DNA of 64,000 bases from Fibrisoma montanum. Lineage in GTDB: Bacteria > Bacteroidota > Bacteroidia > Cytophagales > Spirosomataceae. Of this stretch, positions 1 to 64,000 are shown in pieces. The notes beneath the pieces are model-generated. The model made no database searches, was not told where the DNA came from, and was given only the letters and a program-made list of their open reading frames with translations. The translations under genes and the position numbers were made by a program. The stretch is from NCBI RefSeq assembly GCF_003583365.1, contig NZ_QXED01000002.1, positions 868,001-932,000 of the forward strand. Reading direction: 5' to 3'. Within the stretch, counting starts at the first letter, position 1. Each line of letters starts with the position of its first letter.

Positions 1-770
1 CATTTGTAGCCATTAACTGCGCTGCTATTGGCGACACATTGCTGGAATCCCGATTGTTTGGTTATGAAAAAGGGGCGTTCACCGGGGCCGACAAAAAAAC
101 AGTCGGCTTCTTTGATACGGCCAAAGGAGGCACGTTGTTTTTAGACGAGATAGGCGACATTTCAGCCAGTATGCAACAAACGTTGTTACGGGTGCTGCAA
201 GAGCAGGAGTTTACTCCTGTCGGTGCAACTACAGTGCGGAAGGCCGACGTTCGTATCATAGCCGCCACCCACAAAGACTTGCGGCACGAGTGTCAGCAGG
301 GGCACTTCCGGTGGGATTTGTTTTACCGATTGTCAGTAGCTGAATTACGCCTTCCTACGTTGGCGGAGTGGTCACTTACCGAAAAACGATTGCTCATCGA
401 TCATTTTGTGGTAATAAAACAAAAGGCTTTACGAAGAACTAAACAAATCAGTTTTTCGTCGGCCTCCCGCAACGTATTAGATGCGTATCTGTTCCCTGGT
501 AACGTCCGTGAATTAGAAAACCTGATTGAGTCTTTATATGTATTCGCCGACGAACTGGTCAATGTTGCTGATTTACCTTCCTGGATTTGTCAACCAGACA
601 ATGCTGCCAGCACATTTGACTGGCAGATGCACGAAAAAGACTTGATAAGACGCGCTCTTACGTATTTTAAAGGAAACAAAACCCGTACGCTGGAAGCGTT
701 AGGGTATGGTTCAATAAATACGTTGACAAAAAAGATTGAACAGTATAATCTGGCTAGTATAGTTTACTAG
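1..770 (+). CDS. Sigma-54 interaction (AAA+) transcriptional activator, 5' end outside the window
   Basis: This is the C-terminal part of a bacterial enhancer-binding protein that uses ATP hydrolysis to remodel sigma-54 RNA polymerase. The frame is open from base 3, so the gene begins upstream and its Walker A motif is missing here. The GAFTGA sigma-54 contact loop lies at bases 72-89. It is followed by the Walker B motif FLDEIGDI, the sensor I segment IIAATHKDL and the sensor II segment PGNVRELENL. The last 40 residues (ALTYFKGNKTRTLEALGYGS) resemble a Fis-type helix-turn-helix, though a divergent one. The gene is visibly more AT-rich than the genes from 1.7 kb onward. It ends exactly where a truncated oxidoreductase gene on the other strand ends, so it may lie on transferred DNA. 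The family call is firm; the regulated genes are unknown. Confidence 0.93.
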   Translation, partial: FVAINCAAIGDTLLESRLFGYEKGAFTGADKKTVGFFDTAKGGTLFLDEIGDISASMQQTLLRVLQEQEFTPVGATTVRKADVRIIAATHKDLRHECQQGHFRWDLFYRLSVAELRLPTLAEWSLTEKRLLIDHFVVIKQKALRRTKQISFSSASRNVLDAYLFPGNVRELENLIESLYVFADELVNVADLPSWICQPDNAASTFDWQMHEKDLIRRALTYFKGNKTRTLEALGYGSINTLTKKIEQYNLASIVY

Positions 771-907
771 CAGCCGCGCTGGGAGCACGTACCGCCGAAG
801 GGTAGTTTGTCAATGATGGCTACGGACTTACCGGCCTGATGAAGCTGTTCGGCCGTCTTTTTACCGGCAACCCCGGTACCGATCACAATCGCATCGAATT
901 GTTGCAT
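767..907 (-). pseudogene. N-terminal remnant of a class I pyridine nucleotide-disulfide oxidoreductase
   Basis: The 46-residue reading frame starts MQQFDAIVIGTGVAG, a Rossmann FAD-binding start (GxGxxG), and ends GGTCSQRGC followed directly by a stop. The CxxxxC redox motif is characteristic of the glutathione reductase, mercuric reductase and dihydrolipoamide dehydrogenase superfamily, whose members are about 450-480 residues long. Everything after the second redox cysteine is missing. The stop codon overlaps the stop of the sigma-54 activator gene on the other strand. The remnant cannot be a working enzyme because the NAD and dimerisation domains are absent. The longer frame to base 1033 adds only proline-rich, non-homologous-looking sequence, so I take the ATG at 905-907 as the original start. 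A rearrangement breakpoint at about 767-775 is the simplest explanation. Confidence 0.8.
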
Positions 908-1038
908 AGGTGGGCCTGTCGGGCAGGCAGTCTGGTGACGAGTCAGGACTCTGAATGGATGTCCCCACCTGATTAACCACAATCCCGGGCAAAGGTTGGC
1001 CGTACGGGTGTCCTTACCGGACGGACCAGACAAATAAA

Positions 1039-1063
1039 CCCCTCCCGCTTTTGGCAGGAGGGG
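1039..1063 (-). terminator. Hairpin terminator of the 1080-1526 gene
   Basis: CCCCTCC (1039-1045) pairs with GGAGGGG (1057-1063). It lies 17 bases after the stop of the minus-strand secreted protein gene. On the minus strand the stem is followed by a short T-rich run (TTTATTT). Confidence 0.6.
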
Positions 1064-1079
1064 CTAAGGTGAACACGCA

Positions 1080-1526
1080 CTACTTTCGGCGCTCGGCCAG
1101 CAGACTGTCTATCGGCAGCGGTGATTTAAGGAGTACGATGCGGCCATCGACCGGTGGTTCAATCCGGAACGTCTGCGCGAAATGATCCTGATGATTACGA
1201 AGCTCAACCGTGTACTCGCCGTACGGTAACGCCGATACGTTGAGCCGTGCGGCATAGTTTCGGACGGGAATCGGGGCGCTGTACACCTCTTTCTGATTTT
1301 TATCCCGGATAGTCAGTTGGGTGTAGGACCGACTCTCGCAGAATACGTTGAAGCATCCCGACCGATGTCTGTCCGGCCGGACAATCGCACGGAGGGTAGT
1401 GGAAGATGCCGCCGACGAACCTGGCGTCGAAACAGTCTGAGCGTAGAGCGAAGGCAGGGCGGAACCGACCAGCAGCAGGCAGCTGATCAGTGTGCGCAGT
1501 TGTGAGGAGGTGTGGTAGACGTTCAT
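1080..1526 (-). CDS. Small secreted protein of unknown function
   Basis: The 148-residue protein has an N-terminal signal peptide (hydrophobic LISCLLLVGSALPSLYAQ, cleavage likely after the AQ at about residue 30). The mature part is about 115 residues and includes a beta-rich segment ending LPYGEYTVELRNHQDHFAQTF. That segment resembles the DUF3244 or C-terminal sorting-domain fold seen in many Bacteroidota exported proteins, where a YxVxV..G...F pattern is typical. Two cysteines (GCFNVFC) could form a disulfide. It is a single-gene transcript with its own terminator just downstream and two terminators upstream. I do not recognise a specific function, and the sorting-domain resemblance is only by pattern. 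Confidence 0.7.
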   Translation of the reverse strand: MNVYHTSSQLRTLISCLLLVGSALPSLYAQTVSTPGSSAASSTTLRAIVRPDRHRSGCFNVFCESRSYTQLTIRDKNQKEVYSAPIPVRNYAARLNVSALPYGEYTVELRNHQDHFAQTFRIEPPVDGRIVLLKSPLPIDSLLAERRK

Positions 1527-1637
1527 GGTACTGTCTGTTTACTTAGTTGGAAAAAGCTGACAATCAGCCGCTCGGCGTTTTATTCCGATCGGTATGGTAG
1601 TAGTCGCTCATCGCCACAGCCAGGCAAACACACCTCC

Positions 1638-1661
1638 AAAAAAATCCCCATTTATGGGGAT
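1638..1661 (-). terminator. Intrinsic terminator (distal of a tandem pair)
   Basis: ATCCCCA and TGGGGAT (1644-1650 and 1655-1661) form a 7-bp stem with a four-base loop. On the minus strand this is followed directly by seven T residues. It is a textbook rho-independent terminator and backs up the larger hairpin at 1673-1713. Confidence 0.8.
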
Positions 1662-1672
1662 AAGGTAAAAAC

Positions 1673-1713
1673 ACCGCGGGCGCTACCTCAATCACTGAGG
1701 TAGCGCCCGCGGT
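1673..1713 (-). terminator. Strong hairpin terminator after the M42 peptidase gene
   Basis: An 18-bp perfect stem (1673-1690 with 1696-1713) has a five-base loop. It lies 32 bases after the stop of the M42 peptidase gene, and on the minus strand a T-rich tract follows (GTTTTTACC). Confidence 0.8.
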
Positions 1714-1744
1714 AGTAGGCAGTTCCTGAAACAGGTAGCCTGAA

Positions 1745-2815
1745 TTACCGGATATACCGGAAATCTTCTCCGCCTTTCAGGGCCAGCAACGTTTCGTACA
1801 TAAGCCGGATTACGTTCTGCACGTCGTCCTTGTGTACGGTTTCGACGGTGGTGTGCATGTATTTCAGCGGCAGTGAGATCAGCGCCGAGGCAACCCCCTC
1901 ACTGGCGTAGGCAAACGCGTCGGTATCCGTACCGGTCGAGCGGCTTACGGCCTGGCGCTGGAACGGAATCTGCTGCTGCTCGGCTACGTTGATGATGAAA
2001 TCCAGGACGTTGTTCTGCACGGCCGGGCCGTAGCACAGCACCGGACCATCGCCACATTTGAGGTCGCCCTGCTCTTTCTTGTCGTACTTCGGCGACTGCG
2101 TGTCGTGCGTTACGTCGGTACAGATGGCCAGGTTCGGTTTGAGCCGGTGGGCGATCATTTCGGCGCCCCGCAACCCAATTTCTTCCTGCACCGAGTTGAC
2201 CACATACAGCGTGTAAGGCAACGTGATGTTGTTCTCTTTCAATTGCCGGGCCACCTCCGCAATCATGAAGCCACCCATGCGGTTGTCGAGCGCCCGACCC
2301 ACGTAGTAGCGGTTGTTCATCTCCGTCAGGCCGTCGGAGAACGTGCAGACCGTTCCGACGTGGATACCCATGTCGAGGACTTCCTGCTTCGTAGCCGCGC
2401 CCACGTCGATAAACAGATCGGTCACTTTCGGGGCGGTATCTTTGGCCAGGTCGCGGACGTGGATAGCCGGCCAGCCGAAAACACCCGTAACGACGCCCTT
2501 TTTCGTGTGCAGATTCACCCGCATCGAGGGAGCAATCACCGCGTCGGAGCCGCCGTTGCGCCGGACAAACAGGTAGCCGTTGTCGTCGATGTAGTTGACG
2601 AACCACGAAATCTCGTCGGAGTGGGCTTCGATTACGACACTATACGCCTTGCCGGCGCCAATGACGCCCACGGCCGTGCCGTAGGTGTCGACAATGTACT
2701 CATCAATGTACGGTTTGAGGTAGTCCAGCCAGAGCTGCTGCCCCGATGATTCAAAGCCTGTGGGTGAGGCATTGTTGAGGTACTGATACAGGAACGCTTT
2801 ACTTTGTTCAGTCAT
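1745..2815 (-). CDS. M42 family metallo-aminopeptidase (glutamyl aminopeptidase / endoglucanase-M type)
   Basis: This is a cytosolic dinuclear zinc or cobalt aminopeptidase that trims peptides. The 356 residues match the usual family length of 340-360. Metal ligands can be placed at H65 and D67 in EAHSDEI, the bridging aspartate in GRALDNRMGG, the catalytic and metal-binding EE pair in VQEEIGLRG, an aspartate in CTDVTHD, and the late histidine in MHTTVETVH. A dimerisation/PDZ-like insert occupies the region from about residue 75 to 165, as is usual in M42. The ATG at 2813-2815 is the natural start (MTEQSKAFL). It is preceded by an XRE regulator gene on the same strand and followed by two terminators. 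Tetrahedral oligomer formation is known for the family and not visible here. Confidence 0.93.
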   Translation of the reverse strand: MTEQSKAFLYQYLNNASPTGFESSGQQLWLDYLKPYIDEYIVDTYGTAVGVIGAGKAYSVVIEAHSDEISWFVNYIDDNGYLFVRRNGGSDAVIAPSMRVNLHTKKGVVTGVFGWPAIHVRDLAKDTAPKVTDLFIDVGAATKQEVLDMGIHVGTVCTFSDGLTEMNNRYYVGRALDNRMGGFMIAEVARQLKENNITLPYTLYVVNSVQEEIGLRGAEMIAHRLKPNLAICTDVTHDTQSPKYDKKEQGDLKCGDGPVLCYGPAVQNNVLDFIINVAEQQQIPFQRQAVSRSTGTDTDAFAYASEGVASALISLPLKYMHTTVETVHKDDVQNVIRLMYETLLALKGGEDFRYIR

Positions 2816-2961
2816 TAGTTTTCAGGGAAATGAGAAAGGGTAGATCAAACGTCAGGCCAGCGCGTTGGGCGGCCCGCCGGGTTAGTCTCGCAAAGGAAGC
2901 GACCTTTTTGGTTTGAACAAAACCAGATGGTCGGCTTGTCGGACAGCCACAAAAGCGGGCT

Positions 2962-3390
2962 TCAGAACCCGATCCGCTGGCGGCTCTGCTCCAGATTCTG
3001 CCCAAGACCCAGGGCGCGGGCCAGTTCAAAGGCAATCCGGTCTTCGTATTTACGCTTGTAGTTGTCGACTTCCAGCCGGAGTTTTTCAATTTCCAGCTGC
3101 TGCTTCTCGATCGTCAGCCGGAGCGTTTCGAGTTCGTGTTCGGCAATGGGTTCGGCCGGGGCCACTTCAACGGCCGGGGTGGGAATGGCTTCGTCGGTCA
3201 GTAAAACCAGGGGCGATACGTTCAGCACCTGCGCAATCTGGGTCAGGCGCGAGAGCGTCAGGTCGGTTTTTCCCCGTTCAATATCGCCGTAGGCCGTAGT
3301 CGATAAGCTTAGTAAATCGGCCATGTTTTCCTGCGAATAGCCGCGCTGGAGCCGTTGCAGGCGGATTCGTTCGCTAATTGATGTCTTCAT
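2962..3390 (-). CDS. XRE-family helix-turn-helix regulator with C-terminal coiled coil
   Basis: Residues 6-62 form a Cro/C1-type HTH (RIRLQRLQRGYSQENMADLL ... TAYGDIERGKTDLTLSRLTQIAQVL). A proline/alanine-rich linker follows. Residues 85-118 are a heptad-patterned coiled coil (ETLRLTIEKQQLEIEKLRLE) likely to mediate dimerisation. At 142 residues it has no ligand or metal domain. It is divergent from clpP with 132 bases between the start codons, so it may regulate itself or the Clp locus, which is inference only. The overlapping frame at 2808-3089 on the same strand is a shadow. Confidence 0.9.
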   Translation of the reverse strand: MKTSISERIRLQRLQRGYSQENMADLLSLSTTAYGDIERGKTDLTLSRLTQIAQVLNVSPLVLLTDEAIPTPAVEVAPAEPIAEHELETLRLTIEKQQLEIEKLRLEVDNYKRKYEDRIAFELARALGLGQNLEQSRQRIGF

Positions 3391-3522
3391 ATCAAGTATG
3401 TACGATAAAATCTAAACCGAAACCGATAGTACTTTTTACGGGGATAACGCATTTTTGCAGCGAAAGAATTCTCGAACTTACATCAACCTTTATTCGTTTC
3501 AAACCAAAGGAGTAACCACAAT

Positions 3523-4200
3523 ATGAATCAAGACCAGGAATTCCGCAAGTTTGCGGTGCATCATATGGGCCTCAACGGCCTGACCGTGGATGGGTACATG
3601 AACCACACCATCAACAACATGACCCGCGCCGTTATTGAAGAGCGTCCGATGAATTTCCGCGAGGTTGACGTGTTCTCACGCCTGATGGCCGACCGGATCA
3701 TTTTCATGGGATTGCCCGTCGACGACAACATCGCCAACATCATCGTTGCGCAGCTGCTCTTCCTCGAATCGGCCGATCCGAAGAAAGACATTCTGATGTA
3801 TATCAACAGCCCCGGTGGTTCGGTGTATGCCGGTCTGGGGATCTACGACACCATGCAGTACGTTCGTCCGGACGTAGCCACGGTCTGCACGAGCCTGGCC
3901 GCGTCGATGGGGGCGGTCCTGCTGGCCGGCGGTGCTGCCGGGAAGCGTTCGGCGCTGCCGCACGCCCGGATTATGATTCACCAGCCGTCGGGTGGTGCAC
4001 AGGGGCAGTCGGTCGACATCGAAATTACGGCCCGCGAGATTGTGAAACTGCGGGAGGAACTGTACACCATTCTCGCTAATCACTCCGGCAAGTCGGTTGA
4101 ACAGATTGAAAAAGATTCAGACCGCGACAAGTGGATGCGGTCCGAAGAAGCCAAAGAATACGGCCTGATCGACGAAGTACTGCGCCGGGATCGCGCGTAA
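3523..4200 (+). CDS. clpP: ATP-dependent Clp protease proteolytic subunit
   Basis: This is the serine peptidase barrel of the ClpXP protease. It degrades unfolded and tagged proteins fed to it by ClpX. The 225 residues include the catalytic serine S128 in SLAASMGA, histidine H153 in MIHQPSG and an aspartate in the SDRDKWM segment. The N-terminal extension of roughly 25 residues before the mature region suits the self-processed propeptide known for ClpP. An AAAGGAG sequence lies about 10 bases before the ATG. The gene ends in a strong terminator, and clpX follows after one intervening aminotransferase gene. An XRE regulator is transcribed divergently. Confidence 0.97.
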
Positions 4201-4226
4201 GCCGCCGATGGGAAAACCATAAGCCA

Positions 4227-4263
4227 AAGCGAAGGGATTTAGACGTCCCTTCGCTTTTTTGTT
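4227..4263 (+). terminator. Intrinsic terminator after clpP
   Basis: An 11-bp perfect stem AAGCGAAGGGA/TCCCTTCGCTT (4227-4237 and 4246-4256) is followed by a T-rich tract, 26 bases after the clpP stop. Confidence 0.9.
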
Positions 4264-4320
4264 TTGCCGACAACCCCGAATTTTGCCGGGCGGCTCACCA
4301 GCGCGACACCAACCATCCGT

Positions 4321-5481
4321 ATGATTTCTTCGTCTCTTCATTCGTTGCCCTCGAAACTACCGAACGTCGGTACGACCATTTTTACGGTCATGTCGCGACT
4401 GGCGCAGGAAACCGGTGCTATTAACCTGTCGCAGGGATTTCCCGGCTTCGACTGCTCACCCGAGCTGGTAGCGCTGGTCGAGACGTACCTGCGCCGGGGA
4501 GCCAATCAATACGCACCGATGGCGGGGGTGCCGGTGCTGCGGGACGCTCTGGCTCATAAGACCCTCGCTACGTATGGCGTGAACTATGATTCCGAAACAG
4601 AGATTACCGTTACGTCCGGTGCAACTGAGGCTCTGTACGCTGCCGTAGCCGCCGTGGTCCGGCCGGGCGATGAGGTGCTGGTGTTTGAACCCGCCTACGA
4701 CAGCTACGTACCGGCCATCGAACTGAACGGCGGGATTCCGGTTTTCGTGACGCTGACGCCACCCGATTTCCGGATCGACTGGGAGGAGGTACGTAGCAAA
4801 GTAACCAACAAAACGCGGCTGATCATGGTCAATACGCCCCATAACCCAACGGGCCGCGTCTGGACAACCGACGATTTGAATCAACTGGCGGGGCTTGTTC
4901 AGGAAAAACCCATCTGGGTAGTAAGCGACGAAGTGTACGAACACATCCTCTTCGATGGGCGGACCCACCACTCGCTCATGACCCACCCGGTGCTGCGGGA
5001 GCGGACGTTTGTCTGCGGTTCGTTCGGCAAGACGTTTCACATCACGGGCTGGAAGATCGGCTATTGCCTGGCCCCCGCTGGACTGACGACCGAGTTTCGG
5101 AAGGTGCACCAGTTTCTGACGTTCAGTACCGTTACGCCCATGCAGTACGCCCTGGCCGATTACCTGGGCGATCCGGAACGCTACGAATCGCTGCCGGCCT
5201 TCTACGAACGCAAACGCAACCTGTTCCTCGACAGCATCAGCGGATCGCGGTTTCGGTTCAAACCTGCCGAGGGTAGTTTTTTTCAAACGGTTTCATACGC
5301 GGAGATCACCGACGAACCTGACTATGACCTGGCCGTCCGGCTGACGAAGGAAATTGGTATTGCGTCCATTCCGGTGTCGGTATTCTATCAACAACGGAAT
5401 GATTATCAGTTGTTGCGCTTCTGCTTTGCCAAAGATGACGAAATGCTGATGCGGGCCGGCGAACGGCTAAGCCGTTTATAA
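4321..5481 (+). CDS. PLP-dependent class I aminotransferase, methionine/aromatic aminotransferase (YbdL-like)
   Basis: This is a fold type I aminotransferase, best matching the YbdL/KAT-like group that transfers the amino group of methionine, phenylalanine, tyrosine or kynurenine. Visible features are the start SKLPNVGTTIFTVMSRLAQE, INLSQGFPGFD, the PLP phosphate region TSGATEALYAA, NTPHNPTGR, the PLP ring aspartate and tyrosine in SDEVYEHI, and the Schiff-base lysine in GSFGKTFHITGWKIGY. I prefer the ATG at 4321 (386 residues) over the in-frame start at 4264, because the latter begins inside the clpP terminator tail and adds a non-conserved segment. It sits between clpP and clpX, with a likely separate clpX promoter downstream. 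Its role may be methionine salvage, by family analogy. Confidence 0.88.
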   Translation: MISSSLHSLPSKLPNVGTTIFTVMSRLAQETGAINLSQGFPGFDCSPELVALVETYLRRGANQYAPMAGVPVLRDALAHKTLATYGVNYDSETEITVTSGATEALYAAVAAVVRPGDEVLVFEPAYDSYVPAIELNGGIPVFVTLTPPDFRIDWEEVRSKVTNKTRLIMVNTPHNPTGRVWTTDDLNQLAGLVQEKPIWVVSDEVYEHILFDGRTHHSLMTHPVLRERTFVCGSFGKTFHITGWKIGYCLAPAGLTTEFRKVHQFLTFSTVTPMQYALADYLGDPERYESLPAFYERKRNLFLDSISGSRFRFKPAEGSFFQTVSYAEITDEPDYDLAVRLTKEIGIASIPVSVFYQQRNDYQLLRFCFAKDDEMLMRAGERLSRL

Positions 5482-5526
5482 ATAACCGGTTAATAAAGGT
5501 TCAGTGAGTTTATGGTCCGTATTGGT

Positions 5527-5556
5527 TGGTTACTAACCTACCGATGGATAAATTTG
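5527..5556 (+). promoter_or_regulatory. Predicted Bacteroidota-type promoter for clpX
   Basis: TTG at 5527-5529 is separated by 19 bases from TAAATTTG at 5549-5556, an exact match to the TAnnTTTG -7 element with a good -33 element. Transcription would start at about 5563, giving clpX a leader of about 150 bases and letting it be transcribed separately from clpP. Confidence 0.5.
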
Positions 5557-5713
5557 CTAGTAGGAGGTCGTTCTGTCTTACCAAATCACGCTGTTTTTAG
5601 CCGGACTCTACCAACAAAGACTTTAAACGAATAGTTGAACAATTCCCAGCAAATTAGCATTTTCACAGGCTGAGTAGTTGGGTATAACCAGAATATTTAC
5701 ACTGCAAACGTAC

Positions 5714-6946
5714 ATGCCACAAATCAGTTGCTCGTTCTGCGGACGGCGCAAAAACGAGGTGATGCTGCTGCTGTCGGGGATAGACGCGCACATCTGTAAT
5801 TACTGCATTGAGCAGGGGCACCAGGTGGTGCTGGAAGAGATGCGTCCCCGGCGAAGCGAACCCAGTGAGGTTCATTTCAACCTGATCAAGCCCGTAGAAA
5901 TGAAGCGTCACCTCGACCAGTACGTTATTGGTCAGGATGAGGCCAAGAAAGCGATCACCGTCGCCGTCTATAATCACTACAAGCGGCTTATGCAGCCCAA
6001 AACCCACGATGAGGTGACGATTGAGAAATCGAACATCATCATGGTGGGCGAAACGGGAACCGGCAAAACGTACCTGGCCCGCTCGATCGCCAAAATTCTT
6101 GAAGTACCGTTCTGTATTGCCGATGCTACGGTGATTACCGAAGCAGGCTACGTGGGCGAAGACGTAGAAACAATTCTGACGCGCCTGCTGCAGGCCGCCG
6201 ACTACAACGTAGAAGCCGCCGAACGGGGTATTGTGTACATTGACGAAATCGATAAGATCGCCCGGAAGTCGGATAATCCCAGCATCACCCGCGACGTCAG
6301 CGGTGAGGGAGTTCAGCAGGCGCTTCTGAAGCTGCTCGAAGGATCGGTCGTGAACGTACCGCCCCAGGGTGGCCGTAAGCACCCCGACCAGCGGATGATC
6401 GCACTCAACACGGAGAACATCCTGTTTATCTGCGGGGGAGCTTTCGACGGCATCGACCGGCACATCACCAAGCGGATCAATACCCGCCCCATCGGTTTCT
6501 CCGGCGACCGTCGCCTGAATGATACGTTCGAAAAAGGCCATCTGATGCGCTACATCTCGGCCCTCGATCTGAAATCATACGGGCTGATCCCCGAATTGAT
6601 CGGCCGGTTGCCGGTACTGACGTATCTGGAACCGCTGGATCGGGAAGCGCTGATGCGTATCCTGACCGAACCCCGGAACGCCATTACGAAGCAGTATGAC
6701 AAGCTGTTCCAGATGGAAGGCATCAAACTCCACTGGGATGACAGCGCTCTGAATTATATTGTTGATCAGGCCTTGCAATACAACCTCGGTGCCCGTGGCC
6801 TGCGCTCGATCTGCGAATCGATCATCACCGACGCGATGTTTGAACTACCGTCGCAGACGGGGGTGAACGAGCTGACGATCAGTCTGGAATACGCCCGTGA
6901 GAAGTTTGGTAAATCCAGCAACTACTCATTACGTTCCGTGGCCTAA
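5714..6946 (+). CDS. clpX: ClpX, ATP-dependent unfoldase subunit of ClpXP
   Basis: This AAA+ unfoldase recognises substrates and threads them into ClpP. With the start at 5714, the zinc-binding domain has C6, C9, C28 and C31 (CSFC ... CNYC). Then come Walker [12 protein letters not shown], the pore-loop region [10 protein letters not shown], Walker [13 protein letters not shown], the ClpP-docking IGF loop (RPIGFSG), and sensor [12 protein letters not shown]. The 410 residues match the family. The alternative TTG start at 5678 would add 12 residues before the zinc finger and is less likely. The zinc-finger segment is typical of full-length ClpX. It pairs functionally with clpP 1.5 kb upstream. 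Confidence 0.97.
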
Positions 6947-6972
6947 ACAGGGCTCCGATCACGACCATACAA

Positions 6973-7000
6973 CGCCCGGTTTCCGCAAGGAGGCCGGGCG
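6973..7000 (+). terminator. Possible weak terminator after clpX
   Basis: CGCCCGG (6973-6979) pairs with CCGGGCG (6994-7000) 26 bases after clpX. There is no clear T tract, so termination is uncertain. Confidence 0.4.
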
Positions 7001-7108
7001 GTGTCGTTTCCATTCGATCATATATCCGGGGCAATCATAACAAACCACAGACGTGTCAGTTGTGTAGGGAGTCCCAAGTTAACTAACACAACGTTAAACA
7101 CTCAGACT

Positions 7109-7711
7109 ATGAAAATTACTACACAACGCTACCTGCTGGTGCTGATGGGTGCCAGCTTTTTTATGGCTTGCAGTCGCCCCTACGCTACGTTTCAGCGTTC
7201 GCAGCGGGAGCAGTTTACGACGGTTCAGCCAGTTTCAACGCCAGTCAGCGTGGCCACTCCGGAAGCACCGGTCCAGCCCGCCATGCAGTCAACCCCAGTG
7301 CAGCCCGCGTCGGCGCCGGCTATCCAGGCCGTGCAGCAGCAACTGAACGACGCCGTTGCTAAAAATGACAATAAACTGGTTGAAAGTCGCAAAGTGCAGA
7401 AACGCCTGGCGAAGGTACAACAGCTGCTGACGGCCGCCGGGCAAAATCAGTCGGCCGCAGCCACCACAAAGGCCACCGATACCCGCAAACTAACTCTCGT
7501 TGAGCGGGTGATGACTAAAAAGTTAGACAAACAGATTCATAAGAAACTGTACCCCAAAAAAGCTACGGCCAATACGACCATTCTGGCAACGGGCGCGGTG
7601 GTGGTCATCATCGGTTTGCTGCTGATCCTGCTCACGGCCGGAACGGCCAACACCATCGGCGTTATTGCGCTGCTGGCCGGCGCCATCATTTTGCTGGTCG
7701 GCTTATTATAA
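7109..7711 (+). CDS. Lipoprotein with two C-terminal membrane segments (paralogue A of a tandem pair)
   Basis: The 200-residue protein starts with a signal sequence ending in a lipobox-like FMAC followed by SRPYATFQRSQREQF. A long Ala/Pro/Val/Gln-rich linker is followed by a helical charged region (KLVESRKVQKRLAKVQQLL) and a basic stretch (KKLDKQIHKKLYPKK). It ends in two hydrophobic helices joined by a short GTANT turn. The same architecture and the SRPxAxFQxSQREQF motif recur in the next gene, so the two are paralogues. The ATG at 7109 fits the signal peptide; the frame from 7001 has no good upstream start. Lipidation plus a C-terminal hairpin suggests an envelope protein anchored in two places. 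I do not recognise a named family. Confidence 0.8.
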   Translation: MKITTQRYLLVLMGASFFMACSRPYATFQRSQREQFTTVQPVSTPVSVATPEAPVQPAMQSTPVQPASAPAIQAVQQQLNDAVAKNDNKLVESRKVQKRLAKVQQLLTAAGQNQSAAATTKATDTRKLTLVERVMTKKLDKQIHKKLYPKKATANTTILATGAVVVIIGLLLILLTAGTANTIGVIALLAGAIILLVGLL

Positions 7712-7731
7712 TTTAGCTTATGTCTGTCGGC

Positions 7732-7765
7732 AAAATAGGCTAAAGACCATTGTTTAGCCTATTTT
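7732..7765. terminator. Bidirectional-looking hairpin terminator between the two lipoprotein genes
   Basis: AAAATAGGCTAAA (7732-7744) pairs perfectly with 7753-7765 around an eight-base loop. A-rich and T-rich edges make it a plausible terminator in either direction, though only plus-strand genes flank it. Confidence 0.75.
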
Positions 7766-7864
7766 TAAACATTCACTCGGTTTTTCGGGCTAAACCCAAC
7801 AAAGTAATGTAAGGACTGTTGTTGTGGTGAATCTTAGTTTTTCTCACGTTAAATTCTACAGTTA

Positions 7865-8503
7865 ATGAGCACTTCTTTCACTAAACATCTCTGTGCAGCC
7901 CTGCTGGGCGTTGCGGTTTTCTCTTCCTGCAGCCGTCCGGTTGCTTATTTTCAGCCGAGCCAGCGCGAACAATTTCGTACGCCGACAACGGAGACTGTGG
8001 CCGTAACGCCAGCATCTCCGCAGGAAAGCGTAGCGGCTCCGGTTGAAACAGCACCGGCAACCGTTGCAGTTACTGAAACGGCTGCACCGGCGGCTCAGGT
8101 TGCCCAGGCTCGCGTGGCGCTGGATCAGGTGGAAGCGTATGTTCGTAATGACAACCAACTGGCTACGAACAAAAAGCTGGAGAAGCGGATGTCTCGGGTG
8201 AAGAACCTGATGAACACCGTCAGCCAGAAAGAAGCGACTACCCTCAATACAACGACCTCTGCCAAGAAGCTGAACCTGTTCGAACGGGCCATGGTGAAGC
8301 GGATCGACAAGCAGATCAAAAACAAAATGGCGCCGAACAAAACCAAGAAAACCATGGCAACCACGCTGCTGAAAGCGGGTATTATCATCGGTATCATTGG
8401 TTTGATTCTGCTGCTGGTTGGTAACGGCGTCGGGGCCACCATCGGTCTGATCGCGTTGATCGCGGGTCTTGTTCTGATCATCCTGGATCTGGTTAACACC
8501 TGA
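7865..8503 (+). CDS. Lipoprotein with two C-terminal membrane segments (paralogue B of a tandem pair)
   Basis: The 212-residue protein has a signal sequence with lipobox-like FSSC followed by SRPVAYFQPSQREQF, then a Thr/Ala/Pro/Val-rich linker. A helical charged region follows (LATNKKLEKRMSRVKNLMNT), then a basic stretch (VKRIDKQIKNKMAPNK). It ends in two hydrophobic helices (IIIGIIGLILLLV and IGLIALIAGLVLIILDLV). The order matches the preceding gene throughout. The next gene, an alpha/beta hydrolase, starts two bases after this stop, so the two are probably translated from one message. Function unknown. Confidence 0.82.
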   Translation: MSTSFTKHLCAALLGVAVFSSCSRPVAYFQPSQREQFRTPTTETVAVTPASPQESVAAPVETAPATVAVTETAAPAAQVAQARVALDQVEAYVRNDNQLATNKKLEKRMSRVKNLMNTVSQKEATTLNTTTSAKKLNLFERAMVKRIDKQIKNKMAPNKTKKTMATTLLKAGIIIGIIGLILLLVGNGVGATIGLIALIAGLVLIILDLVNT

Positions 8504-8505
8504 TA

Positions 8506-9234
8506 ATGAGCGATTCAACCGCTTTGGTGTTACTCCACGGTCACGGCGTAGATGCGTCCATCTGGGACGGCATCTACGCCGGTTTGTCTACGGATGTCCG
8601 GGTGCTGCGACCGGATTTTTCGCGGCTTACAAACCACAGCACCATCGAAGCCTACGCCGAAGAGCTGTACGCCCGGTTGCAGAGCGGCCAGGTCGATAGC
8701 TGCGTTGTTATCGGTCATTCGATGGGTGGCTACATTGCCCTGGCCTTCGCCGAAAAATACCCGGACATGATTCAAGGACTTGGCCTGTTTCACTCCACTG
8801 CCTTCGCCGATGACGAACCGAAGAAAGAACAACGGCGACAAGTGATTCGAAAACTGGACGAGGAGGGAACACGACCGTTTCTGGAAACGGCGATACCGAA
8901 CATGTTTGCGCCGGACAACCGGGACGCCATGAGCGAAAAAGTCCACGCGCTGATCGAACTCAACAGTGTTCTTCCGCCCCAGGCTTTGCAGGCCGGCATT
9001 CGGGCCATGTTATCGCGGCCGGACCGGACCCCAGTCCTGAAACAGGCCGCTTACCCGGTGCTGATCGTTGCCGGTCAGCATGATCAGATTGTGCCGCCCG
9101 AGAAAAGCCGTCAGTTGGCCGACATGGCTGCCGATACGGAGCTGGTTGTGCTCAACGCGTCCGGTCACCTGGGTATGATCGAAGAACCCGAGCAGGCACA
9201 GGCGGCCATCCGGCAGTTTGTCGATCGTTTATAA
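8506..9234 (+). CDS. Alpha/beta-fold hydrolase
   Basis: The 242-residue cytosolic alpha/beta hydrolase has the oxyanion HG segment LLHGHGVDASIWDG. Its nucleophile elbow is GHSMGG (serine near residue 73). The acid is in AGQHDQIVPP and the catalytic histidine is in ASGHLGMIEEPEQ. Length and motif order fit the MhpC/BioH-like group of esterases and C-C hydrolases; the substrate cannot be read from the sequence. The start codon lies two bases after the stop of lipoprotein B, so the two are probably co-transcribed, and a terminator follows. A role in envelope lipid or ester turnover together with the lipoprotein is speculative. Confidence 0.88.
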   Translation: MSDSTALVLLHGHGVDASIWDGIYAGLSTDVRVLRPDFSRLTNHSTIEAYAEELYARLQSGQVDSCVVIGHSMGGYIALAFAEKYPDMIQGLGLFHSTAFADDEPKKEQRRQVIRKLDEEGTRPFLETAIPNMFAPDNRDAMSEKVHALIELNSVLPPQALQAGIRAMLSRPDRTPVLKQAAYPVLIVAGQHDQIVPPEKSRQLADMAADTELVVLNASGHLGMIEEPEQAQAAIRQFVDRL

Positions 9235-9259
9235 TTCATCACGTTTTCAAAATGGCAAC

Positions 9260-9291
9260 AAAGGAGGCAGATCGCTTCCTTTTTGTTTTTT
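9260..9291 (+). terminator. Intrinsic terminator after the hydrolase gene
   Basis: AAAGGAGGC (9260-9268) pairs with GCTTCCTTT (9274-9282) with one G-T wobble, followed by a T-rich tail to about 9291. Confidence 0.8.
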
Positions 9292-9404
9292 AAGGGGGTT
9301 TTCCCTTGATAATCCGTAAACTTGCACCCAGTTTAATGAATTCCGTTTGTTAGCCTCAGTACTGTGGGGATGGCAACGTAGCGTAGCAGTAATCAACTCC
9401 TCTC

Positions 9405-10547
9405 ATGGCAGAGCTTTTTAACGTTTATCCCCTGTACGATATCGAACCCGTTCGGGCGCAGGGCAGCTATTTGTGGGACACCAAAGGCGACCGATACCTC
9501 GACCTTTACGGCGGCCATGCGGTGATTTCGGTGGGACATACGCACCCGCGCTACGTCCAAGCGCTGACCGACCAGCTTAACCGTATTTCGTTCTATTCCA
9601 ATTCTGTCCGGATTCCGCAGCAGCAGGAACTGGCTGATAAATTAGGGGCCATGTGTGGTCATCCGGATTTTGCGCTGTTTCTGTGTAACTCCGGGGCTGA
9701 GGCCAATGAAAATGCCCTGAAACTGGCATCATTTCACAATGGCCGTACGCAGGTTGTTGCATTTCGGAAGTCGTTTCATGGCCGAACCGCCGGAGCCGTG
9801 GCCGCGACCGACAGCCCGGCTATTGTCGCTCCGGTCAATTATAACCAGCATGTTACGTTCCTGCCCTACAACGACTCCGCTGCGGCTCTGGCCGGCATTA
9901 CAGATCAGACCTGCGCCGTAATCGTCGAAGGAATCCAGGGGGTAGGAGGGATTCACGTCGCTACCGACGAGTTCCTGCAAACGCTGCGTCGGCGCTGCGA
10001 CGAAACCGGGGCAGTACTGATTCTCGATGGGGTGCAGTGTGGGTACGGTCGTTCGGGGCGCTTCTTTTCGCACCAGTTCAGCGGCATTGAGCCGGACCTG
10101 ATCACTACGGCGAAGGGCATGGGCAATGGCTTCCCGATCGGGGGCGTGCTGATTTCGCCGAAGTTCAAGGCGTCGTTTGGGCTGCTGGGCACTACGTTCG
10201 GCGGAAATCACCTGGCCTGTACGGCGGCTATCGCGGTGCTGGACATCATGAAGGATGAGGGCCTGATCGACAACGCCGTCCGCATGGGTGAGTACCTGAT
10301 GAACGGCATTCGGCAGATTGGTGGTTTCAACGAGTTGCGGGGCCGGGGCCTGATGATTGGCATTGAGTACGAGTTTCCGGTCGAGCCGCTGCGGAAGACC
10401 CTGCTGGTCGATCACCGGATGTTTACGGGCGTAGCGGGTAAGCACACCATCCGGCTCTTGCCTTCGTTGGCGATCGGTGTCGACGAAGCGGATTTGTTCC
10501 TGGAGGCACTGGAGAGATGCTTAAACGCAGAGCGCGCTGAGTTATAA
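9405..10547 (+). CDS. argD: Acetylornithine/succinylornithine aminotransferase
   Basis: This class III PLP aminotransferase interconverts N-acyl-glutamate semialdehyde and N-acylornithine in arginine synthesis. The 380 residues contain LYGGHAVISVGHTHP, the PLP phosphate-binding CNSGAEANENALK, FHGRTAGA, ILDGVQCGYGRSG (where most relatives have LDEVQ), and the Schiff-base lysine in TTAKGMGNGFPIGG. The likely native C-terminus is around LEALERCL. The final residues NAERAEL and the stop codon are encoded by the left arm of an inverted repeat (10520-10563), so the repeat appears to have replaced the original gene end. The next arginine gene lies beyond an inserted GxxExxY unit. Whether the acyl group is acetyl or succinyl is inferred from the carbamoyltransferase. 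Confidence 0.95.
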   Translation: MAELFNVYPLYDIEPVRAQGSYLWDTKGDRYLDLYGGHAVISVGHTHPRYVQALTDQLNRISFYSNSVRIPQQQELADKLGAMCGHPDFALFLCNSGAEANENALKLASFHNGRTQVVAFRKSFHGRTAGAVAATDSPAIVAPVNYNQHVTFLPYNDSAAALAGITDQTCAVIVEGIQGVGGIHVATDEFLQTLRRRCDETGAVLILDGVQCGYGRSGRFFSHQFSGIEPDLITTAKGMGNGFPIGGVLISPKFKASFGLLGTTFGGNHLACTAAIAVLDIMKDEGLIDNAVRMGEYLMNGIRQIGGFNELRGRGLMIGIEYEFPVEPLRKTLLVDHRMFTGVAGKHTIRLLPSLAIGVDEADLFLEALERCLNAERAEL

Positions 10548-10563
10548 CGCAGAGTTCGCGGAG
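10520..10563. repeat. Left inverted repeat of the GxxExxY unit
   Basis: This begins CTTAAACGCAGAG (10520-10532), which is the exact reverse complement of 10973-10985. Its inner part CGCAGAGTTCGCGGAG (10548-10563) matches the inner part of the right arm in 14 of 16 positions. It overlaps the last codons and stop of argD and ends two bases before the ATG of the enclosed gene. Confidence 0.85.
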
Positions 10564-10565
10564 GA

Positions 10566-10943
10566 ATGAGAGAAAATGAGATCACAGAAGAATTTATCGG
10601 CTGTGCAATGCGCGTCCATCGTAAGCTTGGACCGGGACTACTTGAATCTGTTTACGAAGAGTGTGTTGCTTATGAACTGACAAAATCCGGACTATTTTTC
10701 GAGCGGCAAAAGGCTTTGCCTGTTGTTTACAAAACCATAAAGCTTGAAGCCGGATACCGGGTTGATTTCATGCTTGAGCGAAAAGTAATTATAGAATTGA
10801 AAGCTGTTGAAATTTTGAACGATGTGCATTTAGCTCAATTAATGACGTATTTGAGGTTGGCAGACTGTCGACTTGGTTTACTCATCAATTTTAACGTTAC
10901 ACTGCTTCGGCAAGGAATTCGACGCGTTGCTAATAATCTTTAA
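10566..10943 (+). CDS. GxxExxY protein (PDDEXK_3-like), enclosed by inverted repeats
   Basis: The 125-residue protein has the name-giving motif G24-LL-E27-SV-Y30 and a PD-(D/E)XK-type core, D67 followed by E77-L-K79 (VIIELKAVE), then the QLMTYLRL helix. This is the GxxExxY/PDDEXK_3 family, known from intervening sequences in rRNA genes and scattered intergenic copies. The catalytic residues are present, so a nuclease-like activity is possible but not demonstrated for the family as far as I know. The gene is more AT-rich than the flanking arginine genes. Its ATG lies two bases after the left repeat, and its stop is immediately followed by the right repeat. It splits the arginine gene cluster, and I infer insertion of a mobile unit. 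Confidence 0.9.
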   Translation: MRENEITEEFIGCAMRVHRKLGPGLLESVYEECVAYELTKSGLFFERQKALPVVYKTIKLEAGYRVDFMLERKVIIELKAVEILNDVHLAQLMTYLRLADCRLGLLINFNVTLLRQGIRRVANNL

Positions 10944-10985
10944 CTCTGTGAACTCTGCGCAGCCCTCTGCTCCTCTGCGTTTAAG
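10944..10985. repeat. Right inverted repeat of the GxxExxY unit
   Basis: This starts on the base after the GxxExxY stop codon and ends with CTCTGCGTTTAAG (10973-10985), the exact reverse complement of the outer left arm. It ends five bases before the ATG of the carbamoyltransferase gene. Confidence 0.85.
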
Positions 10986-10990
10986 AAACA

Positions 10991-11950
10991 ATGACTAACT
11001 TTATCTCCCTCGCTGACGTCGCTGACATCGACGCCCTCATCCAGTCCGGCCGCGAGGCCAAAGCCAACCCCTTCGCTGATCAGCACCTCGGCCACAACAA
11101 AACCATTGGTCTGATCTTTTTCAACTCCAGCCTCCGAACCCGGCTCAGTACCCAGAAAGCCGCCCAGAACCTCGGCCTGAACGTAATGGTCATGAACGTC
11201 GGTCAGGACAGCTGGGGACTCGAAATGGAAGACGGCACCATCATGAACGGCGATAAGGCGGAGCACGTCAAAGAAGCGGCCGCCGTGATGGGACGGTATT
11301 GCAACATCCTGGGTATCCGGGCGTTTGCGGGCCTGCTGGATCGCGACAAAGACTACAGCGAGCAGGTAATGAACCAGTTCAGGAAATACGCGGCCGTACC
11401 CATCATCAACCTCGAATCCGCGACGCGGCACCCCCTCCAGTCGCTGGCCGATTGCATAACCATCGAAGAGTTCAAGCCGGTGCCCCGCCCCAAAGTGGTC
11501 TTGACCTGGCTCCCCCATTTCAAGCCGCTGCCCCAGGCCGTGGCCAACTCGTTCAGCGAATGGATGAACCGGCGTGACGTCGACTTCGTGGTGACCCACC
11601 CGGCGGGCTACGATCTGGCACCGGAGTTTGTCGGCAACGCCCGGGTGACGCACAACCAGGATGAAGCCTTTGAAGGGGCGGATTTTATCTACGGCAAAAA
11701 CTGGTCATCGTATGTCCGCTACGGCAACGTGCTGACCCAGGACTCATCATGGATGGTAACGGGCGAGAAGATGAAGCTGACCAACAACGGTAAATTCATG
11801 CACTGCCTGCCCGTTCGCCGGAACGTAAAGGTGGCCGACGAAGTGCTGGATAGTCCGCAGTCGATTGTGATTGAACAGGCTGCCAACCGCGAGTGGTCCG
11901 CCCAGGCCGTATTGAAAGAAATTCTGAAAAATTTAGAAACGCAGAGGTAG
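10991..11950 (+). CDS. argF': N-succinylornithine (or N-acetylornithine) carbamoyltransferase
   Basis: It transfers a carbamoyl group to an N-acylated ornithine in the variant arginine pathway of Bacteroidota. The carbamoyl-phosphate motif is FNSSLRTRLSTQKAAQ (residues 44-59), and HCLPVRRNV near residue 272 is typical of the acylated-substrate enzymes rather than ordinary ArgF. Residue 90 is Ala in GDKAEHVKEA. From memory, the Bacteroides fragilis succinylornithine enzyme has Pro at this place and the Xanthomonas acetylornithine enzyme has Glu. Loss of the Glu favours succinylornithine, so I lean to succinylornithine. The last residues ETQR and the stop are supplied by a second CGCAGAG repeat. 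It lies between argD and argB. Confidence 0.9.
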   Translation: MTNFISLADVADIDALIQSGREAKANPFADQHLGHNKTIGLIFFNSSLRTRLSTQKAAQNLGLNVMVMNVGQDSWGLEMEDGTIMNGDKAEHVKEAAAVMGRYCNILGIRAFAGLLDRDKDYSEQVMNQFRKYAAVPIINLESATRHPLQSLADCITIEEFKPVPRPKVVLTWLPHFKPLPQAVANSFSEWMNRRDVDFVVTHPAGYDLAPEFVGNARVTHNQDEAFEGADFIYGKNWSSYVRYGNVLTQDSSWMVTGEKMKLTNNGKFMHCLPVRRNVKVADEVLDSPQSIVIEQAANREWSAQAVLKEILKNLETQR

Positions 11951-12020
11951 CAGAGAGTTACGCAGAGGACGCTGAGGTTTCTCTGTTTTCTCTGCGTAAC
12001 TCTCTGCTACCTCTGCGTTT
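11937..12020. repeat. Long hairpin of the CGCAGAG family without an enclosed gene
   Basis: Two 31-base arms (11937-11967 and 11990-12020) are perfect reverse complements, with a 22-base spacer. The words match those flanking the GxxExxY gene (AAACGCAGAGG, TTACGCAGAG). The left arm encodes the last residues and stop of the carbamoyltransferase, and the right arm ends six bases before the argB ATG. It looks like an empty derivative of the GxxExxY unit. Confidence 0.85.
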
Positions 12021-12026
12021 AAGCCC

Positions 12027-12830
12027 ATGAATAACCTCACAGTCATTAAAATAGGGGGGAACGTCATCGACAACCCCGACGCCTTAACCCGTTTCCTGAC
12101 CGCCTTTGCCAGTCTGCCCGGCGATACCATTCTGATCCACGGGGGCGGAAAAATTGCCACCCAGGTTGCTGAGAAGCTGGGCGTTCAGACCACTATGGTC
12201 GATGGACGCCGGATCACAGATCAGGCTATGCTGGATGTCGTAACGATGGTATACGGTGGGTTAGTCAACAAACAGATCGTGGCGAAACTCCAGGCCCTGG
12301 ACAGTAACGCCATTGGCTTGACGGGCGCCGACGCCAACATCATCCTGGCGGAGAAACGACCGGTGAAGGAGGTCGATTATGGCTTCGTGGGAGATATCGT
12401 AGCGGTGGATTCAGGGCGGCTGCAGTCCTTTATGCGACAGGAACTGACGCCCGTAATCGCGCCCCTGACTCATGATGAAATGGGTAATATGCTGAACACC
12501 AACGCCGACACAATGGCATCGGCCATTGCCGTCGACCTGAGTCATCATAATGCCGTAACGCTCGTGTACTGCTTTGAGAAGAAAGGCGTACTGTCGGACC
12601 CAGCCGATGATGACAGTGCAATCCGGGAACTGACACCAGCATTGTATGCGGAGTATAAAGCGGCCGGTGTGATCAGCAAAGGCATGATTCCGAAACTGGA
12701 CAATGCCTTCAACGCCCTGCAAAACGGGGTTGAGCGGGTAATCATCTGTCACGCCGATGAACTGGCTATGGCTGTTCAGGAGGGAGCCGGAACCACGCTT
12801 CGACTAGCGACAAATCAGCAGGAAAGCTGA
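12027..12830 (+). CDS. argB: Acylglutamate kinase (ArgB)
   Basis: This amino acid kinase family enzyme phosphorylates N-acetylglutamate, or N-succinylglutamate in this variant pathway. The 267 residues show the lysine and glycines of VIKIGGNVIDNP (K8), the acylglutamate-binding LIHGGGKIATQVAEKLG, VDGRRIT and the Asn/Asp-rich NMLNTNADTMASAIAV. The C-terminal nucleotide-binding part contains GVISKGMIPKLDNAFNAL. Length matches the short, feedback-insensitive type without the N-terminal helix of arginine-sensitive kinases, which is family knowledge. It begins six bases after a long hairpin repeat. With argD and the carbamoyltransferase it gives three steps of arginine synthesis. Confidence 0.93.
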   Translation: MNNLTVIKIGGNVIDNPDALTRFLTAFASLPGDTILIHGGGKIATQVAEKLGVQTTMVDGRRITDQAMLDVVTMVYGGLVNKQIVAKLQALDSNAIGLTGADANIILAEKRPVKEVDYGFVGDIVAVDSGRLQSFMRQELTPVIAPLTHDEMGNMLNTNADTMASAIAVDLSHHNAVTLVYCFEKKGVLSDPADDDSAIRELTPALYAEYKAAGVISKGMIPKLDNAFNALQNGVERVIICHADELAMAVQEGAGTTLRLATNQQES

Positions 12831-12841
12831 CGAATACGGGT

Positions 12842-13372
12842 TTACTTTTCGGCCAGCAGGTTCACAACGCGCCGAATCCCCATGAACCGATGCTGGTAGT
12901 AACTGGCGTGCAGGTAATCGTAGCGAACGCCCCCATTCCAGGCGGAGTGAATGAATTTGATACGGTTACCGATGACTTCCGTAATCAGACCAACATGACC
13001 GATGCGGCTGCCGCCTGCACTGTGGCCTTTAAAGAAAATCAGATCGCCGGGTTGGGCTGCATCTTTATCAACCTCGACGCCCACGTTTCCCTGCGCTGCG
13101 CTGGAATGGGGAAGAGTAATACCAAACCGGTTGAAACAGAAGCGGGTGAAACCTGAGCAGTCGAACCCGTTGCGGGGGGAGGTTCCGCCGGAGCGATACC
13201 GCGCCGACAGGTGTTGCTTGGCAAAGTGAATCAGATTACTGACAATTGGAATCTGATCGTAGAAGGAGGTGGTAGAGAGGGTAGGATCGGCTTGAGTTAC
13301 GGCGGATACGGTTTGGGCTTGAATCATGCCAAACGAGACCGTACAAAATACGGTCAGGAGCACTTTTCTCAT
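12842..13372 (-). CDS. Secreted NlpC/P60 peptidoglycan hydrolase
   Basis: The 176-residue exported cysteine peptidase of the NlpC/P60 (C40) family cleaves peptide stems of peptidoglycan. The signal peptide is residues 1-20 (cleavage after IQAQ). The catalytic cysteine is C72 in FDCSGFTRFCF, the histidine is H126 in RIGHVGLI, and the third polar residue is H142 in FIHSAW. The single-domain form has no SH3 or LysM anchor. It is convergent with argB, only 11 bases separating the two stops. Substrate preference (gamma-D-Glu-diamino acid bond) is the family norm and is not shown here. Confidence 0.92.
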   Translation of the reverse strand: MRKVLLTVFCTVSFGMIQAQTVSAVTQADPTLSTTSFYDQIPIVSNLIHFAKQHLSARYRSGGTSPRNGFDCSGFTRFCFNRFGITLPHSSAAQGNVGVEVDKDAAQPGDLIFFKGHSAGGSRIGHVGLITEVIGNRIKFIHSAWNGGVRYDYLHASYYQHRFMGIRRVVNLLAEK

Positions 13373-13605
13373 CAGAAACGTAGGTTAAGTACAAGTCCTT
13401 TTGGGTAAAAATAGGCCGGTAGGTCTAAAGTGCAAAATTTTTGTGTACTTTTTTCCACAATTAAATGGCCGATGGGCGTGCCAAAAAACGCTACCGGTTG
13501 ATAATTAAGCCGCTAGAGAATTTAATTTATAGACTAGTTGGAGAAAATTTAATGTTATGTAATCAGTATTGTTGCGGTTGGAGACAAAGAATAGTAAAGA
13601 TAGGG

Positions 13606-14649
13606 TTATGAAGCGGCTACCAGGCCGATTTGCTGTGAGTGACGGATGGCTTCGTCGCTGTGCGTAAAATAGCAGCAGGACACGCCAGCGGATTCAATCT
13701 GATCGATAAACGTCTGGGTCTGAGCCTGGTGAGCTGCATAAACCCGGCGTAGGTACACGCAAATAATCTGATCGGGGAAATGGCCTACCAGGGACGCATA
13801 GATAGCGGGGTCTTCCTGGGTATCGTCGCCCAGCAGGATGAACTTAAGTTCGGGGTAAACTTCCAGCAGACGGGCAATGCGGGTAAATTTTGTAGCGTGC
13901 TTATTCTGGCCGCTTTTCATGACCTGGTGCAGCCGTTTCAGCTGGTTGAGGAGGTAGATACCGCTCGGTAGCCCATTTTCGCGGGAGAAAGTCATAATGT
14001 ATTCATACAGATTCCATTCACTGCTCGACACGTAAAAGAAGGCGTTGGGGGCGTGTTGTTCCGTGCCTGCGTAGGCCAGCAGCTGGTAGTGCTTGACTAC
14101 ATCCCTGAACGGTTTACGACTGTAGGCGTTCTGCGTCAGCAACACCCCTAACCGCTTCAGTACGGTGGCCGAATGCGAAATCAGGAACGTATCATCAATA
14201 TCGGAAACGCAGGCATACTGAGTCATGTGCGGAACGCAGACCAGACCGCTGCCCGTGGCCATTACGGTGTCGTTCGGAGTGGGGCCGGTCATGAGTGCCA
14301 CGTCCACCTGGTGCCATCCAGGAGGAAAAGGGTGAACGGGCGTGTATTGCAACCGAAAAAAGCCATCTTTGTCCGTACGAACCTGAACAGGGGTGTCAGA
14401 AAGCTGTCCCTGCAGCTGAACCGTCGCATGGCTATACGGCCGGGTTACGAACAGCCGCAGCAGCGCGAAGGTGTTGGCCAGTACGTTACGTCGGGTCGTT
14501 GTATGTTTAAGGGGACTCAGTTGCAGTACATGGCCCTGAATAATAAGCAGATCGGGACGGCCGTATCCGTGATACACCTTCACAGTTGGTTCGTTGGTGA
14601 TACCGAGCCACCTGTACAATGTGCGCTTCCAGTTGCTGGTTCGTTGCAT
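13606..14649 (-). CDS. App1-family phosphatidate phosphatase (DUF2183)
   Basis: The 347-residue protein carries the App1 catalytic signature SDIDDTF (DxDxT, around residue 150), followed by the conserved YVSSSEWNLY and KFILLGDDTQEDP segments. These mark the HAD-like App1 (DUF2183) phosphatases, whose yeast member converts phosphatidic acid to diacylglycerol. The N-terminal 140 residues form a beta-rich domain (DTPVQVRTDKDGFFRLQYTP). The ATG at 14649 (MQRTSNWKRTL) is preferred to the in-frame one at 14694. It is divergent from a diacylglycerol kinase-like gene with about 70 bases between. Opposed reactions in one locus suggest control of the phosphatidate/diacylglycerol balance (inference). 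Confidence 0.85.
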   Translation of the reverse strand: MQRTSNWKRTLYRWLGITNEPTVKVYHGYGRPDLLIIQGHVLQLSPLKHTTTRRNVLANTFALLRLFVTRPYSHATVQLQGQLSDTPVQVRTDKDGFFRLQYTPVHPFPPGWHQVDVALMTGPTPNDTVMATGSGLVCVPHMTQYACVSDIDDTFLISHSATVLKRLGVLLTQNAYSRKPFRDVVKHYQLLAYAGTEQHAPNAFFYVSSSEWNLYEYIMTFSRENGLPSGIYLLNQLKRLHQVMKSGQNKHATKFTRIARLLEVYPELKFILLGDDTQEDPAIYASLVGHFPDQIICVYLRRVYAAHQAQTQTFIDQIESAGVSCCYFTHSDEAIRHSQQIGLVAAS

Positions 14650-14721
14650 CGTCTGAAAAGTACTGTTGTGACTCGGTACGGAGTCGATTAACACTCACTT
14701 AACCGTTGATCTGAAAATAAG

Positions 14722-15612
14722 TTGAAATTTCTATTTGCAATCAATCCGGTATCGGGCGGTGTAGCCAAGGCCGACTGGGAGGACGGAATCAGGGCTTATT
14801 TCAGCGAATTGACGCACGAAGTCGATCTGATGCAGCTTACTGGCGAAAACGATGATGCCCGGCTCCGGAAACGAATGGACCAGTGGCAGCCCGACTGTGT
14901 GGTTGCGGTTGGGGGCGACGGCACCGTTAAGCTGGTTGCCGAACAACTGCTGAAAACCACGACACCCCTGGGTATACTCCCGGCCGGTTCGGCGAATGGT
15001 ATGGCCCGGGAGTTAAACCTGCCGTCGCGCCTGGAAGAGTGCCTCGACGTGATCGTCAATGGGGAGGCCCGTCCGATCGACGTCATCGCCATTAACGGTA
15101 ATAACATCTGCCTGCACCTGAGCGACATCGGTCTGAACGCGCGGCTGGTGCGCTACTACCAGCGTAACAACTGGCGCGGTCAGCTGGGCTACGCCCGGGG
15201 CGTTGTTCGGGTACTGCTGCGGAAACGACTGCTCACGGTGCAGATCCGGACTCAGGAGCAGGTACTCAACCGAAACGCCTTCATGGTTGTGCTGGCCAAC
15301 GCCCGCATGTACGGAACCGGTGCCATCATCAACCCCGACGGAAACGTGGCCGATGGGCGGTTTGAAGTGGTGGTGCTGCGTCGGATTTCGTTCTGGGAGT
15401 TCCTGAAAATGTTCTGGCGGTACCGGCCCTTCGACTCGTCAAAAACCGAGATTTTCTCCGCTACGTCGGTTTGTATTGAAACGCATCAAAAGGCTTATTT
15501 CCAGGTCGATGGTGAGTATATGGGCCGGGTTGCCCGAGTTGATGCGGAGATCCAGCCCGGCCAGCTGCGGGTCATGCTGCCCCAGACCGTAGATGGTGAA
15601 ACGGTGCTTTGA
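14722..15612 (+). CDS. Diacylglycerol kinase-family lipid kinase (YegS/DgkB type)
   Basis: The 296-residue lipid kinase has the GGDGT nucleotide motif at residues 64-68. Other conserved pieces are FAINPVSGG at the start, GILPAGSANGMARELNLP, and a beta-sandwich C-terminal domain with NARMYGTGAIINPDGNVADGRFEVV. It would phosphorylate diacylglycerol or a similar lipid at the membrane face. The start is a TTG codon at 14722; no in-frame ATG lies close enough to preserve the first strand. Its divergent neighbour is an App1-type phosphatidate phosphatase. Confidence 0.92.
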   Translation: MKFLFAINPVSGGVAKADWEDGIRAYFSELTHEVDLMQLTGENDDARLRKRMDQWQPDCVVAVGGDGTVKLVAEQLLKTTTPLGILPAGSANGMARELNLPSRLEECLDVIVNGEARPIDVIAINGNNICLHLSDIGLNARLVRYYQRNNWRGQLGYARGVVRVLLRKRLLTVQIRTQEQVLNRNAFMVVLANARMYGTGAIINPDGNVADGRFEVVVLRRISFWEFLKMFWRYRPFDSSKTEIFSATSVCIETHQKAYFQVDGEYMGRVARVDAEIQPGQLRVMLPQTVDGETVL

Positions 15613-15716
15613 CTACCCGGTCATGTGACAAAGGTTTCATGATAAACTGTTACTTTGCCGGTGCGAAAGGTGCCTTCAGGGCAGTGGGGTTTATGTTCAG
15701 TTCAATTCATTGTGGT

Positions 15717-17456
15717 ATGCTCAGGTATACATATTGGCTGTGTTGTCTGCTTTGTGGGTTGGTATCAGGGCCGGTAAGCTGGGCACAGGGATTAATTACA
15801 ACGGAATCAATCAGTACTACGGCGGTATGCCCAAACGGCACCTTTGACGTACCGTTTGTAACCACCGGCGCCTTTAACAGCAGCAATACGTTTATGGTGC
15901 AGGTAGCAGCCGAGGGCGGTTCGTTTGCGACTATTCCGACGGGTACACCCACGCTGATTCAGACCAACCGCGTCGTGACATCCTGGCGCGTTACGGCCAC
16001 GGTGCCCGCTTCTACTACGGCGGGGGCGTACCGGGTCCGGGTGACATCCAGCAATCCGGCATCGATTGGGTCCGCCAGCCCGTCTACGTTAGCTGTCGGA
16101 GCTGTTTCGGCCCCGCCCACGGTGGAAAGAACCCGGGTCGACTTCTGCCAAAATGGTCCTTCCCAGCCGCTTCAGGCAACGGGTGTTGGCCTGAAATGGT
16201 ATGAACCGTCGGGAGTTGTGTCAACGACGGCGCCATCGCCACCAACCCAGAACGCGACGCAGAAACCGGAGGGCGATACGTACTACGTTTCCCAAACGGA
16301 ACCAAACGGCTGCGAAAGCCAGCGGGTCGCCATACAGGTGTTCGTACAGGCTGTTCCGACGTTGTCCATCAGCGGCAGTACGGCCGTAAACCTGGGCGTT
16401 GAGGTGCCTTTGGCCCTATCGTTCACCGGCAACGGGCCGTACCAGTTCCGGCTCTCCAATGGGCTTTCCGGCACGGCTACCAAAGACACGACCATCGTGG
16501 TGCTGCCCGAACAGACAACCACGTACCAGGTCGTTGAGGTCAGCAATCGGTGCGGAGCCGGGTCGCCGGGAAGCAACGCATCGGCAACGGTAACGGTCAA
16601 CGTACCAACCATTACCACGCTGGCCCTTACATCGACTTCGCTTTGTGCCGGCACCAACCTGTCGGCCCGATTTTTAAGCAACGGCTCCTTTACGCAGGGC
16701 AGTTCGTTCCGGCTGCAGGTAGCCGGTGTAGTAGCCGATTCGGCCCGGGCTGTTTTCGTCGAGCTGCCATCAACGTACGATGGTGACGGACTAGTGACGG
16801 GACGATTGCCTGATACGTTGCGCAGCGGACCGTACTGGGTGCGGGTGGTTGCGACGAACCCGAAAGTGCCCGTCAGGGGTAGCCTGAGCCCAACGACCGT
16901 AACGATCCGGGCCTTACCAACGGCGACGCTGACGGGCAATCAGCAGATTTTCGAGGGGCAGCCGGCCAGTTTTTCCATCACCTTTACGGGGGAGGGCCCC
17001 TGGACGTTCACCTACCGGGATACGGCCGCAACAAGACCTCCGGTAACGGTAACGACCGGCACGAATCCCTACGTGGTTAATGTAGCCCCGATCCGGACAG
17101 CGGTGTTCCGGCTCGATTCGGTCAGCAATGGCTGTGGCAAAGGGCCGCAGCGGTCCGCCAACATCCTTACGATCACGGTACAACCCGTACTGAGCCTGGA
17201 AGAGCGACCGCTGCTGGAATCGGTAGACGTGTTCCCAATACCAGCCACTACGTCGCTGACGGTTCGGATTAATGGACAGACGCTGGCTCAGCCGGCCGTT
17301 ATCGACCTGCTTGATCTGAACGGCCGACCGGTGTTACAGCGCAAAATCAGTCAGGCAACCGCTGTGCTGGACCTGGGTGGGAATCCGCCCGGCCTGTACA
17401 TCCTTCGCGTTCGGGTGGGGGAGCGGACGGCCGCCCGCCGGATTGTGACGCAGTAA
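15717..17456 (+). CDS. Secreted cell-surface protein with type IX secretion (Por) sorting domain
   Basis: The protein has a signal peptide (MLRYTYWLCCLLCGLVSGPVSWAQ) followed by repeated beta-sandwich (Ig-like) units. The units are marked by CPNGTFDVPFVTTGAFNSS and again CAGTNLSARFLSNGSFTQGS, each ending with a proline/threonine-rich pattern. The last 80 residues (VDVFPIPATTSLTVRINGQ ... LYILRVRVGERTAARRIVTQ) are a type A C-terminal sorting domain, so the protein should cross the outer membrane through the type IX system and be attached or released. No catalytic motif is visible, so adhesion or a structural role is possible. Starts at 15693 or 15717 are both possible; 15717 gives the cleaner signal peptide. 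Confidence 0.85.
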   Translation: MLRYTYWLCCLLCGLVSGPVSWAQGLITTESISTTAVCPNGTFDVPFVTTGAFNSSNTFMVQVAAEGGSFATIPTGTPTLIQTNRVVTSWRVTATVPASTTAGAYRVRVTSSNPASIGSASPSTLAVGAVSAPPTVERTRVDFCQNGPSQPLQATGVGLKWYEPSGVVSTTAPSPPTQNATQKPEGDTYYVSQTEPNGCESQRVAIQVFVQAVPTLSISGSTAVNLGVEVPLALSFTGNGPYQFRLSNGLSGTATKDTTIVVLPEQTTTYQVVEVSNRCGAGSPGSNASATVTVNVPTITTLALTSTSLCAGTNLSARFLSNGSFTQGSSFRLQVAGVVADSARAVFVELPSTYDGDGLVTGRLPDTLRSGPYWVRVVATNPKVPVRGSLSPTTVTIRALPTATLTGNQQIFEGQPASFSITFTGEGPWTFTYRDTAATRPPVTVTTGTNPYVVNVAPIRTAVFRLDSVSNGCGKGPQRSANILTITVQPVLSLEERPLLESVDVFPIPATTSLTVRINGQTLAQPAVIDLLDLNGRPVLQRKISQATAVLDLGGNPPGLYILRVRVGERTAARRIVTQ

Positions 17457-17457
17457 G

Positions 17458-18294
17458 TCATCGTTTGCGCCTGGCCCGTTCCAGCCTACGGTATTCCTCA
17501 TAGAAAGGGTCTCCATTCTCAACGGCCTGGATTAAGGCAGGCACACCCCGGAGGCCCACTACCGCCAGCCAGCGCGACACCTCGGCCGCGGCCGTCTGAT
17601 AAGCCAGCATCACGTGCTGGTAGTCTCCACCGAAAAAATCGCGGGTTGATTCAAGCTCCGACAGCTTGATCATGGGGCCGTAGTGGGAGGGGAGATCGGC
17701 GTACGCATCGTCAAATTCGGTTCGCAGGGAGTCAGGACGTTCCCAGGTGTCGGGATCTGTAAACCGGTAATCAACCATCAGAGCCAGGCCTTCGTTGAAC
17801 CACTGCGGAATCTGCCGTTTGACCGTCCACCAGCCCAGCCGCGCAAACAGTTCGTCGTGGCACAGTTCGTGGGCGATTACGTCCGTATTGTTGCCTTCCG
17901 GTCCCAGTACCAGATACGACGCGCCCCAGGGGGTTCCCAGGCTGCACCCGGCACCCTCGCCACCAGCGCAGTAGCGTTCGTAGTCGGCCTGATCGGGACA
18001 GTAGATGAGCGTAGCCCGGCCCCGGCGTTCCCCGCTCCAGAACCGTCGGATGCGGTTGCGGGCGGCCGAAACGTGCTGTCGCAGCTGGGCCTGCTGACCG
18101 GGCGTTGCGGATTGGCTGACATAGACAGGGCCGCTGCTGCTGGGTGCGTCCGGCTGCACCCCCGCCAGGAGTGCAAACTCATCCGAGCGACTTACCCACA
18201 TACACCGTAGTACGTGCGGATACAGAAGCAGGAAACCAATAGGCAGGGCAATCAGAAACGATAGACCATAGCGCAGCAGCACGTTTTCACGCAT
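17458..18294 (-). CDS. Membrane-anchored gluzincin-type zinc metalloprotease (peptidase MA-like)
   Basis: The 278-residue protein has an N-terminal membrane segment (LSFLIALPIGFLLLYPHVL, residues 11-29) and no clear cleavage site. The zinc motif HELCH is at residues 142-146, and the third ligand is E168 in NEGLA, 22 residues after the second histidine. This HExxH plus NExxA spacing fits the peptidase MA/M61-like gluzincins. The substrate is unknown. Cysteines around 99-117 (YCPDQ, RYCAGGEGAGC) may form disulfides outside the membrane. It converges on the T9SS protein gene with one base between the stops. Confidence 0.75.
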   Translation of the reverse strand: MRENVLLRYGLSFLIALPIGFLLLYPHVLRCMWVSRSDEFALLAGVQPDAPSSSGPVYVSQSATPGQQAQLRQHVSAARNRIRRFWSGERRGRATLIYCPDQADYERYCAGGEGAGCSLGTPWGASYLVLGPEGNNTDVIAHELCHDELFARLGWWTVKRQIPQWFNEGLALMVDYRFTDPDTWERPDSLRTEFDDAYADLPSHYGPMIKLSELESTRDFFGGDYQHVMLAYQTAAAEVSRWLAVVGLRGVPALIQAVENGDPFYEEYRRLERARRKR

Positions 18295-18356
18295 GAAGAT
18301 GTCAACAATTCGGCGGAATGATTGTTGACCTAAACATACGAATACTCCCCTGATTT

Positions 18357-19310
18357 ATGCCCACCTCATTAATTATTGGCGCGGGAATGGCCGGTCTGAC
18401 GGCCGCTCGCGAACTAGCCCGAATCGGCTGGACCGTCACCGTACTTGATAAAGGGCGGGGCGTTGGCGGCCGGATGGCAACCCGACGCATTGAGCAGGCC
18501 CGGGCCGACCACGGCGCCCAGTATTTCTCGGCAAAAACACCGGAATTTCAAGCCTACGTTCAGCAGTTTCTAACAAACGGTATAGTCAGCGAGTGGCCGC
18601 TTCCCGACACCGACCATCCCCGCTACGTTGGCCGCGACGGTATGAGCGCTGTGGCCAAGCAACTGGCGCTGGACCTCGACATCCGGACGGGTGAGCGGGC
18701 GATAAAGATTGAGACAACCGATACCGGCTGCCGGGTGCTGACGGATACCGGCGGGCGTTATGAAGCCGGTTCGCTGCTGGTTACCATTCCTGTTCCGCAG
18801 GCACAGACCCTGTTCAACGACAGTGGTTTTGTCTTGTCCGAACCCGAGCAGGCTGCGCTGGCGGCTGTTGCGTACAAACCTTGTCTGGCCGTTATCGTGG
18901 CCTTGAACCAGCCCAGTCGAATTCCGACACCGGGCGTACTGCGTTTCGAGGAGGGACCCATTGCGTGGGTGGCTGATAACCAGCAGAAAGGTATTTCGCC
19001 CAACCAGCCATCCGTAACGATTCACGCGAGTCAGGCCTTCAGCCAGGCTCATCTGGACGATGACCTGAACGCCGTTGGGCAGGGGTTGATCGATCGGCTG
19101 CCGGAATTCCTGCCGGCCGATGCGGTAGCTACGTACCAGGTACACCGCTGGCGGTACAGCCAGGCCGATCAGCGCCACAACGAGCCGTTTCTCCGGATCA
19201 ACGCCCCCATTCCGCTGCTCATCGGGGGCGACGGCTTCGGGATGGGCAACGTAGAGGGCGCTTTCCTGTCGGGCTACCAGATGGCACACTGGCTTGCGCA
19301 GAGTGCCTAA
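18357..19310 (+). CDS. Renalase-like FAD-dependent oxidoreductase
   Basis: The 317-residue flavoprotein of the renalase/amine oxidase superfamily starts with the FAD-binding Rossmann motif LIIGAGMAGLTAAREL. The GVGGRMATRR segment follows, then the renalase-type DHGAQYFSAKTPEF. The C-terminal FAD contact is IGGDGFGMGNVEGAFLSG. Bacterial renalases oxidise misreduced NAD(P)H isomers, which is a known activity of the family and plausible here. It converges with a second, unrelated flavoprotein gene (12 bases between stops). Confidence 0.88.
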   Translation: MPTSLIIGAGMAGLTAARELARIGWTVTVLDKGRGVGGRMATRRIEQARADHGAQYFSAKTPEFQAYVQQFLTNGIVSEWPLPDTDHPRYVGRDGMSAVAKQLALDLDIRTGERAIKIETTDTGCRVLTDTGGRYEAGSLLVTIPVPQAQTLFNDSGFVLSEPEQAALAAVAYKPCLAVIVALNQPSRIPTPGVLRFEEGPIAWVADNQQKGISPNQPSVTIHASQAFSQAHLDDDLNAVGQGLIDRLPEFLPADAVATYQVHRWRYSQADQRHNEPFLRINAPIPLLIGGDGFGMGNVEGAFLSGYQMAHWLAQSA

Positions 19311-19322
19311 CCTGCAAGGCCG

Positions 19323-20597
19323 TTACACGCTCTGGTTTTCGCTGATCATCTCGGCCACTTCCCGGCCGGTCTGCATGGCTGCGTTCAGGGACGGGTAGGC
19401 CGTTCGGTCGCCACACTGATACAGGTGCGCGTCGAGTTTCAGCGTCGCATGGACGTCGGTCAGGGCGGAGCCTGCGTTGTAGGCGGGTAGCGCGTGCGGA
19501 ATGTGGTACGTTTTTAAGTGCTGCCAGCTCTTCACCGTTTCGCCGAACCAGCCCGTTAATTCCGTCCTGATCCGCTCGGCCAGCACATCTTCCCGTACCG
19601 TTTCCAGTCCCTGGGTGCTGACGGAGATCAGACTCCTGCCGTTGGCGGCATATCCCGGTGCTACGTCGGTCATCACGGCGATGTTGTGCACCGCCGACGC
19701 CCGGTTCGGGTTCAGCATCAGCAGTTTCTGTTGATTGGGAGACGCCGGGGCTGTAAAATACGTGCAGGTAGTATGGTTGAAAGCCTGTTCCGGGGGAACC
19801 GTGCGGTTGAGAAGCTGAGCGATCTGGGCCGCATCAACCGCCAGCACAATCGTTTTTGCCGTAATCGTATCGCCGGTTGCCAGCCGGATCTGATGCCCCT
19901 CGATGTGGCTGACCGGACAGTTCAGCCGAATCTGGTCGGGAGTGAGCCGGTTCGCCAGTTGTCTGGGGATTTCGCCAATGCCCAGGGCGGGCACAGCCAC
20001 ATCGCCACTGTAGAACATCCGGAAGCAGAACTCAAAGAAATTGCTGGAGGTCACGAGCGCATCTTCCAGAAACACCCCGCCGAAGAAGGGACGGAAAAAG
20101 AGTTGAATCATCCGCTCCGAAAAGCCCATCTCGCGCAGATAAGCCAGGGTCGTGGTTGGCGTTTGCCGGAACAGATCCGATACGGTCAGGCGTTTCGTTC
20201 GCTGGAGCAGCTCAACAATACGTAGTTTATCGGCGAACGTACCGACCGGCGAAACCAGGGTCTGGAACACGGACTGGGGTTCCTGAAAGGGATTGAGCAA
20301 CGTAGCCCAGTGGGATGCCCGGTCGCCCTCATATCGGATCAGTGCCCCCGATCGGAATGCCCGCAGGTCGAGGGCGGTGTAGTTAAGCAGTCGTTGGGTT
20401 TCGGGGTAGGCCGTCAGCAGAATCTGAAAACCCCGATCGAGCCGGAACCCATCCACCTCGTCGGTCCGGACGCGCCCGCCCACATCATCAGAGGCTTCGA
20501 GGAGGAGGGCGTTGATGCCGGCTTGTTTGAGATAAACAGCGCAGGTTAATCCGGCCATACCGGCACCTATAATCACAACGGGCGATTCAGTGGACAT
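19323..20597 (-). CDS. FAD-dependent oxidoreductase of the protoporphyrinogen oxidase/phytoene desaturase superfamily
   Basis: The 424-residue flavoprotein has the N-terminal motif VVIIGAGMAGLTCAVYLKQAG, then ASDDVGGRVRTDEVDGFRLDRGFQILLTAYPE. The substrate-domain segment FFRPFFGGVFLEDALVTSS is conserved in a broad group of uncharacterised plant and bacterial amine-oxidase-like proteins. It ends with YQCGDRTAYPSLNAAMQTGREVAE, which closes the FAD site. The haem, carotenoid or other substrate cannot be decided from sequence alone. It is transcribed alone on the minus strand. Confidence 0.85.
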   Translation of the reverse strand: MSTESPVVIIGAGMAGLTCAVYLKQAGINALLLEASDDVGGRVRTDEVDGFRLDRGFQILLTAYPETQRLLNYTALDLRAFRSGALIRYEGDRASHWATLLNPFQEPQSVFQTLVSPVGTFADKLRIVELLQRTKRLTVSDLFRQTPTTTLAYLREMGFSERMIQLFFRPFFGGVFLEDALVTSSNFFEFCFRMFYSGDVAVPALGIGEIPRQLANRLTPDQIRLNCPVSHIEGHQIRLATGDTITAKTIVLAVDAAQIAQLLNRTVPPEQAFNHTTCTYFTAPASPNQQKLLMLNPNRASAVHNIAVMTDVAPGYAANGRSLISVSTQGLETVREDVLAERIRTELTGWFGETVKSWQHLKTYHIPHALPAYNAGSALTDVHATLKLDAHLYQCGDRTAYPSLNAAMQTGREVAEMISENQSV

Positions 20598-20817
20598 GCA
20601 GCAATCGGATCAGGAATGATAAATGATGGCCAAAGTTACTCCATCCATCGACCTGTCCATACGAAGTAGCTGGCAAGGTTGGTACTTTTTTTATAAAAAT
20701 TGAATAATAGCAAGTTGTGTATTTCGTAAACAATTGATAGTCAGTCTCCGTACAATGTGAATTAGTAATTTTTTTAGGAAATGTAAATTTTGTCAACAAC
20801 CTTTGTGTTATAACGGT

Positions 20818-21432
20818 ATGAACGTATTGGTGGTAGACAATTTCGATTCGTTTACGTATATGCTGGTCGATTACCTGCAACAGGCCGGAGCCGACTGCCG
20901 TATACGGCGTAACAATGAATCGCTGCACCACCTGACAGCGGAGCCGGTTGATGGGGTAGTTTTGTCGCCCGGACCAGGTACTCCCCGGCGGGCTGGTCAG
21001 TTGATGAACGTGATTGACCACTACCACCAGCGGGTGCCCATGCTCGGGGTTTGTCTGGGCCATCAGGCGCTGGGCGACTACTTCGGAGCCAGGTTAACAG
21101 CGGCACTCAGGCCAAGGCACGGGAAAGTGGATACCCTCTACGTAACAACCCGTGATGTGTTGTTTGACGGACTGCCCGACCGGTTTGGCGTAACGCGGTA
21201 TCATTCGCTGCTCTTGCGCGACCTGCCGGCTGACCTTGAGGCAACCGCCAGGACGGATTCCGACGAAATAATGGCAATGCGGCACAACCATTTGCCGATT
21301 TGGGGGGTTCAGTTTCATCCGGAAGCGGCCCAGACTGAGCACGGATTAGGAATTGTAAAGAATTGGATTAATTTTGTAAAAAATAGGACCGTTAGTGCGG
21401 AGAAGATGATGCCAGCCCTGTCTGCATCCTAA
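20818..21432 (+). CDS. Class I glutamine amidotransferase, anthranilate/aminodeoxychorismate synthase component II
   Basis: It supplies ammonia from glutamine to a TrpE or PabB partner for anthranilate or 4-amino-4-deoxychorismate synthesis. Visible motifs are VVDNFDSFTYMLVDYL at the start, LSPGPGTPRRAG, the nucleophile cysteine in GVCLGHQALG, and the catalytic HPE in WGVQFHPEAAQ. The ATG at 20818 starts directly at the conserved strand; the longer frame adds five residues. No TrpE/PabB gene lies in the window, so pabA and trpG cannot be told apart. An alpha/beta hydrolase follows 14 bases after the stop. Confidence 0.92.
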   Translation: MNVLVVDNFDSFTYMLVDYLQQAGADCRIRRNNESLHHLTAEPVDGVVLSPGPGTPRRAGQLMNVIDHYHQRVPMLGVCLGHQALGDYFGARLTAALRPRHGKVDTLYVTTRDVLFDGLPDRFGVTRYHSLLLRDLPADLEATARTDSDEIMAMRHNHLPIWGVQFHPEAAQTEHGLGIVKNWINFVKNRTVSAEKMMPALSAS

Positions 21433-21446
21433 ACTGCTCAAAAGGT

Positions 21447-22241
21447 ATGAATTATCAGATTCGGGAAGAAGCGGGATTCCGCTACGTAGATGAAGGTCAG
21501 GGTGAAGTACTGTTGCTGCTGCACGGGTTGTTCGGTGCACTCAGCAACTGGGACGGGGTCATCAACGGGTTTAAAGGACAGTATCGTGTGGTTATTCCCA
21601 TGATGCCAATCTATGAAATGCCCGTCCGGGAGGCTAGTCTGGAAGGACTGGTTGCGTTTATCGAACGCTTTGTGGCGCAGAAACAGCTGACTGATCTGAC
21701 CCTGCTGGGTAATTCGCTGGGCGGTCACGTTGGGCTGTTATACACCTTCAAACACCCGGATATGGTGCAGCGGCTGGTTTTGACGGGTAGTTCTGGCCTG
21801 TTCGAAAACTCAATGGGTGGCTCATTCCCCAAACGCGGCAGCTACGATTACATTGCCGAACGCGTAGCCTATACCTTCTACGACCCGAAAGTGGCGTCCA
21901 AGGAACTGATCGATGAGGTGTTTGACATCACCAGCAGCATTCCCAAGTGCATGAGCATTGTGGCTATTGCGAAATCGGCCCAGCGTAATAACGTCGCCAA
22001 GGATCTGTATCGGATCCAGGTGCCGACGCTGCTGGTGTGGGGGCTGAATGATACGATCACCCCCGCCGAAGTGGCGCACGAATTTAACCGGCTCATCGAC
22101 AACGCTGAGCTGCACTTTATCGATAAATGCTGCCACGCTCCGATGATGGAGCATCCCGAGCGGTTCAACCAGTTGCTGAGCGACTGGCTAACCCGCCACC
22201 CGCTGGCTGTCAATTCGTTAGCCGGCGAAGAGGTCGTGTAG
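21447..22241 (+). CDS. Alpha/beta-fold hydrolase
   Basis: The 264-residue alpha/beta hydrolase has the oxyanion segment LLLHGLFGALSNWDGVI and the nucleophile elbow GNSLGG (serine near residue 93), where an Asn replaces the more common His. The acid is in VWGLNDTITPAEVA, and the histidine is in DKCCHAPMMEHPERF. The organisation matches the MhpC/haloperoxidase-like group. It sits 14 bases after the amidotransferase gene, so they may be co-transcribed. There is no evidence of a metabolic link, and the substrate is unknown. Confidence 0.88.
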   Translation: MNYQIREEAGFRYVDEGQGEVLLLLHGLFGALSNWDGVINGFKGQYRVVIPMMPIYEMPVREASLEGLVAFIERFVAQKQLTDLTLLGNSLGGHVGLLYTFKHPDMVQRLVLTGSSGLFENSMGGSFPKRGSYDYIAERVAYTFYDPKVASKELIDEVFDITSSIPKCMSIVAIAKSAQRNNVAKDLYRIQVPTLLVWGLNDTITPAEVAHEFNRLIDNAELHFIDKCCHAPMMEHPERFNQLLSDWLTRHPLAVNSLAGEEVV

Positions 22242-22397
22242 CCAATCCATTGCTTTTCAGGGCCAGTTGCTTAGTGGAACGTTCTGCCGGCGAAATCCGC
22301 CGAACGAACCGTTTATCCATTTTTCGCTAAGTATTGGAAACTATGGTGTAATTTCCGTAGTTTTCTGCCATACAGTTTCTACTTATCGCCAATTACT

Positions 22398-23066
22398 ATG
22401 CTTGCTGCTGAACTAATAGACCCGATGCTCCCGGCGTTGAAGCCCACCGACTCGGTTGGGCAGGCGCTCGACTGGATGCAGGAGCACCGCATCGGGCAAC
22501 TGGCGCTGATTGATCAGAGCGAATACCGGGGCGTGGTCAGTGAAGAATTGCTGATGGACGTGCCGGACGACGAGCAGCTGCTTAGCGAGGTGATGCGTTT
22601 GTTTGAGCAGGTGTACGTCTACGAAACGCAGCATCTGCTGGAGGTGTTGAACTTGCTGATCGAAAACCGGCTGGAAGTGGTCGCGGTGCTGAACGAAGGC
22701 CGCGAATTTATGGGAACCATCTCGGCCAGCGAGCTCCTCAAGCAGTTTGCGCAGGAGTTGGGCGTGCAGGAGACCGGTGCCATCCTGATTCTGTCGATCA
22801 ATGAGCGCGATTACTCCATGGCGGAGATCAGTCGCCTGATTGAATCCAACAACGTCAAAATCATTAGCAGCTACTATTCCAGCGCGGCCTACGGCATGCC
22901 GGATAAGTCGCGGCTGACGCTCAAGCTGAACCGTCGGGACATTACGCCGGTGGTGTCGACGCTCGAACGGTTCGGCTATCAGATTGAAGCCGCTTTTGCC
23001 AATGTACCGGTGGAGAGTATTGATCAGGAACGTCTTGATCTGCTGCTGCGCTACCTCAATACGTAG
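22398..23066 (+). CDS. CBS-domain pair protein
   Basis: Residues 1-120 form a pair of CBS domains (LIDPMLPALKPTDSVGQALD ... VVAVLNEGREFMGTISASELL), which usually bind adenosyl nucleotides. Residues 125-205 have an ACT-like beta-alpha pattern (GAILILSINERDYSMAEISR). There is no enzymatic domain, so it is a regulatory or sensory protein. It precedes the NAD kinase gene, an arrangement I associate with Bacteroidota genomes and which suggests a nucleotide-sensing role (inference). A word-repeat hairpin begins on the base after its stop codon. Confidence 0.88.
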   Translation: MLAAELIDPMLPALKPTDSVGQALDWMQEHRIGQLALIDQSEYRGVVSEELLMDVPDDEQLLSEVMRLFEQVYVYETQHLLEVLNLLIENRLEVVAVLNEGREFMGTISASELLKQFAQELGVQETGAILILSINERDYSMAEISRLIESNNVKIISSYYSSAAYGMPDKSRLTLKLNRRDITPVVSTLERFGYQIEAAFANVPVESIDQERLDLLLRYLNT

Positions 23067-23176
23067 TTTTTGGTTTTCGGTTTACGGTATATGGTTGTTC
23101 CTCCGTCGGCCCAGGCTGGCGGGGCCAGCCATATACTGAAAACGATGAACCGAAAACCGTAAGCCGAAAACCGTCT
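23067..23176. repeat. Word-repeat hairpin between the CBS protein and NAD kinase genes
   Basis: The left arm (about 23067-23096) carries GGTTTTCGGTTTACGG and TATATGG. The right arm (about 23127-23176) has the reverse complements CCATATA, AACCGAAAACCGTAAGCCG and GAAAACCG. A GGCTGG/CCAGCC core forms the tip. The structure begins at the base after the CBS gene stop and ends about three bases before the NAD kinase ATG. Confidence 0.75.
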
Positions 23177-23179
23177 TAC

Positions 23180-24055
23180 ATGAAAATCGCCATTCACGGG
23201 CGCAACTTCCCCGAATCTGCCAGGTCGTATATCCAGTCTATGTTTGATGAGCTGGCCCAGCGACAGGCCACCATCCTGATTTCGCATGCCTACCGCGGCT
23301 TTCTCGACATGGCCGGGATTGTCCACTACAGTGAAGAAACGTACCAGCCCGACGAAGGGGTCTCCGAAGCTGATTTTATCTTCAGCCTCGGGGGCGATGG
23401 AACGCTGCTCGATGCCGTCACGCACGTAGGGGCCCGGGAGATTCCGATTGTTGGGATCAATATCGGTCGGCTGGGCTTTCTGGCTACGGTTTCTCCGGCC
23501 ACGATTCGCTTCATGATCGATGCCCTGTACAACCAGCAGTTCAGCATTGATGACCGGTCGCTGGTCAGCGTTCAGTCCAACATCGACATCTTCAATGGGT
23601 TGCCGTTCGGGCTCAACGACTTCACCATCACCCGCACCCAGACTTCGTCGATGATTACGGTACATACGTACCTGGATGGCGAGTTCCTGAACTCCTACTG
23701 GGCCGATGGGCTGATTATCTCGACGCCATCGGGTTCGACCGGCTATTCGCTCAGTTGCGGGGGACCGGTGCTGTTGCCGCAAACCAATAATTTCATCATT
23801 ACGCCCATCAGCCCGCATAACCTCAACGTACGGCCGATGATCGTGATGGATTCCTGCCGGCTCTCGTTTGAGGTGGAAAGCCGAAGCGGCAACTTCCTGG
23901 CCGCGCTGGACTCCCGTTCGTATACCGTCGACGTATCGACCCGCATCAGCGTGCAGAAAGAGCAGTTTAAGGCGCGACTCGTAAAACTCAGCGACGACAA
24001 CTTTCTGAACACGCTGCGCAGCAAATTAAACTGGGGGTGGGATATTCGGAATTGA
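23180..24055 (+). CDS. nadK: NAD kinase
   Basis: It phosphorylates NAD to NADP in the cytosol. The 291 residues include the nucleotide motif GGDGTLLDAV (GGDGT at residues 71-75), GINIGRLGFLATV, a predicted NAD-contacting NDFTITRTQTSSMI, and the catalytic-domain signature DGLIISTPSGSTGYSLSCGGP. ATG at 23180 is directly preceded by a hairpin. It follows the CBS gene and precedes a DUF6089 outer-membrane gene. A purine-rich word-repeat hairpin starts at its stop codon. Confidence 0.95.
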   Translation: MKIAIHGRNFPESARSYIQSMFDELAQRQATILISHAYRGFLDMAGIVHYSEETYQPDEGVSEADFIFSLGGDGTLLDAVTHVGAREIPIVGINIGRLGFLATVSPATIRFMIDALYNQQFSIDDRSLVSVQSNIDIFNGLPFGLNDFTITRTQTSSMITVHTYLDGEFLNSYWADGLIISTPSGSTGYSLSCGGPVLLPQTNNFIITPISPHNLNVRPMIVMDSCRLSFEVESRSGNFLAALDSRSYTVDVSTRISVQKEQFKARLVKLSDDNFLNTLRSKLNWGWDIRN

Positions 24056-24180
24056 AAGGAGGAAAGGAGAAGGGTAGGAGAGGGAAAGAAGTTGAAATCA
24101 AGAAGACCTCAATTACTCTCCTTCCGGTATTTCCCTTTCCTCCCCTTCCTCCTTTCCTCCCTTTCTTCCTTTTTTTCAAC
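24054..24180. repeat. Purine/pyrimidine word-repeat hairpin after NAD kinase
   Basis: The left arm is a purine run made of GGAAAGGA-like words (24056-24090). The right arm is the matching pyrimidine run (about 24131-24178). The spacer is about 40 bases. The left arm overlaps the nadK stop codon region. Confidence 0.75.
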
Positions 24181-24300
24181 CTTTTTTCCAGCGTGGCATA
24201 ATTTTAGTGGGAGTTTTCCAATAAAAGCGACACGTTGGCCGTTTCCGAGATGAACCGGCCAACCAATGCCGGATCAGGTTGATTCACGTAAATAGAAGTT

Positions 24301-25302
24301 ATGAAGATATACCATTATGTGACAGCAAGCCTGCTGACAGCTCTTTTCGTGGTCGGTACCGCAGCCGAAAGTTCAGCGCAGCGGCTTTACAACGGTTTTG
24401 CTCCTTATTCCTCCGTTTCGTTTGGCGTTGGTTCTTCACACTACTACGGCGACCTGGCCGGTTATCGCCGGGCCTTTCGGGCCACGTACATCATGCCCCG
24501 ATGGAACGTAGGACTTGGCTACACCCGCCAGTTTACGCCTAAATTTGCCGCTCGGGCTATGTTTACCTGGGCACGTATTTCGGGGGATGATTACACGTTC
24601 AACAAGGTTAATCCGGAAAAGTATTTAGTACAATACGCCCGGAACCTGCACTTTCGTAATGACCTGAAGGAGTTTTCGATTACGGGTATTTACAACTTCA
24701 TTCCGGACGGCCGCAACTCCAACGCCCGGGCTAAAATAACGCCTTACGTGTTTGGGGGACTGGCCCTGCTGGCTCATAGTCCGGAGGCCCGCACGCCCTA
24801 CAACGAAAGTTCGCCGGATTCGTCGCGCCGGTGGGTGAAACTCCAGCCGCTGCGGACGGAAGGGCAGGGGCAGCCGGGCCGGGACAAGCCGTATTCGCTG
24901 GTGACGCTCGCCATTCCGGTGGGGATCGGCGTTCGGTACACCTTCAACGAGTCGTTCAACATCGGGTTTGAGATCGGCTACCGCTACACCTTTACCGACT
25001 ACCTCGATGATGTAGGTGGTAACCCCTACCCTGAAGCAAGCGCTCTACAGGGCTTGGCATTGCGCATGAGCGATCGACGGCAGGAGCAGTATGCATCGCG
25101 CAAGAAAAATATTCCGGATCGCTATGCCGTGCTCAGAGATCTGTTCAATAGCAGAACGGATCTACAAGGCCCGATCAGCGATGCTTTACAGGGAAACTTG
25201 CCCCGTGGTGGCGATGGTTTACTGAACGATGGCTATATCCTGACAAACCTGTCGATTCATTACATTATTCCGGGCAAAATCAAGTGTCCGCCGATCAAAT
25301 AG
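24301..25302 (+). CDS. DUF6089-type outer-membrane beta-barrel protein
   Basis: The 333-residue protein has a signal peptide (MKIYHYVTASLLTALFVVGTAAESSA) followed by beta-strand-rich sequence with alternating aromatic/polar residues. An example is SVSFGVGSSHYYGDLAGYRR, which fits the DUF6089 porin-like proteins of Cytophagales and relatives. It ends TNLSIHYIIPGKIKCPPIK. Barrel strands are visible throughout (GVRYTFNESFNIGFEIGYRY). The gene begins a set of three envelope genes with a second barrel protein and an M23 peptidase. Function unknown; the family label rests on pattern recognition. Confidence 0.78.
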   Translation: MKIYHYVTASLLTALFVVGTAAESSAQRLYNGFAPYSSVSFGVGSSHYYGDLAGYRRAFRATYIMPRWNVGLGYTRQFTPKFAARAMFTWARISGDDYTFNKVNPEKYLVQYARNLHFRNDLKEFSITGIYNFIPDGRNSNARAKITPYVFGGLALLAHSPEARTPYNESSPDSSRRWVKLQPLRTEGQGQPGRDKPYSLVTLAIPVGIGVRYTFNESFNIGFEIGYRYTFTDYLDDVGGNPYPEASALQGLALRMSDRRQEQYASRKKNIPDRYAVLRDLFNSRTDLQGPISDALQGNLPRGGDGLLNDGYILTNLSIHYIIPGKIKCPPIK

Positions 25303-25338
25303 GCAACCGTACCTATCAGAAAGTTGTCTTTCAGTCTG

Positions 25339-26013
25339 ATGAGCTATTTCCGAGTCACGATAGCCCGGCTCCTTGCAGTCGGGCTTTTTATCAGTTTTGG
25401 CGCACAGGCGCAGAAGATCGAGATTGGCGGAGGGGTTGGCGGTATGCTCTATAAGGGCGACGTAGCACCGGCGCTCAATCCGCAGTTTTACCGACCGGCA
25501 ACCAGCGTGTTTTTTCGTTACAACGCCACCCGGTCTTTTTCAGTCCGGGGTGGTCTGGCCATCGGCGGTATCCGGGGTGATGACCAGGCCAGCCGCGATC
25601 CGCTGCAGCAGGCGCGTAACTACTCGTTCCGCACCCGGGTCAGCGAGGCTACCATCGATCTGGAGTATAATTTTCTGAATTATGTACCGCAACGGAACGT
25701 ACTGAACTGGACGCCCTACGTTTTTGCCGGATTTGGTTTGTCGAGCTATCGGAACACCGTGTTCAGGGGCCGGTCGCTACCCAGTTTTCCAATCGGCATT
25801 GGCGTTAAGTACGAAATAAAACGACCCTGGAGCGTTGGTTTTGAGTTCGGTACCCGTTTTTCAAACAACGATTATGTCGACGGCCTGGGCGAGCGGACCT
25901 TCGGCGCCAATAACTTCAACAAACTGGCTCAGGGTAATCCGGCGTTGAAAGACAGTTACACCTACACGGTCCTGACCGTCAGCTATACCTTCTACAAGAT
26001 CGTTTGTCCGTAA
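25339..26013 (+). CDS. Second outer-membrane beta-barrel protein (DUF6089-like)
   Basis: The 224-residue protein starts MSYFRVTIARLLAVGLFISF and has a signal-peptide end near AQAQ. Its strands share the pattern of the preceding gene: GGGVGGMLYKGDVAP, then FRYNATRSFSVRGGLAIGGI, SFPIGIGVKYEIKRPWSVGF, and the end YTVLTVSYTFYKIVCP. ATG at 25339 is preferred over the TTG at 25324. It probably forms an operon with the DUF6089 gene 36 bases upstream. Its size suits a small 8-12-strand barrel; the ligand is unknown. Confidence 0.78.
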   Translation: MSYFRVTIARLLAVGLFISFGAQAQKIEIGGGVGGMLYKGDVAPALNPQFYRPATSVFFRYNATRSFSVRGGLAIGGIRGDDQASRDPLQQARNYSFRTRVSEATIDLEYNFLNYVPQRNVLNWTPYVFAGFGLSSYRNTVFRGRSLPSFPIGIGVKYEIKRPWSVGFEFGTRFSNNDYVDGLGERTFGANNFNKLAQGNPALKDSYTYTVLTVSYTFYKIVCP

Positions 26014-26098
26014 GGTCCCGGTAGGCAATTTCCGGCGGTCCATTCCCTAAATCAGCCATCTTTGCGTAATTTTGGCGACTTAATCCATCGTAGCAAGG

Positions 26099-26914
26099 GT
26101 GAAAATTGACGTATATTCGTTCATGCGAATTGTCGGAATGGTGGTGGCTGTGTTAGTGGGCGGGGTCAACGTGGCTTCATCACAGGTTGTTCTGACCAGT
26201 TCAAACGAGCCAACCGTGTATGGGTACTGCCAACAGTTTCAGACACTTTATGTACAGATTCGGGAGCAGACCATAGAGCCTGACTCGGCCCGGGCGGTGT
26301 TCAGCAGCATCATGAAGGGGCTGCAGGAGCGGTTCCGTAGTCAGGAAGCAACCGTCTACGATAGTGTGCGCATTGATAGCCTGATGCGCAAAGGGGCGTA
26401 TTTTAATTTTCCTTTACGGGGCTATTCGCCCCGTTCCATCGGCGGTACGCACGGCGAAGGTTATCACGCCCGGGGCTTCGATCTGTTTGATTACAAAGTA
26501 CGGGGCAGTCATCCGGCGCAGGATATCTTCATTTACGACCGCAATCAGGATAACCTGGATGATAACACGAAAGCTCCGGTAGATGTGCTGGCCATGACGA
26601 GTGGCGTGGTGATCGGCATCGAAACAGGCTGGCTGCCGGGCAGTGAATACCGGGGCGGCAACTGGATCTGGATGTACGATCCGGCGCTGCACGGGCTGTT
26701 CTATTACGCCCACAACAACGCGGTGACCGTAGCGCCCGGTCAATGGGTGCAGGCCGGCGAAAAAATCGGTGAAATCGGTCGATCAGGCTTCAACGCCTAC
26801 AAGGCCCGCTCCGGTACGCACCTGCACCTGATGTACCTGCAAATTGGTGCGAACGGTCTCCCTCAGCCCCGCAATACCTACGAGTGGCTGCTGGCGGCCC
26901 GGCTGACGAAATAA
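26099..26914 (+). CDS. Secreted M23-family (LytM-like) peptidase
   Basis: A signal segment (MRIVGMVVAVLVGGVNVASSQ, from an ATG at 26123 or the GTG at 26099) precedes about 60 residues without obvious domains and then an M23 metallopeptidase domain. Zinc ligands are visible as H and D in GSHPAQDIF, and HxH in SGTHLHLMYLQIG. A helical, charged N-terminal region contains RAVFSSIMKGLQERFRSQ. Such proteins hydrolyse peptide bridges in peptidoglycan or act as activators of amidases. The stop codon region is copied 89 bases downstream next to the first of two hairpins. Confidence 0.85.
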   Translation: MKIDVYSFMRIVGMVVAVLVGGVNVASSQVVLTSSNEPTVYGYCQQFQTLYVQIREQTIEPDSARAVFSSIMKGLQERFRSQEATVYDSVRIDSLMRKGAYFNFPLRGYSPRSIGGTHGEGYHARGFDLFDYKVRGSHPAQDIFIYDRNQDNLDDNTKAPVDVLAMTSGVVIGIETGWLPGSEYRGGNWIWMYDPALHGLFYYAHNNAVTVAPGQWVQAGEKIGEIGRSGFNAYKARSGTHLHLMYLQIGANGLPQPRNTYEWLLAARLTK

Positions 26915-26918
26915 GCAG

Positions 26919-26976
26919 CGGTGCCGGAAACAGAGCTGTCAGACGTACCGTACAGACAGCTCTGTTTCCGGCACCG
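26919..26976. repeat. Hairpin A of a back-to-back pair, possible terminator of the M23 gene
   Basis: A 22-bp perfect stem (26919-26940 with 26955-26976) has a 14-base loop AGACGTACCGTACA and is followed by TTTT. The loop together with the six stem bases on either side is an exact reverse complement of the matching region of hairpin B. Confidence 0.85.
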
Positions 26977-27006
26977 TTTTCGGTCGACCGGCTGACGAAA
27001 TAAATA

Positions 27007-27066
27007 GCGGAGCATTTGCCGGGGCTGTCTGTACGGTACGTCTGACAGCCCCGGCAAATGCTCCGC
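27007..27066. repeat. Hairpin B of a back-to-back pair, same core inverted
   Basis: A 23-bp perfect stem (27007-27029 with 27044-27066) has a 14-base loop TGTACGGTACGTCT, the reverse complement of loop A. A copy of the M23 gene end CCGGCTGACGAAATAA lies just before it at 26988-27003; the original is at 26899-26914. Confidence 0.85.
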
Positions 27067-27082
27067 TTCGCGTCTAAGGTCG

Positions 27083-27289
27083 TTACAGGTCCCGAACCAG
27101 ATTCACACCCGTGATCAGGAAGATCATTCCGACGAAGAACGGAGCGGCCGCTTCGCCTTTACTAATGCTCATGCCCAGAACGGGTTTATTGTCAGAGAGG
27201 AAGGCAATGAGCGCAAACAGGACAACCGCTACGCCCAGAATGGTTAGCGAAGCCCCGAAAAAGCGTCGAAAATTCGTGTTGTTCTCCAT
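27083..27289 (-). CDS. Small two-helix membrane protein
   Basis: The 68-residue protein has two membrane segments: FFGASLTILGVAVVLFALIAF (residues 10-30) and APFFVGMIFLITGVNLV. It starts seven bases after the CCA-transferase stop on the same strand, so it is probably the third gene of that operon. No family recognised. Codon usage and short spacing support a real gene. Confidence 0.65.
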   Translation of the reverse strand: MENNTNFRRFFGASLTILGVAVVLFALIAFLSDNKPVLGMSISKGEAAAPFFVGMIFLITGVNLVRDL

Positions 27290-27295
27290 TATCAG

Positions 27296-28777
27296 TTATT
27301 CATTACTACTGGTTAACTCTTTAACGGGTGTCAGCCCCTGTTTTCGGCCTTCTGCGATCAGATACGGATAAGCCGCGTCGAGCGTATTGGCCACAATGCC
27401 GTCCAGAATAGCTTCCCGCACAATTGATTTCAGGTTACCAACCTCCTTGGAAGGCGGCAAACCAAACGTTTCCATAATCAGCTCTCCCGTAATGACCGGC
27501 TGGAAGTTTCGAAGCTTGTCACGCTCTTCGAGGTCATGAAGCTTCTGTTCGACCCTGGCGAAGTTACGCAGGTGCTTCTGTACCTTCTCGTAGTTCTTCG
27601 ACGTGATGTCGGCGCGGCACAGACTCATGAGACCCTCCAGATCGTCGCCCGCTTCGACCAGCAGCCGGCGTAGCGCCGAATCGGTGATCTGTTCCTTCAC
27701 CAGGGCAATGGGGCGGAGGTGTAGCCGAACGAGTTTCTGCACATACCGCATGTGTTCGTTCAGGGGCAGCTTCATGGTACGGAAAATACCCGGTACCCAG
27801 CGGGCACCGAGGTCTTCGTGACCGTGAAAGGTCCAGCCGACCTTAGCATCAAAGCGTTTGGTCGCTGGTTTGGCAATGTCGTGGAGCAGGGCCGCCCAGC
27901 GCAGCCAGAGTTCCTGCTCGGGATTCGTGTCGTTGGCCGACCGTTTGCGGTTAGCTACGTTGTCGAGTACCTGCAGGGTATGATAAAAATTATCCTTGTG
28001 GCCTTTCCCCTCAATGGTTTCCACACCTTTCAGAGCTACCAGTTCGGGGAAGATGCGCTCCAGCAGCCCGGCGTGGTACAGCAGCTTGAACCCGTAGGAA
28101 GGCGTCGGCGACAGAACGATTTTGTTCAGCTCGTCGGTGATACGCTCCCGCGATACAATCAGAATGCGTTCGTTCATCCGCACGATAGCGTCGAACGTAT
28201 CGGGTTCAATGTCAAAACCGAGCTGCGAGGCAAACCGGATGGCCCGCATCATCCGGAGCGGATCGTCGGAGAACGTAATGTCCGGGTTAAGCGGTGTCCG
28301 AATAAGTTTGCGTTTGATATCGCGCAGGCCATCGAACGGGTCGATCAGTTCACCAAAGCCGGGATTGCCGGTATGGTTCAGGCTGATACCCATGGCGTTG
28401 ATGGTGAAATCGCGCCGGTTCTGGTCGTCTTCGAGGGTACCGTCCTCAACAATCGGCTTGCGCGAATCAGACCGGTACGATTCTTTGCGGGCGCCCACAA
28501 ACTCCACTTCCCAGTCAACCCCATCCTGGCTGGTGCGCAGCATGGCGGTGCCGAAATTGGCAAACACGGCCACGTTTGTATGCAGCGCCTTCCCGACGGC
28601 TTCGGCGAGGGCAATGCCGCTGCCCAGGCACACTACATCGATGTCGCTGGAGGGGCGCTTCAACACCAGGTCACGCACGAATCCGCCGATTACGTAAGCC
28701 TGAACACCGAGTGCATCGGCCTGGCGGGCGATAACGTCGAAGACCAAATTTTTATCTAAAGTGTCGCTAAAGTTCAT
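27296..28777 (-). CDS. cca: CCA tRNA nucleotidyltransferase with HD domain
   Basis: It adds or repairs the CCA end of tRNAs. The 493 residues begin with the nucleotidyltransferase core GGFVRDLVLKRPSSDIDVVCLG (glycines plus the DxD metal-binding pair), followed by RRDFTINAMGISL, DPFDGLRDIKRKLIRT and ERITDELNKIVLS. The C-terminal HD phosphohydrolase segment LLHDIAKPATKRFD lies at about 300-315. This architecture matches the class II bacterial CCA enzyme with HD domain. It is downstream of a YrdC-like gene, both concerned with tRNA maturation. Confidence 0.93.
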   Translation of the reverse strand: MNFSDTLDKNLVFDVIARQADALGVQAYVIGGFVRDLVLKRPSSDIDVVCLGSGIALAEAVGKALHTNVAVFANFGTAMLRTSQDGVDWEVEFVGARKESYRSDSRKPIVEDGTLEDDQNRRDFTINAMGISLNHTGNPGFGELIDPFDGLRDIKRKLIRTPLNPDITFSDDPLRMMRAIRFASQLGFDIEPDTFDAIVRMNERILIVSRERITDELNKIVLSPTPSYGFKLLYHAGLLERIFPELVALKGVETIEGKGHKDNFYHTLQVLDNVANRKRSANDTNPEQELWLRWAALLHDIAKPATKRFDAKVGWTFHGHEDLGARWVPGIFRTMKLPLNEHMRYVQKLVRLHLRPIALVKEQITDSALRRLLVEAGDDLEGLMSLCRADITSKNYEKVQKHLRNFARVEQKLHDLEERDKLRNFQPVITGELIMETFGLPPSKEVGNLKSIVREAILDGIVANTLDAAYPYLIAEGRKQGLTPVKELTSSNE

Positions 28778-28852
28778 AAGTTATTCTGCGCTTTCGGTCC
28801 GGCTGTCGGCTGAATCCGGCGCTGATTGGAACGGTTGGCAAGTCAACCGGTC

Positions 28853-29383
28853 TTATTTTCGTAAAAATTCAAGTTCTCCGCCCACACCCAGCCGCATAAT
28901 ACGGGGTCTGCTCAAGGTGGCCGGTGGGGTACCAAATCGGCTGACCACAAGGCCCTCGGCCACCAGCGGCAGCGCCTGCGCTTCGAACGGAATAATCAGG
29001 AGCCCGCGGCCCAGGCTCCCCAGGAGCCGCTGCACATCGGCATTCAGGGACCGGCGAACGGCGACCTCCGGTTGCTGATCGAGCAGGACCGGCGACAGGT
29101 TTTTGCCTTGCTGGTACACGACCGTGAGCGGATTCTCCGCAAACTCGACCAGATCGAACGCGATGTCGGGTACTCTGGCTACGTACAGCCCCAGCATATC
29201 CGTATTCGGAATCAGTACGGTGGGTCGTGAGCCGGCCGGGGCGGTTGCCGCGACCGTCAGCAACTGCCGCACAGCGCCGTCGTTAACCGGGTCGGCCGCT
29301 ATCGACCAGCCGGTTTCGTCGGCCAGAGCAACGAGTTGTCCCTGCCGGAGTTGATAAGCGGTATCGCGGGTGTTTGCAGCCAT
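28853..29383 (-). CDS. YrdC/Sua5-like protein, divergent
   Basis: The 176-residue protein has the approximate fold of the YrdC/Sua5/YciO superfamily, whose members make threonylcarbamoyl-AMP for the t6A modification of tRNA. Recognisable parts are the start ANTRDTAYQLRQGQLVALADETGWSI (where relatives have GGIVVLPTETVYGL) and the late LSRPRIMRLGVGGELEFLRK. The usual KxR motif near the N-terminus is missing, so substrate binding may be changed. It precedes the CCA-adding enzyme with 75 bases between. Another function cannot be excluded. Confidence 0.65.
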   Translation of the reverse strand: MAANTRDTAYQLRQGQLVALADETGWSIAADPVNDGAVRQLLTVAATAPAGSRPTVLIPNTDMLGLYVARVPDIAFDLVEFAENPLTVVYQQGKNLSPVLLDQQPEVAVRRSLNADVQRLLGSLGRGLLIIPFEAQALPLVAEGLVVSRFGTPPATLSRPRIMRLGVGGELEFLRK

Positions 29384-29587
29384 GGTTTAATAACCCGCAA
29401 AGATACGTCAGGTTTGGGCGCGGCCAATAAGTTCGTGTGGGTTCCCATGAGATTTTAGGGTAAGGTGCTCGTTCGATACGTTGACGATCAGCCGGCAAGC
29501 GGGGCCTTTCATTCATAATTTGATAACCTGATTCGCCACTTTCGACTGCGATCGACTCCGTATTTTTACTGAAAAGAGACACCCCTT

Positions 29588-30727
29588 ATGCTGTTTCTCG
29601 TTACTACCTTTGCGTTCGTACAGACGTGTGTTGTGCTGTATGTGTTGCCGCTGCGCAACACGCAGACCCGCAACTACCCGTACATAAAGGCGCTCCTGCT
29701 GCTGATCATCATTCATCTGGGCATCAAGCTGTTCCTGCTGGGCGTACTCAAAAACGGCTATCTGTTCAGCCGGCTGACGAGTTTCACTACGTTCAGTTAC
29801 GGGCCGCTGCTGTATTTTCAGTACCGTCAGCTGGTGGGGCGCTCGCTGAACTGGAAAATCCAGCTGCTCCACCTCATCCCGTTTCTGGCGGCTTTTGGGC
29901 TGTACACCTTCTGCGTGATTACCCAGCTGCCGATTCAAAAACCGGTAGTATTCGAGTCTATGTTTGCCTGGTACGCCAATGGGGTGCTGGTGTCGCTGAT
30001 CGGGTACAGTAGCTACATGATCTGGCTACTCCGTCGTCCGGCGGCCGTTCCGAAAGACGATCAGCGATTCCTGCTTCAGATCAGCGGGTTGCTGATTGCG
30101 GTGGTTCTGAGCGGCATGATCATCAAGGAGGTAAGTGGGACCCTGGGTTACGACTACGATCCGCATTTCATGGCGTATATCATGCTGGGTCTGGTGTCGT
30201 ACCGGTGCCTGCGTTTCTTCTTTATCCAGTCGGCTGCGACTCCTGCCGGGCAACCCGATGACGCCGTAAGCCAGGACGTTACAGAGAATCAGGTCAACAA
30301 GGACGGTATTACGTACGAAAAATCGGGCTTGTCGACTCAGCAGGTCGACGCTTTATTCGACACCATGGAGCAGTTCATGCAACGGGACAAGCCGTATCTG
30401 GAGCCGGAACTGTCCCTCGACGAGCTGGCCGCTCGCTTGAAGTCGACCCGGCAGCACGTATCGCAGGTCCTGAATCAGAAAGCCCGAAAAAATTTTTACG
30501 CGTACGTGAACGAGTACCGGGTTTATGAAATGATTCAACTGATGAAGCAGCGCCCCGACGGTCGGATTCTGGAGCTGGCGTTTCAGGCCGGCTTCCAGTC
30601 GAAGACAACCCTGAACTCGTATTTCAAAAAAGTGACTGGATTCAATCCCACCGAGTACCAGCAGGCCCTGAGCGGCAACACGGCGCTGGCAAGACTTAAC
30701 AATAACGTAACATTGGCAAAAGGCTGA
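29588..30727 (+). CDS. AraC-family regulator with N-terminal membrane domain
   Basis: The first 220 residues carry about seven hydrophobic helices (LFLVTTFAFVQTCVVLYVLP, ALLLLIIIHLGIKLFLLGVL and others). After a linker, residues 265-370 form an AraC/XylS DNA-binding domain (LDELAARLKSTRQHVSQVLN and ILELAFQAGFQSKTTLNSYF). Membrane-bound AraC proteins are common in Bacteroidota and probably sense signals at the inner membrane (inference). The gene lies just upstream of a TonB-dependent receptor, separated by a terminator, so the receptor/phosphatase genes are possible targets. Confidence 0.9.
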   Translation: MLFLVTTFAFVQTCVVLYVLPLRNTQTRNYPYIKALLLLIIIHLGIKLFLLGVLKNGYLFSRLTSFTTFSYGPLLYFQYRQLVGRSLNWKIQLLHLIPFLAAFGLYTFCVITQLPIQKPVVFESMFAWYANGVLVSLIGYSSYMIWLLRRPAAVPKDDQRFLLQISGLLIAVVLSGMIIKEVSGTLGYDYDPHFMAYIMLGLVSYRCLRFFFIQSAATPAGQPDDAVSQDVTENQVNKDGITYEKSGLSTQQVDALFDTMEQFMQRDKPYLEPELSLDELAARLKSTRQHVSQVLNQKARKNFYAYVNEYRVYEMIQLMKQRPDGRILELAFQAGFQSKTTLNSYFKKVTGFNPTEYQQALSGNTALARLNNNVTLAKG

Positions 30728-30754
30728 TAATCAGCAATCGATTGTCGTTTAGAC

Positions 30755-30806
30755 GACCCAGCCGAACGGCGCGAACCTCGCCGTTCGGCTGGGTCGATCT
30801 GTTTTT
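30755..30806 (+). terminator. Strong hairpin terminator after the AraC gene
   Basis: A 17-bp perfect stem (30755-30771 with 30779-30795) has a seven-base loop and is followed by GATCTGTTTTT. It separates the regulator from the TonB receptor gene. Confidence 0.85.
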
Positions 30807-30850
30807 GGCCGCGCTCTACCTTCGCCCCGAAGTATTAACCAATCACAATC

Positions 30851-33766
30851 ATGTCTTTTGCAAAACGAATGCTGGTACTCTGTTGCTGGTTGCTGACCCT
30901 GGGGTTGCCGCAGTGGGTTGCGTTCGGTCAGGCTGTTGAACGGGCTACGTTGACCGGTCGTATCGAAGATGCCAACGGGGTTCTGCCCAGCGCTACCGTT
31001 CTCGTTAAAAACACAACGCTGGGTGCTGCTGCCGACCTGAACGGGGCTTTTCAACTGCCGAACGTACCGGTTGGCCCCCAAACGCTGCTGGTCCGCTTTA
31101 TCGGGTATAAAACCCTGGAAGTTCCCGTGGAGGTGAAGCCGGGCGTTAATCCGCTGCCGACTATCAAACTATCGGCGGAGGGTACGCAGCTCGCCGATGT
31201 TATCGTGAAAGGAACCATGGCCGCGTCGCAGATCAAGGCCATGAACATCAAGCGGAATTCGCTGGCAATCATCGACGTACTGGCTTCAGATGCCATCGGT
31301 AAACTGCCGGACCGCAACGCGGCCGAGGCCGTGCAGCGGATGCCGGGCGTGGCGGTGGCCCGCTACCACGGCGAGGCCGATCAGGCTACGGTTCGGGGAT
31401 TGCCTTTCGCCTGGACATCGACGCTGTTCAACGGTACCCGGATGCCGAGCGCCAACGTTGGCGGGTCGCGCAACGCGGTGCTGGATGCGGTGCCGTCGGA
31501 AATCATTGAGTACGTTCAGGTAGCCAAGGCGCTGACGCCCGATATGGAAGGCGACGCCATCGGGGGCTCGATCAACTTCGTGACCCGCACGGCCCCCGAG
31601 TTCCGGAAGTTGAGTGTCAGCGCGGCCGGTGGGTACAACAACTTCTCGAAGGATGGTACCTACAACGGCTCGATCGTGTACGGCGGCCGCTTTTTCGATG
31701 GCAAGCTGGGCGTGATGCTGTCGGCGGCCGTCTGGGATCGGCGCTGGGGAACGGATCAGTACACAATAGCCTACAATACCGGTGCCACGAACCCGCAGCA
31801 GCAGGTGGCCATCAACAGCCTGCTCCTGAAGCGGTACATGGGGAAGCGGCAAACCTACGGCCTCAACGCCGGGCTGGAGTATCGGTTCAATGCCGGTAAC
31901 CGAATCTACGGACGGGCGCTGCATGATAAGTTCAACGACATCCGGCCGGTGTACGAAACCTACTTTCTGTTCAGTTCGAACGAATACCAGCTCAATTTCC
32001 GGGATTCGTTCTACGAGACAACCATCGACGGCTACGAGATTGGTGGCGAACACCAGCTATCGAAGCGCCTGAAAATCGACTGGCTGGCGTCGGATTACCT
32101 GACGGAGTATGTAATCGACAATACGCCCTCGACAACGGACCCCAATAAACGGGGTCTGCCCATTGCCACTTTCCGGCAGAGGCTGTCGAAAGGATTCGGC
32201 GGGTTGTCGTCGGACGGCAAAAAGTACCTGAAATTCGACGCGCCGGACGGTATCGGCGACGACCCACTGGCCATTATGCCGCGCCTGAACGATCCGGTAG
32301 CCGATGCCATCGACCCGACAAAGCTAACCCTGCGGCAACTGGTGATTCTGCAACTGGGCGTGAAAGAGCAGGATCAGGTTGGGCAGGTAAACCTTAAATT
32401 CGACGTATCGCCGAAGTTCTCGCTGAAAGTAGGGGGTAAGTACCGCCATAAAGACCGGAGCGGACGTAGCACGAGTGGCGCTCTGGTGTATCTGCCGAGC
32501 GCGGCTCTGGGCATCCCGAATTCACCCCCGCTGGTGCCGCTGAGTCAGTTGCAGCGCGAATCGTTTCCGCTGCGGGGTGGTTTCTTTCAGGAAATCGGTA
32601 GTCCGTACAATGGATACGCCGTCGACAACATTACCCAGGATCAGCTGGCGCAGTTGTTTTCCCCCTCGTTTCAAACCGCCAACGGTTTCCGCGATGTAAC
32701 GCCGGCTTCATTCCCGACCACGTATTCGGAGGGGGTTGAAAACGTTATGGCGGGCTACGTAATGGGCGAGTGGAACGCAACGAGCAAACTGAAAGTCTTC
32801 GGGGGCGTTCGCGACGAATACACATCGCTGCGGGTGAGCGGTTCGTCGTACCGGCGCGAAAACCGGACCGTCGAAGGAAGACCGACCGCCGTCGATGTGA
32901 TTACGCCCGTCACGGTTTCGAACGACTACCACGCCATCCTGCCAATGGTTCACGTCAAGTACGCCCTGAACCCAAAGGCCAATCTGCGGGCGGCTTATAC
33001 CCGGACGTTTATCCGGCCCCTGTTCACGGATCTGGTGCCCACCGAAAGCGTGAACCTGACGAGCAATCCCGTGACGATCACGCGGGGGAATCCGGACCTG
33101 CGGCCGACGTTTGCGAGCAACTACGACCTGATGGGAGAATATTATTTCGACAACATCGGTCTGCTGTCGGGTGGATTGTTTTACAAGAACATTACCGACG
33201 TAGTGTTTCAGGATCGTTCCGTGGCGCTCGAAGGTGGCATCACCACAATCACCTCGCAGCCCCGCAACATGCGCTCGGCTAAACTGATGGGGCTGGAAGT
33301 CGCCCTGACGCGTCGGTTTACGTTCCTGCCCGGCTTCCTGGGTGGTTTTGGGGTTGAGCTGAACTACACCCATACCGACTCGGAGGTGGAGGTACCGCGG
33401 CCCGTCGGCAGCGACGTAATGATGGATAAAACCTCACTGCCGCAGCAGTCGAAGCACCTGTTCAATACCATCCTGTTCTACGAACGCAATGGCCTGACGG
33501 CCCGACTGGCGGGTAATTTCCGGGGACGGTCGGTAGAGGCCATCAGCCAGCAGCTCGGTCCGCGGCTCTACACCTGGACCGACGACAACTTTACGGTCGA
33601 TTTTTCAGCCGCGTACACCATCAGTAAGCAGATCCGGGTCTTCCTGGAAATCAACAACCTGACCAACGAACCGATTCGCCAGTACCTCGGCGACCGGCGC
33701 CGGCTGGTCGACTCGGAGTGGTATTCGCAGCGGGGACAGGCCGGTATTCGCTGGGATATTTTCTAA
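30851..33766 (+). CDS. TonB-dependent outer-membrane receptor with CarboxypepD_reg-like domain
   Basis: The 971-residue protein has a signal peptide (residues 1-25, ending WVAFGQ) and a CarboxypepD_reg-like domain at about 30-115 (LTGRIEDANGVLPSATVLVK). The TonB plug domain contains AEAVQRMPGVAVARYHGEAD and DAIGGSINFVTRTAPE. The rest is a 22-strand barrel ending QAGIRWDIF with the terminal aromatic residue needed for barrel assembly. No SusD partner follows, so it is a stand-alone TonB receptor, of the type often used for siderophores or phosphorus- and iron-containing compounds. The downstream gene is a secreted cysteine phosphatase, which suggests a phosphorylated or metal-chelated ligand. 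Confidence 0.93.
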   Translation: MSFAKRMLVLCCWLLTLGLPQWVAFGQAVERATLTGRIEDANGVLPSATVLVKNTTLGAAADLNGAFQLPNVPVGPQTLLVRFIGYKTLEVPVEVKPGVNPLPTIKLSAEGTQLADVIVKGTMAASQIKAMNIKRNSLAIIDVLASDAIGKLPDRNAAEAVQRMPGVAVARYHGEADQATVRGLPFAWTSTLFNGTRMPSANVGGSRNAVLDAVPSEIIEYVQVAKALTPDMEGDAIGGSINFVTRTAPEFRKLSVSAAGGYNNFSKDGTYNGSIVYGGRFFDGKLGVMLSAAVWDRRWGTDQYTIAYNTGATNPQQQVAINSLLLKRYMGKRQTYGLNAGLEYRFNAGNRIYGRALHDKFNDIRPVYETYFLFSSNEYQLNFRDSFYETTIDGYEIGGEHQLSKRLKIDWLASDYLTEYVIDNTPSTTDPNKRGLPIATFRQRLSKGFGGLSSDGKKYLKFDAPDGIGDDPLAIMPRLNDPVADAIDPTKLTLRQLVILQLGVKEQDQVGQVNLKFDVSPKFSLKVGGKYRHKDRSGRSTSGALVYLPSAALGIPNSPPLVPLSQLQRESFPLRGGFFQEIGSPYNGYAVDNITQDQLAQLFSPSFQTANGFRDVTPASFPTTYSEGVENVMAGYVMGEWNATSKLKVFGGVRDEYTSLRVSGSSYRRENRTVEGRPTAVDVITPVTVSNDYHAILPMVHVKYALNPKANLRAAYTRTFIRPLFTDLVPTESVNLTSNPVTITRGNPDLRPTFASNYDLMGEYYFDNIGLLSGGLFYKNITDVVFQDRSVALEGGITTITSQPRNMRSAKLMGLEVALTRRFTFLPGFLGGFGVELNYTHTDSEVEVPRPVGSDVMMDKTSLPQQSKHLFNTILFYERNGLTARLAGNFRGRSVEAISQQLGPRLYTWTDDNFTVDFSAAYTISKQIRVFLEINNLTNEPIRQYLGDRRRLVDSEWYSQRGQAGIRWDIF

Positions 33767-33821
33767 GTAGCTAATCAGGAACAGCATTCATTGAAACTCA
33801 TAGTTAAAGACATACGAACGC

Positions 33822-34634
33822 ATGAAATTTATCATCTTCTTTCTGTTACCAACGCTGACATTTGCTCAGGATACACTGGTCTACAACACTAAACGGGCCG
33901 TAAAACTGGAAGGCACCAGCAACTTCCGCGATCTGGGTGGCTACCCGACTCAAAATGGCAAGACGGTCAAATGGGGGCATATCTACCGCTCGGCCGACAT
34001 CAGCCGCCTGACCGACAGCGATCTGAAAACGCTTGAAACTCTTCATTTAGGCGTCGACTGCGATCTGCGCGGTCCCGATGAGGTGAAAAACGGGCCCGAC
34101 CGGCTTCCGGCGGGGGTTCAATACGTGAATTTGCCAGCAGGAAGCGAAAACATCCGCATGAGCGAGATGGGTAAGATGATGCGCAACCCGGCCCTGCGCG
34201 ATTCGCTGATGGGGGCTTCCTACGGCCAGACAACCCACCTGAAAGCCAAGTATAAGCCCATGTTCGACCAGTTGCTCAGCCTCGATAATAACAAAGCGCT
34301 GCTGTTTCACTGCACGGCCGGGAAAGACCGGACCGGCGTAGGCGCTGCGCTGATCTTATCGGCGCTGGGCGTTCCGCGGGACATTATTCTGAAGGATTAC
34401 GAAGCTACCAACGAGTACTGGAAAGCCGATCGCGAACGGATGATGAAGATGATGGCCCAACAGGGTATGCCCGAAGACCAGCTACGTCCCATGATGGCCG
34501 CCAATCCGGTCTATCTGGAACAAACCTTCAAAGCAATTGACCAGACGTACGGTTCCATGGACAAGTTTCTGGCGCAGGAAATGGAACTGACTACCGAAAA
34601 ACTGGCCACCCTCCGGACGAAGTATTTGAATTAA
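33822..34634 (+). CDS. Secreted tyrosine/inositol-type cysteine phosphatase
   Basis: The 270-residue protein has a signal peptide (residues 1-15, cleavage after FAQ) and a PTP-type P-loop HCTAGKDR (C164, R170). The NFRDLGGYPTQNGKTV start is shared with bacterial DSP/PTP-like phosphatases of the Y_phosphatase3 group. D84 or D86 in RGPDEV may act as the general acid. The protein should act outside the cytoplasm on phosphoesters. It follows the TonB receptor after 55 bases, so both may be one transcription unit. A phosphatase on a phytate-like or phospholipid substrate is possible, but the phytase subgroup motif cannot be confirmed. Confidence 0.9.
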   Translation: MKFIIFFLLPTLTFAQDTLVYNTKRAVKLEGTSNFRDLGGYPTQNGKTVKWGHIYRSADISRLTDSDLKTLETLHLGVDCDLRGPDEVKNGPDRLPAGVQYVNLPAGSENIRMSEMGKMMRNPALRDSLMGASYGQTTHLKAKYKPMFDQLLSLDNNKALLFHCTAGKDRTGVGAALILSALGVPRDIILKDYEATNEYWKADRERMMKMMAQQGMPEDQLRPMMAANPVYLEQTFKAIDQTYGSMDKFLAQEMELTTEKLATLRTKYLN

Positions 34635-34744
34635 CGTAAGGCCCGTGGAGTAAACGTGTACCGTAATGAATGCCAGGTATGCGGGATAAATTCATCCTGC
34701 CTGGGACTACATCACCCGGCTGACACGTTGACCATACCGTACGT

Positions 34745-34787
34745 AACGCCTTCTGTTCCTGGACGTAGCCGGGCAGAAGGCGTTTTG
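34745..34787 (+). terminator. Terminator downstream of the phosphatase gene
   Basis: AACGCCTTCTG (34745-34755) pairs with CAGAAGGCGTT (34774-34784), followed by TTGGTTT. An additional imperfect stem (CCAGG/CCTGG) lies upstream at 34672-34703. Confidence 0.65.
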
Positions 34788-34911
34788 GTTTGATTCGGCT
34801 GCTGATATTTTCAACAGGTCCGGAATGAAAACTGGCCAGAAAAGACGAATTACCAGGGAGATTCAGCAAAGCGGTATAATCCGCTTCTATCTACACCAAG
34901 CCATCAGACTC

Positions 34912-36021
34912 ATGCGTTCTACGTTATTCATCGCCCTGGCGACGGTCGGTTTTTTATGGAACTGCCGTCCGACTGCCCAACAACCCACTCCCGAAACATC
35001 CGCTCCCGACTCCTGGCGTCAACTGGCCGACGTTCCGGCCGGGAAACCGCTGCTGATGGCAGCACTGAACGGCAAAATCTACATTGGAACGAGTGCCAAT
35101 ACGGAGGTATCAAAGCAGGATATACTTGCAAAACTCTGGGAGTTTGATCCTGCCGACCGGCGGCTAACTGCCAGACAGGACTTTACGGGCCAGCCCGTCC
35201 GTGACTTTACTTACTTCACGCAGGGCGGCAAACTGTTCGTAGGTCTGGGGCAGGGCGATGGTACGTCAGGGTTGATCTATGGCTATTCCCCGGATTTCTT
35301 TGCGTACGATCCGCAGCAGAACGCGTGGCAAAATATAGCTTCGGTGCAGAAAAGTGGCGTCCCGAACGTGCTGATTGGCGCCAGGGCCAACGGCCTGAAT
35401 TTCCGCGACCGGGGGCTGGTACTGCACGGTACGTATAAAGCGAATACGCCTACTACGTTCGAAAACAGCGGTGGAGCCACTTACAGGCCGGCCGACGGCT
35501 GGAAGCCGGTTACCGAAAAACTGTTCGGAACAACGCCCTACCCAACTGAACCGGCGAGCCTGGTTCAGTATAACCAGGCATACGTAGAAACAACCCACTG
35601 GGGTGGTTTTGCCTGTACGCTTAACGACCGGATTTATATTGGTGGCGGTAGTCTGCCGTCGCCCTCTCGTTGGGGTGGCTATCAACCCAGTCAGGATTAT
35701 ACAACGTACCTGGGCAGCCGGATCATGTGGGAGTATACCGTACCGGAACCTGACGCGCCGACCGGCCTGACGATGGTGCTGAACGCCAGACTTGAAACCC
35801 CTTCCGGCGATTATAACCTGTCGGGCAGCCGCGAAAGCTTTGCGTTGAAGAATAAGCTCTACATCATAACCCTGGCGGGCGACGTACTGACGTTCGACGG
35901 GGCTACCAAACGCTGGGATAAGCTGACCAACCTGCCGGGACCTGTGCTGGCCGGCGTGGCGCTGGGCGAAAAAGCGTATTTTCTGACGGCCAACGCTATA
36001 GTTGACTATACCCCAAAGTGA
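34912..36021 (+). CDS. Lipoprotein with Kelch-like beta-propeller
   Basis: From the ATG at 34912 the protein has a signal sequence ending near FLWNC, a lipobox-like site with an unusual Asn before the Cys. The mature part repeats beta-propeller blades (WRQLADVPAGKPLLMAALNG, LWEFDPADRRLTARQDFT, KLYIITLAGDVLTFDGATKR), in the manner of Kelch or galactose-oxidase-like propellers. No catalytic residue is apparent. The first ATG at 34825 would put 29 residues before the signal segment, so it is less likely. It is downstream of the TonB/phosphatase pair, which is the only clue to function. Confidence 0.75.
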   Translation: MRSTLFIALATVGFLWNCRPTAQQPTPETSAPDSWRQLADVPAGKPLLMAALNGKIYIGTSANTEVSKQDILAKLWEFDPADRRLTARQDFTGQPVRDFTYFTQGGKLFVGLGQGDGTSGLIYGYSPDFFAYDPQQNAWQNIASVQKSGVPNVLIGARANGLNFRDRGLVLHGTYKANTPTTFENSGGATYRPADGWKPVTEKLFGTTPYPTEPASLVQYNQAYVETTHWGGFACTLNDRIYIGGGSLPSPSRWGGYQPSQDYTTYLGSRIMWEYTVPEPDAPTGLTMVLNARLETPSGDYNLSGSRESFALKNKLYIITLAGDVLTFDGATKRWDKLTNLPGPVLAGVALGEKAYFLTANAIVDYTPK

Positions 36022-36089
36022 CCATTGGGTCAGGTAACGGATCGGTGACGCTCCGTTTGCTTTTACCGCCAGAATCGCCCTGGCCCTGA

Positions 36090-37757
36090 TTAATCGGCCG
36101 GAAGGTATACCGTCATGGTTGTGCCTTCACCTACCTGACTGTGAACGGCGATTGTTCCGCCATGATTCTCCGCCACCTTCTTACAGATCGCCAGTCCCAT
36201 ACCCGTCCCTTCGTACTGCCTTCGGTTGTGGAGCCGCTGAAAGAGCTGAAAGATTCGTTCGCTGTATTTTTCGTCCAGTCCGATGCCGTTGTCCGCCACG
36301 ACCAGTGCGTAGTAGGGCCGATGGTTGTGCAACGAAACGGTGGTGGGTAGCTGACCGGCCGAAACCATCGTTGACAGTACCTTGATGGCGGGTAACCGGT
36401 CGGTATGGGCAAATTTAAGGGCGTTCGACAGCAGGTTCTGGAACAACTGCCGGAGTTGAAGCGGATCGCCGGGCAAGGTTGGCAGCGGCTCTATACTGAT
36501 GCTGGCCTGTTTATCGGAGATAGTAACTTCCAGGTCGCTCAGGACATCGGTCAGGATCTGGTTCAGATCAAGAGGGCGCAGGCTCTGGGGGCGGGTAGTC
36601 AGGCGGGAAAACGTCAGCAGATCTTTGACCAGATGCTGCATTCGGTTCGCCGAATTCTGCATCCGGTGCAGCACGTCGGCGCCCGATGCGTCGAGCTGGG
36701 TACTGTACTGAGCCAGCAGCACATCGCCGAATGCCTGGATTTTCCGCAGAGGCTCCTGCAGATCGTGCGACGCAATGTAAGCAAACTGGCTTAATTCCGT
36801 ATTACTGCGGTTCAGTTCGCGGATACTCGATTCCAGTTCGCGCTGGTACTTCTCCAGTTGCTGTTTGGCATATTTCAGCTCTTTGTTGTCGGATAGGGTT
36901 TGCTCGATGAGTTTTTGGGCGTGGATGTTTACGATAATGCCCGTCCATTGGGGTTCGTGCGTTGCCGTATCCGTTGTTACCCAGACCATGTGCCACAGGT
37001 AGTCGTCGGTAGTGGCTTCCTTCAGCCGCAGTTCATACTGAAACGGCCGGCCGGCCGGTGTGGCCGCTGCCCAGACCGCCCGAACCCGGTCAAAATCGTC
37101 TTCATGGGTGATGGACTGCCACTTCGTCTGGTTCAGGGTTTTGATGGACTGACCGGTATAATGGATCAACCGCTCATTGGCATACGTCAGTCTGCCGTCG
37201 ACATCCGCGGTGAAAATCATCACCGGCAACGAATCCGTGAGCGACCGGTAATGTTGCTCACTTTCGCGAAGCCGTTCCGATAACTCCAGGAGCTGCGCAT
37301 TTTTCCGCTTGATCTCGTCGTAGGGAGACACGGGCGGCTCGCTCACAAACTGTTTACTCCATTGCTCGGCCCGTGCCGAACTGATCTTGCGGTTGTTGTG
37401 CAGATGGCAGCGCAGCGTGATCTGCGACCCTTTGGCGGTGTCCGTAATGAGCAAATCGTTAACGAGCCGACGCGCGTATTCAAAGGCTTCGTCGTCGTGA
37501 TTGCTGATGAAAAAGCGGCCCCTGGCAATCTGGGCCACCAGGCTCTGAACCGATTCGTTACTATCGGTAATGTATAGCGTCAGGCAGGCGTCCAGACCGC
37601 GCTCAATGGCGTAGCGGGATACTTCAGAAACTGCGGTAGCAAACGTAGTCTGGGCCGCCAGCGACAATCCGGCCAGTTCGGCCAGTCTCATACTGCGTTT
37701 ATTCGCCAGAATGAGGTCCATTTCATTGTGAAGCGTGACGCTGGCTATTTCGTGCAT
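36090..37757 (-). CDS. PAS-domain sensor histidine kinase with a degenerate RsbT-like N-terminal domain
   Basis: The 555-residue last gene of the stressosome operon has three parts. Residues 1-130 resemble the N-terminal half of RsbT (ASVTLHNEMDLILANKRSMR), but the RsbT N-box ELARN is replaced by EVSRY, so ATP binding there is probably lost. Residues 168-290 form a PAS fold (LPVMIFTADVDGRLTYANER). The kinase core follows: H-box FAYIASHDLQEPL, N-box LLSNALKFAH, G1 DNGIGL, G2 GTGMGLAICK. No transmembrane segment is seen, so it is cytosolic. It could receive the signal from RsbT directly; no response regulator gene lies in the window. Confidence 0.9.
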   Translation of the reverse strand: MHEIASVTLHNEMDLILANKRSMRLAELAGLSLAAQTTFATAVSEVSRYAIERGLDACLTLYITDSNESVQSLVAQIARGRFFISNHDDEAFEYARRLVNDLLITDTAKGSQITLRCHLHNNRKISSARAEQWSKQFVSEPPVSPYDEIKRKNAQLLELSERLRESEQHYRSLTDSLPVMIFTADVDGRLTYANERLIHYTGQSIKTLNQTKWQSITHEDDFDRVRAVWAAATPAGRPFQYELRLKEATTDDYLWHMVWVTTDTATHEPQWTGIIVNIHAQKLIEQTLSDNKELKYAKQQLEKYQRELESSIRELNRSNTELSQFAYIASHDLQEPLRKIQAFGDVLLAQYSTQLDASGADVLHRMQNSANRMQHLVKDLLTFSRLTTRPQSLRPLDLNQILTDVLSDLEVTISDKQASISIEPLPTLPGDPLQLRQLFQNLLSNALKFAHTDRLPAIKVLSTMVSAGQLPTTVSLHNHRPYYALVVADNGIGLDEKYSERIFQLFQRLHNRRQYEGTGMGLAICKKVAENHGGTIAVHSQVGEGTTMTVYLPAD

Positions 37758-37758
37758 A

Positions 37759-38784
37759 TCAGGGGGTGAGCCGACCGACCACTATCGATACATCATCGGT
37801 CTGTCGGGCGTTATCTTTATAAATGGCTGCTGCCAGTATGGTCAAATCGTACTTGAAAATATACGGATATTTGGTGGCATCCCACCGCGACTGAATACCG
37901 TCGGAGCACATAACTATCGTCTGACCCCATTCGGCCGGAATGGTCTCATCGTGCAACGTAGGCATCACCGTTCCGATGATGCCACTGTAGGGCAGATGGC
38001 TTTTCTGGACCACGGTGGCTTGTAGCAATCGGGTCATGATGTTGCCAACCCCGCACCAGAGCCATTGCTGCTGTCGGTGGTCGTATACGACCACCGACCC
38101 CACCAGGCCCCGCGTTTTACGAACGCCTTCGTGAATCAGCTCAATCAACCGGGCCGGGCTGCGCAACCGCGTATTGGGCAGCGTACCGATGGCTTGCGTC
38201 ACAGCCTCATGAGCCGCCGGACCATGACCTAATCCATCGCCCAGAAACAGGGTACCATAATCCGGTGTGATGCTTACCCGGCAACCGTCGCCACAAACCG
38301 TTTCGCCGGGCTTAGCGACCAGGACTGAACGGACCGTCAGCGGAAAAGCCGGATTATCACTTCTGGAATGAGTCACTGGATTGTCATAGAGTCGGGCGAG
38401 TAAAATGGTCCCCCAGTCGAGTAGTGAATACAGTTGAAAAAAATCGGCTAACCGCTGAATCGCTCCCAGGCCATGACCCAGGGTTTTGGTGGTTGAAACG
38501 CCGTCTTTCTGCATGTTTTCAGGATCGGCAATGCCAGGTCCGTTGTCAATACTAATCAACTCAATCCCGCGGGTATTGTTCTCCTGAAACAGCCGGACCA
38601 GGACTTCGCCCGTTTTGGCGTGCTTGAGCAAATTCGACGTCATCTCTAACACAATGATGTCTAACTCGCTCAGCCGGCGCGCACTGAATCCGGCTTCCTT
38701 GGCCAGATAATGCACTTCCCGTTTGACAAAAGCCTGGTAGCTACGATCCGACACCGTAAAGCGAAAATGGGGCGCATTAGTCAT
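37759..38784 (-). CDS. RsbT-like kinase domain fused to an RsbX/SpoIIE-type phosphatase
   Basis: The first 135 residues form a GHKL kinase domain (EMTSNLLKHA, DNGPGI, GHGLGAI). Residues 150-341 form a PP2C-type (RsbX/SpoIIE) phosphatase with metal-binding acidic residues in VCGDGCRV, FLGDGLGHG and CSDGIQSRW. In the known stressosome RsbX dephosphorylates RsbR and RsbS to reset the complex; here the phosphatase comes with its own kinase-like part. Its start overlaps the stop of the RsbT gene by four bases (ATGA), and the histidine kinase begins one base after its stop. Confidence 0.92.
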   Translation of the reverse strand: MTNAPHFRFTVSDRSYQAFVKREVHYLAKEAGFSARRLSELDIIVLEMTSNLLKHAKTGEVLVRLFQENNTRGIELISIDNGPGIADPENMQKDGVSTTKTLGHGLGAIQRLADFFQLYSLLDWGTILLARLYDNPVTHSRSDNPAFPLTVRSVLVAKPGETVCGDGCRVSITPDYGTLFLGDGLGHGPAAHEAVTQAIGTLPNTRLRSPARLIELIHEGVRKTRGLVGSVVVYDHRQQQWLWCGVGNIMTRLLQATVVQKSHLPYSGIIGTVMPTLHDETIPAEWGQTIVMCSDGIQSRWDATKYPYIFKYDLTILAAAIYKDNARQTDDVSIVVGRLTP

Positions 38785-39194
38785 AATTTCCAGGTGATTA
38801 CCGTAACGGTCGTGCCTTTGCCCACCGTACTGATTATCGCAAACTCGTTGACGAGTCGCCGGGCACCCGGCAATCCAAGACCGAGGCTTTGGGGGTTAGT
38901 CGTGTAGCCGTCCTGCATGGCCAGGTCAACATCGGGAATGCCTGGTCCGTGATCGATGAACGTTAGTCGAATCCCGACTTTTGTTCCCTGGCTGATCTGT
39001 TCAAGATAGGAAACGCCCTCATTTGCGTAGAAGAGCATATTACGGGCCAGTTCGCTGGCGGCCGTCATCAATTTTGTCTGGCTAACGGTGCCTAATCCAG
39101 TGTCTGCCGCAACCGCTTTGATGCGGTGCAGGAGCCGGGCTACATCCTGTTCGGTACGAATGCTGGCTGTTTCACTACTGGAAATAATAATCAT
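38781..39194 (-). CDS. rsbT: RsbT-like serine kinase
   Basis: The 137-residue GHKL-type serine/threonine kinase phosphorylates RsbS and RsbR in stressosomes. Motifs are the N-box ELARNMLFYA, G1 DHGPGIPD, and G2 LGLGLPGARRLVNEF. Its length equals that of RsbT. The start ATG at 39194 (MIIISSSETAS) overlaps the end of the rsbS gene by 20 bases, which suggests translational coupling; the frame upstream of that ATG is rsbS sequence in another register. The release target in this organism is likely a downstream partner such as the histidine kinase in the same operon. Confidence 0.93.
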   Translation of the reverse strand: MIIISSSETASIRTEQDVARLLHRIKAVAADTGLGTVSQTKLMTAASELARNMLFYANEGVSYLEQISQGTKVGIRLTFIDHGPGIPDVDLAMQDGYTTNPQSLGLGLPGARRLVNEFAIISTVGKGTTVTVITWKL

Positions 39195-39570
39195 CGTCTG
39201 TCTCCTCGTCGTCAGGGGGGATGGTTGCTCGTAGCTTTTCAATCCCCTTTTCAACGTTGAGGGCAGTATGAATACCTTTTAACGGTAAACCCAGTTCAAT
39301 CAGCGTAATAGCAACGGCCGGTTGCATACCGACCACCACCGTTTGGGCATCCAGAATCCGCGACATCCCCGCGATGTTGCCCAGGATCCGGCCCATGAAC
39401 GAATCGACGATGGAAACCGCCGAAATATCAATCAGCACACCTCTGGCACCGGTTTTATGCACCGTTTCGATCAGATCGGCTTCCAGGTTTAAGGCCAGCC
39501 GGTCGTAGAGGTCGACCTGAATGGTTACCAGCAGGAAGGGGCCCATCCGTAGAATAGGAATTTTTTCCAT
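39175..39570 (-). CDS. rsbS: RsbS-like STAS-domain scaffold protein
   Basis: The 131-residue single STAS domain contains the phosphoacceptor S57 in LIDISAVSIVDSFMG, matching the Ser59 region of Bacillus subtilis RsbS from memory. An acidic tail (IPPDDEETDDDYYFQ) extends past the domain. In stressosomes RsbS and RsbR build the core of the particle and hold RsbT until stress. It starts 11 bases after the RsbR stop. Confidence 0.93.
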   Translation of the reverse strand: MEKIPILRMGPFLLVTIQVDLYDRLALNLEADLIETVHKTGARGVLIDISAVSIVDSFMGRILGNIAGMSRILDAQTVVVGMQPAVAITLIELGLPLKGIHTALNVEKGIEKLRATIPPDDEETDDDYYFQ

Positions 39571-39581
39571 GGAGCCGTTAA

Positions 39582-40448
39582 TTACGCTGACCGGAGGTCT
39601 CTGTCCTGTTTACGCACGACGAGCCGAAGCATACCGAAGGCATGCTGGAGTGCTTTGGCCAGCGACGCTTTCGTGACAATATTCGAGAGGTCGATCCCGA
39701 GGTGAATAACAATCTGAGCGATTTCGGGCCGGATGCCACTGATAATGCATTCGGCGCCCATCAGCCGCGTGGCGCTGACGGTCTTGATCAGGTGCTGAGC
39801 TACCCGCGTATCAACCGTCGGAACGCCGGATATATCCAGAATGGCGATGCTGCTGCCCGTTTCGACAATGGCCTGCAGGAGGTTCTCCATCACCACCTGC
39901 GTTCGGGCGCTATCGAGGGTACCGATCAGGGGCATGGCCACAATGCCGTCCCAAACCTGAATGACGGGCGTCGAAATGTCGGTGATCTCGCTGGTCTGGC
40001 GACTGATTATATCCTCACGACCTTTAATGTAGGTCTCAAACGTAGATACGGAAAAGTTGTCGATTAGCTTACTGATTTTCATCGTGAGGTCGTGTAGCCG
40101 CACCGGGTCATCGGCTAACTCGCTCTGCAAAACGTCGAGCAGGGTGTCCTTCAGACTCAGTACGAACATGCCCGTTTCGCGGGGGGTAAATCCCTGCCGG
40201 GCGCGGGAGATGGAAATGCCCGCTAAAAGATCACTCAGGTTTTGAAAATCAGTTGATTGTGGATTGGTTATGTTTTTTTCGCTGAGTACATCCGTAAGTG
40301 CGTCTATTACTTCTTCCGACTGCGCCCGTAGTTCGTCGCTGCTCATGAGGTCGTCGCGCAGATCGCTGCTGGCCAGTTGGTTTTGTATCCATTGTTCAAG
40401 CAGGCGCTTTTTCTGGCGTCGCAGCAAATCTGAAAGGTAGTGTTCCAT
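39582..40448 (-). CDS. rsbR: RsbR-like stressosome protein
   Basis: The 288-residue protein has an N-terminal helical RsbRD-type domain (residues 1-150, MEHYLSDLLRRQKKRLLEQW) and a C-terminal STAS domain. Phosphorylation sites can be placed by spacing: S180 in GTLDS and T214 in TVDT correspond to Thr171 and Thr205 of B. subtilis RsbRA (residue correspondence from memory). No globin or other known sensor fold is evident in the N-terminal part. It is the first gene of the operon, followed by rsbS, rsbT, the RsbT-RsbX fusion and a histidine kinase. Confidence 0.92.
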   Translation of the reverse strand: MEHYLSDLLRRQKKRLLEQWIQNQLASSDLRDDLMSSDELRAQSEEVIDALTDVLSEKNITNPQSTDFQNLSDLLAGISISRARQGFTPRETGMFVLSLKDTLLDVLQSELADDPVRLHDLTMKISKLIDNFSVSTFETYIKGREDIISRQTSEITDISTPVIQVWDGIVAMPLIGTLDSARTQVVMENLLQAIVETGSSIAILDISGVPTVDTRVAQHLIKTVSATRLMGAECIISGIRPEIAQIVIHLGIDLSNIVTKASLAKALQHAFGMLRLVVRKQDRDLRSA

Positions 40449-40807
40449 GAAGTTCCTTACTGAGCAAAAAATGTGAATGCAGCGTTAATTACGCAATTTC
40501 GACGGTAGACGGCTGGTATCGTTTACGAAGTTATTCCGAAAGATAAGGGTTTTGCCGTAAAGCCATTACTATAGATAGATGATATACTATAAAAACAGCA
40601 TAAGTTAATCTACCAACCCCGGCTGGCTTTATCAGGCCGGCCAGCCTGCCGTAATCCGGAGCGTCCGGTATCGCGCCAAGGCACCGGGCTTTTTAATTCA
40701 GCCCTGCCGTGTAATCACAGCCGCCGTAGTGCATCGGTCGGGTTGATCGGCGGAGAACAATCCTTCTCGGCACTACGTTATCAAGCCGTACGTAGTAGTA
40801 GATACAC
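40449..40807. other. Intergenic region upstream of the stressosome operon
   Basis: 359 bases without a convincing reading frame. It must hold the promoter of the minus-strand stressosome operon and of the plus-strand DUF2905 gene. A GGCTGGC/GCCAGCC hairpin lies at about 40620-40646, and a TATCTTTC element on the minus strand (about 40541-40548) partly matches the -7 consensus. No operator-like palindrome was seen. Confidence 0.5.
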
Positions 40808-41038
40808 ATGACGCCAACTGTCGGCAAAGTTATCATCCTGATTGGGGCCGCTATTCTGCTTGTCGGGGTGGTGGTGTACGTCTTCGGAGACAAGTTAAAC
40901 TGGCTGGGCCGCTTGCCGGGCGACATCCGGATTGTCGGCAAAAACGGCGGAGGATTTTATTTCCCTATCGTAACCTGCATCGTCGTGAGCATCGTCTTGA
41001 ACCTGCTCATTGTCCTGATCCGGAAGTTTTTTGGTTAG
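40808..41038 (+). CDS. DUF2905 family small membrane protein
   Basis: The 76-residue protein has two hydrophobic helices, VIILIGAAILLVGVVVYVF (8-26) and FPIVTCIVVSIVLNLLIVLI. Between them is the family signature KLNWLGRLPGDIRIVGKNGGGFYFP. The sequence matches DUF2905 closely; function unknown, but the family is widespread and located in the inner membrane. Its 3' end overlaps the end of the convergent 525-residue gene by 32 bases. Confidence 0.9.
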   Translation: MTPTVGKVIILIGAAILLVGVVVYVFGDKLNWLGRLPGDIRIVGKNGGGFYFPIVTCIVVSIVLNLLIVLIRKFFG

Positions 41039-42584
41039 CCGATTCGCCTGAGTTGGCGGGTGCCGACTGCGGGTTGTAGGTCAGCTTGTTGATGTAAAAC
41101 ACTTCGCGCTGACTGGTGAGGTTTCGTTCGGCCGCGATCTTCTGAAAGCCGCACGCCAGAAAATGCCGGTCGTACCAGGCCGAGAGGTTGTCCTGGGCCG
41201 AAAACGTTACTTTTTCCTGTTCGGAGTTGGTTTGCAGCTTGTAGTTCTCGACCTCCTTCAGCACCTTGCTGCCCTGGATGACTTCCGTATTGATTTCGCC
41301 TTCGTTGGGGTAAGCCAGTACCATGTGATCGCCCTGCAGCGATACCTGCACCATTTCGGCCAGGTCGGGGCTTGTCAGTTCCTTGATGGGCAGGCAGTTG
41401 TCCCACAGCAGTTTACCGCGCTTGTCGAAGCCGCAGATAAAGGCGTGGGTGTATCGAAACCCTTCAACGTACCGGCTGTTCGGTCGCAAGACCCCGCCGT
41501 TCAGGCTGGCACCGCTGTATTGTGGGTAGTACACCTCGGCCACGAGTGTCAACCCCTCGGGGGTCGGTTTCAGGTCGTGAACGAGCAGCCGGTAGCGAAA
41601 TTTAAAATCTTTGCCTTCTTCTTTTTTCTTGAGCACCCGCGCCAGCATTTTCTGCTGCCGCCGGGGTTTGAGGTAATTGAAGAAGTTTTTCAACTGCGAA
41701 AACTCGATGTACTGGATGTCCTCTCCCGCCGACTCCGATACGTCGGTGCGACCGGGATCGTTGTGGCGGATGCGGGTAACGTAGATACCCTGGGAATAGG
41801 GGGTGCAGTCGGTAGAATAATTGCCGACCAGCAGGGATTCGTGCTCGTCGACCGGTAGTAACTTACCCGAGATCAGGCTGTTTTTAGCGTCGTCAAACTT
41901 CAGCGTCCGCAACAGCTTGCCGTCGTAGGAGAAGGTCCGGACCGAGAACTGGCACCCGCGCCGGAGTGTATGAACCAGTACGTGCACTTCATGCCGGCTC
42001 TCGTCGACCTCCAGGCTGTTGATCTCCATGTGGTTGACGTACAGGCTGGGCAGCACTTTCGTTGAGCGGTCGAAGAACGAGAACGACATGACCAGCGGGC
42101 GGTTGTGGTGGTAGCCGCCGACGTAAGCCTGATTGCCCAGGACTCTGAAATGCCGAATGTCAAAGGGTTCGATCAGATTGCCTTCGAAGGTTTCGGTCGT
42201 ACCGTCGTCGAGGTTCAGCCGCATGAATTGAAAATGATCTGAATCCGGCTCCCGAAACAGATGATACTGGTATTGGTCGTTGTGGAACGACTGGATAGGG
42301 CGATACCGGCTGTCCTGCTTAAACTCCGTTTGCCAGACGGGCTTGAGGTTCGTGTCGTATTTCTGAAAGCGGAAATGCGCCGGAGTATTGTCGTAGAAGG
42401 CACCCGTACGGATCGTAACCAGCACCCCTCGTTCGGCCAGGGGCGTTACGTCGAAGGCTTCTTCTTCGTTCGGATCGGAGGCCAGTTCCAGCCGGAGGGA
42501 ATGAGCCAGTTGCGCCTGAACCGGATTGACGACCCCCAGCCACAGCACCAACAACCAGCCAATATGACGACAACCTGTTATCAT
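41007..42584 (-). CDS. Secreted or periplasmic protein of unknown function, 525 residues
   Basis: The signal peptide is residues 1-25 (HIGWLLVLWLGVVNPVQAQ). The remaining 500 residues contain beta-strand-rich blocks with a repeated pattern (GAFYDNTPAHFRFQKYD, LKPVWQTEFKQD, GKLLWDNCLP), which suggests a propeller-like structure. There is no recognised catalytic motif. I know of no specific family. It converges on the DUF2905 gene (32-base overlap) and is preceded on its strand by a sugar isomerase-like gene after a word-repeat hairpin. Confidence 0.75.
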   Translation of the reverse strand: MITGCRHIGWLLVLWLGVVNPVQAQLAHSLRLELASDPNEEEAFDVTPLAERGVLVTIRTGAFYDNTPAHFRFQKYDTNLKPVWQTEFKQDSRYRPIQSFHNDQYQYHLFREPDSDHFQFMRLNLDDGTTETFEGNLIEPFDIRHFRVLGNQAYVGGYHHNRPLVMSFSFFDRSTKVLPSLYVNHMEINSLEVDESRHEVHVLVHTLRRGCQFSVRTFSYDGKLLRTLKFDDAKNSLISGKLLPVDEHESLLVGNYSTDCTPYSQGIYVTRIRHNDPGRTDVSESAGEDIQYIEFSQLKNFFNYLKPRRQQKMLARVLKKKEEGKDFKFRYRLLVHDLKPTPEGLTLVAEVYYPQYSGASLNGGVLRPNSRYVEGFRYTHAFICGFDKRGKLLWDNCLPIKELTSPDLAEMVQVSLQGDHMVLAYPNEGEINTEVIQGSKVLKEVENYKLQTNSEQEKVTFSAQDNLSAWYDRHFLACGFQKIAAERNLTSQREVFYINKLTYNPQSAPANSGESANQKTSGSGQ

Positions 42585-42607
42585 TAGTCAAAAATAATAA
42601 AAAAACC

Positions 42608-42725
42608 GTAGGGTGAGGGAAAAGGGCGGTGGGCAGGGGGCAAGGGGCGCGGAGCAGGGGGTAAAGGTGATAGACGTGTGTAAACCCTACGCTTCGCCCC
42701 AAGCCCCCTGCTCCTTGCCCTACGC
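42608..42725. repeat. GGGCAAGGAGCAGGGGGC word-repeat hairpin
   Basis: G-rich words GGGCAGGGGGCAAGGGGC and GGAGCAGGGGG (about 42628-42661) have complementary forms CCCCAAGCCCCCTGCTCC and TTGCCCTACGCCC at about 42697-42727. The right arm contains the stop codon of the 42720-43523 gene. Confidence 0.75.
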
Positions 42726-43523
42726 CCACCGTTTCTTTAGAAAATCTTTCATAAATACGTTTACATCCCACTGACTCGTAACGGGCTGCTGGGTATACGG
42801 TAGGGTGGGCAAATACCCTGCCGGACCAAATTCGCACGTAACGGTTACCGCAGCGGCCCCGGCTTTTTGCTGCCGGTCGCGGATCTGGTCCCACCAGCGG
42901 GCGTGGGTTTCAAGGGCGTTTTTCCACTCGGGAGCGCGGGGGTCGTTGACCTGCGGACCTTCCGGATGCCCGACGCGGCAGTGGATGTGGTCGCTGCGGT
43001 CGATAGCGCGGGTAACGTTATCGGCCTGGTCGTCGAGGTACGATTCCGCAACGTTGACCCAGTGCGAGTAGTCGGCTGTAAGTCGTAAATCCGGGAATTT
43101 GAGCAGGTAATGCTGAATGCCCGGGGCGCTGTAGGTAAACCGACCCCGGTGGGTTTCGTGCAAAATCCGGACGCCGGTCTGTTTCTGAACCTCCAGCGCC
43201 ACCTGGATCAGTTCGCCGTTCTGCTCGAAGGTAAAGTAGTCGCGGCCGGTATGCGAATTGATAAACAACGGCTTAAACGATGCGATGTGGAGCAGGTCGT
43301 CGCGAAAGGTTTGTTTATGTTCCGCAAAGGTTTTGCCGCTTCCGAAAGCCATCAGAATAACGCTGAGCCCGTTGTCGCGCATCACGTTGACGGCTTCCTG
43401 GCGTTTGTCGCGGCCGGCGGCAATTTCCATGCCGTCGTAACCGGCGGCTTTGACTCGTTTGGCAGCTTCAGGGTAGGAGTGGCTTTCCATGCCCCACATC
43501 GGGCAGAAGAATTTGGTCGTCAC
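42720..43523 (-). CDS. Sugar phosphate isomerase/epimerase-like TIM barrel
   Basis: The 267-residue protein belongs to the AP endonuclease 2/xylose isomerase-like TIM-barrel superfamily (hydroxypyruvate isomerase, inosose dehydratase and relatives). It begins KFFCPMWGMESHSYPEAAKR. Metal-binding residues are plausible in LHETHRGRFTYS (Glu and His), TADYSHW (Asp and His) and CEFGPAG (Glu). No precise substrate can be given. The stop codon and last residues lie inside a word-repeat hairpin. Confidence 0.85.
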   Translation of the reverse strand: MTTKFFCPMWGMESHSYPEAAKRVKAAGYDGMEIAAGRDKRQEAVNVMRDNGLSVILMAFGSGKTFAEHKQTFRDDLLHIASFKPLFINSHTGRDYFTFEQNGELIQVALEVQKQTGVRILHETHRGRFTYSAPGIQHYLLKFPDLRLTADYSHWVNVAESYLDDQADNVTRAIDRSDHIHCRVGHPEGPQVNDPRAPEWKNALETHARWWDQIRDRQQKAGAAAVTVTCEFGPAGYLPTLPYTQQPVTSQWDVNVFMKDFLKKRWA

Positions 43524-43704
43524 GGTATCATAAGGGTTTGTATGGCGGCAAAGTAACCGGAAATTACCCTACTGGTCAACCTGCAATGTGAGAAGCCGTC
43601 GACGATGATTGTCCAGGCCATGCTCCTGCTTGGCCCGTTAGTAATTGATTAGTTGTTCTACATGGACCAAAGGGGAGCCTGGCCTGGACAAATGCACCGG
43701 GCAT

Positions 43705-44316
43705 TTACGAAAGCCAAAGCGAGATTCGTGTTCTTATGGTCCAGGTTCCGTTTTGCTTTTCAAGCAGGAAACAACTGCCCGAGCCGCCGTCGGACGTACT
43801 GATTTCAGTGTAGAAACACATGGCTTTTGATTGATCGGGCGAGTAAATCACTTGGGAGAGGTAAATGAGTTTTTCCAGGTTTTTGTAGGTCGCCTGAAGG
43901 TCAACGAAGTTTTGTTGATCAGATCGCCGGGGCAAAAAAGCAGCTTGTCGACATTGCAGTTTTGGAACCTTGGAGAGAGTACGTTCCGTGAACTTTTTCC
44001 GGTTGATACCCTCCAGGAACGTTCGCCAATCTGCATCAAGCATGTAGTCCGTTGCCAGTCGCCTGAACGTAGTTAACTCATCAAATTCATCGAGTGAGTC
44101 GGCTGTCGGTGTACTTGTAGTCGGGTTGATTAATACCAGTCGCTTTTGGCGTGTCTGGTCCGTTTCATGATTGCATTGACTATCAGCATTAATCAACAGA
44201 GCATAGATAGCGTAATCAGTGGTCGCAACCGGCGGGGGTGATTTTTCATCGCCGGAGCGTCCCCAGCTTATAAGCAGTAGCGCGCACAGTAGGAATGAAT
44301 GCCAGTTTGGAATCAT
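43705..44316 (-). CDS. Hypothetical exported protein
   Basis: From the ATG at 44316 the 203-residue protein has a hydrophobic start (NWHSFLLCALLLISWGRSG) that may be a signal or anchor. The rest is unremarkable, with a cysteine pair in SQCNHET and SGSCFLLEKQNGTWTIRTR. No family recognised. It is monocistronic, between the isomerase and fbaA genes. The upstream extension to 44364 seems non-coding. Confidence 0.6.
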   Translation of the reverse strand: MIPNWHSFLLCALLLISWGRSGDEKSPPPVATTDYAIYALLINADSQCNHETDQTRQKRLVLINPTTSTPTADSLDEFDELTTFRRLATDYMLDADWRTFLEGINRKKFTERTLSKVPKLQCRQAAFLPRRSDQQNFVDLQATYKNLEKLIYLSQVIYSPDQSKAMCFYTEISTSDGGSGSCFLLEKQNGTWTIRTRISLWLS

Positions 44317-44397
44317 CGGTTTGCAGGAACATAGCACCAGGCTATAGTAGCATTTTATCGGCAATATAACGTACTTTACCGGCTCGAAATAGAAAAA

Positions 44398-44429
44398 TTT
44401 GTCTGCTTAGTTTCAGTCAATATTTTCTG
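44398..44429 (+). promoter_or_regulatory. Predicted promoter for the aldolase gene
   Basis: TTTG at 44398-44401 is separated by 19 bases from TATTTTCTG at 44421-44429, a reasonable but imperfect fit to the Bacteroidota TTTG-N19-TAnnTTTG pattern. Transcription would start about 30 bases before the fbaA ATG. Confidence 0.4.
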
Positions 44430-44467
44430 GGATGAGTTACTAATCAAACCTTTTTTTCCTCTGACTT

Positions 44468-45547
44468 ATGAGCGAAATCGCCACCCGATTTGCCCCGGGC
44501 GTTGTCACCGGCGACGGCGTCACCGAAATTTTCCGTCACGCCAATGAGAATGACTACGCCCTGCCGGCCGTTAACGTTGTTGGTACGGACTCTGTCAACG
44601 CCGTTCTGGAAACGGCCAAAGCGGTTAATTCGCCCGTAATCGTTCAGTTCTCGAACGGTGGCGGTATTTTCTACGCCGGCAAAAGTCTGCCGAACGATAA
44701 GCAGCAGGCAGCCATTGCGGGGTCGATTTCGGGCGCACTGCATATTCATAATGTGGCCGAACTATACGGCGTGCCCGTAATCCTGCACACCGACCACTGC
44801 GCTAAAAAACTGCTGCCGTGGATCGACGGTCTGCTCGAAGCCGGTGAGCGCCACTTCGACCAGTATGGTAAGCCGCTGTTCTCGTCGCACATGCTCGACC
44901 TCTCGGAGGAGCCGCTGGAAGAGAACATCGAGATTTCGTGCAAGTACTTCGAGCGGATGGCCAAAATCGGCATGACGCTGGAAATTGAACTGGGCGTAAC
45001 CGGTGGTGAAGAAGACGGCGTCGATAACTCCGACGTGGACGATTCAAAACTGTACACCCAGCCGGCCGAAGTGGCTCATGCGTACGAAGAGCTGAGCAAG
45101 ATTTCGCCGAACTTCACCATTGCGGCTGCTTTCGGTAACGTCCACGGCGTTTACAAGCCCGGTAACGTGAAGCTTCAGCCGATCATTCTGAAGAATTCGC
45201 AGGACTACATCCAGCAGCATTTCGGTACGGGACCGCTGCCGGTGAACTTCGTGTTCCACGGCGGGTCAGGATCGAGCCGCGAGGAAATCCGCGAAGCCAT
45301 CAAGTACGGTGCCGTGAAGATGAACATCGACACCGATATGCAGTGGGCGATGTGGGAAGGCGTGCTGAACTACTACAAGGCGAAAGAAGCGTATCTGCAG
45401 GCGCAGCTCGGCAACCCCGAAGGGCCGGATTCGCCGAACAAGAAATATTACGACCCGCGCGTATGGTTGCGCAAAGGGGAAGAAAGCATGGTGAAGCGCC
45501 TGACGGTTGCGTTCGAAGATCTGAACTGCATCAACCGCCTGGCCTAA
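44468..45547 (+). CDS. fbaA: Class II fructose-bisphosphate aldolase
   Basis: This zinc-dependent aldolase of glycolysis and gluconeogenesis splits fructose 1,6-bisphosphate. The 359 residues have zinc and substrate motifs ILHTDHCAKKLLPW (His/Asp/His), MTLEIELGVTGGEEDGVDN, AFGNVHGVYKPGN and FHGGSGSSREEI. Length and sequence match the class IIA type found in Bacteroidota and E. coli. It is alone between a hypothetical gene and a terminator. Confidence 0.96.
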   Translation: MSEIATRFAPGVVTGDGVTEIFRHANENDYALPAVNVVGTDSVNAVLETAKAVNSPVIVQFSNGGGIFYAGKSLPNDKQQAAIAGSISGALHIHNVAELYGVPVILHTDHCAKKLLPWIDGLLEAGERHFDQYGKPLFSSHMLDLSEEPLEENIEISCKYFERMAKIGMTLEIELGVTGGEEDGVDNSDVDDSKLYTQPAEVAHAYEELSKISPNFTIAAAFGNVHGVYKPGNVKLQPIILKNSQDYIQQHFGTGPLPVNFVFHGGSGSSREEIREAIKYGAVKMNIDTDMQWAMWEGVLNYYKAKEAYLQAQLGNPEGPDSPNKKYYDPRVWLRKGEESMVKRLTVAFEDLNCINRLA

Positions 45548-45566
45548 TCAAGGCTAACCTACAAAG

Positions 45567-45606
45567 AAGCCGACGTACTGCGCAGTACGTCGGCTTTCTG
45601 TTTTTA
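45567..45606 (+). terminator. Intrinsic terminator after fbaA
   Basis: A 30-base perfect palindrome (45567-45596, arms of 15 bases) is followed by TCTGTTTTT, 20 bases after the stop codon. Confidence 0.88.
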
Positions 45607-45610
45607 CAAT

Positions 45611-45741
45611 GACGGACGGACCATCGACAGACGTGACGTCTCTGGGCAGGGATCATCTTGCCACAAACCACCGTCTGACGGCACGTCTGACGATGATCCG
45701 ATGAGCCAGATAGCGTAGAAGTTCTGGTCGGTGGTCCGTCA
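45611..45741. repeat. Large imperfect inverted repeat between convergent genes
   Basis: GACGGACCATCGAC (from about 45615) pairs with GTCGGTGGTCCGTC (45727-45740) with one mismatch. Inside are GATCATC/GATGATC arms (45651-45657 and 45692-45698), the near-palindrome AGACGTGACGTCT and two copies of CGTCTGACG. The right arm covers the stop codon of the minus-strand PLP enzyme gene. Confidence 0.65.
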
Positions 45742-46857
45742 CACGGTGATTCGCCGTTTCCGGGCCGTTACCTGCCAGGTTTCCCGAACTTCGTGCTGGT
45801 CTGCTACGTATACTTCCTCGTAGAGGTTGACCGTTGGGCAGATGTGATACGGTACGCCGTAGAGCAGATCTCCTACCTGAATCGCGTGCCAATTGTCTAC
45901 GGTCAGTACGCCATGTTCTTCGCTCTGGCTGAGTAGCTCGTAGCCGGTCAGGTTCAGAAAGCGCACCCGTTTGTCGATGGGGTTCTCGGCCGCCACGCCC
46001 TTGTGGCCCAGATCAATGGCTACTATACCCGGCTTCGGTTTGGAAATAACCCGGGTCAGCAGCAGAGCCGCGTAATCGAACGGCTGCTCGGTGAGCTGGT
46101 CGCCGTAGCCCCAGTCCCAGAACACGCAGGTCCCCGGACTGCAATACGTATCGGCCCGCAGGGCGTGGGTCGTGAGCGTGGGGGTTCCGCCAGCAATGAC
46201 CATCGGCCTGGGCAAACCGGTTGCTTCGAGTGTTTCCAGAAAGTGGGCTACATCCACAAATCCCTGGTCAATACGCTGTTGCCGCTCGGTGAAGCTGGCG
46301 TCGCGGAGGTGGCCGTCGTAAACGTGCAGGCCGTGGCAACGTACGTTGGGTAAGGTCTGCAGGAGCTGGTAGAAAGGCAGCAGGTCGGCATCGAGCCGAT
46401 GGCCGGAGCGATCCATGCCGTTATTAATGTCCACGAACACATCGGCCACCAGTCCATGGGCTGCGAACAGCTGATTATGCTGCCTCGCGTTGTCTGCGTC
46501 GTCGAGCAGTGACGCCATAAACACATCCGGATACTGACGGCGCAGCTTGATGAGCCGTTCGATTTTTGGGCCGACCAACTGATGGGCAATGATCAGGTGC
46601 TTGCCACCCGCCTGCGCCACCATTTCGGCTTCGGCAATGGTGGCGCATTTAAACTTTGTGATGTCGGCGGCCAGCAGCATCTGCACGACCTCGGGCGTTT
46701 TAGTGGTCTTAATGTGAACGAACAGGCGGTCGGGATTGCCGGCAATCTGAATCATCTTCCGGATGTTGTCCGCAACCCGGTCTTTGTAGACCACCAGCGA
46801 GGGCGTGTCCAGGTCATAGCTGTTGTTGAGGGTGTACCAAGCGGTTTCGTTGGTCAT
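45739..46857 (-). CDS. D-threonine aldolase/D-serine dehydratase-fold PLP enzyme
   Basis: The 372-residue fold type III PLP enzyme has its lysine at K50 in FVHIKTTKTPEV. GGTPTLTTHALRADTYCSPGT is the phosphate-binding and nearby region. The late HxC motif in PYHICPTVNLYEE matches the zinc-binding site of DSD1-type D-serine dehydratases and D-threonine aldolases (family knowledge). It could cleave D-threonine to glycine and acetaldehyde or dehydrate D-serine. The RidA gene 11 bases upstream fits a dehydratase-like reaction that releases reactive enamines; this is inference. Confidence 0.88.
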   Translation of the reverse strand: MTNETAWYTLNNSYDLDTPSLVVYKDRVADNIRKMIQIAGNPDRLFVHIKTTKTPEVVQMLLAADITKFKCATIAEAEMVAQAGGKHLIIAHQLVGPKIERLIKLRRQYPDVFMASLLDDADNARQHNQLFAAHGLVADVFVDINNGMDRSGHRLDADLLPFYQLLQTLPNVRCHGLHVYDGHLRDASFTERQQRIDQGFVDVAHFLETLEATGLPRPMVIAGGTPTLTTHALRADTYCSPGTCVFWDWGYGDQLTEQPFDYAALLLTRVISKPKPGIVAIDLGHKGVAAENPIDKRVRFLNLTGYELLSQSEEHGVLTVDNWHAIQVGDLLYGVPYHICPTVNLYEEVYVADQHEVRETWQVTARKRRITV

Positions 46858-46868
46858 GTCGTAGCGGA

Positions 46869-47246
46869 TTATTGGTACGCAATGGCTTCGAGTTCAATCA
46901 ATACGTCGAAATGCAGTTTCGGAACCGGTACGATGGACCGGGCGGGTTTGTGCGCACCGAAAAAGCTGGCATACACCGCGTTGACCCGTTGCCACAGGTC
47001 AATATCGGCTACGTACACCGTTGTTTTCAGGACTTTATCTTTGGACGAACCGGCCGCGTCGAGTATCGCTGCCAGGTTCTGGAGTACAACCCGGGCCTGT
47101 TCCTCAATGGGAAGCTGGCTGTAGGTTTCGCCCGTCTGGAGATTTTTGGGTAAGATGCCCGAGACGAACACCAGGCCGTTGTGGACAACGGCGGGGGCGT
47201 AGTGGCCGGCCGGGGGCATTGCATTGGGTACCTGAACGTCGTGCAT
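46869..47246 (-). CDS. RidA-family enamine/imine deaminase
   Basis: The 125-residue member of the RidA/YjgF family forms trimers that hydrolyse 2-aminoacrylate and related imines made by PLP enzymes. The active-site R103 is present in KPARSIVPVPKLHFDVLIELEAIA. The ATG at 47246 (MHDVQVPNAMPP) is preferred to the one at 47339. It is followed after 11 bases by a fold type III PLP enzyme gene, so enzyme and detoxifier may be made together. Confidence 0.92.
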   Translation of the reverse strand: MHDVQVPNAMPPAGHYAPAVVHNGLVFVSGILPKNLQTGETYSQLPIEEQARVVLQNLAAILDAAGSSKDKVLKTTVYVADIDLWQRVNAVYASFFGAHKPARSIVPVPKLHFDVLIELEAIAYQ

Positions 47247-47502
47247 GTTGCAGAGAGGATGCGCTTGGACTGGCAAAGAAAAACGAAAGAAAGCCGGGGG
47301 CCAAGCTTTTTTTGTCGATCCATGGGTGAGGGCGTTCATTACGAATTTTTAACAAACTTTCGGGGCAACTATTCAGCCCGGCTCTGCATCTTCAACCCGG
47401 TATACAACGCCGGATTGTGCACGAAATCAACCGTCTGTCACGTACAATGCGCCGTCTGTTCGTTATCTTACTATACTTGTTTGCAGACCAACCCGCCTAA
47501 CT

Positions 47503-50217
47503 ATGAAAAATGGCTTGCTTTTCCTGCTTACGTTTCTGTACTCGGTAGCCCTTTTCGCGCAATCCCGTCCGACTACCGGTCTGCGCGGTACGGTTAAAAG
47601 CGCGAAAGGCGAAGCCCTGCCCTACGCAGCTGTGGTGGTACGTGGTACGTCAAACGGTACCATAACCAATGCTGAAGGGCGCTACGAAATCGGGCTGGCG
47701 CCGGGTCGCTACGAGATCGTTTTTCAGTTTCTGGGTTTTCAGTCGGTACAGAGGTCCGTTGAGGTAGGTGCTGAGTTTGTCACGCTGGACGTCACGCTGG
47801 CCGAGCAGGCGATCCGGCTGGCTGAAGTGCAGACCAAAGGAGGACAGGAAGACCCGGCCTACAGCATCATGCGCCGGGCCATTGCCAAAAGCCGCTTCCA
47901 CCAGCTACAGGTGGATCGGTTTAAAGCGCGGGTCTATACCAAATCATCATTTACGGTGCTGGACTTACCCAACACGGCCGAGTGGATGTTCAAGAAGCAA
48001 CTGAAGGAAGCCGAAAAGGAAGCCAATTTTAAAGTTGGACGGCCCATCCTGAACGAACAGATCGCCGAAGTGTCTTTCCAGCAGCCAAATACGTACCGGC
48101 AGCGCATTGTGGCCAACCGCAACTCAACCGGCGATTTTGCTACGCCCAGCCAATACTACAACGTCAGTTTCTACAGCCCGACGGTAGCTAACGTCGTATC
48201 CCCCCTGTCGCCGAAAGCGTTTGCGTACTACCGGTTCGAATACGAGGGTACGTACAGCGAACAGGGCGTGGAAATCAATAAAATTCGGGTCATACCCCGG
48301 CAGTACGGCGAGGGGGTGTTCCGGGGGGTTATCTACATCATCGAAAATACCTGGGCCATCCACAGCCTCCAGCTCGAAACGGTCAGCGCACAGGGGTTCA
48401 CGGTCAACACGCGGTTTCTGTACAGTCCCGTCAAGAGCGTCTGGGTGCCGGTCAACCAGCGGTTCGATGTGAATGGTACGTTCTTCGGGGTGAAGTTCAC
48501 CGGCCAGTTTGTCCGGACGCAGACCTTCAATGAATTTGTGGTGAACCCGGCGTTTGTAGAAGACGTACGGGTTGTGGATGAGAAAAAAGACCAGCCCGCC
48601 GTTACGTTGTCGAACCGCGACATCAAAGGCCGTCAGTTCGACGAGATGGTGAAGAAGCAGAAGGAGTTTTCGACCAAAAACCTGAAGCAGCTTATCAAAG
48701 AGTACGAAAAACAGGAAAAAGAGGAGCGCAAAAAAAAGAAAGAGGACGTAGCCGTAATGCGCGACGACTCGCTGGTGATCGATTCGCTGGCCACCAAACG
48801 GTCCGGTACGTTCTGGGATTCGCTGCGGTCGGTACCGCTGACATCGGCCGAGTCGATCAGCTATAAAAAATCGGACAGCCTTAAGATTGTCCGCGAAATC
48901 GGAAAGATCAAAACCGATAGCACCGGGCGCCGGGATACGACCAAACGCCGATCGCCCAACAAGTTTTCGCCGGAGCAACTGCTGGGCGGCTACACCTGGA
49001 ATCTAAACAAAAAAACGGCTCTGGTCTACACCAGCCCCCTGATGCAGGTTGAATACAACACCGTCGAGGGCTACGCCGTGGAGGGTGGTCTGCAACTGCG
49101 GTACCGACCCCGGCTTGATTCGGCCCTTCGGCGTTTGGGGTCAATTCCGCAGCGGCAGTGGACGATCGGCGGAACGGGGCGCTACCAGTTCGGGCCAAAC
49201 AAACTGGTGGGCTACGGCACGGCGCAGTACCAGCACCGATTCAGCCGCATCGGGCTGACGGGCGGACGGTACGTATCGCAGTTCAATCCCGATAATCCGA
49301 TCAGTCCGGCCCTGAACACCCTCACGACCACTTTTTTTGAGCAGAATTTTCTGAAGATCTACCAGAAAGACTACGTTAATCTGACCGCCAGCGTATCGCC
49401 ATTCGACCAGCGCATTACGTTGTCGGGCAGCCTCGAATACGCGGAGCGAACCGAGCTTTTCAACTTCAGGGAAGACCCCCGGCCGTTTCTGCGTGTCGAC
49501 GTCAGGGGCCGGTCGTATACGCCTAACCGCCCGACGAACATCGAGCTGTCCAACACGGGCTTTCCGGTGCACCAGGCCGTGGTGCTGAACCTGACGGCAT
49601 CGGGGCGACTGGGTGCCACGCAGTATTACATCCGCAACGGCCGGCGCTTTGCCCGCCGGAACAACGACAGCCCGTTGCTGACCCTGAACTACCGCAAAGG
49701 CCTATCGGGCCTGGCGGGCAGCGATGTGGATTATGACTTTGTGCGGGCAACGCTCAGCCACTCCGTCGAAACCGGCATCCGCAGCCGCCTGAGCTACCAG
49801 CTCAGCGCCGGTGCGTTCCTGAACGACAGAAGCCTCTATTTCCCTGATTTCAACCATTTCGCCGGGAATGAGTTTTTCTTTCAGCAGGGCGATGTAGTCT
49901 CGACCTTCCGGATGCTCCCGTATTATCAGTTCAGTACCGGACGGCGGTATCTGGAGGGACACGTACTGGCTGAGTTTCGTAAATTCCTGATTACGCAGAT
50001 CACTCTGGTGCGGCTGACGGGCCTGAAAGAAAACCTGTTCGTGCATTATCTGCGAACGCCGGCCCTGAAGAACTACACCGAGATTGGTTATGGTCTCGAT
50101 GGCCTGATTCCGCAGGTGTTGCCGGTGTTCCGGGTCGAGGTGATCTCGCAGTTTCAGGACCTGAAGTACCAGCGGCTAGGTTTCCGGATCGGCACCACCC
50201 TGAAGTTCGGCCGGTAA
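47503..50217 (+). CDS. DUF5686 envelope protein with CarboxypepD_reg-like domain
   Basis: The 904-residue outer-membrane-associated protein has a signal peptide (residues 1-20, ends LFAQ) and a CarboxypepD_reg-like domain at about 25-105 (LRGTVKSAKGEALPYAAVVV). DUF5686 covers most of the rest, with beta-barrel-like aromatic strands in the C-terminal half ending LGFRIGTTLKFGR. A highly charged linker at about 375-445 (KQEKEERKKKKEDV) is unusual. DUF5686 proteins are common in Bacteroidota; their exact role is unknown to me. Confidence 0.85.
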   Translation: MKNGLLFLLTFLYSVALFAQSRPTTGLRGTVKSAKGEALPYAAVVVRGTSNGTITNAEGRYEIGLAPGRYEIVFQFLGFQSVQRSVEVGAEFVTLDVTLAEQAIRLAEVQTKGGQEDPAYSIMRRAIAKSRFHQLQVDRFKARVYTKSSFTVLDLPNTAEWMFKKQLKEAEKEANFKVGRPILNEQIAEVSFQQPNTYRQRIVANRNSTGDFATPSQYYNVSFYSPTVANVVSPLSPKAFAYYRFEYEGTYSEQGVEINKIRVIPRQYGEGVFRGVIYIIENTWAIHSLQLETVSAQGFTVNTRFLYSPVKSVWVPVNQRFDVNGTFFGVKFTGQFVRTQTFNEFVVNPAFVEDVRVVDEKKDQPAVTLSNRDIKGRQFDEMVKKQKEFSTKNLKQLIKEYEKQEKEERKKKKEDVAVMRDDSLVIDSLATKRSGTFWDSLRSVPLTSAESISYKKSDSLKIVREIGKIKTDSTGRRDTTKRRSPNKFSPEQLLGGYTWNLNKKTALVYTSPLMQVEYNTVEGYAVEGGLQLRYRPRLDSALRRLGSIPQRQWTIGGTGRYQFGPNKLVGYGTAQYQHRFSRIGLTGGRYVSQFNPDNPISPALNTLTTTFFEQNFLKIYQKDYVNLTASVSPFDQRITLSGSLEYAERTELFNFREDPRPFLRVDVRGRSYTPNRPTNIELSNTGFPVHQAVVLNLTASGRLGATQYYIRNGRRFARRNNDSPLLTLNYRKGLSGLAGSDVDYDFVRATLSHSVETGIRSRLSYQLSAGAFLNDRSLYFPDFNHFAGNEFFFQQGDVVSTFRMLPYYQFSTGRRYLEGHVLAEFRKFLITQITLVRLTGLKENLFVHYLRTPALKNYTEIGYGLDGLIPQVLPVFRVEVISQFQDLKYQRLGFRIGTTLKFGR

Positions 50218-50294
50218 TTGTCCGGCTGCCCACGTCCGGCTAAGAAAATAGTCCGTTTATATTCGTCCGGCTGCTAACATCCGGGTTAGTCTCT

Positions 50295-51398
50295 ATGCGT
50301 CGTCGTCAGTTCATCCAGACATCAATGACCGCAGCGGCCGGAATCGGTCAGTTGCCGGCTGCTTCTGCCATGCTAAAACCAAAGCCAGCGTTGCCTGATC
50401 CGCAGCCCGGTAACCTGCCCCGCTGGCGGGGCTTTAACCTGCTCGAAAAATTCGTTGCCGGTACATCGGGGCCGGTGCCGGAGGGGCCGTATCATGAACG
50501 CGATTTCGAGTGGATCGCCCGATGGGGGTTCAATTTCGTTCGACTGCCGATGTCGTATCAGTGCTGGGCGCCCGGCGATCCGGCCCGCTGGACCGAACTG
50601 AACGAGCGCGTGTTGAAAGAAGTCGACCGGGCGGTTAAATACGGTCGGCGGTACGGGATTCACACCAACCTGAACCTGCACCGCATCCCGGGCTACTGTG
50701 TGAATCCGCCCGCCGAACCGCTCAACCTCTGGACCGACGAGCGGGCGCTGGCAGCGGCCATTTTTCACTGGAAACACCTGGCCGAACGCTACAAAGGCCG
50801 CCCGAACCGCGAAGTGAGCTTCGATCTGATCAACGAGCCAGCCAATATCGATGAAGCCAGCTACGTCCGGGTAATCAAGGCGCTGGTTGATGCCATTCGT
50901 TCCGTTGATCCCGACCGGCTCATCATCGCCGATGGATTACAGTACGGTACGCAGCCGGTCTACGGATTAACCGGTATGAACCTGGGTCAGAGTACGCGGG
51001 GGTATATGCCCATGAACGTGAGCCATTACCAGGCTTCGTGGGTGCCGATGAGCAGCGAATGGCCCGCGCCCTCCTGGCCAACCAACTGGATGAACGTAAC
51101 GTGGAGCGCCGATACACTCCGGGCCTTCGCCATCGAACCCTGGCGAAAACTGCAGGAAAAGGGCGTTGGGGTTCACGTCGGCGAATGGGGCTGCTTCAAC
51201 CGTACTCCGCACGATGTGGCCCTGCGCTGGATGGAAGACCAGCTCAAGCTCTGGAAAGGAGCCGGCTGGGGCTGGTCTCTGTGGAATTTCAGGGGCGAAT
51301 TTGGTGTGCTCAACAGCGGCCGCAAGGACGTAGCCTACAAGGACTACAAAGGCCAGCAACTGGATGAGAAAATGCTGGCTCTATTACAGACGTACTGA
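50295..51398 (+). CDS. Tat-exported glycoside hydrolase family 5 protein
   Basis: The 367-residue protein has a twin-arginine-type start (MRRRQFIQTSMTAAAG) and then a (beta/alpha)8 barrel. The two catalytic glutamates can be placed at E181 in DLINEPAN (acid/base) and E297 in VHVGEWGCFN (nucleophile), as in GH5 endo-glycanases. Other family residues are R83 in FNFVRLPMSY and H129 in LNLHRIPG. The substrate could be cellulose, mannan or another beta-glycan. The MOSC gene starts 16 bases downstream (GTG). Confidence 0.92.
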   Translation: MRRRQFIQTSMTAAAGIGQLPAASAMLKPKPALPDPQPGNLPRWRGFNLLEKFVAGTSGPVPEGPYHERDFEWIARWGFNFVRLPMSYQCWAPGDPARWTELNERVLKEVDRAVKYGRRYGIHTNLNLHRIPGYCVNPPAEPLNLWTDERALAAAIFHWKHLAERYKGRPNREVSFDLINEPANIDEASYVRVIKALVDAIRSVDPDRLIIADGLQYGTQPVYGLTGMNLGQSTRGYMPMNVSHYQASWVPMSSEWPAPSWPTNWMNVTWSADTLRAFAIEPWRKLQEKGVGVHVGEWGCFNRTPHDVALRWMEDQLKLWKGAGWGWSLWNFRGEFGVLNSGRKDVAYKDYKGQQLDEKMLALLQTY

Positions 51399-51414
51399 CG
51401 AACCCATTTCTTCC

Positions 51415-51936
51415 GTGCAAAACATCAGGAACTTATTTGAGGTGTTTCCGCGGGCCGGTCGCATTGAATGGGTCGGGATTCGGCCCGAACGGCGCGGGGC
51501 TGTTACGGCTGTCGACGAAGTTACCGTATCGGACAATGACGGGCTGGCCGGCGATCATTACAGCGGCCGCAGCGGGAATAGGCACGTAACGCTCATTCAG
51601 GCCGAACACCTGCCGGCCATCGCGGCTTACGTAGGGCGCACCCAGGTCGATCCGGCCGAACTACGTCGGAACCTGGTCGTGTCGGGGCTCAATCTGCTCG
51701 CCTTGAAAGACCATTACCTCCAAATCGGCGACGACGTAGTGCTGCAGGTAACGGGCCAGTGCCATCCGTGTTCGCGGATGGAAGAGAACCTGGGGCCGGG
51801 CGGCTACAATGCCGTACGGGGGCACGGAGGACTGACGGCCCGGGTCATCCACGGCGGAACCATTCGGGTGGGGGATGCGGTGCGGGTGGAACCGGGTGGC
51901 GCTGCTACTCCTGCCGACCGTCCGGATCGGCCGTGA
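51415..51936 (+). CDS. MOSC-domain protein
   Basis: The 173-residue protein carries a MOSC domain, known for sulfur transfer with molybdenum-cofactor enzymes and for YiiM-like detoxification. The conserved cysteine is in GQCHPCSRMEENLGPGGYNA. The start is most likely the GTG at 51415; an ATG at 51364 lies inside the GH5 gene. Its 3' end overlaps a convergent gene by 32 bases. No molybdenum enzymes are in the window. Confidence 0.85.
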   Translation: MQNIRNLFEVFPRAGRIEWVGIRPERRGAVTAVDEVTVSDNDGLAGDHYSGRSGNRHVTLIQAEHLPAIAAYVGRTQVDPAELRRNLVVSGLNLLALKDHYLQIGDDVVLQVTGQCHPCSRMEENLGPGGYNAVRGHGGLTARVIHGGTIRVGDAVRVEPGGAATPADRPDRP

Positions 51937-52681
51937 TCCGGCTGGGACGGTTGAAGCCATTCCGGTAGCGGTTGCGAAGTTGCTGAATCGTGTTGATCAG
52001 CTCGTAGTCGGAGGAGCGGAGCAGGAACTCGTCGCTGAGGTCGCAGTAGTCGAAAAAGCGGTCGACATCCTCGCCTTTCAGGTCGGTAGCCTGATCGACC
52101 AGCAGCCGGAACCGTTCGAGGGCCAGTTTGTGGCGCCGGTCTTCCTGCATGATGACGTAGGCTTTCCGGTCTGTTTTCGGGCGTTTGGCAAACAGTTCGT
52201 AAAGCAGCGTTACGCCCGCTCCGTCGGCAATCCGGTTGAATGCCTGTTCGCCCGTTACCTTCTCAGAGGCTGTCGGTTCATCCAGCACCTGCTGAATCTC
52301 CCGCTTGACTTCTTCGTAGCGTTTAGCCGTTACGGTCACTTCCTGCAAATCCACTACGCGGTATGGCATCGGCGGTAACGCTCTGGCCACAATCTGCGGG
52401 TTTTCGGAGCCGTCGAAGCGGATACCTACCCGGTTGTAGGCCTGGCTCGTCATGATAAGCGAATCGCCGGGGTTGGCCGTGATGAAGAAACGCCCGGCCG
52501 TATTGGTGCGGGCACGCTGGCGGGTACGTTTGTTGACGACCGTGGCCCGGTCAACGCCCTGCTTCGTGGTCTGGTCGATTACCGTGCCGACAACGTATCG
52601 GCCACCCTGCGCCCACGCGCTGCCCGTAGCTCCGAAAAGCCCGGCAAGCAGGATCAGACTGTATAAACCGTGCGGGCGCAT
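51905..52681 (-). CDS. Secreted CarboxypepD_reg-like domain protein
   Basis: The 258-residue protein has a signal peptide (residues 1-25, GATGSAWAQ) and a carboxypeptidase regulatory-like beta-sandwich at about 28-120 (VVGTVIDQTTKQGVDRATVV ending DLQEVTVTAKR). The C-terminal 130 residues are alpha-helical and charged, with no plug or barrel. The family is common in Bacteroidota periplasmic and outer-membrane-associated proteins. Its 3' end overlaps the MOSC gene by 32 bases. Confidence 0.82.
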   Translation of the reverse strand: MRPHGLYSLILLAGLFGATGSAWAQGGRYVVGTVIDQTTKQGVDRATVVNKRTRQRARTNTAGRFFITANPGDSLIMTSQAYNRVGIRFDGSENPQIVARALPPMPYRVVDLQEVTVTAKRYEEVKREIQQVLDEPTASEKVTGEQAFNRIADGAGVTLLYELFAKRPKTDRKAYVIMQEDRRHKLALERFRLLVDQATDLKGEDVDRFFDYCDLSDEFLLRSSDYELINTIQQLRNRYRNGFNRPSRITADPDGRQE

Positions 52682-52750
52682 GCTCAGATCGTTGTGTGCA
52701 GGAATCTACAAAGGTAGAGACTTTTGCGCGCCCAAAAGGTTTAACCGCCG

Positions 52751-53413
52751 TTAAAATACCTTAACGAGCTGCCGGAGCCGCGTAAGGGTCATCTCGGTAA
52801 AATCGGCAATGACATCGTCGACAACCGGACGCAGCTCGTCGGGCGTTTGGGTGGTAGCTACCCCAACGACGTAAGCCCCGGCGCTTTTTCCGGCCTTAAT
52901 ACCCGTAAAGGAATCTTCAAACACGATGCTCTCCGACGGCGCTACGTTCAGTAACGCCATGGCTTTCTGATAAATTTCCGGGTCGGGTTTCGGACGGCTA
53001 ACGAGACTCTCGTTCAGCAGTACATCGAAGTACGGCCGGAGGCCAAGCGCATCGACCACAAAATCGAGGTTTTCGACCGGAGCCGAGGTCGCTACGGCCG
53101 TACGGATGCCGGCGGCTTTCAATGCTTTGAGGAAGTCGACAAGGCCGGGTACGGGTTTGATGTGTGGCCGGTAGACGTCGCGGAACAGAGCTTCCTTCTC
53201 GGAGCCGATCAGGGCTGTGTCGGCGGCAGTCAGTGGCCGGTCGGCAAACAGGTGCGCAACGATGTCGTTGTTGTGCTTACCGGATACGTGCGTAACGAAA
53301 TCCGCGTCGGTAAGGGTTTTGCCGTGGCGTTCGTAATAGGCCCGCCAGGTTTCACGGTGGTACGGATTGGTGTCGACAATAACGCCATCCATGTCAAAAA
53401 TTACTGCTTTCAT
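52751..53413 (-). CDS. HAD-superfamily hydrolase, beta-phosphoglucomutase-like
   Basis: The 220-residue HAD phosphatase/mutase has the nucleophile D7 and the acid D9 in IFDMDGVIVDT, motif II TSAPVEN, the lysine in RPKPDPEIY and the metal-binding FEDSFTGIKAG. The cap domain type fits beta-phosphoglucomutase or sugar-phosphate phosphatases. ATG at 53413 gives the conserved start; the alternative at 53434 adds seven residues that include repeat sequence. A CGCAGAG-family hairpin separates it from the MFS gene upstream. Confidence 0.85.
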   Translation of the reverse strand: MKAVIFDMDGVIVDTNPYHRETWRAYYERHGKTLTDADFVTHVSGKHNNDIVAHLFADRPLTAADTALIGSEKEALFRDVYRPHIKPVPGLVDFLKALKAAGIRTAVATSAPVENLDFVVDALGLRPYFDVLLNESLVSRPKPDPEIYQKAMALLNVAPSESIVFEDSFTGIKAGKSAGAYVVGVATTQTPDELRPVVDDVIADFTEMTLTRLRQLVKVF

Positions 53414-53426
53414 GAGGAAGAGATTT

Positions 53427-53524
53427 AAACGCAAAGGACGCAGAGGATACGCAAAGGGCGCAAAGAGATAACTTTTTTACATTCCTCTGCGAACTCTGCG
53501 TTACACGTTGCGCTCTCTGCGTTT
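53427..53524. repeat. CGCAGAG-family inverted repeat without enclosed gene
   Basis: Left arm (53427-53467) begins AAACGCAAAGGACGCAGAGG. Right arm (53484-53524) ends CTCTCTGCGTTT. The words match those around the GxxExxY gene and at 11937-12020, but the arms are less perfectly paired. It begins about eight bases after the stop of the minus-strand MFS gene. Confidence 0.8.
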
Positions 53525-53532
53525 GGAGACTT

Positions 53533-54741
53533 TTAGAATAAATTTACCAGTCTCGCCAGCAGGGCGGAGATCAACAGCACCCCGGCCACAAACGCCAGGC
53601 CGAGGGCAAGCCCAAACGCTTCGGCTACGAAACCGATGATGGGCGGCCCCGCCAGAAAGCCGACAAAACTGAACGTGGCAAACGTAGCCAGGCCGGCCGC
53701 GGGCGGAATTCCCGGAATCCGCAGCGAGGCACTGTAGAGGATCGGTGCGCCGAGCGAACAGCCCACCCCCAGCAGCGCAAAGCCCAGCAGGGCCGTGGGC
53801 GGGTGCGGAATCAGAATAGCGACCAGCAGACCAACCGTGCCGATGGTAGCCCCCACCTGAAGCCACCGCTTTGCGCCGATCTTTGGAATAATGGCGTCGC
53901 CCAGAAAACGGCCGGCTGTCATAGTCAGCGAAAAGCAGGCAAAACCGAGGGGCGCAATCTGGCTGCTGGCTCCCAGTGTTTCGCGCAGGTAAACGGCGCT
54001 CCAGTCGAAAGCCGCTCCCTCGCCGAGCGCAATAGCCAGGCCGATCAGAATCATCAGCATCAGGTCGCGGTTGGGTCGCACAAAAGACGAGACCGCTTTA
54101 TCGCCTTCCGAAGCCAGATTACTCGATGGAATGCCGGACAGAATCGGCTGCACGAGGAACGTCATCAGCAGAACGAGCGCGGCCACGGTCGCGATGTGCA
54201 CGAACGGAGGAATGTGCTGCGCAATGGCTATACCAGCCAGCCCGGCGCTCACCATACCCCCCAGGCTCCACATACCGTGGCAGGACGACATGATAACAAT
54301 CCCTTCGGTCCGTTCAATGTTAGTTGCGCAGGTGTTCATGGCTACGTTGATCAGCGCGGCTCCTAAACCCAGCAGAAATAAGCCGAAACAAAGCACCAGC
54401 GGGTGCGTGGCGCTGATAGGAATCAGGATGCTCAGGCAAAGCAGAACCGCCGACCACAGACAGGCGCGGGCCTCGCCGAGTTTGGCAACGAGCCAGCCCG
54501 TCAGCGGATTCATCATCAGCAGACCCACCGGGAGCGCAAAGAGCGTCATGCCCAGCTGGGCGTCTGACAGATGGAGTTGCTGCTTAACGTAGGGGATGTG
54601 AGCCCCCCAACTGGCCATCAAAATACTCTCCGACGAAAATACCAGACCAACGGCCCGGGCCTGTGGATGGGTAAAAAAAGTCAGCAGGTTTCTCACGAAG
54701 AGATTGCCCCGCAAGTTCTGTGTTGAGATGGTTGAATTCAT
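53533..54741 (-). CDS. MFS transporter
   Basis: The 402-residue integral membrane protein has about twelve hydrophobic helices. N-terminal helix pairs (VGLVFSSESILMASWGAHIP, MTLFALPVGLLMMNPLTGWL), a loop motif LVAKLGEAR and a C-terminal half with FLGDAIIPKIGAK fit the major facilitator superfamily, sugar or FucP-like branch. ATG at 54741 (MNSTISTQN) is chosen over 54762. It is divergent from an AraC regulator with cupin domain, and a beta-phosphoglucomutase-like HAD gene follows it. Together they suggest uptake and use of a sugar (inference). Confidence 0.88.
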   Translation of the reverse strand: MNSTISTQNLRGNLFVRNLLTFFTHPQARAVGLVFSSESILMASWGAHIPYVKQQLHLSDAQLGMTLFALPVGLLMMNPLTGWLVAKLGEARACLWSAVLLCLSILIPISATHPLVLCFGLFLLGLGAALINVAMNTCATNIERTEGIVIMSSCHGMWSLGGMVSAGLAGIAIAQHIPPFVHIATVAALVLLMTFLVQPILSGIPSSNLASEGDKAVSSFVRPNRDLMLMILIGLAIALGEGAAFDWSAVYLRETLGASSQIAPLGFACFSLTMTAGRFLGDAIIPKIGAKRWLQVGATIGTVGLLVAILIPHPPTALLGFALLGVGCSLGAPILYSASLRIPGIPPAAGLATFATFSFVGFLAGPPIIGFVAEAFGLALGLAFVAGVLLISALLARLVNLF

Positions 54742-54871
54742 GATGCAAATATACAGGGGCAATCAGGCTGCCTCTGACACCAAATTTACCGGTAATGATG
54801 CTACATTTGCTTTCCATGATCGAAAAGCGCGTATATTTGGTTAATGAGGTGTAGTACAACCACAAAGAATT

Positions 54872-55720
54872 ATGCGCCTGCAGTTTGAAAAAGTTGAGCC
54901 CGAAGCCGGCAGTTCATTCAAGATTGTGCACCTGACGGCCCCCGAAACGTGTAAGTTTTACTGGCATTATCATCCCGAACACGAAATTGTTTACATACCG
55001 TTCGGAAATGGCCGCCGACGCATCGGTACTCATCTGTCGCAGTACGAAGACGGCGAACTGGTATTTATCGGCCCTAACCTGCCGCACCTGAACTTCAGCT
55101 ACAGCAAGCACGAACAGCACGACGAGATTGTGGTGCAGCTGCGCGAGGATTTTATGGGGGAAACCTTCCTGCAAACGCCCGAACTGGCGAGTGTTCGGCG
55201 GCTGTTCGAGCGGTCGCATAGTGGTTTGTCGTTCGGGACGGTAACCAGACAGGCCGTGGGGCCCTTGCTGAAGCAGCTTCCGGACCTGCCGCCGTTCGAC
55301 CGCCTGATGACGTTGTTGCAGGTGTTGCAGCGGTTGGCAGCCGCCACCGATGTGCAGTCACTCCAGGCCGACGGCGTTCGGTTTGAGCTGAACATTCGGG
55401 AGCAGGAGCGCATCAACCGGGTGTATCAGTACGTTGAGCGGCACTACGCCGGGCCGCTGGACATCCGGGCCGTGGCTGATCTGGTGAGTCTGACCGTACC
55501 GGCGTTCTGCCGGTATTTCAAACGGATGACGCAGATGACCTTTACCGACTTCGTGAATGAGTACCGGGTAAATCAGGCCCGTCGGCTGCTCCATTCGTCG
55601 CGGACGGTGGCCGATGTGGGGTTCGCGGTGGGATTCAACAACCTGTCTCATTTCAACAAGACGTTCCGGAGCGTAGCGGGGCAGACGCCGAGCGCGTACC
55701 GAAAAGAGCTGGTCGGATAG
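54872..55720 (+). CDS. AraC-family regulator with N-terminal cupin domain
   Basis: The 282-residue protein has a cupin-like ligand-binding domain (residues 15-110: WHYHPEHEIVYIPFGNGRR, GPNLPHLNFSY). An AraC/XylS double HTH spans residues 180-280 (INRVYQYVERHYAGPLDIRA, TVADVGFAVGFNNLSHFNKT). The gene is divergent from the MFS transporter gene with 130 bases between, so regulation of the transporter operon is plausible. Confidence 0.9.
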   Translation: MRLQFEKVEPEAGSSFKIVHLTAPETCKFYWHYHPEHEIVYIPFGNGRRRIGTHLSQYEDGELVFIGPNLPHLNFSYSKHEQHDEIVVQLREDFMGETFLQTPELASVRRLFERSHSGLSFGTVTRQAVGPLLKQLPDLPPFDRLMTLLQVLQRLAAATDVQSLQADGVRFELNIREQERINRVYQYVERHYAGPLDIRAVADLVSLTVPAFCRYFKRMTQMTFTDFVNEYRVNQARRLLHSSRTVADVGFAVGFNNLSHFNKTFRSVAGQTPSAYRKELVG

Positions 55721-55723
55721 CCG

Positions 55724-56383
55724 TTAGTTGGCCTTGTCTGCATCAACGCTACGGAGCAGGGTAGTTTTTACCGCGTGGCGTTTGGTCAACAGGTTTTTCA
55801 TAATCGTCAGCGGAACGTTGCAGGTGCGGACATACAGCTCGCTGTCGTTGATGGTGAGCACCAGAAAGTTTGTACCGAAGTTGCCCAGTTGTTTCCGATC
55901 AACGGAAAGAATATGCTTGCCCGCCGTCAGTCGTCGGGTCAGCAGCGCCTGGCGGCTCGACTTGAAAAACGAATTGAGGTGATAGATGGTGAGCGTTACG
56001 GAGCAGTTGTGCCGAACATCGACCAGTACCCGGAGCGCATACGTGAGGGTGTAATCAAATTTGCTCAGCAGCGGCACCTGGTTTGGCTGCTGGGCCAGAC
56101 TAATCCGGATCTGGTCTTTCAGCAGCGGGATGATGGGAGCGATCCCCTCGACGAACCGGATGCGCGGATTCTGGGCCGTAAACGCAGACCGGATCGTAGC
56201 CTGCTGCTGGCTGGAAACGCCCCGGCCAAAGGCTACTAGTGCATAATCGCTGCCGTTAAAATCAAGATGAACCGTCGTGATGGCGGTGGTGTACGTGGCC
56301 TGTAGATTGTCCTCTGCCAGGGCGTCGGCCAGAGCGCTTAGTACACTGCGTCGCTGACCGATGAGCAAGATGTCGTTTTTCAT
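55724..56383 (-). CDS. Receiver-like protein of unknown function (degenerate)
   Basis: The 219-residue protein starts like a CheY-type receiver (MKNDILLIGQRRSVLSALAD). Where the phosphoacceptor aspartate should follow the third strand, it reads YALVAFGRGVS. The acidic pocket and phosphoacceptor are therefore missing, so this is a pseudo-receiver at best. The C-terminal 120 residues contain beta strands (YALRVLVDVRHNCSVTLTIY) of unknown fold. It converges with the AraC gene. Confidence 0.55.
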   Translation of the reverse strand: MKNDILLIGQRRSVLSALADALAEDNLQATYTTAITTVHLDFNGSDYALVAFGRGVSSQQQATIRSAFTAQNPRIRFVEGIAPIIPLLKDQIRISLAQQPNQVPLLSKFDYTLTYALRVLVDVRHNCSVTLTIYHLNSFFKSSRQALLTRRLTAGKHILSVDRKQLGNFGTNFLVLTINDSELYVRTCNVPLTIMKNLLTKRHAVKTTLLRSVDADKAN

Positions 56384-56452
56384 CTGGCGTACCAGTAGGA
56401 TATAGCAAATAGGTATACATAAAGTCGCAGAGAGGCCGGCTGGTATTGTGCG

Positions 56453-57466
56453 TTACTGCCAGTTTTTACGGAGAACGACTTGGGCCGATTTACCTTGCGG
56501 GCTGAACTGATCGCGTTCGCGGACTTTGTGGGCGTCGGTCATGAACCATTTCCAGACAAACCCACCCGCAAACCACGGTTGAGACCAGACGGTTTCCAGC
56601 AGGGCTGCGTAGGCATTGGCCTGAGCCGTTTCGCTGGCTGTACAGTCGGTTTCAGATTCCCAGGGGCGTTGAGCAGAAAACGTGCAACTTCGGTAACCAA
56701 ACTCAGTAAACAAAATGCTTTTTTGTAAACGGTAGCTAATTGCTTTCAATCGACGCAGATGCGGCTTCCAGTTGGCTATCAGGGTATTGACGGATGGCGT
56801 TTGCTCGTCGGAAAGCGGGAAATAAGCGTCCACACCCACGTAGTCCAGTTCGTTCCAGAACGGAATCTGGTCGTAGCGGTCCCAGTTGGCTGCGTAGGTA
56901 AGTTTGCCTTTGTAGATGGTTTTTACCTCGCTTATGAGCCGGCTCCAGAATGCCGGCCGGGCCACCGCAAACCGATCCAGTTCGGTCGTGATGCAGTAGA
57001 GGTCGACCCCCAGCGAATCGGCCAGGTGAGCATAGTGCAGCACGTACTGCCGGTAGTCGGCTTCAAACGTCTGCCAGTCGGCTTCGCGATCGAACATCAG
57101 GTCGAGGTGAGAGCCACCCTGCATCCAGACGTGTGGCTTGAGCATCACCTTCAGCTCCTGCTGCCGGGCCATCCGGATGGTTTCGGCCACACCATCCGGC
57201 GTTTCGCCCCACCACTGCCACTTGCCCCGGTCGCCCATGTTGCCGCTGAAGTAAAAATGCGGTTCATTTTTCCGGCAGAAACCATAGGGTACGACCGCCA
57301 CCCAGTCGCCACCCATTTCGCGCACGGCTGCCAGCGATTCAGACCCGGGCTGTTGCCGGGGCGCTACCAGGTTAACGCCTTTGAGCCTGGGCCCATCGTA
57401 TACAAACGGGGGTGTGGTCTGGCAACCCAGCAAGACAAGAAAGAGTACAATAGCCCGACTGATCAT
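56453..57466 (-). CDS. Lipoprotein GH113-like (beta-mannanase-type) TIM barrel
   Basis: The 337-residue protein has a signal sequence with lipobox LLGC (MISRAIVLFLVLLGCQTTPP) and a glycoside hydrolase TIM barrel. Likely catalytic glutamates are in YCITTELDRF and in LFTEFGYRSC, as in the GH113 endo-mannanases. Other barrel segments are VMLKPHVWMQGG, LDYVGVDAYFPLS and GGFVWKWF. Lipidation places it at the envelope. Confidence 0.82.
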   Translation of the reverse strand: MISRAIVLFLVLLGCQTTPPFVYDGPRLKGVNLVAPRQQPGSESLAAVREMGGDWVAVVPYGFCRKNEPHFYFSGNMGDRGKWQWWGETPDGVAETIRMARQQELKVMLKPHVWMQGGSHLDLMFDREADWQTFEADYRQYVLHYAHLADSLGVDLYCITTELDRFAVARPAFWSRLISEVKTIYKGKLTYAANWDRYDQIPFWNELDYVGVDAYFPLSDEQTPSVNTLIANWKPHLRRLKAISYRLQKSILFTEFGYRSCTFSAQRPWESETDCTASETAQANAYAALLETVWSQPWFAGGFVWKWFMTDAHKVRERDQFSPQGKSAQVVLRKNWQ

Positions 57467-57486
57467 GCGGGTAAGTTAACAAAAAC

Positions 57487-58425
57487 TTAATTGGAATAGG
57501 TGTAGGCCCGGCGGATCAGTTCAGTATTGCCGTCGCGCCAGAACGTACGTTCGGTGGTTTCGGTAGGCAGGCCGAACTCGTTCAGCTGGTGGTCGTAATA
57601 CGTTCGGGAGCGATTGCCGTATATGTCCGAAAAAGACGACCGCCGAAAGAGGCCGTAGCTGTTGATCCAGCGGTTTTCGATGTTCGACGGAAAATACGGA
57701 AGTACAGGATGGCCTTTGAACGGCGCTTTGGCAACTTCGGCCGAGCGACCAACCGACTGGTGACGGAACTGCATACGGTACGTATCCCCGCTGATCCGGA
57801 TCAGGCGATTGCTGGCATCGTAGCGGCAGCGTCGGGAAAACGATCGCTGGGTAAAGTCGCGAAGGTCCGTGACCAGCGAGCGTTCGGAAACGAGACCCGG
57901 CGCACCTAAGGTGTACACCCGGTCGATCTGAAAATGGGACTGTTCGTGCAGGGAGTACGTGATCTGACTCAGTTGCCCGTTGGCGTCGTACACGTAGTCG
58001 GTGATATCCTGATACGGTACCTCATTAGCCGGACGGTGATTTTCGGTTTCGCGGATGAGCCTGCCGTTGTGGTAATCATACGTAAACCTGCTTTCGGTGG
58101 TCTGAAATTCCTGAATGTCACTCTGAAGCTGTTCGCTTTCCTTCAGCGACGTGAGATACTGATCGGCGTTATAGATGTACTGTGTTTCAGAGGAGTAGGG
58201 GACGGGGCCATAGCGTAAAATCCGGCGGGTAGTGAGCAGGCCGTCTGCATCATAGCTATAGTGGATTTCGATGGCTTCGACGTGCTCATAACTCCGCTGG
58301 TAAATAGCACGTTCACTCAACAGGCGGTACGTTTTGGCAATGGGCGGGAAAGGATCATTGCGGAAGTAGCCGCCGGGTATAAGTCGTTGAAGCCGCGACC
58401 TGAGCGAGTGCCAAAATGTGTTCAT
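57487..58425 (-). CDS. YD-repeat-like protein of unknown function
   Basis: The 312-residue protein has repeated Tyr-Asp and tyrosine-rich strand motifs (IHYSYDADGLLTTRRILRYG, TQYIYNADQYLTSLKES, TDYVYDANGQLSQITYSLHE). These resemble the YD repeats of RHS-type proteins, but in only a few copies and without a signal peptide or toxin domain. The context (glycoside hydrolase upstream, hairpin-free intergenic gap downstream) gives no hint of function. It could be a small intracellular member of the repeat family. Confidence 0.6.
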   Translation of the reverse strand: MNTFWHSLRSRLQRLIPGGYFRNDPFPPIAKTYRLLSERAIYQRSYEHVEAIEIHYSYDADGLLTTRRILRYGPVPYSSETQYIYNADQYLTSLKESEQLQSDIQEFQTTESRFTYDYHNGRLIRETENHRPANEVPYQDITDYVYDANGQLSQITYSLHEQSHFQIDRVYTLGAPGLVSERSLVTDLRDFTQRSFSRRCRYDASNRLIRISGDTYRMQFRHQSVGRSAEVAKAPFKGHPVLPYFPSNIENRWINSYGLFRRSSFSDIYGNRSRTYYDHQLNEFGLPTETTERTFWRDGNTELIRRAYTYSN

Positions 58426-58947
58426 TTCAATTTTGGTGGGATGTATAACAATTTCAATGAAATGTATACGTATAACGGCTCACTCTGGATTGGTAGCATA
58501 CTATGTATTCGCTTCGTGAATGAATTGTTTTGGTTTTACTTAAAAAACGCGAAAGACCTTTCGTAAGGTGTTTTATGAAGCTGGCTACCTGTGCCTGTAC
58601 CTGGTTTCGTGCAAAAAGTAAGCCTTTTCCTGTTCTACGTACCTCCGCTGGCGGAACGGTCGTTGCTCGACCCGCTTTTCCCGCTACATCGGGACAGTTC
58701 TCCCGGCCCGTTTTTACCGATGAACCAGCCGGGGACGGCAAGGGCACCGGACTTTGCTTCGCCGAAGCGGGTCGGCGAAAAACCGGTCGGCAGGCTATTG
58801 TCATCGTAGGAGATGATCCGGCCAATCCTATTCTATTCCAGGAAAACGCAGTTAAATAATTCTGTAAAGTCGATGTGAGTAATTGGTTTTTGGCTTAATT
58901 TTATAGTTTCACCGATTGTACAAAACAATATACCCTCTGTAACATTT
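58426..58947. other. 522-base intergenic stretch with a doubtful small reading frame
   Basis: The only candidate is a 94-codon frame from the ATG at 58575 to 58859 on the plus strand, ending RRKTGRQAIVIVGDDPANPI and a further eight residues. Its composition is ordinary, but no family, RBS or signal peptide is visible, and other frames are nearly as open. No strong hairpin or palindrome was seen. Confidence 0.35.
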
Positions 58948-59349
58948 ATGCAACGAGCCCAATTGAAGGAGTTCTATGGCTACGCTCTCATCATCGCTGT
59001 ACTGACCATCGCGCAATTGTATTCGGTTTACGTCGCTTCAACTACCGACCTGGTGCTTACCTGGAAACACTACGCTGGCTTTGCGGCCACGGGGATTTCG
59101 GCGATTCTGCTCCTGTACCGGCAATCAAGCTACCTGTTTTTCGTCCTCGGCCTGACGCTTGTCCTGGGCTACGAAAATATGGTTGGGTTTACGCCGGAGC
59201 TAGTTTATACCTCAACCCGGTACTACTTCAACAACATGGCCCTGCCGGTATCCTACCAGGATTTTTCGATGTATCTGCTGCTGATCTGGGCGTACGTTGC
59301 GCACAATCGGCTGCGGACGATGGCGCAGGCGCTGTTCGTCCGGTCCTGA
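58948..59349 (+). CDS. Small integral membrane protein of unknown function
   Basis: The 133-residue protein has about four hydrophobic helices (YALIIAVLTIAQLYSVYVA, YAGFAATGISAILLLY, LFFVLGLTLVLGYENMVGF, MYLLLIWAYVAHN). No conserved enzymatic motif. It lies between the doubtful region at 58.4-58.9 kb and the glycosyltransferase gene, convergent with the latter across a 30-base perfect palindrome. Confidence 0.7.
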   Translation: MQRAQLKEFYGYALIIAVLTIAQLYSVYVASTTDLVLTWKHYAGFAATGISAILLLYRQSSYLFFVLGLTLVLGYENMVGFTPELVYTSTRYYFNNMALPVSYQDFSMYLLLIWAYVAHNRLRTMAQALFVRS

Positions 59350-59359
59350 TCAGCATAAC

Positions 59360-59389
59360 GTCGGGGCCAGGTCGCGACCTGGCCCCGAC
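59360..59389. repeat. Perfect 30-base palindrome between convergent genes
   Basis: Arms 59360-59374 and 59375-59389 are exact reverse complements (GTCGGGGCCAGGTCG) with no unpaired loop. It lies three bases past the stop of the GT39 gene. There is no T tract, so it is more like a cruciform or stop-adjacent repeat than a standard terminator. Confidence 0.75.
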
Positions 59390-59392
59390 CTG

Positions 59393-61063
59393 TTACCTGG
59401 CCTTCCGCACGAAAAACTTGAATCCATTTTCTTCCTTCACCTTCTGGATACCCGGCAGCGAATCCAGCGCGGTTTGTTCCGTCACCTTCTGGCTGAACCA
59501 GACGTCTTTGTCAATTTTACCGCGTACCAGCCAGTCGGGATTGTAGTAATTCGGGTTGGTGACCGCTGGTTTCTGGGTGTAGAAGAACGGCCCGTAACTG
59601 CGGTAACCAAACGCTTTTACGTACACGTCTTTTCCCTGGGCGCTTTCAAAAAAACGCATGGCAGCCGCCTGCGAAATGGCTTCGATCCGGCCGATAAAAA
59701 ACCACAACGTAAGGGTGATGAACACGGCCATCCCGCCAAACAGCGTTACGATGGCCCGTGATGTTTCGCGCTGGTTGAACCACCGCAGACTCACGATCAG
59801 CACGATGAGCAGCCACAGGCCCGGTAAGACTTCCCAGCCCGTCCAGTTTACCTGGGCGTTCAGATTGCCCTGCGTAAACGCATCCTGATCGGCCACCGCC
59901 CGGACGTAGTCCATGCCAAAGAGGGCCAGCAGGGGCAGAGCCAGGGTAGCCAGTACGTAGATACCGCCCACAACGATCAGCCCGGCCCGCATCCAGTTGT
60001 TCATCCGGATTTTGTTGTCTTCGAGCTGCAACAGAGCCAGCGTGGCGAGGTACGTGAGCGGGAAGTAACACATGGATGAGTAGTGCACAATTTTGGAGCG
60101 CACGATGGTGAACAGAATCAGCACGACCCAGAACAGAATCAGCATCCACCGCTTAAACTCCCGCTGATACGGCCGCTCGATAAACAGCGGTCCCTGTCCG
60201 CGAATGGCAAAGATGGACGCCGGGAAGCAGCCGACCAGCAGCAGCACAAAGTGGTAGCCCGGGAAACCGGCGTGGCCGGCGTCGGGCTGTTTGAACAGGC
60301 GGAAGTTGTAGGTCAGAAATTCCTGGATGAACGTCGGGCCGTGCAGATACGTCTCCAGCCCGTACCAAGCCAGGGAAATGAGTGTGGCGGCTACGGAATA
60401 AAAAATAAACTGAAGCGGAGTGATGAACCACCGAAACCGACTCAAAATCCAGTAAACGCCCAGCGTCAGGCAAACGATCAGGTACGCCACCGGCCCCTTG
60501 GTGTTAATGCCCATCCCGAGTACAAACCCACCAATGAACAAATAGGCCCAGACGCTACGTGGCAGCTTGATGCCCGACAGGCTTTCGCGTTTCCACGAGG
60601 CAAAGATCAGGTTGACCAGGCCAATAAAAATGAACAGGTTGAAGAACGGATCGATAATGCCCGAGCGAAAATACAGGTGGGGCGTAACGGAGCCCAGATA
60701 CGCCAGCGACCAGAGCAGGCCGAAGCGGTGGCCGTGCAGCTTATAACCCAGGTTATACAGGTAAATAAGTGTGATGATGCCGCAGACGGCGTTCGGAAAA
60801 CGAGCCGCAAATTCGTTGGTGCCGAACAGGTGCATGGCCAGCGACTGGCACCAGAAAAAGAACGGTGGTTTTTCGTAAAACGGCTGAAAATCGACATGAA
60901 CACGGAGGTAATCACCCAGCACAACCATTTCCCGCGAACACTCCGCAAAATTGATTTCATCCCAGTCGAACAGACGAACGCCACCCAGAAACGGGATGAA
61001 TAACAGGGCGCCCAGCACGCCAAAGAGGATGGAAAAGAAAAGTTTTTGGTTCATTAACGACAC
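59393..61063 (-). CDS. GT39-type (ArnT/PMT-like) glycosyltransferase
   Basis: The 556-residue protein has about eleven membrane helices and the acidic DWDEINFAECSREMVV in its first periplasmic loop. This matches the D-E motif of dolichyl-phosphate mannosyltransferase- and ArnT-like GT39 enzymes. It would transfer a sugar from a polyprenyl phosphate to a lipid or protein at the periplasmic face. Either MSLMNQKLFF or MNQKLFF could be the start. It is preceded on its strand by a 2OG oxygenase gene and its terminator. Confidence 0.88.
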   Translation of the reverse strand: MSLMNQKLFFSILFGVLGALLFIPFLGGVRLFDWDEINFAECSREMVVLGDYLRVHVDFQPFYEKPPFFFWCQSLAMHLFGTNEFAARFPNAVCGIITLIYLYNLGYKLHGHRFGLLWSLAYLGSVTPHLYFRSGIIDPFFNLFIFIGLVNLIFASWKRESLSGIKLPRSVWAYLFIGGFVLGMGINTKGPVAYLIVCLTLGVYWILSRFRWFITPLQFIFYSVAATLISLAWYGLETYLHGPTFIQEFLTYNFRLFKQPDAGHAGFPGYHFVLLLVGCFPASIFAIRGQGPLFIERPYQREFKRWMLILFWVVLILFTIVRSKIVHYSSMCYFPLTYLATLALLQLEDNKIRMNNWMRAGLIVVGGIYVLATLALPLLALFGMDYVRAVADQDAFTQGNLNAQVNWTGWEVLPGLWLLIVLIVSLRWFNQRETSRAIVTLFGGMAVFITLTLWFFIGRIEAISQAAAMRFFESAQGKDVYVKAFGYRSYGPFFYTQKPAVTNPNYYNPDWLVRGKIDKDVWFSQKVTEQTALDSLPGIQKVKEENGFKFFVRKAR

Positions 61064-61074
61064 TGTTGACTACG

Positions 61075-61104
61075 AAAAAGCCCCACCTGCCGAAGCAGCG
61101 GGGC
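61075..61104 (-). terminator. Intrinsic terminator after the 2OG oxygenase gene
   Basis: On the minus strand GCCCCGCTGC-TTCG-GCAGGTGGGGC (61080-61104) forms a stem with a stable TTCG loop, followed by five T residues. It lies 34 bases after the stop. Confidence 0.85.
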
Positions 61105-61138
61105 CGTAAAATTAGGCAAAAATGGTCTGGAAACGGTA

Positions 61139-61987
61139 TTACTTCTTACCCCCCAGGAAACGCAGCACCCGGCTGACGAACTCATCGTCGATGCCCAGCG
61201 CCCGTTTAATGGTCGTGTACGTAGCCACCGCTTTCTTGTCCAACCAGATCAGAATGGCTTTGGCACCATCGTTCGGGCGGGCTTTGTAGTTAGTCGCCCG
61301 CAGCGTAGGCGTAACGGCTTCTTCGGTGAAATAATACAGCGCAATGGACTTGCGGGTCATATCTTCCGGGCATAGAATCGGGTCGGGCAGACCGTGGTAC
61401 GAATCTTCGTCGGTGTTGAAAATGACGCAGCGGTTAAAGATCGGCGCAATTTTCTGCACCACACCGGTCATCTGCCGGTCCCAGAGTTCGAGATCGCCCC
61501 GGTATTCGGGTTTCCAGTCGGGGTTGAGGTAAATGAGGAGGTTCACGCGCCGGCGCCAGTTGCGCTTGTGCGGGTGAACCGTGAAATCAGCATGAACGTT
61601 CAGGAAGCCGTTGCGCCTGGACTGGTGCAGACCACCCCCTTCGAGCGACTCGTCGGGCAGCAGATTCGGGATACCCGTCAACTGGCTGACGTACGCAACG
61701 AACCGGGGCGAGTTCAGCTCCCGAATCACCGTCTGGATAAACGGCGGCAGCAGATCCATTTTGTTCAGACCATGCTTTTTCTCGTTAACGTGTACGTAAT
61801 GAATCCAGCCCGCATCGCCTACCGCCGGAAACTCGGACAACGCCTTTTCGGCGGCCCATTCCTCCAGGAAATTCTCCAGCGCAATGTGCGGGTAGGGCTG
61901 ATTTTGCTGATAGACGCGGGCATCGGTTGCTAAAGAGGCTTGCCAGCGGTCATAGTCGAAAAGCGTATCGGCAGCAGTCGTATTCAT
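61139..61987 (-). CDS. 2-oxoglutarate/Fe(II) oxygenase, prolyl 4-hydroxylase-like
   Basis: The 282-residue double-stranded beta-helix enzyme has the iron ligands H132 and D134 in VHADF, H198 in YHGLPDP, and the 2-oxoglutarate-binding R212 in TRKSIALYYF. Length and motifs fit the P4Hc-like group. The substrate (protein, sugar, lipid) is unknown. It lies beside the GT39-type gene, and its product could modify the same glycan (speculative). Confidence 0.88.
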   Translation of the reverse strand: MNTTAADTLFDYDRWQASLATDARVYQQNQPYPHIALENFLEEWAAEKALSEFPAVGDAGWIHYVHVNEKKHGLNKMDLLPPFIQTVIRELNSPRFVAYVSQLTGIPNLLPDESLEGGGLHQSRRNGFLNVHADFTVHPHKRNWRRRVNLLIYLNPDWKPEYRGDLELWDRQMTGVVQKIAPIFNRCVIFNTDEDSYHGLPDPILCPEDMTRKSIALYYFTEEAVTPTLRATNYKARPNDGAKAILIWLDKKAVATYTTIKRALGIDDEFVSRVLRFLGGKK

Positions 61988-62094
61988 TGAACAAAGGTAA
62001 CGAGAAACAAGGCTGTTGCCAACGAAACCGTATTCTGAGCAAAAAGATTGCAGTCGATGGAAGAATTAGCCGATATTCGCGCCGACGAAATCAG

Positions 62095-63843
<1,749 letters not shown>

Positions 63844-63872
63844 AAACATCATACGACATAACGAGTTATATG

Positions 63873-63902
63873 GGGTGTATCCGAGTGGATACACCCTTTT
63901 TT
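63873..63902 (+). terminator. Intrinsic terminator after pgi
   Basis: GGGTGTATCC (63873-63882) pairs with GGATACACCC (63887-63896) with a four-base loop, followed by six T residues. Confidence 0.9.
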
Positions 63903-63919
63903 GTTCACTATATAACGTT

Positions 63920-64000
63920 ATGACAACTATGAAAATCAAACACACTTTACTGGCTTTAGGCCTGTCTTCGGTTGGTCTTGTGTATGGTCAGACCACCTCA
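63920..64000 (+). CDS. Start of a secreted protein, cut by the window end
   Basis: 27 codons of a reading frame start MTTMKIKHTLLALGLSSVG and continue to YGQTTS, a clear signal peptide (positive start, hydrophobic core, cleavage near YGQ). The mature protein lies outside the window. Either ATG (63920 or 63929) could be used. Confidence 0.65.
   Translation, partial: MTTMKIKHTLLALGLSSVGLVYGQTTS

Follow-up and report, generated by a model that had tools for sequence, protein, structure and literature searches.

REPs are imperfect palindromes of 20-40 bp that occur in many copies, mainly outside genes, and two inverted REPs that together form one larger hairpin make up a REPIN or BIME. GTAG and CGTC REPs carry a terminal unpaired tag, and some lie inside longer palindromes with a common consensus, such as GTAG-15 of A. 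variabilis and CGTC-1 of H. neapolitanus (PMC3733652). In the E. coli REP (group 2), unpaired bases in the middle of the stem are required for cleavage by TnpA_REP (PMC8266576). The motif YIH[QN]NP marks TnpA_REP subclass 2.6, or RAYT group 5, whose Bacteroidetes enzymes are flanked by atypical structures that lack GT[AG]G (PMC6006769). Template switching is also documented in hairpins, where it leaves multiple compensatory changes as well as inverted loops (PMC8794818).

The hairpins described here lie in a stretch of 64,000 nucleotides, hereafter the window, from the 7.8-Mb genome of Fibrisoma montanum (Spirosomataceae). For comparison we used the sister species Fibrisoma limi BUZ 3, which brings the Fibrisoma genomes to two. 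A first-pass annotation of the window had singled out two adjacent hairpins, A and B, that share an inverted core and follow a gene whose end is copied between them. The observation holds and extends beyond these two hairpins: they belong to a REP-like family, and A and B are most simply read as copies from a local duplication, the loop of one of them flipped. The features of the window are as follows, with types 1 and 2 as defined below.

26099-26914, plus strand: M23 peptidase-like gene (ORF of 271 aa; ortholog in F. limi, locus L128), with its 3' end within the duplicated unit
26899-26987, plus strand: upstream copy of the apparent 89-bp tandem duplication (gene end, hairpin A and a short tail); direct repeat at a spacing of 89, single copy in F. 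limi
26919-26976, no strand: hairpin A (type 1), a 22-bp perfect stem with a 14-nt loop in plus orientation
26938-26957, plus strand: conserved tip unit of hairpin A, GTC[AGACGTACCGTACA]GAC, with exact copies elsewhere all at hairpin tips
26988-27076, plus strand: downstream copy of the apparent 89-bp duplication (non-coding copy of the gene end, and hairpin B), from the direct repeat and the F. limi comparison
26988-27003, plus strand: copied gene end CCGGCTGACGAAATAA, 16/16 identical
27006-27067, no strand: hairpin B (type 1), a 24-bp perfect stem with the loop in minus orientation, orthologous to the single F. limi hairpin (L128 2518-2579)
27027-27046, minus strand: conserved tip unit of hairpin B, the reverse complement of the hairpin A tip
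45673-45691, minus strand: single type 2 unit GTCAGACGTGCCGTCAGAC between two convergent genes, the only further family member found in the window

Hairpin A consists of perfect 22-bp arms (26919-26940 and 26955-26976) around the loop AGACGTACCGTACA (26941-26954), and hairpin B of perfect 24-bp arms (27006-27029 and 27044-27067) around a loop (27030-27043) that is the exact reverse complement of the A loop. Both stand as annotated, except that B is one pair longer. The inverted core was borne out at 26/26 positions (26935-26960 versus 27024-27049), as was the repeat of the gene end (26899-26914 and 26988-27003) at a distance of 89 bases; the direct repeat reaches 26 nt at 88% and runs into the hairpin. 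Shuffled window sequence gives an expectation of 0 for the core word, and the RNA fold of 26890-27090 has a z of -13; the hairpins and their core are therefore not a product of chance.

The outer arms had been called unrelated, and this proved wrong. In an ungapped alignment anchored at the tip, the two stems have 14 identical pairs out of 24; 9 further pairs are Watson-Crick in both hairpins with both bases changed, and 1 has changed on one side. The compensatory changes include a run of 6 (chance 0.02). The loops are perfectly inverted relative to each other, with 0 mismatches over 14 bases.

The orthologous site in F. limi is 84-87% identical and holds one hairpin only, with its loop oriented as in B. 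Between the B stem and the F. limi stem we found 4 consecutive compensatory pairs (chance 0.003) and 2 one-sided changes. Since F. limi has a single hairpin in the orientation of B, parsimony suggests that the ancestor carried one hairpin, that an 89-bp tandem duplication in the F. montanum lineage copied it along with the final 16 bases of the M23 gene, and that the A loop was inverted afterwards. All 16 bases of the copied gene end are unchanged, whereas the two stems differ at 9/24 pairs (p = 0.0005 under equal rates), so the stems have changed faster than their flank. Farther along the window, about 11 kb (29465-40776) have no counterpart at the matching place in F. limi, probably as a result of an insertion or a deletion.

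The core recurs elsewhere in the genome and in the relative, in both orientations; it is not the unique, single-orientation sequence that would have spoken against the first-pass annotation. A 12-base part of it, GTCAGACGTACC, has 57 copies in the F. montanum genome and 58 in F. limi (about 0.9 expected; reversed control, 0). The full loop has 8 exact copies in the genome, all at hairpin tips and most with perfect stems, while loop matches with 1 mismatch are not hairpins. Two types can be distinguished. Type 1, with about 14 members, A and B among them, has GTC[AGACGTNCNGTRCA]GAC capping a 12-34 bp stem that no other site shares. Type 2, GGTCAGACGTACCGTCAGACC, makes up the majority (about 80 units; the 21-mer is found 83 times in each species within 2 mismatches). 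A type 2 unit alone folds as a hairpin with one A.A mismatch, and units typically form inverted pairs 9-30 nt apart, in the manner of a REPIN or BIME.

Stem pairing is a general property of type 1. When 18 type 1 hairpins were aligned without gaps, 96.6% of cells were paired (shuffles, 54%; slid alignments, 31-40%) and 18 of the 21 pairs showed double-sided changes; paired cells, two-sided changed cells and the covariation score were all far above the shuffled and slid controls. Copies of the family lie mostly between predicted genes and some lie inside ORFs, gene contexts here being those of a crude ORF selection. Type 1 hairpins occur singly at L094, L096 and L097. Five of them crowd a divergent intergenic region in both species (L006 4908-5332 and L124 2688-3123), in mixed loop orientations; the neighboring genes, esterase-like and SPFH-like by eye, are about 90% identical, and the stems are largely different. 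An epimerase-like gene on the minus strand (L099 1536-2696) contains two in-frame type 2 units that encode the peptide NASDVPSDAGKSLTADAGRSSTNASDVPSDE.

In its size, copy number (the 12-mer is present 57 times, and the 21-mer 83 times with up to 2 mismatches), internal mismatch in the fold and mostly extragenic placement, the family has the properties of a REP. By inspection, neither foot of the listed copies bears a terminal unpaired GTAG or CGTC tag, and the family is thus neither a GTAG nor a CGTC REP. The two-REP architecture of REPINs and BIMEs is found in type 2 only, as two inverted 21-mers with 9-30 nt spacers; A and B by themselves do not form it, and type 1 is mostly a conserved tip on variable arms rather than a conserved-arm doublet. 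As in the E. coli REP, there are unpaired bases in the middle of the stem (AG/ACA in type 1, A.A in type 2), but the Fibrisoma tip has no 5' GTAG and has a long extra stem. The tip resembles GTAG-15 and CGTC-1 in lying within a longer palindrome; unlike the host palindromes of those REPs, each Fibrisoma stem is unique to its site. The atypical REPs of group 5 are likewise short imperfect palindromes without GT[AG]G beside a RAYT gene (NHxH, YIHQNP), with copies elsewhere in the genome, a likeness drawn from the published description; the Fibrisoma palindrome differs in capping locus-specific stems of 12-34 bp. The tip is best read as an untagged REP-like repeat of Spirosomataceae, 20-22 bases long (GGTC-AG-ACG-TNC-CGT-ACA-GACC).

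Wider searches returned little else. When the tip pattern was searched in all GTDB r220 species, Fibrisoma and Emticicia/Cytophagaceae MAGs aside, only scattered single matches on 3-4 bp stems appeared; matches in viral contigs were likewise scattered and on 3-4 bp stems, and we attribute both sets to chance because they are single and their stems so short. Three further genomes (G077, G165 and G122) gave covariance-model matches whose tips differ; these hairpins are probably unrelated. Rfam gave no window match at the gathering score, and its permissive matches were generic hairpins. A literature search on Fibrisoma repeats found nothing relevant. The sequence between distant inverted type 2 copies (L098, L099), examined as a possible autonomous element, contains only ordinary genes.

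Of the family loci whose flanks were retrieved, nearly all occur in both Fibrisoma species, so that orthologous hairpins can be compared directly. Their stems range from 20/24 pairs in common down to barely any, with pairing mostly kept, and the compensatory changes between hairpins occur in runs. At two loci (L084_2/L125_2 and L095_2/L127_2) the loop is inverted between the species, and stem and flanks can still be aligned. At two others (L094/L126 and L096/L129) the stems are so divergent that replacement and rewriting look the same. Long perfect hairpins that lack the tip are common: 864 kb contain 67 with a score of at least 14, 3 of which are type 1. Because such tipless hairpins are common and some turn over between species, a long stem is not specific to the tip family; stem rewriting is probably general, and the tip makes it visible. 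Tipless hairpins with entirely different stems in the two species were seen at window 1673-1713 versus F. limi C10:170270-170332, and at a corresponding intergenic site, L006 3588-3637 versus L124 1326-1405.

Blocks of compensatory change and loop inversion within one hairpin, here seen between relatives, are the described footprint of template switching (PMC8794818), and from them we infer, indirectly, that this mechanism acted on the family. A replication fork that meets a long hairpin would allow the nascent strand to switch template inside the palindrome. Copying of the arms onto each other would then give compensatory changes together with perfect pairing, and a switch that spans the whole hairpin, followed by re-entry in reverse, would leave the loop inverted. 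In the window, the 89-bp duplication would have been followed by inversion of the loop in copy A and by rewriting of several of its stem pairs. The published evidence consulted concerns mainly short loops (typically 4 nt, some 7-8) in rRNA genes (PMC8794818), whereas here 14-nt loops are inverted, in intergenic DNA and at several loci. These loci, in two species, offer a directly readable record of apparent template switching at bacterial palindromes. With a constant tip that reverses direction and stems that are rewritten pair by pair, the family is also a good natural case for studying how hairpins evolve and what enzyme acts on them. We regard as fairly probable a combined account in which a REP-like tip family was spread by a RAYT-type enzyme, its stems were rewritten and its loops inverted by template switching, and A and B arose by duplication.

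Several other readings of the same sequences were weighed. If the hairpins were bidirectional terminators or stabilizers of mRNA 3' ends, their compensatory changes would reflect ordinary selection for pairing. The strong covariation agrees with this, as do the location of A and B between convergent genes, the TTTT after A, the ATTTATTT after B on the minus strand and the terminator-like form of some copies in the second genus described below (e.g., AAAAGCCATGAGGTC...GACCTCATGGCTTTT). Among the features of intrinsic terminators, A and B have a GC stem, a 14-nt loop and weak T tracts, and a scan restricted to loops of 3-8 called no terminator at either hairpin. The five type 1 hairpins of L006/L124 lie in a divergent promoter region in both species, and selection on RNA leaves unexplained both a conserved 14-nt tip in either orientation and double changes that come in blocks with loop inversion; we consider such a role rather unlikely. 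The proposal that the A and B loops pair with each other within one transcript, as a kissing regulator, starts from their complementarity at 14/14 positions. That complementarity follows automatically once a loop is inverted inside its hairpin. The orthologous F. limi site has one hairpin only, many hairpins are single (L094, L096 and L097 among them), cluster orientations are mixed, and the predicted fold pairs each loop internally, through an inner stem ACG-TAC-CGT. The loop-loop pairing of the first-pass annotation thus finds no support: the complementarity most likely arose incidentally when a loop flipped, and a regulator of this kind is scarcely credible.

The remaining alternatives concern DNA. 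Hairpin A might have been inserted separately beside B with a 16-bp target duplication, dispensing with tandem duplication and inversion, and the direct repeat does bracket hairpin A as a target-site duplication would. The homology of the two units enters the stems at identical length, however (14/24 pairs common), and weak homology continues past the hairpins (TTCG-GTC-A / TTCGCGTCTA), which makes independent insertions unlikely. The inverted core had also been proposed as a possible product of recombination or inversion. Inversion fits, with F. limi in the B orientation and two further orthologous loops flipped; recombination between the A and B cores does not, since it would mix the arms, and the arms still match within each hairpin. 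The same objection weighs on a site-specific switch in which the tip is a recombinase site subject to regulated inversion, even though a short conserved core does occur in both orientations and loops are flipped between orthologs. No recombinase gene was noticed beside the copies in an informal look, and to our knowledge the 14-nt loop of one hairpin is too short for synapsis by known invertases. We judge a recombination switch highly unlikely. Finally, the tip might be a protein recognition element that actively drives the rewriting: a single-strand transposase or polymerase at the tip would prime arm-to-arm copying, so that the tip makes and keeps the perfect stem and flips with each round. 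We give this idea little credence.

The combined account of transposase-borne spread and template switching draws its transposase part from a second genus, g9, which is probably Emticicia. Here the tip occurs as the variant GGTCAGACCTNCGGTRCAGACC, mostly on stems of 4-9 bp. At positions 5 and 9 of the tip loop, 25 Fibrisoma copies have G-C (or G-T), and 15 of 19 g9 copies have C-G. This swap supports an inner stem, ACS-TNC-SGT, and an interior in which AG and ACA stay unpaired; a DNA fold gives the same inner stem with the same bases unpaired. In one g9 genome, G100, 3 of the 4 tip matches fall within 800 bp, on both sides of an ORF of 151 aa (L243 1671-2126). Its product has NHFH and YIHQNP motifs, the former against a published motif of NH[LIV]H, and matches NCBIfam REP_Tyr_transpos at an E of 5e-12, below the curated cut-off. 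By a motif-based assignment, copies of the tip thus flank a group 5 RAYT gene, and the segment (L243 1408-2200; G100:C1:89907-90699), a RAYT gene bracketed by tip variants, is an apparent REPtron of this poorly described group. Because the tip is related to REP-like hairpins that flank a g9 RAYT gene, we infer that the family was probably disseminated by a RAYT-type single-strand transposase. The tip variant beside this gene provides a concrete candidate enzyme and substrate for this RAYT group, whose REPs have so far simply been called atypical.

G100:C1 was the sole case of its kind; none of some 15 other Y1/RAYT-like loci checked in g9 genomes had flanking tips. RAYT genes of the same type at two other g9 loci are accompanied by a different short palindrome, CCGTGACACGC/GCGTGCCACGG (L235 1021-1047 and 1838-1862; L242 2127-2168), which would fit a separate REP for each enzyme. 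In the F. montanum genome, a PF01797 search did not show a group 5 RAYT, though this profile would probably overlook one (it gives the g9 protein an E of only 0.0013), and tblastn found none in 864 kb (11% of the genome). The sole PF01797 match in the genome is a different RAYT, without a flanking motif. A Y1 transposase present in both Fibrisoma genomes (L117/L118) was rejected as an obvious driver, because it is an orthologous single-copy gene with no family copy in its flanks and its homologs, in 50 of 222 genomes of the taxonomic family, are mostly in genomes without the repeat and do not track the tip.

Palindromes outside the tip family were also recorded. Two regions of the F. montanum genome (G000:C35:1-400000 and C11:200001-600000) are unusually hairpin-rich, with about one long perfect hairpin (score of at least 14) per 13 kb, and a 33-bp stem with a 3-nt loop lies at C11:465979. 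A second repeated hairpin family has GTTTGTGGTTTGTAGTTTG-type arms and unrelated loops (window 62097-62168; L089, L097, and G000:C35:109423 and 393513). The window further contains a near-perfect 40-bp palindrome with a 4-nt center at 11937-12020 (AAACGCAGAGGTAGCAGAGAGTTACGCAGAG...).
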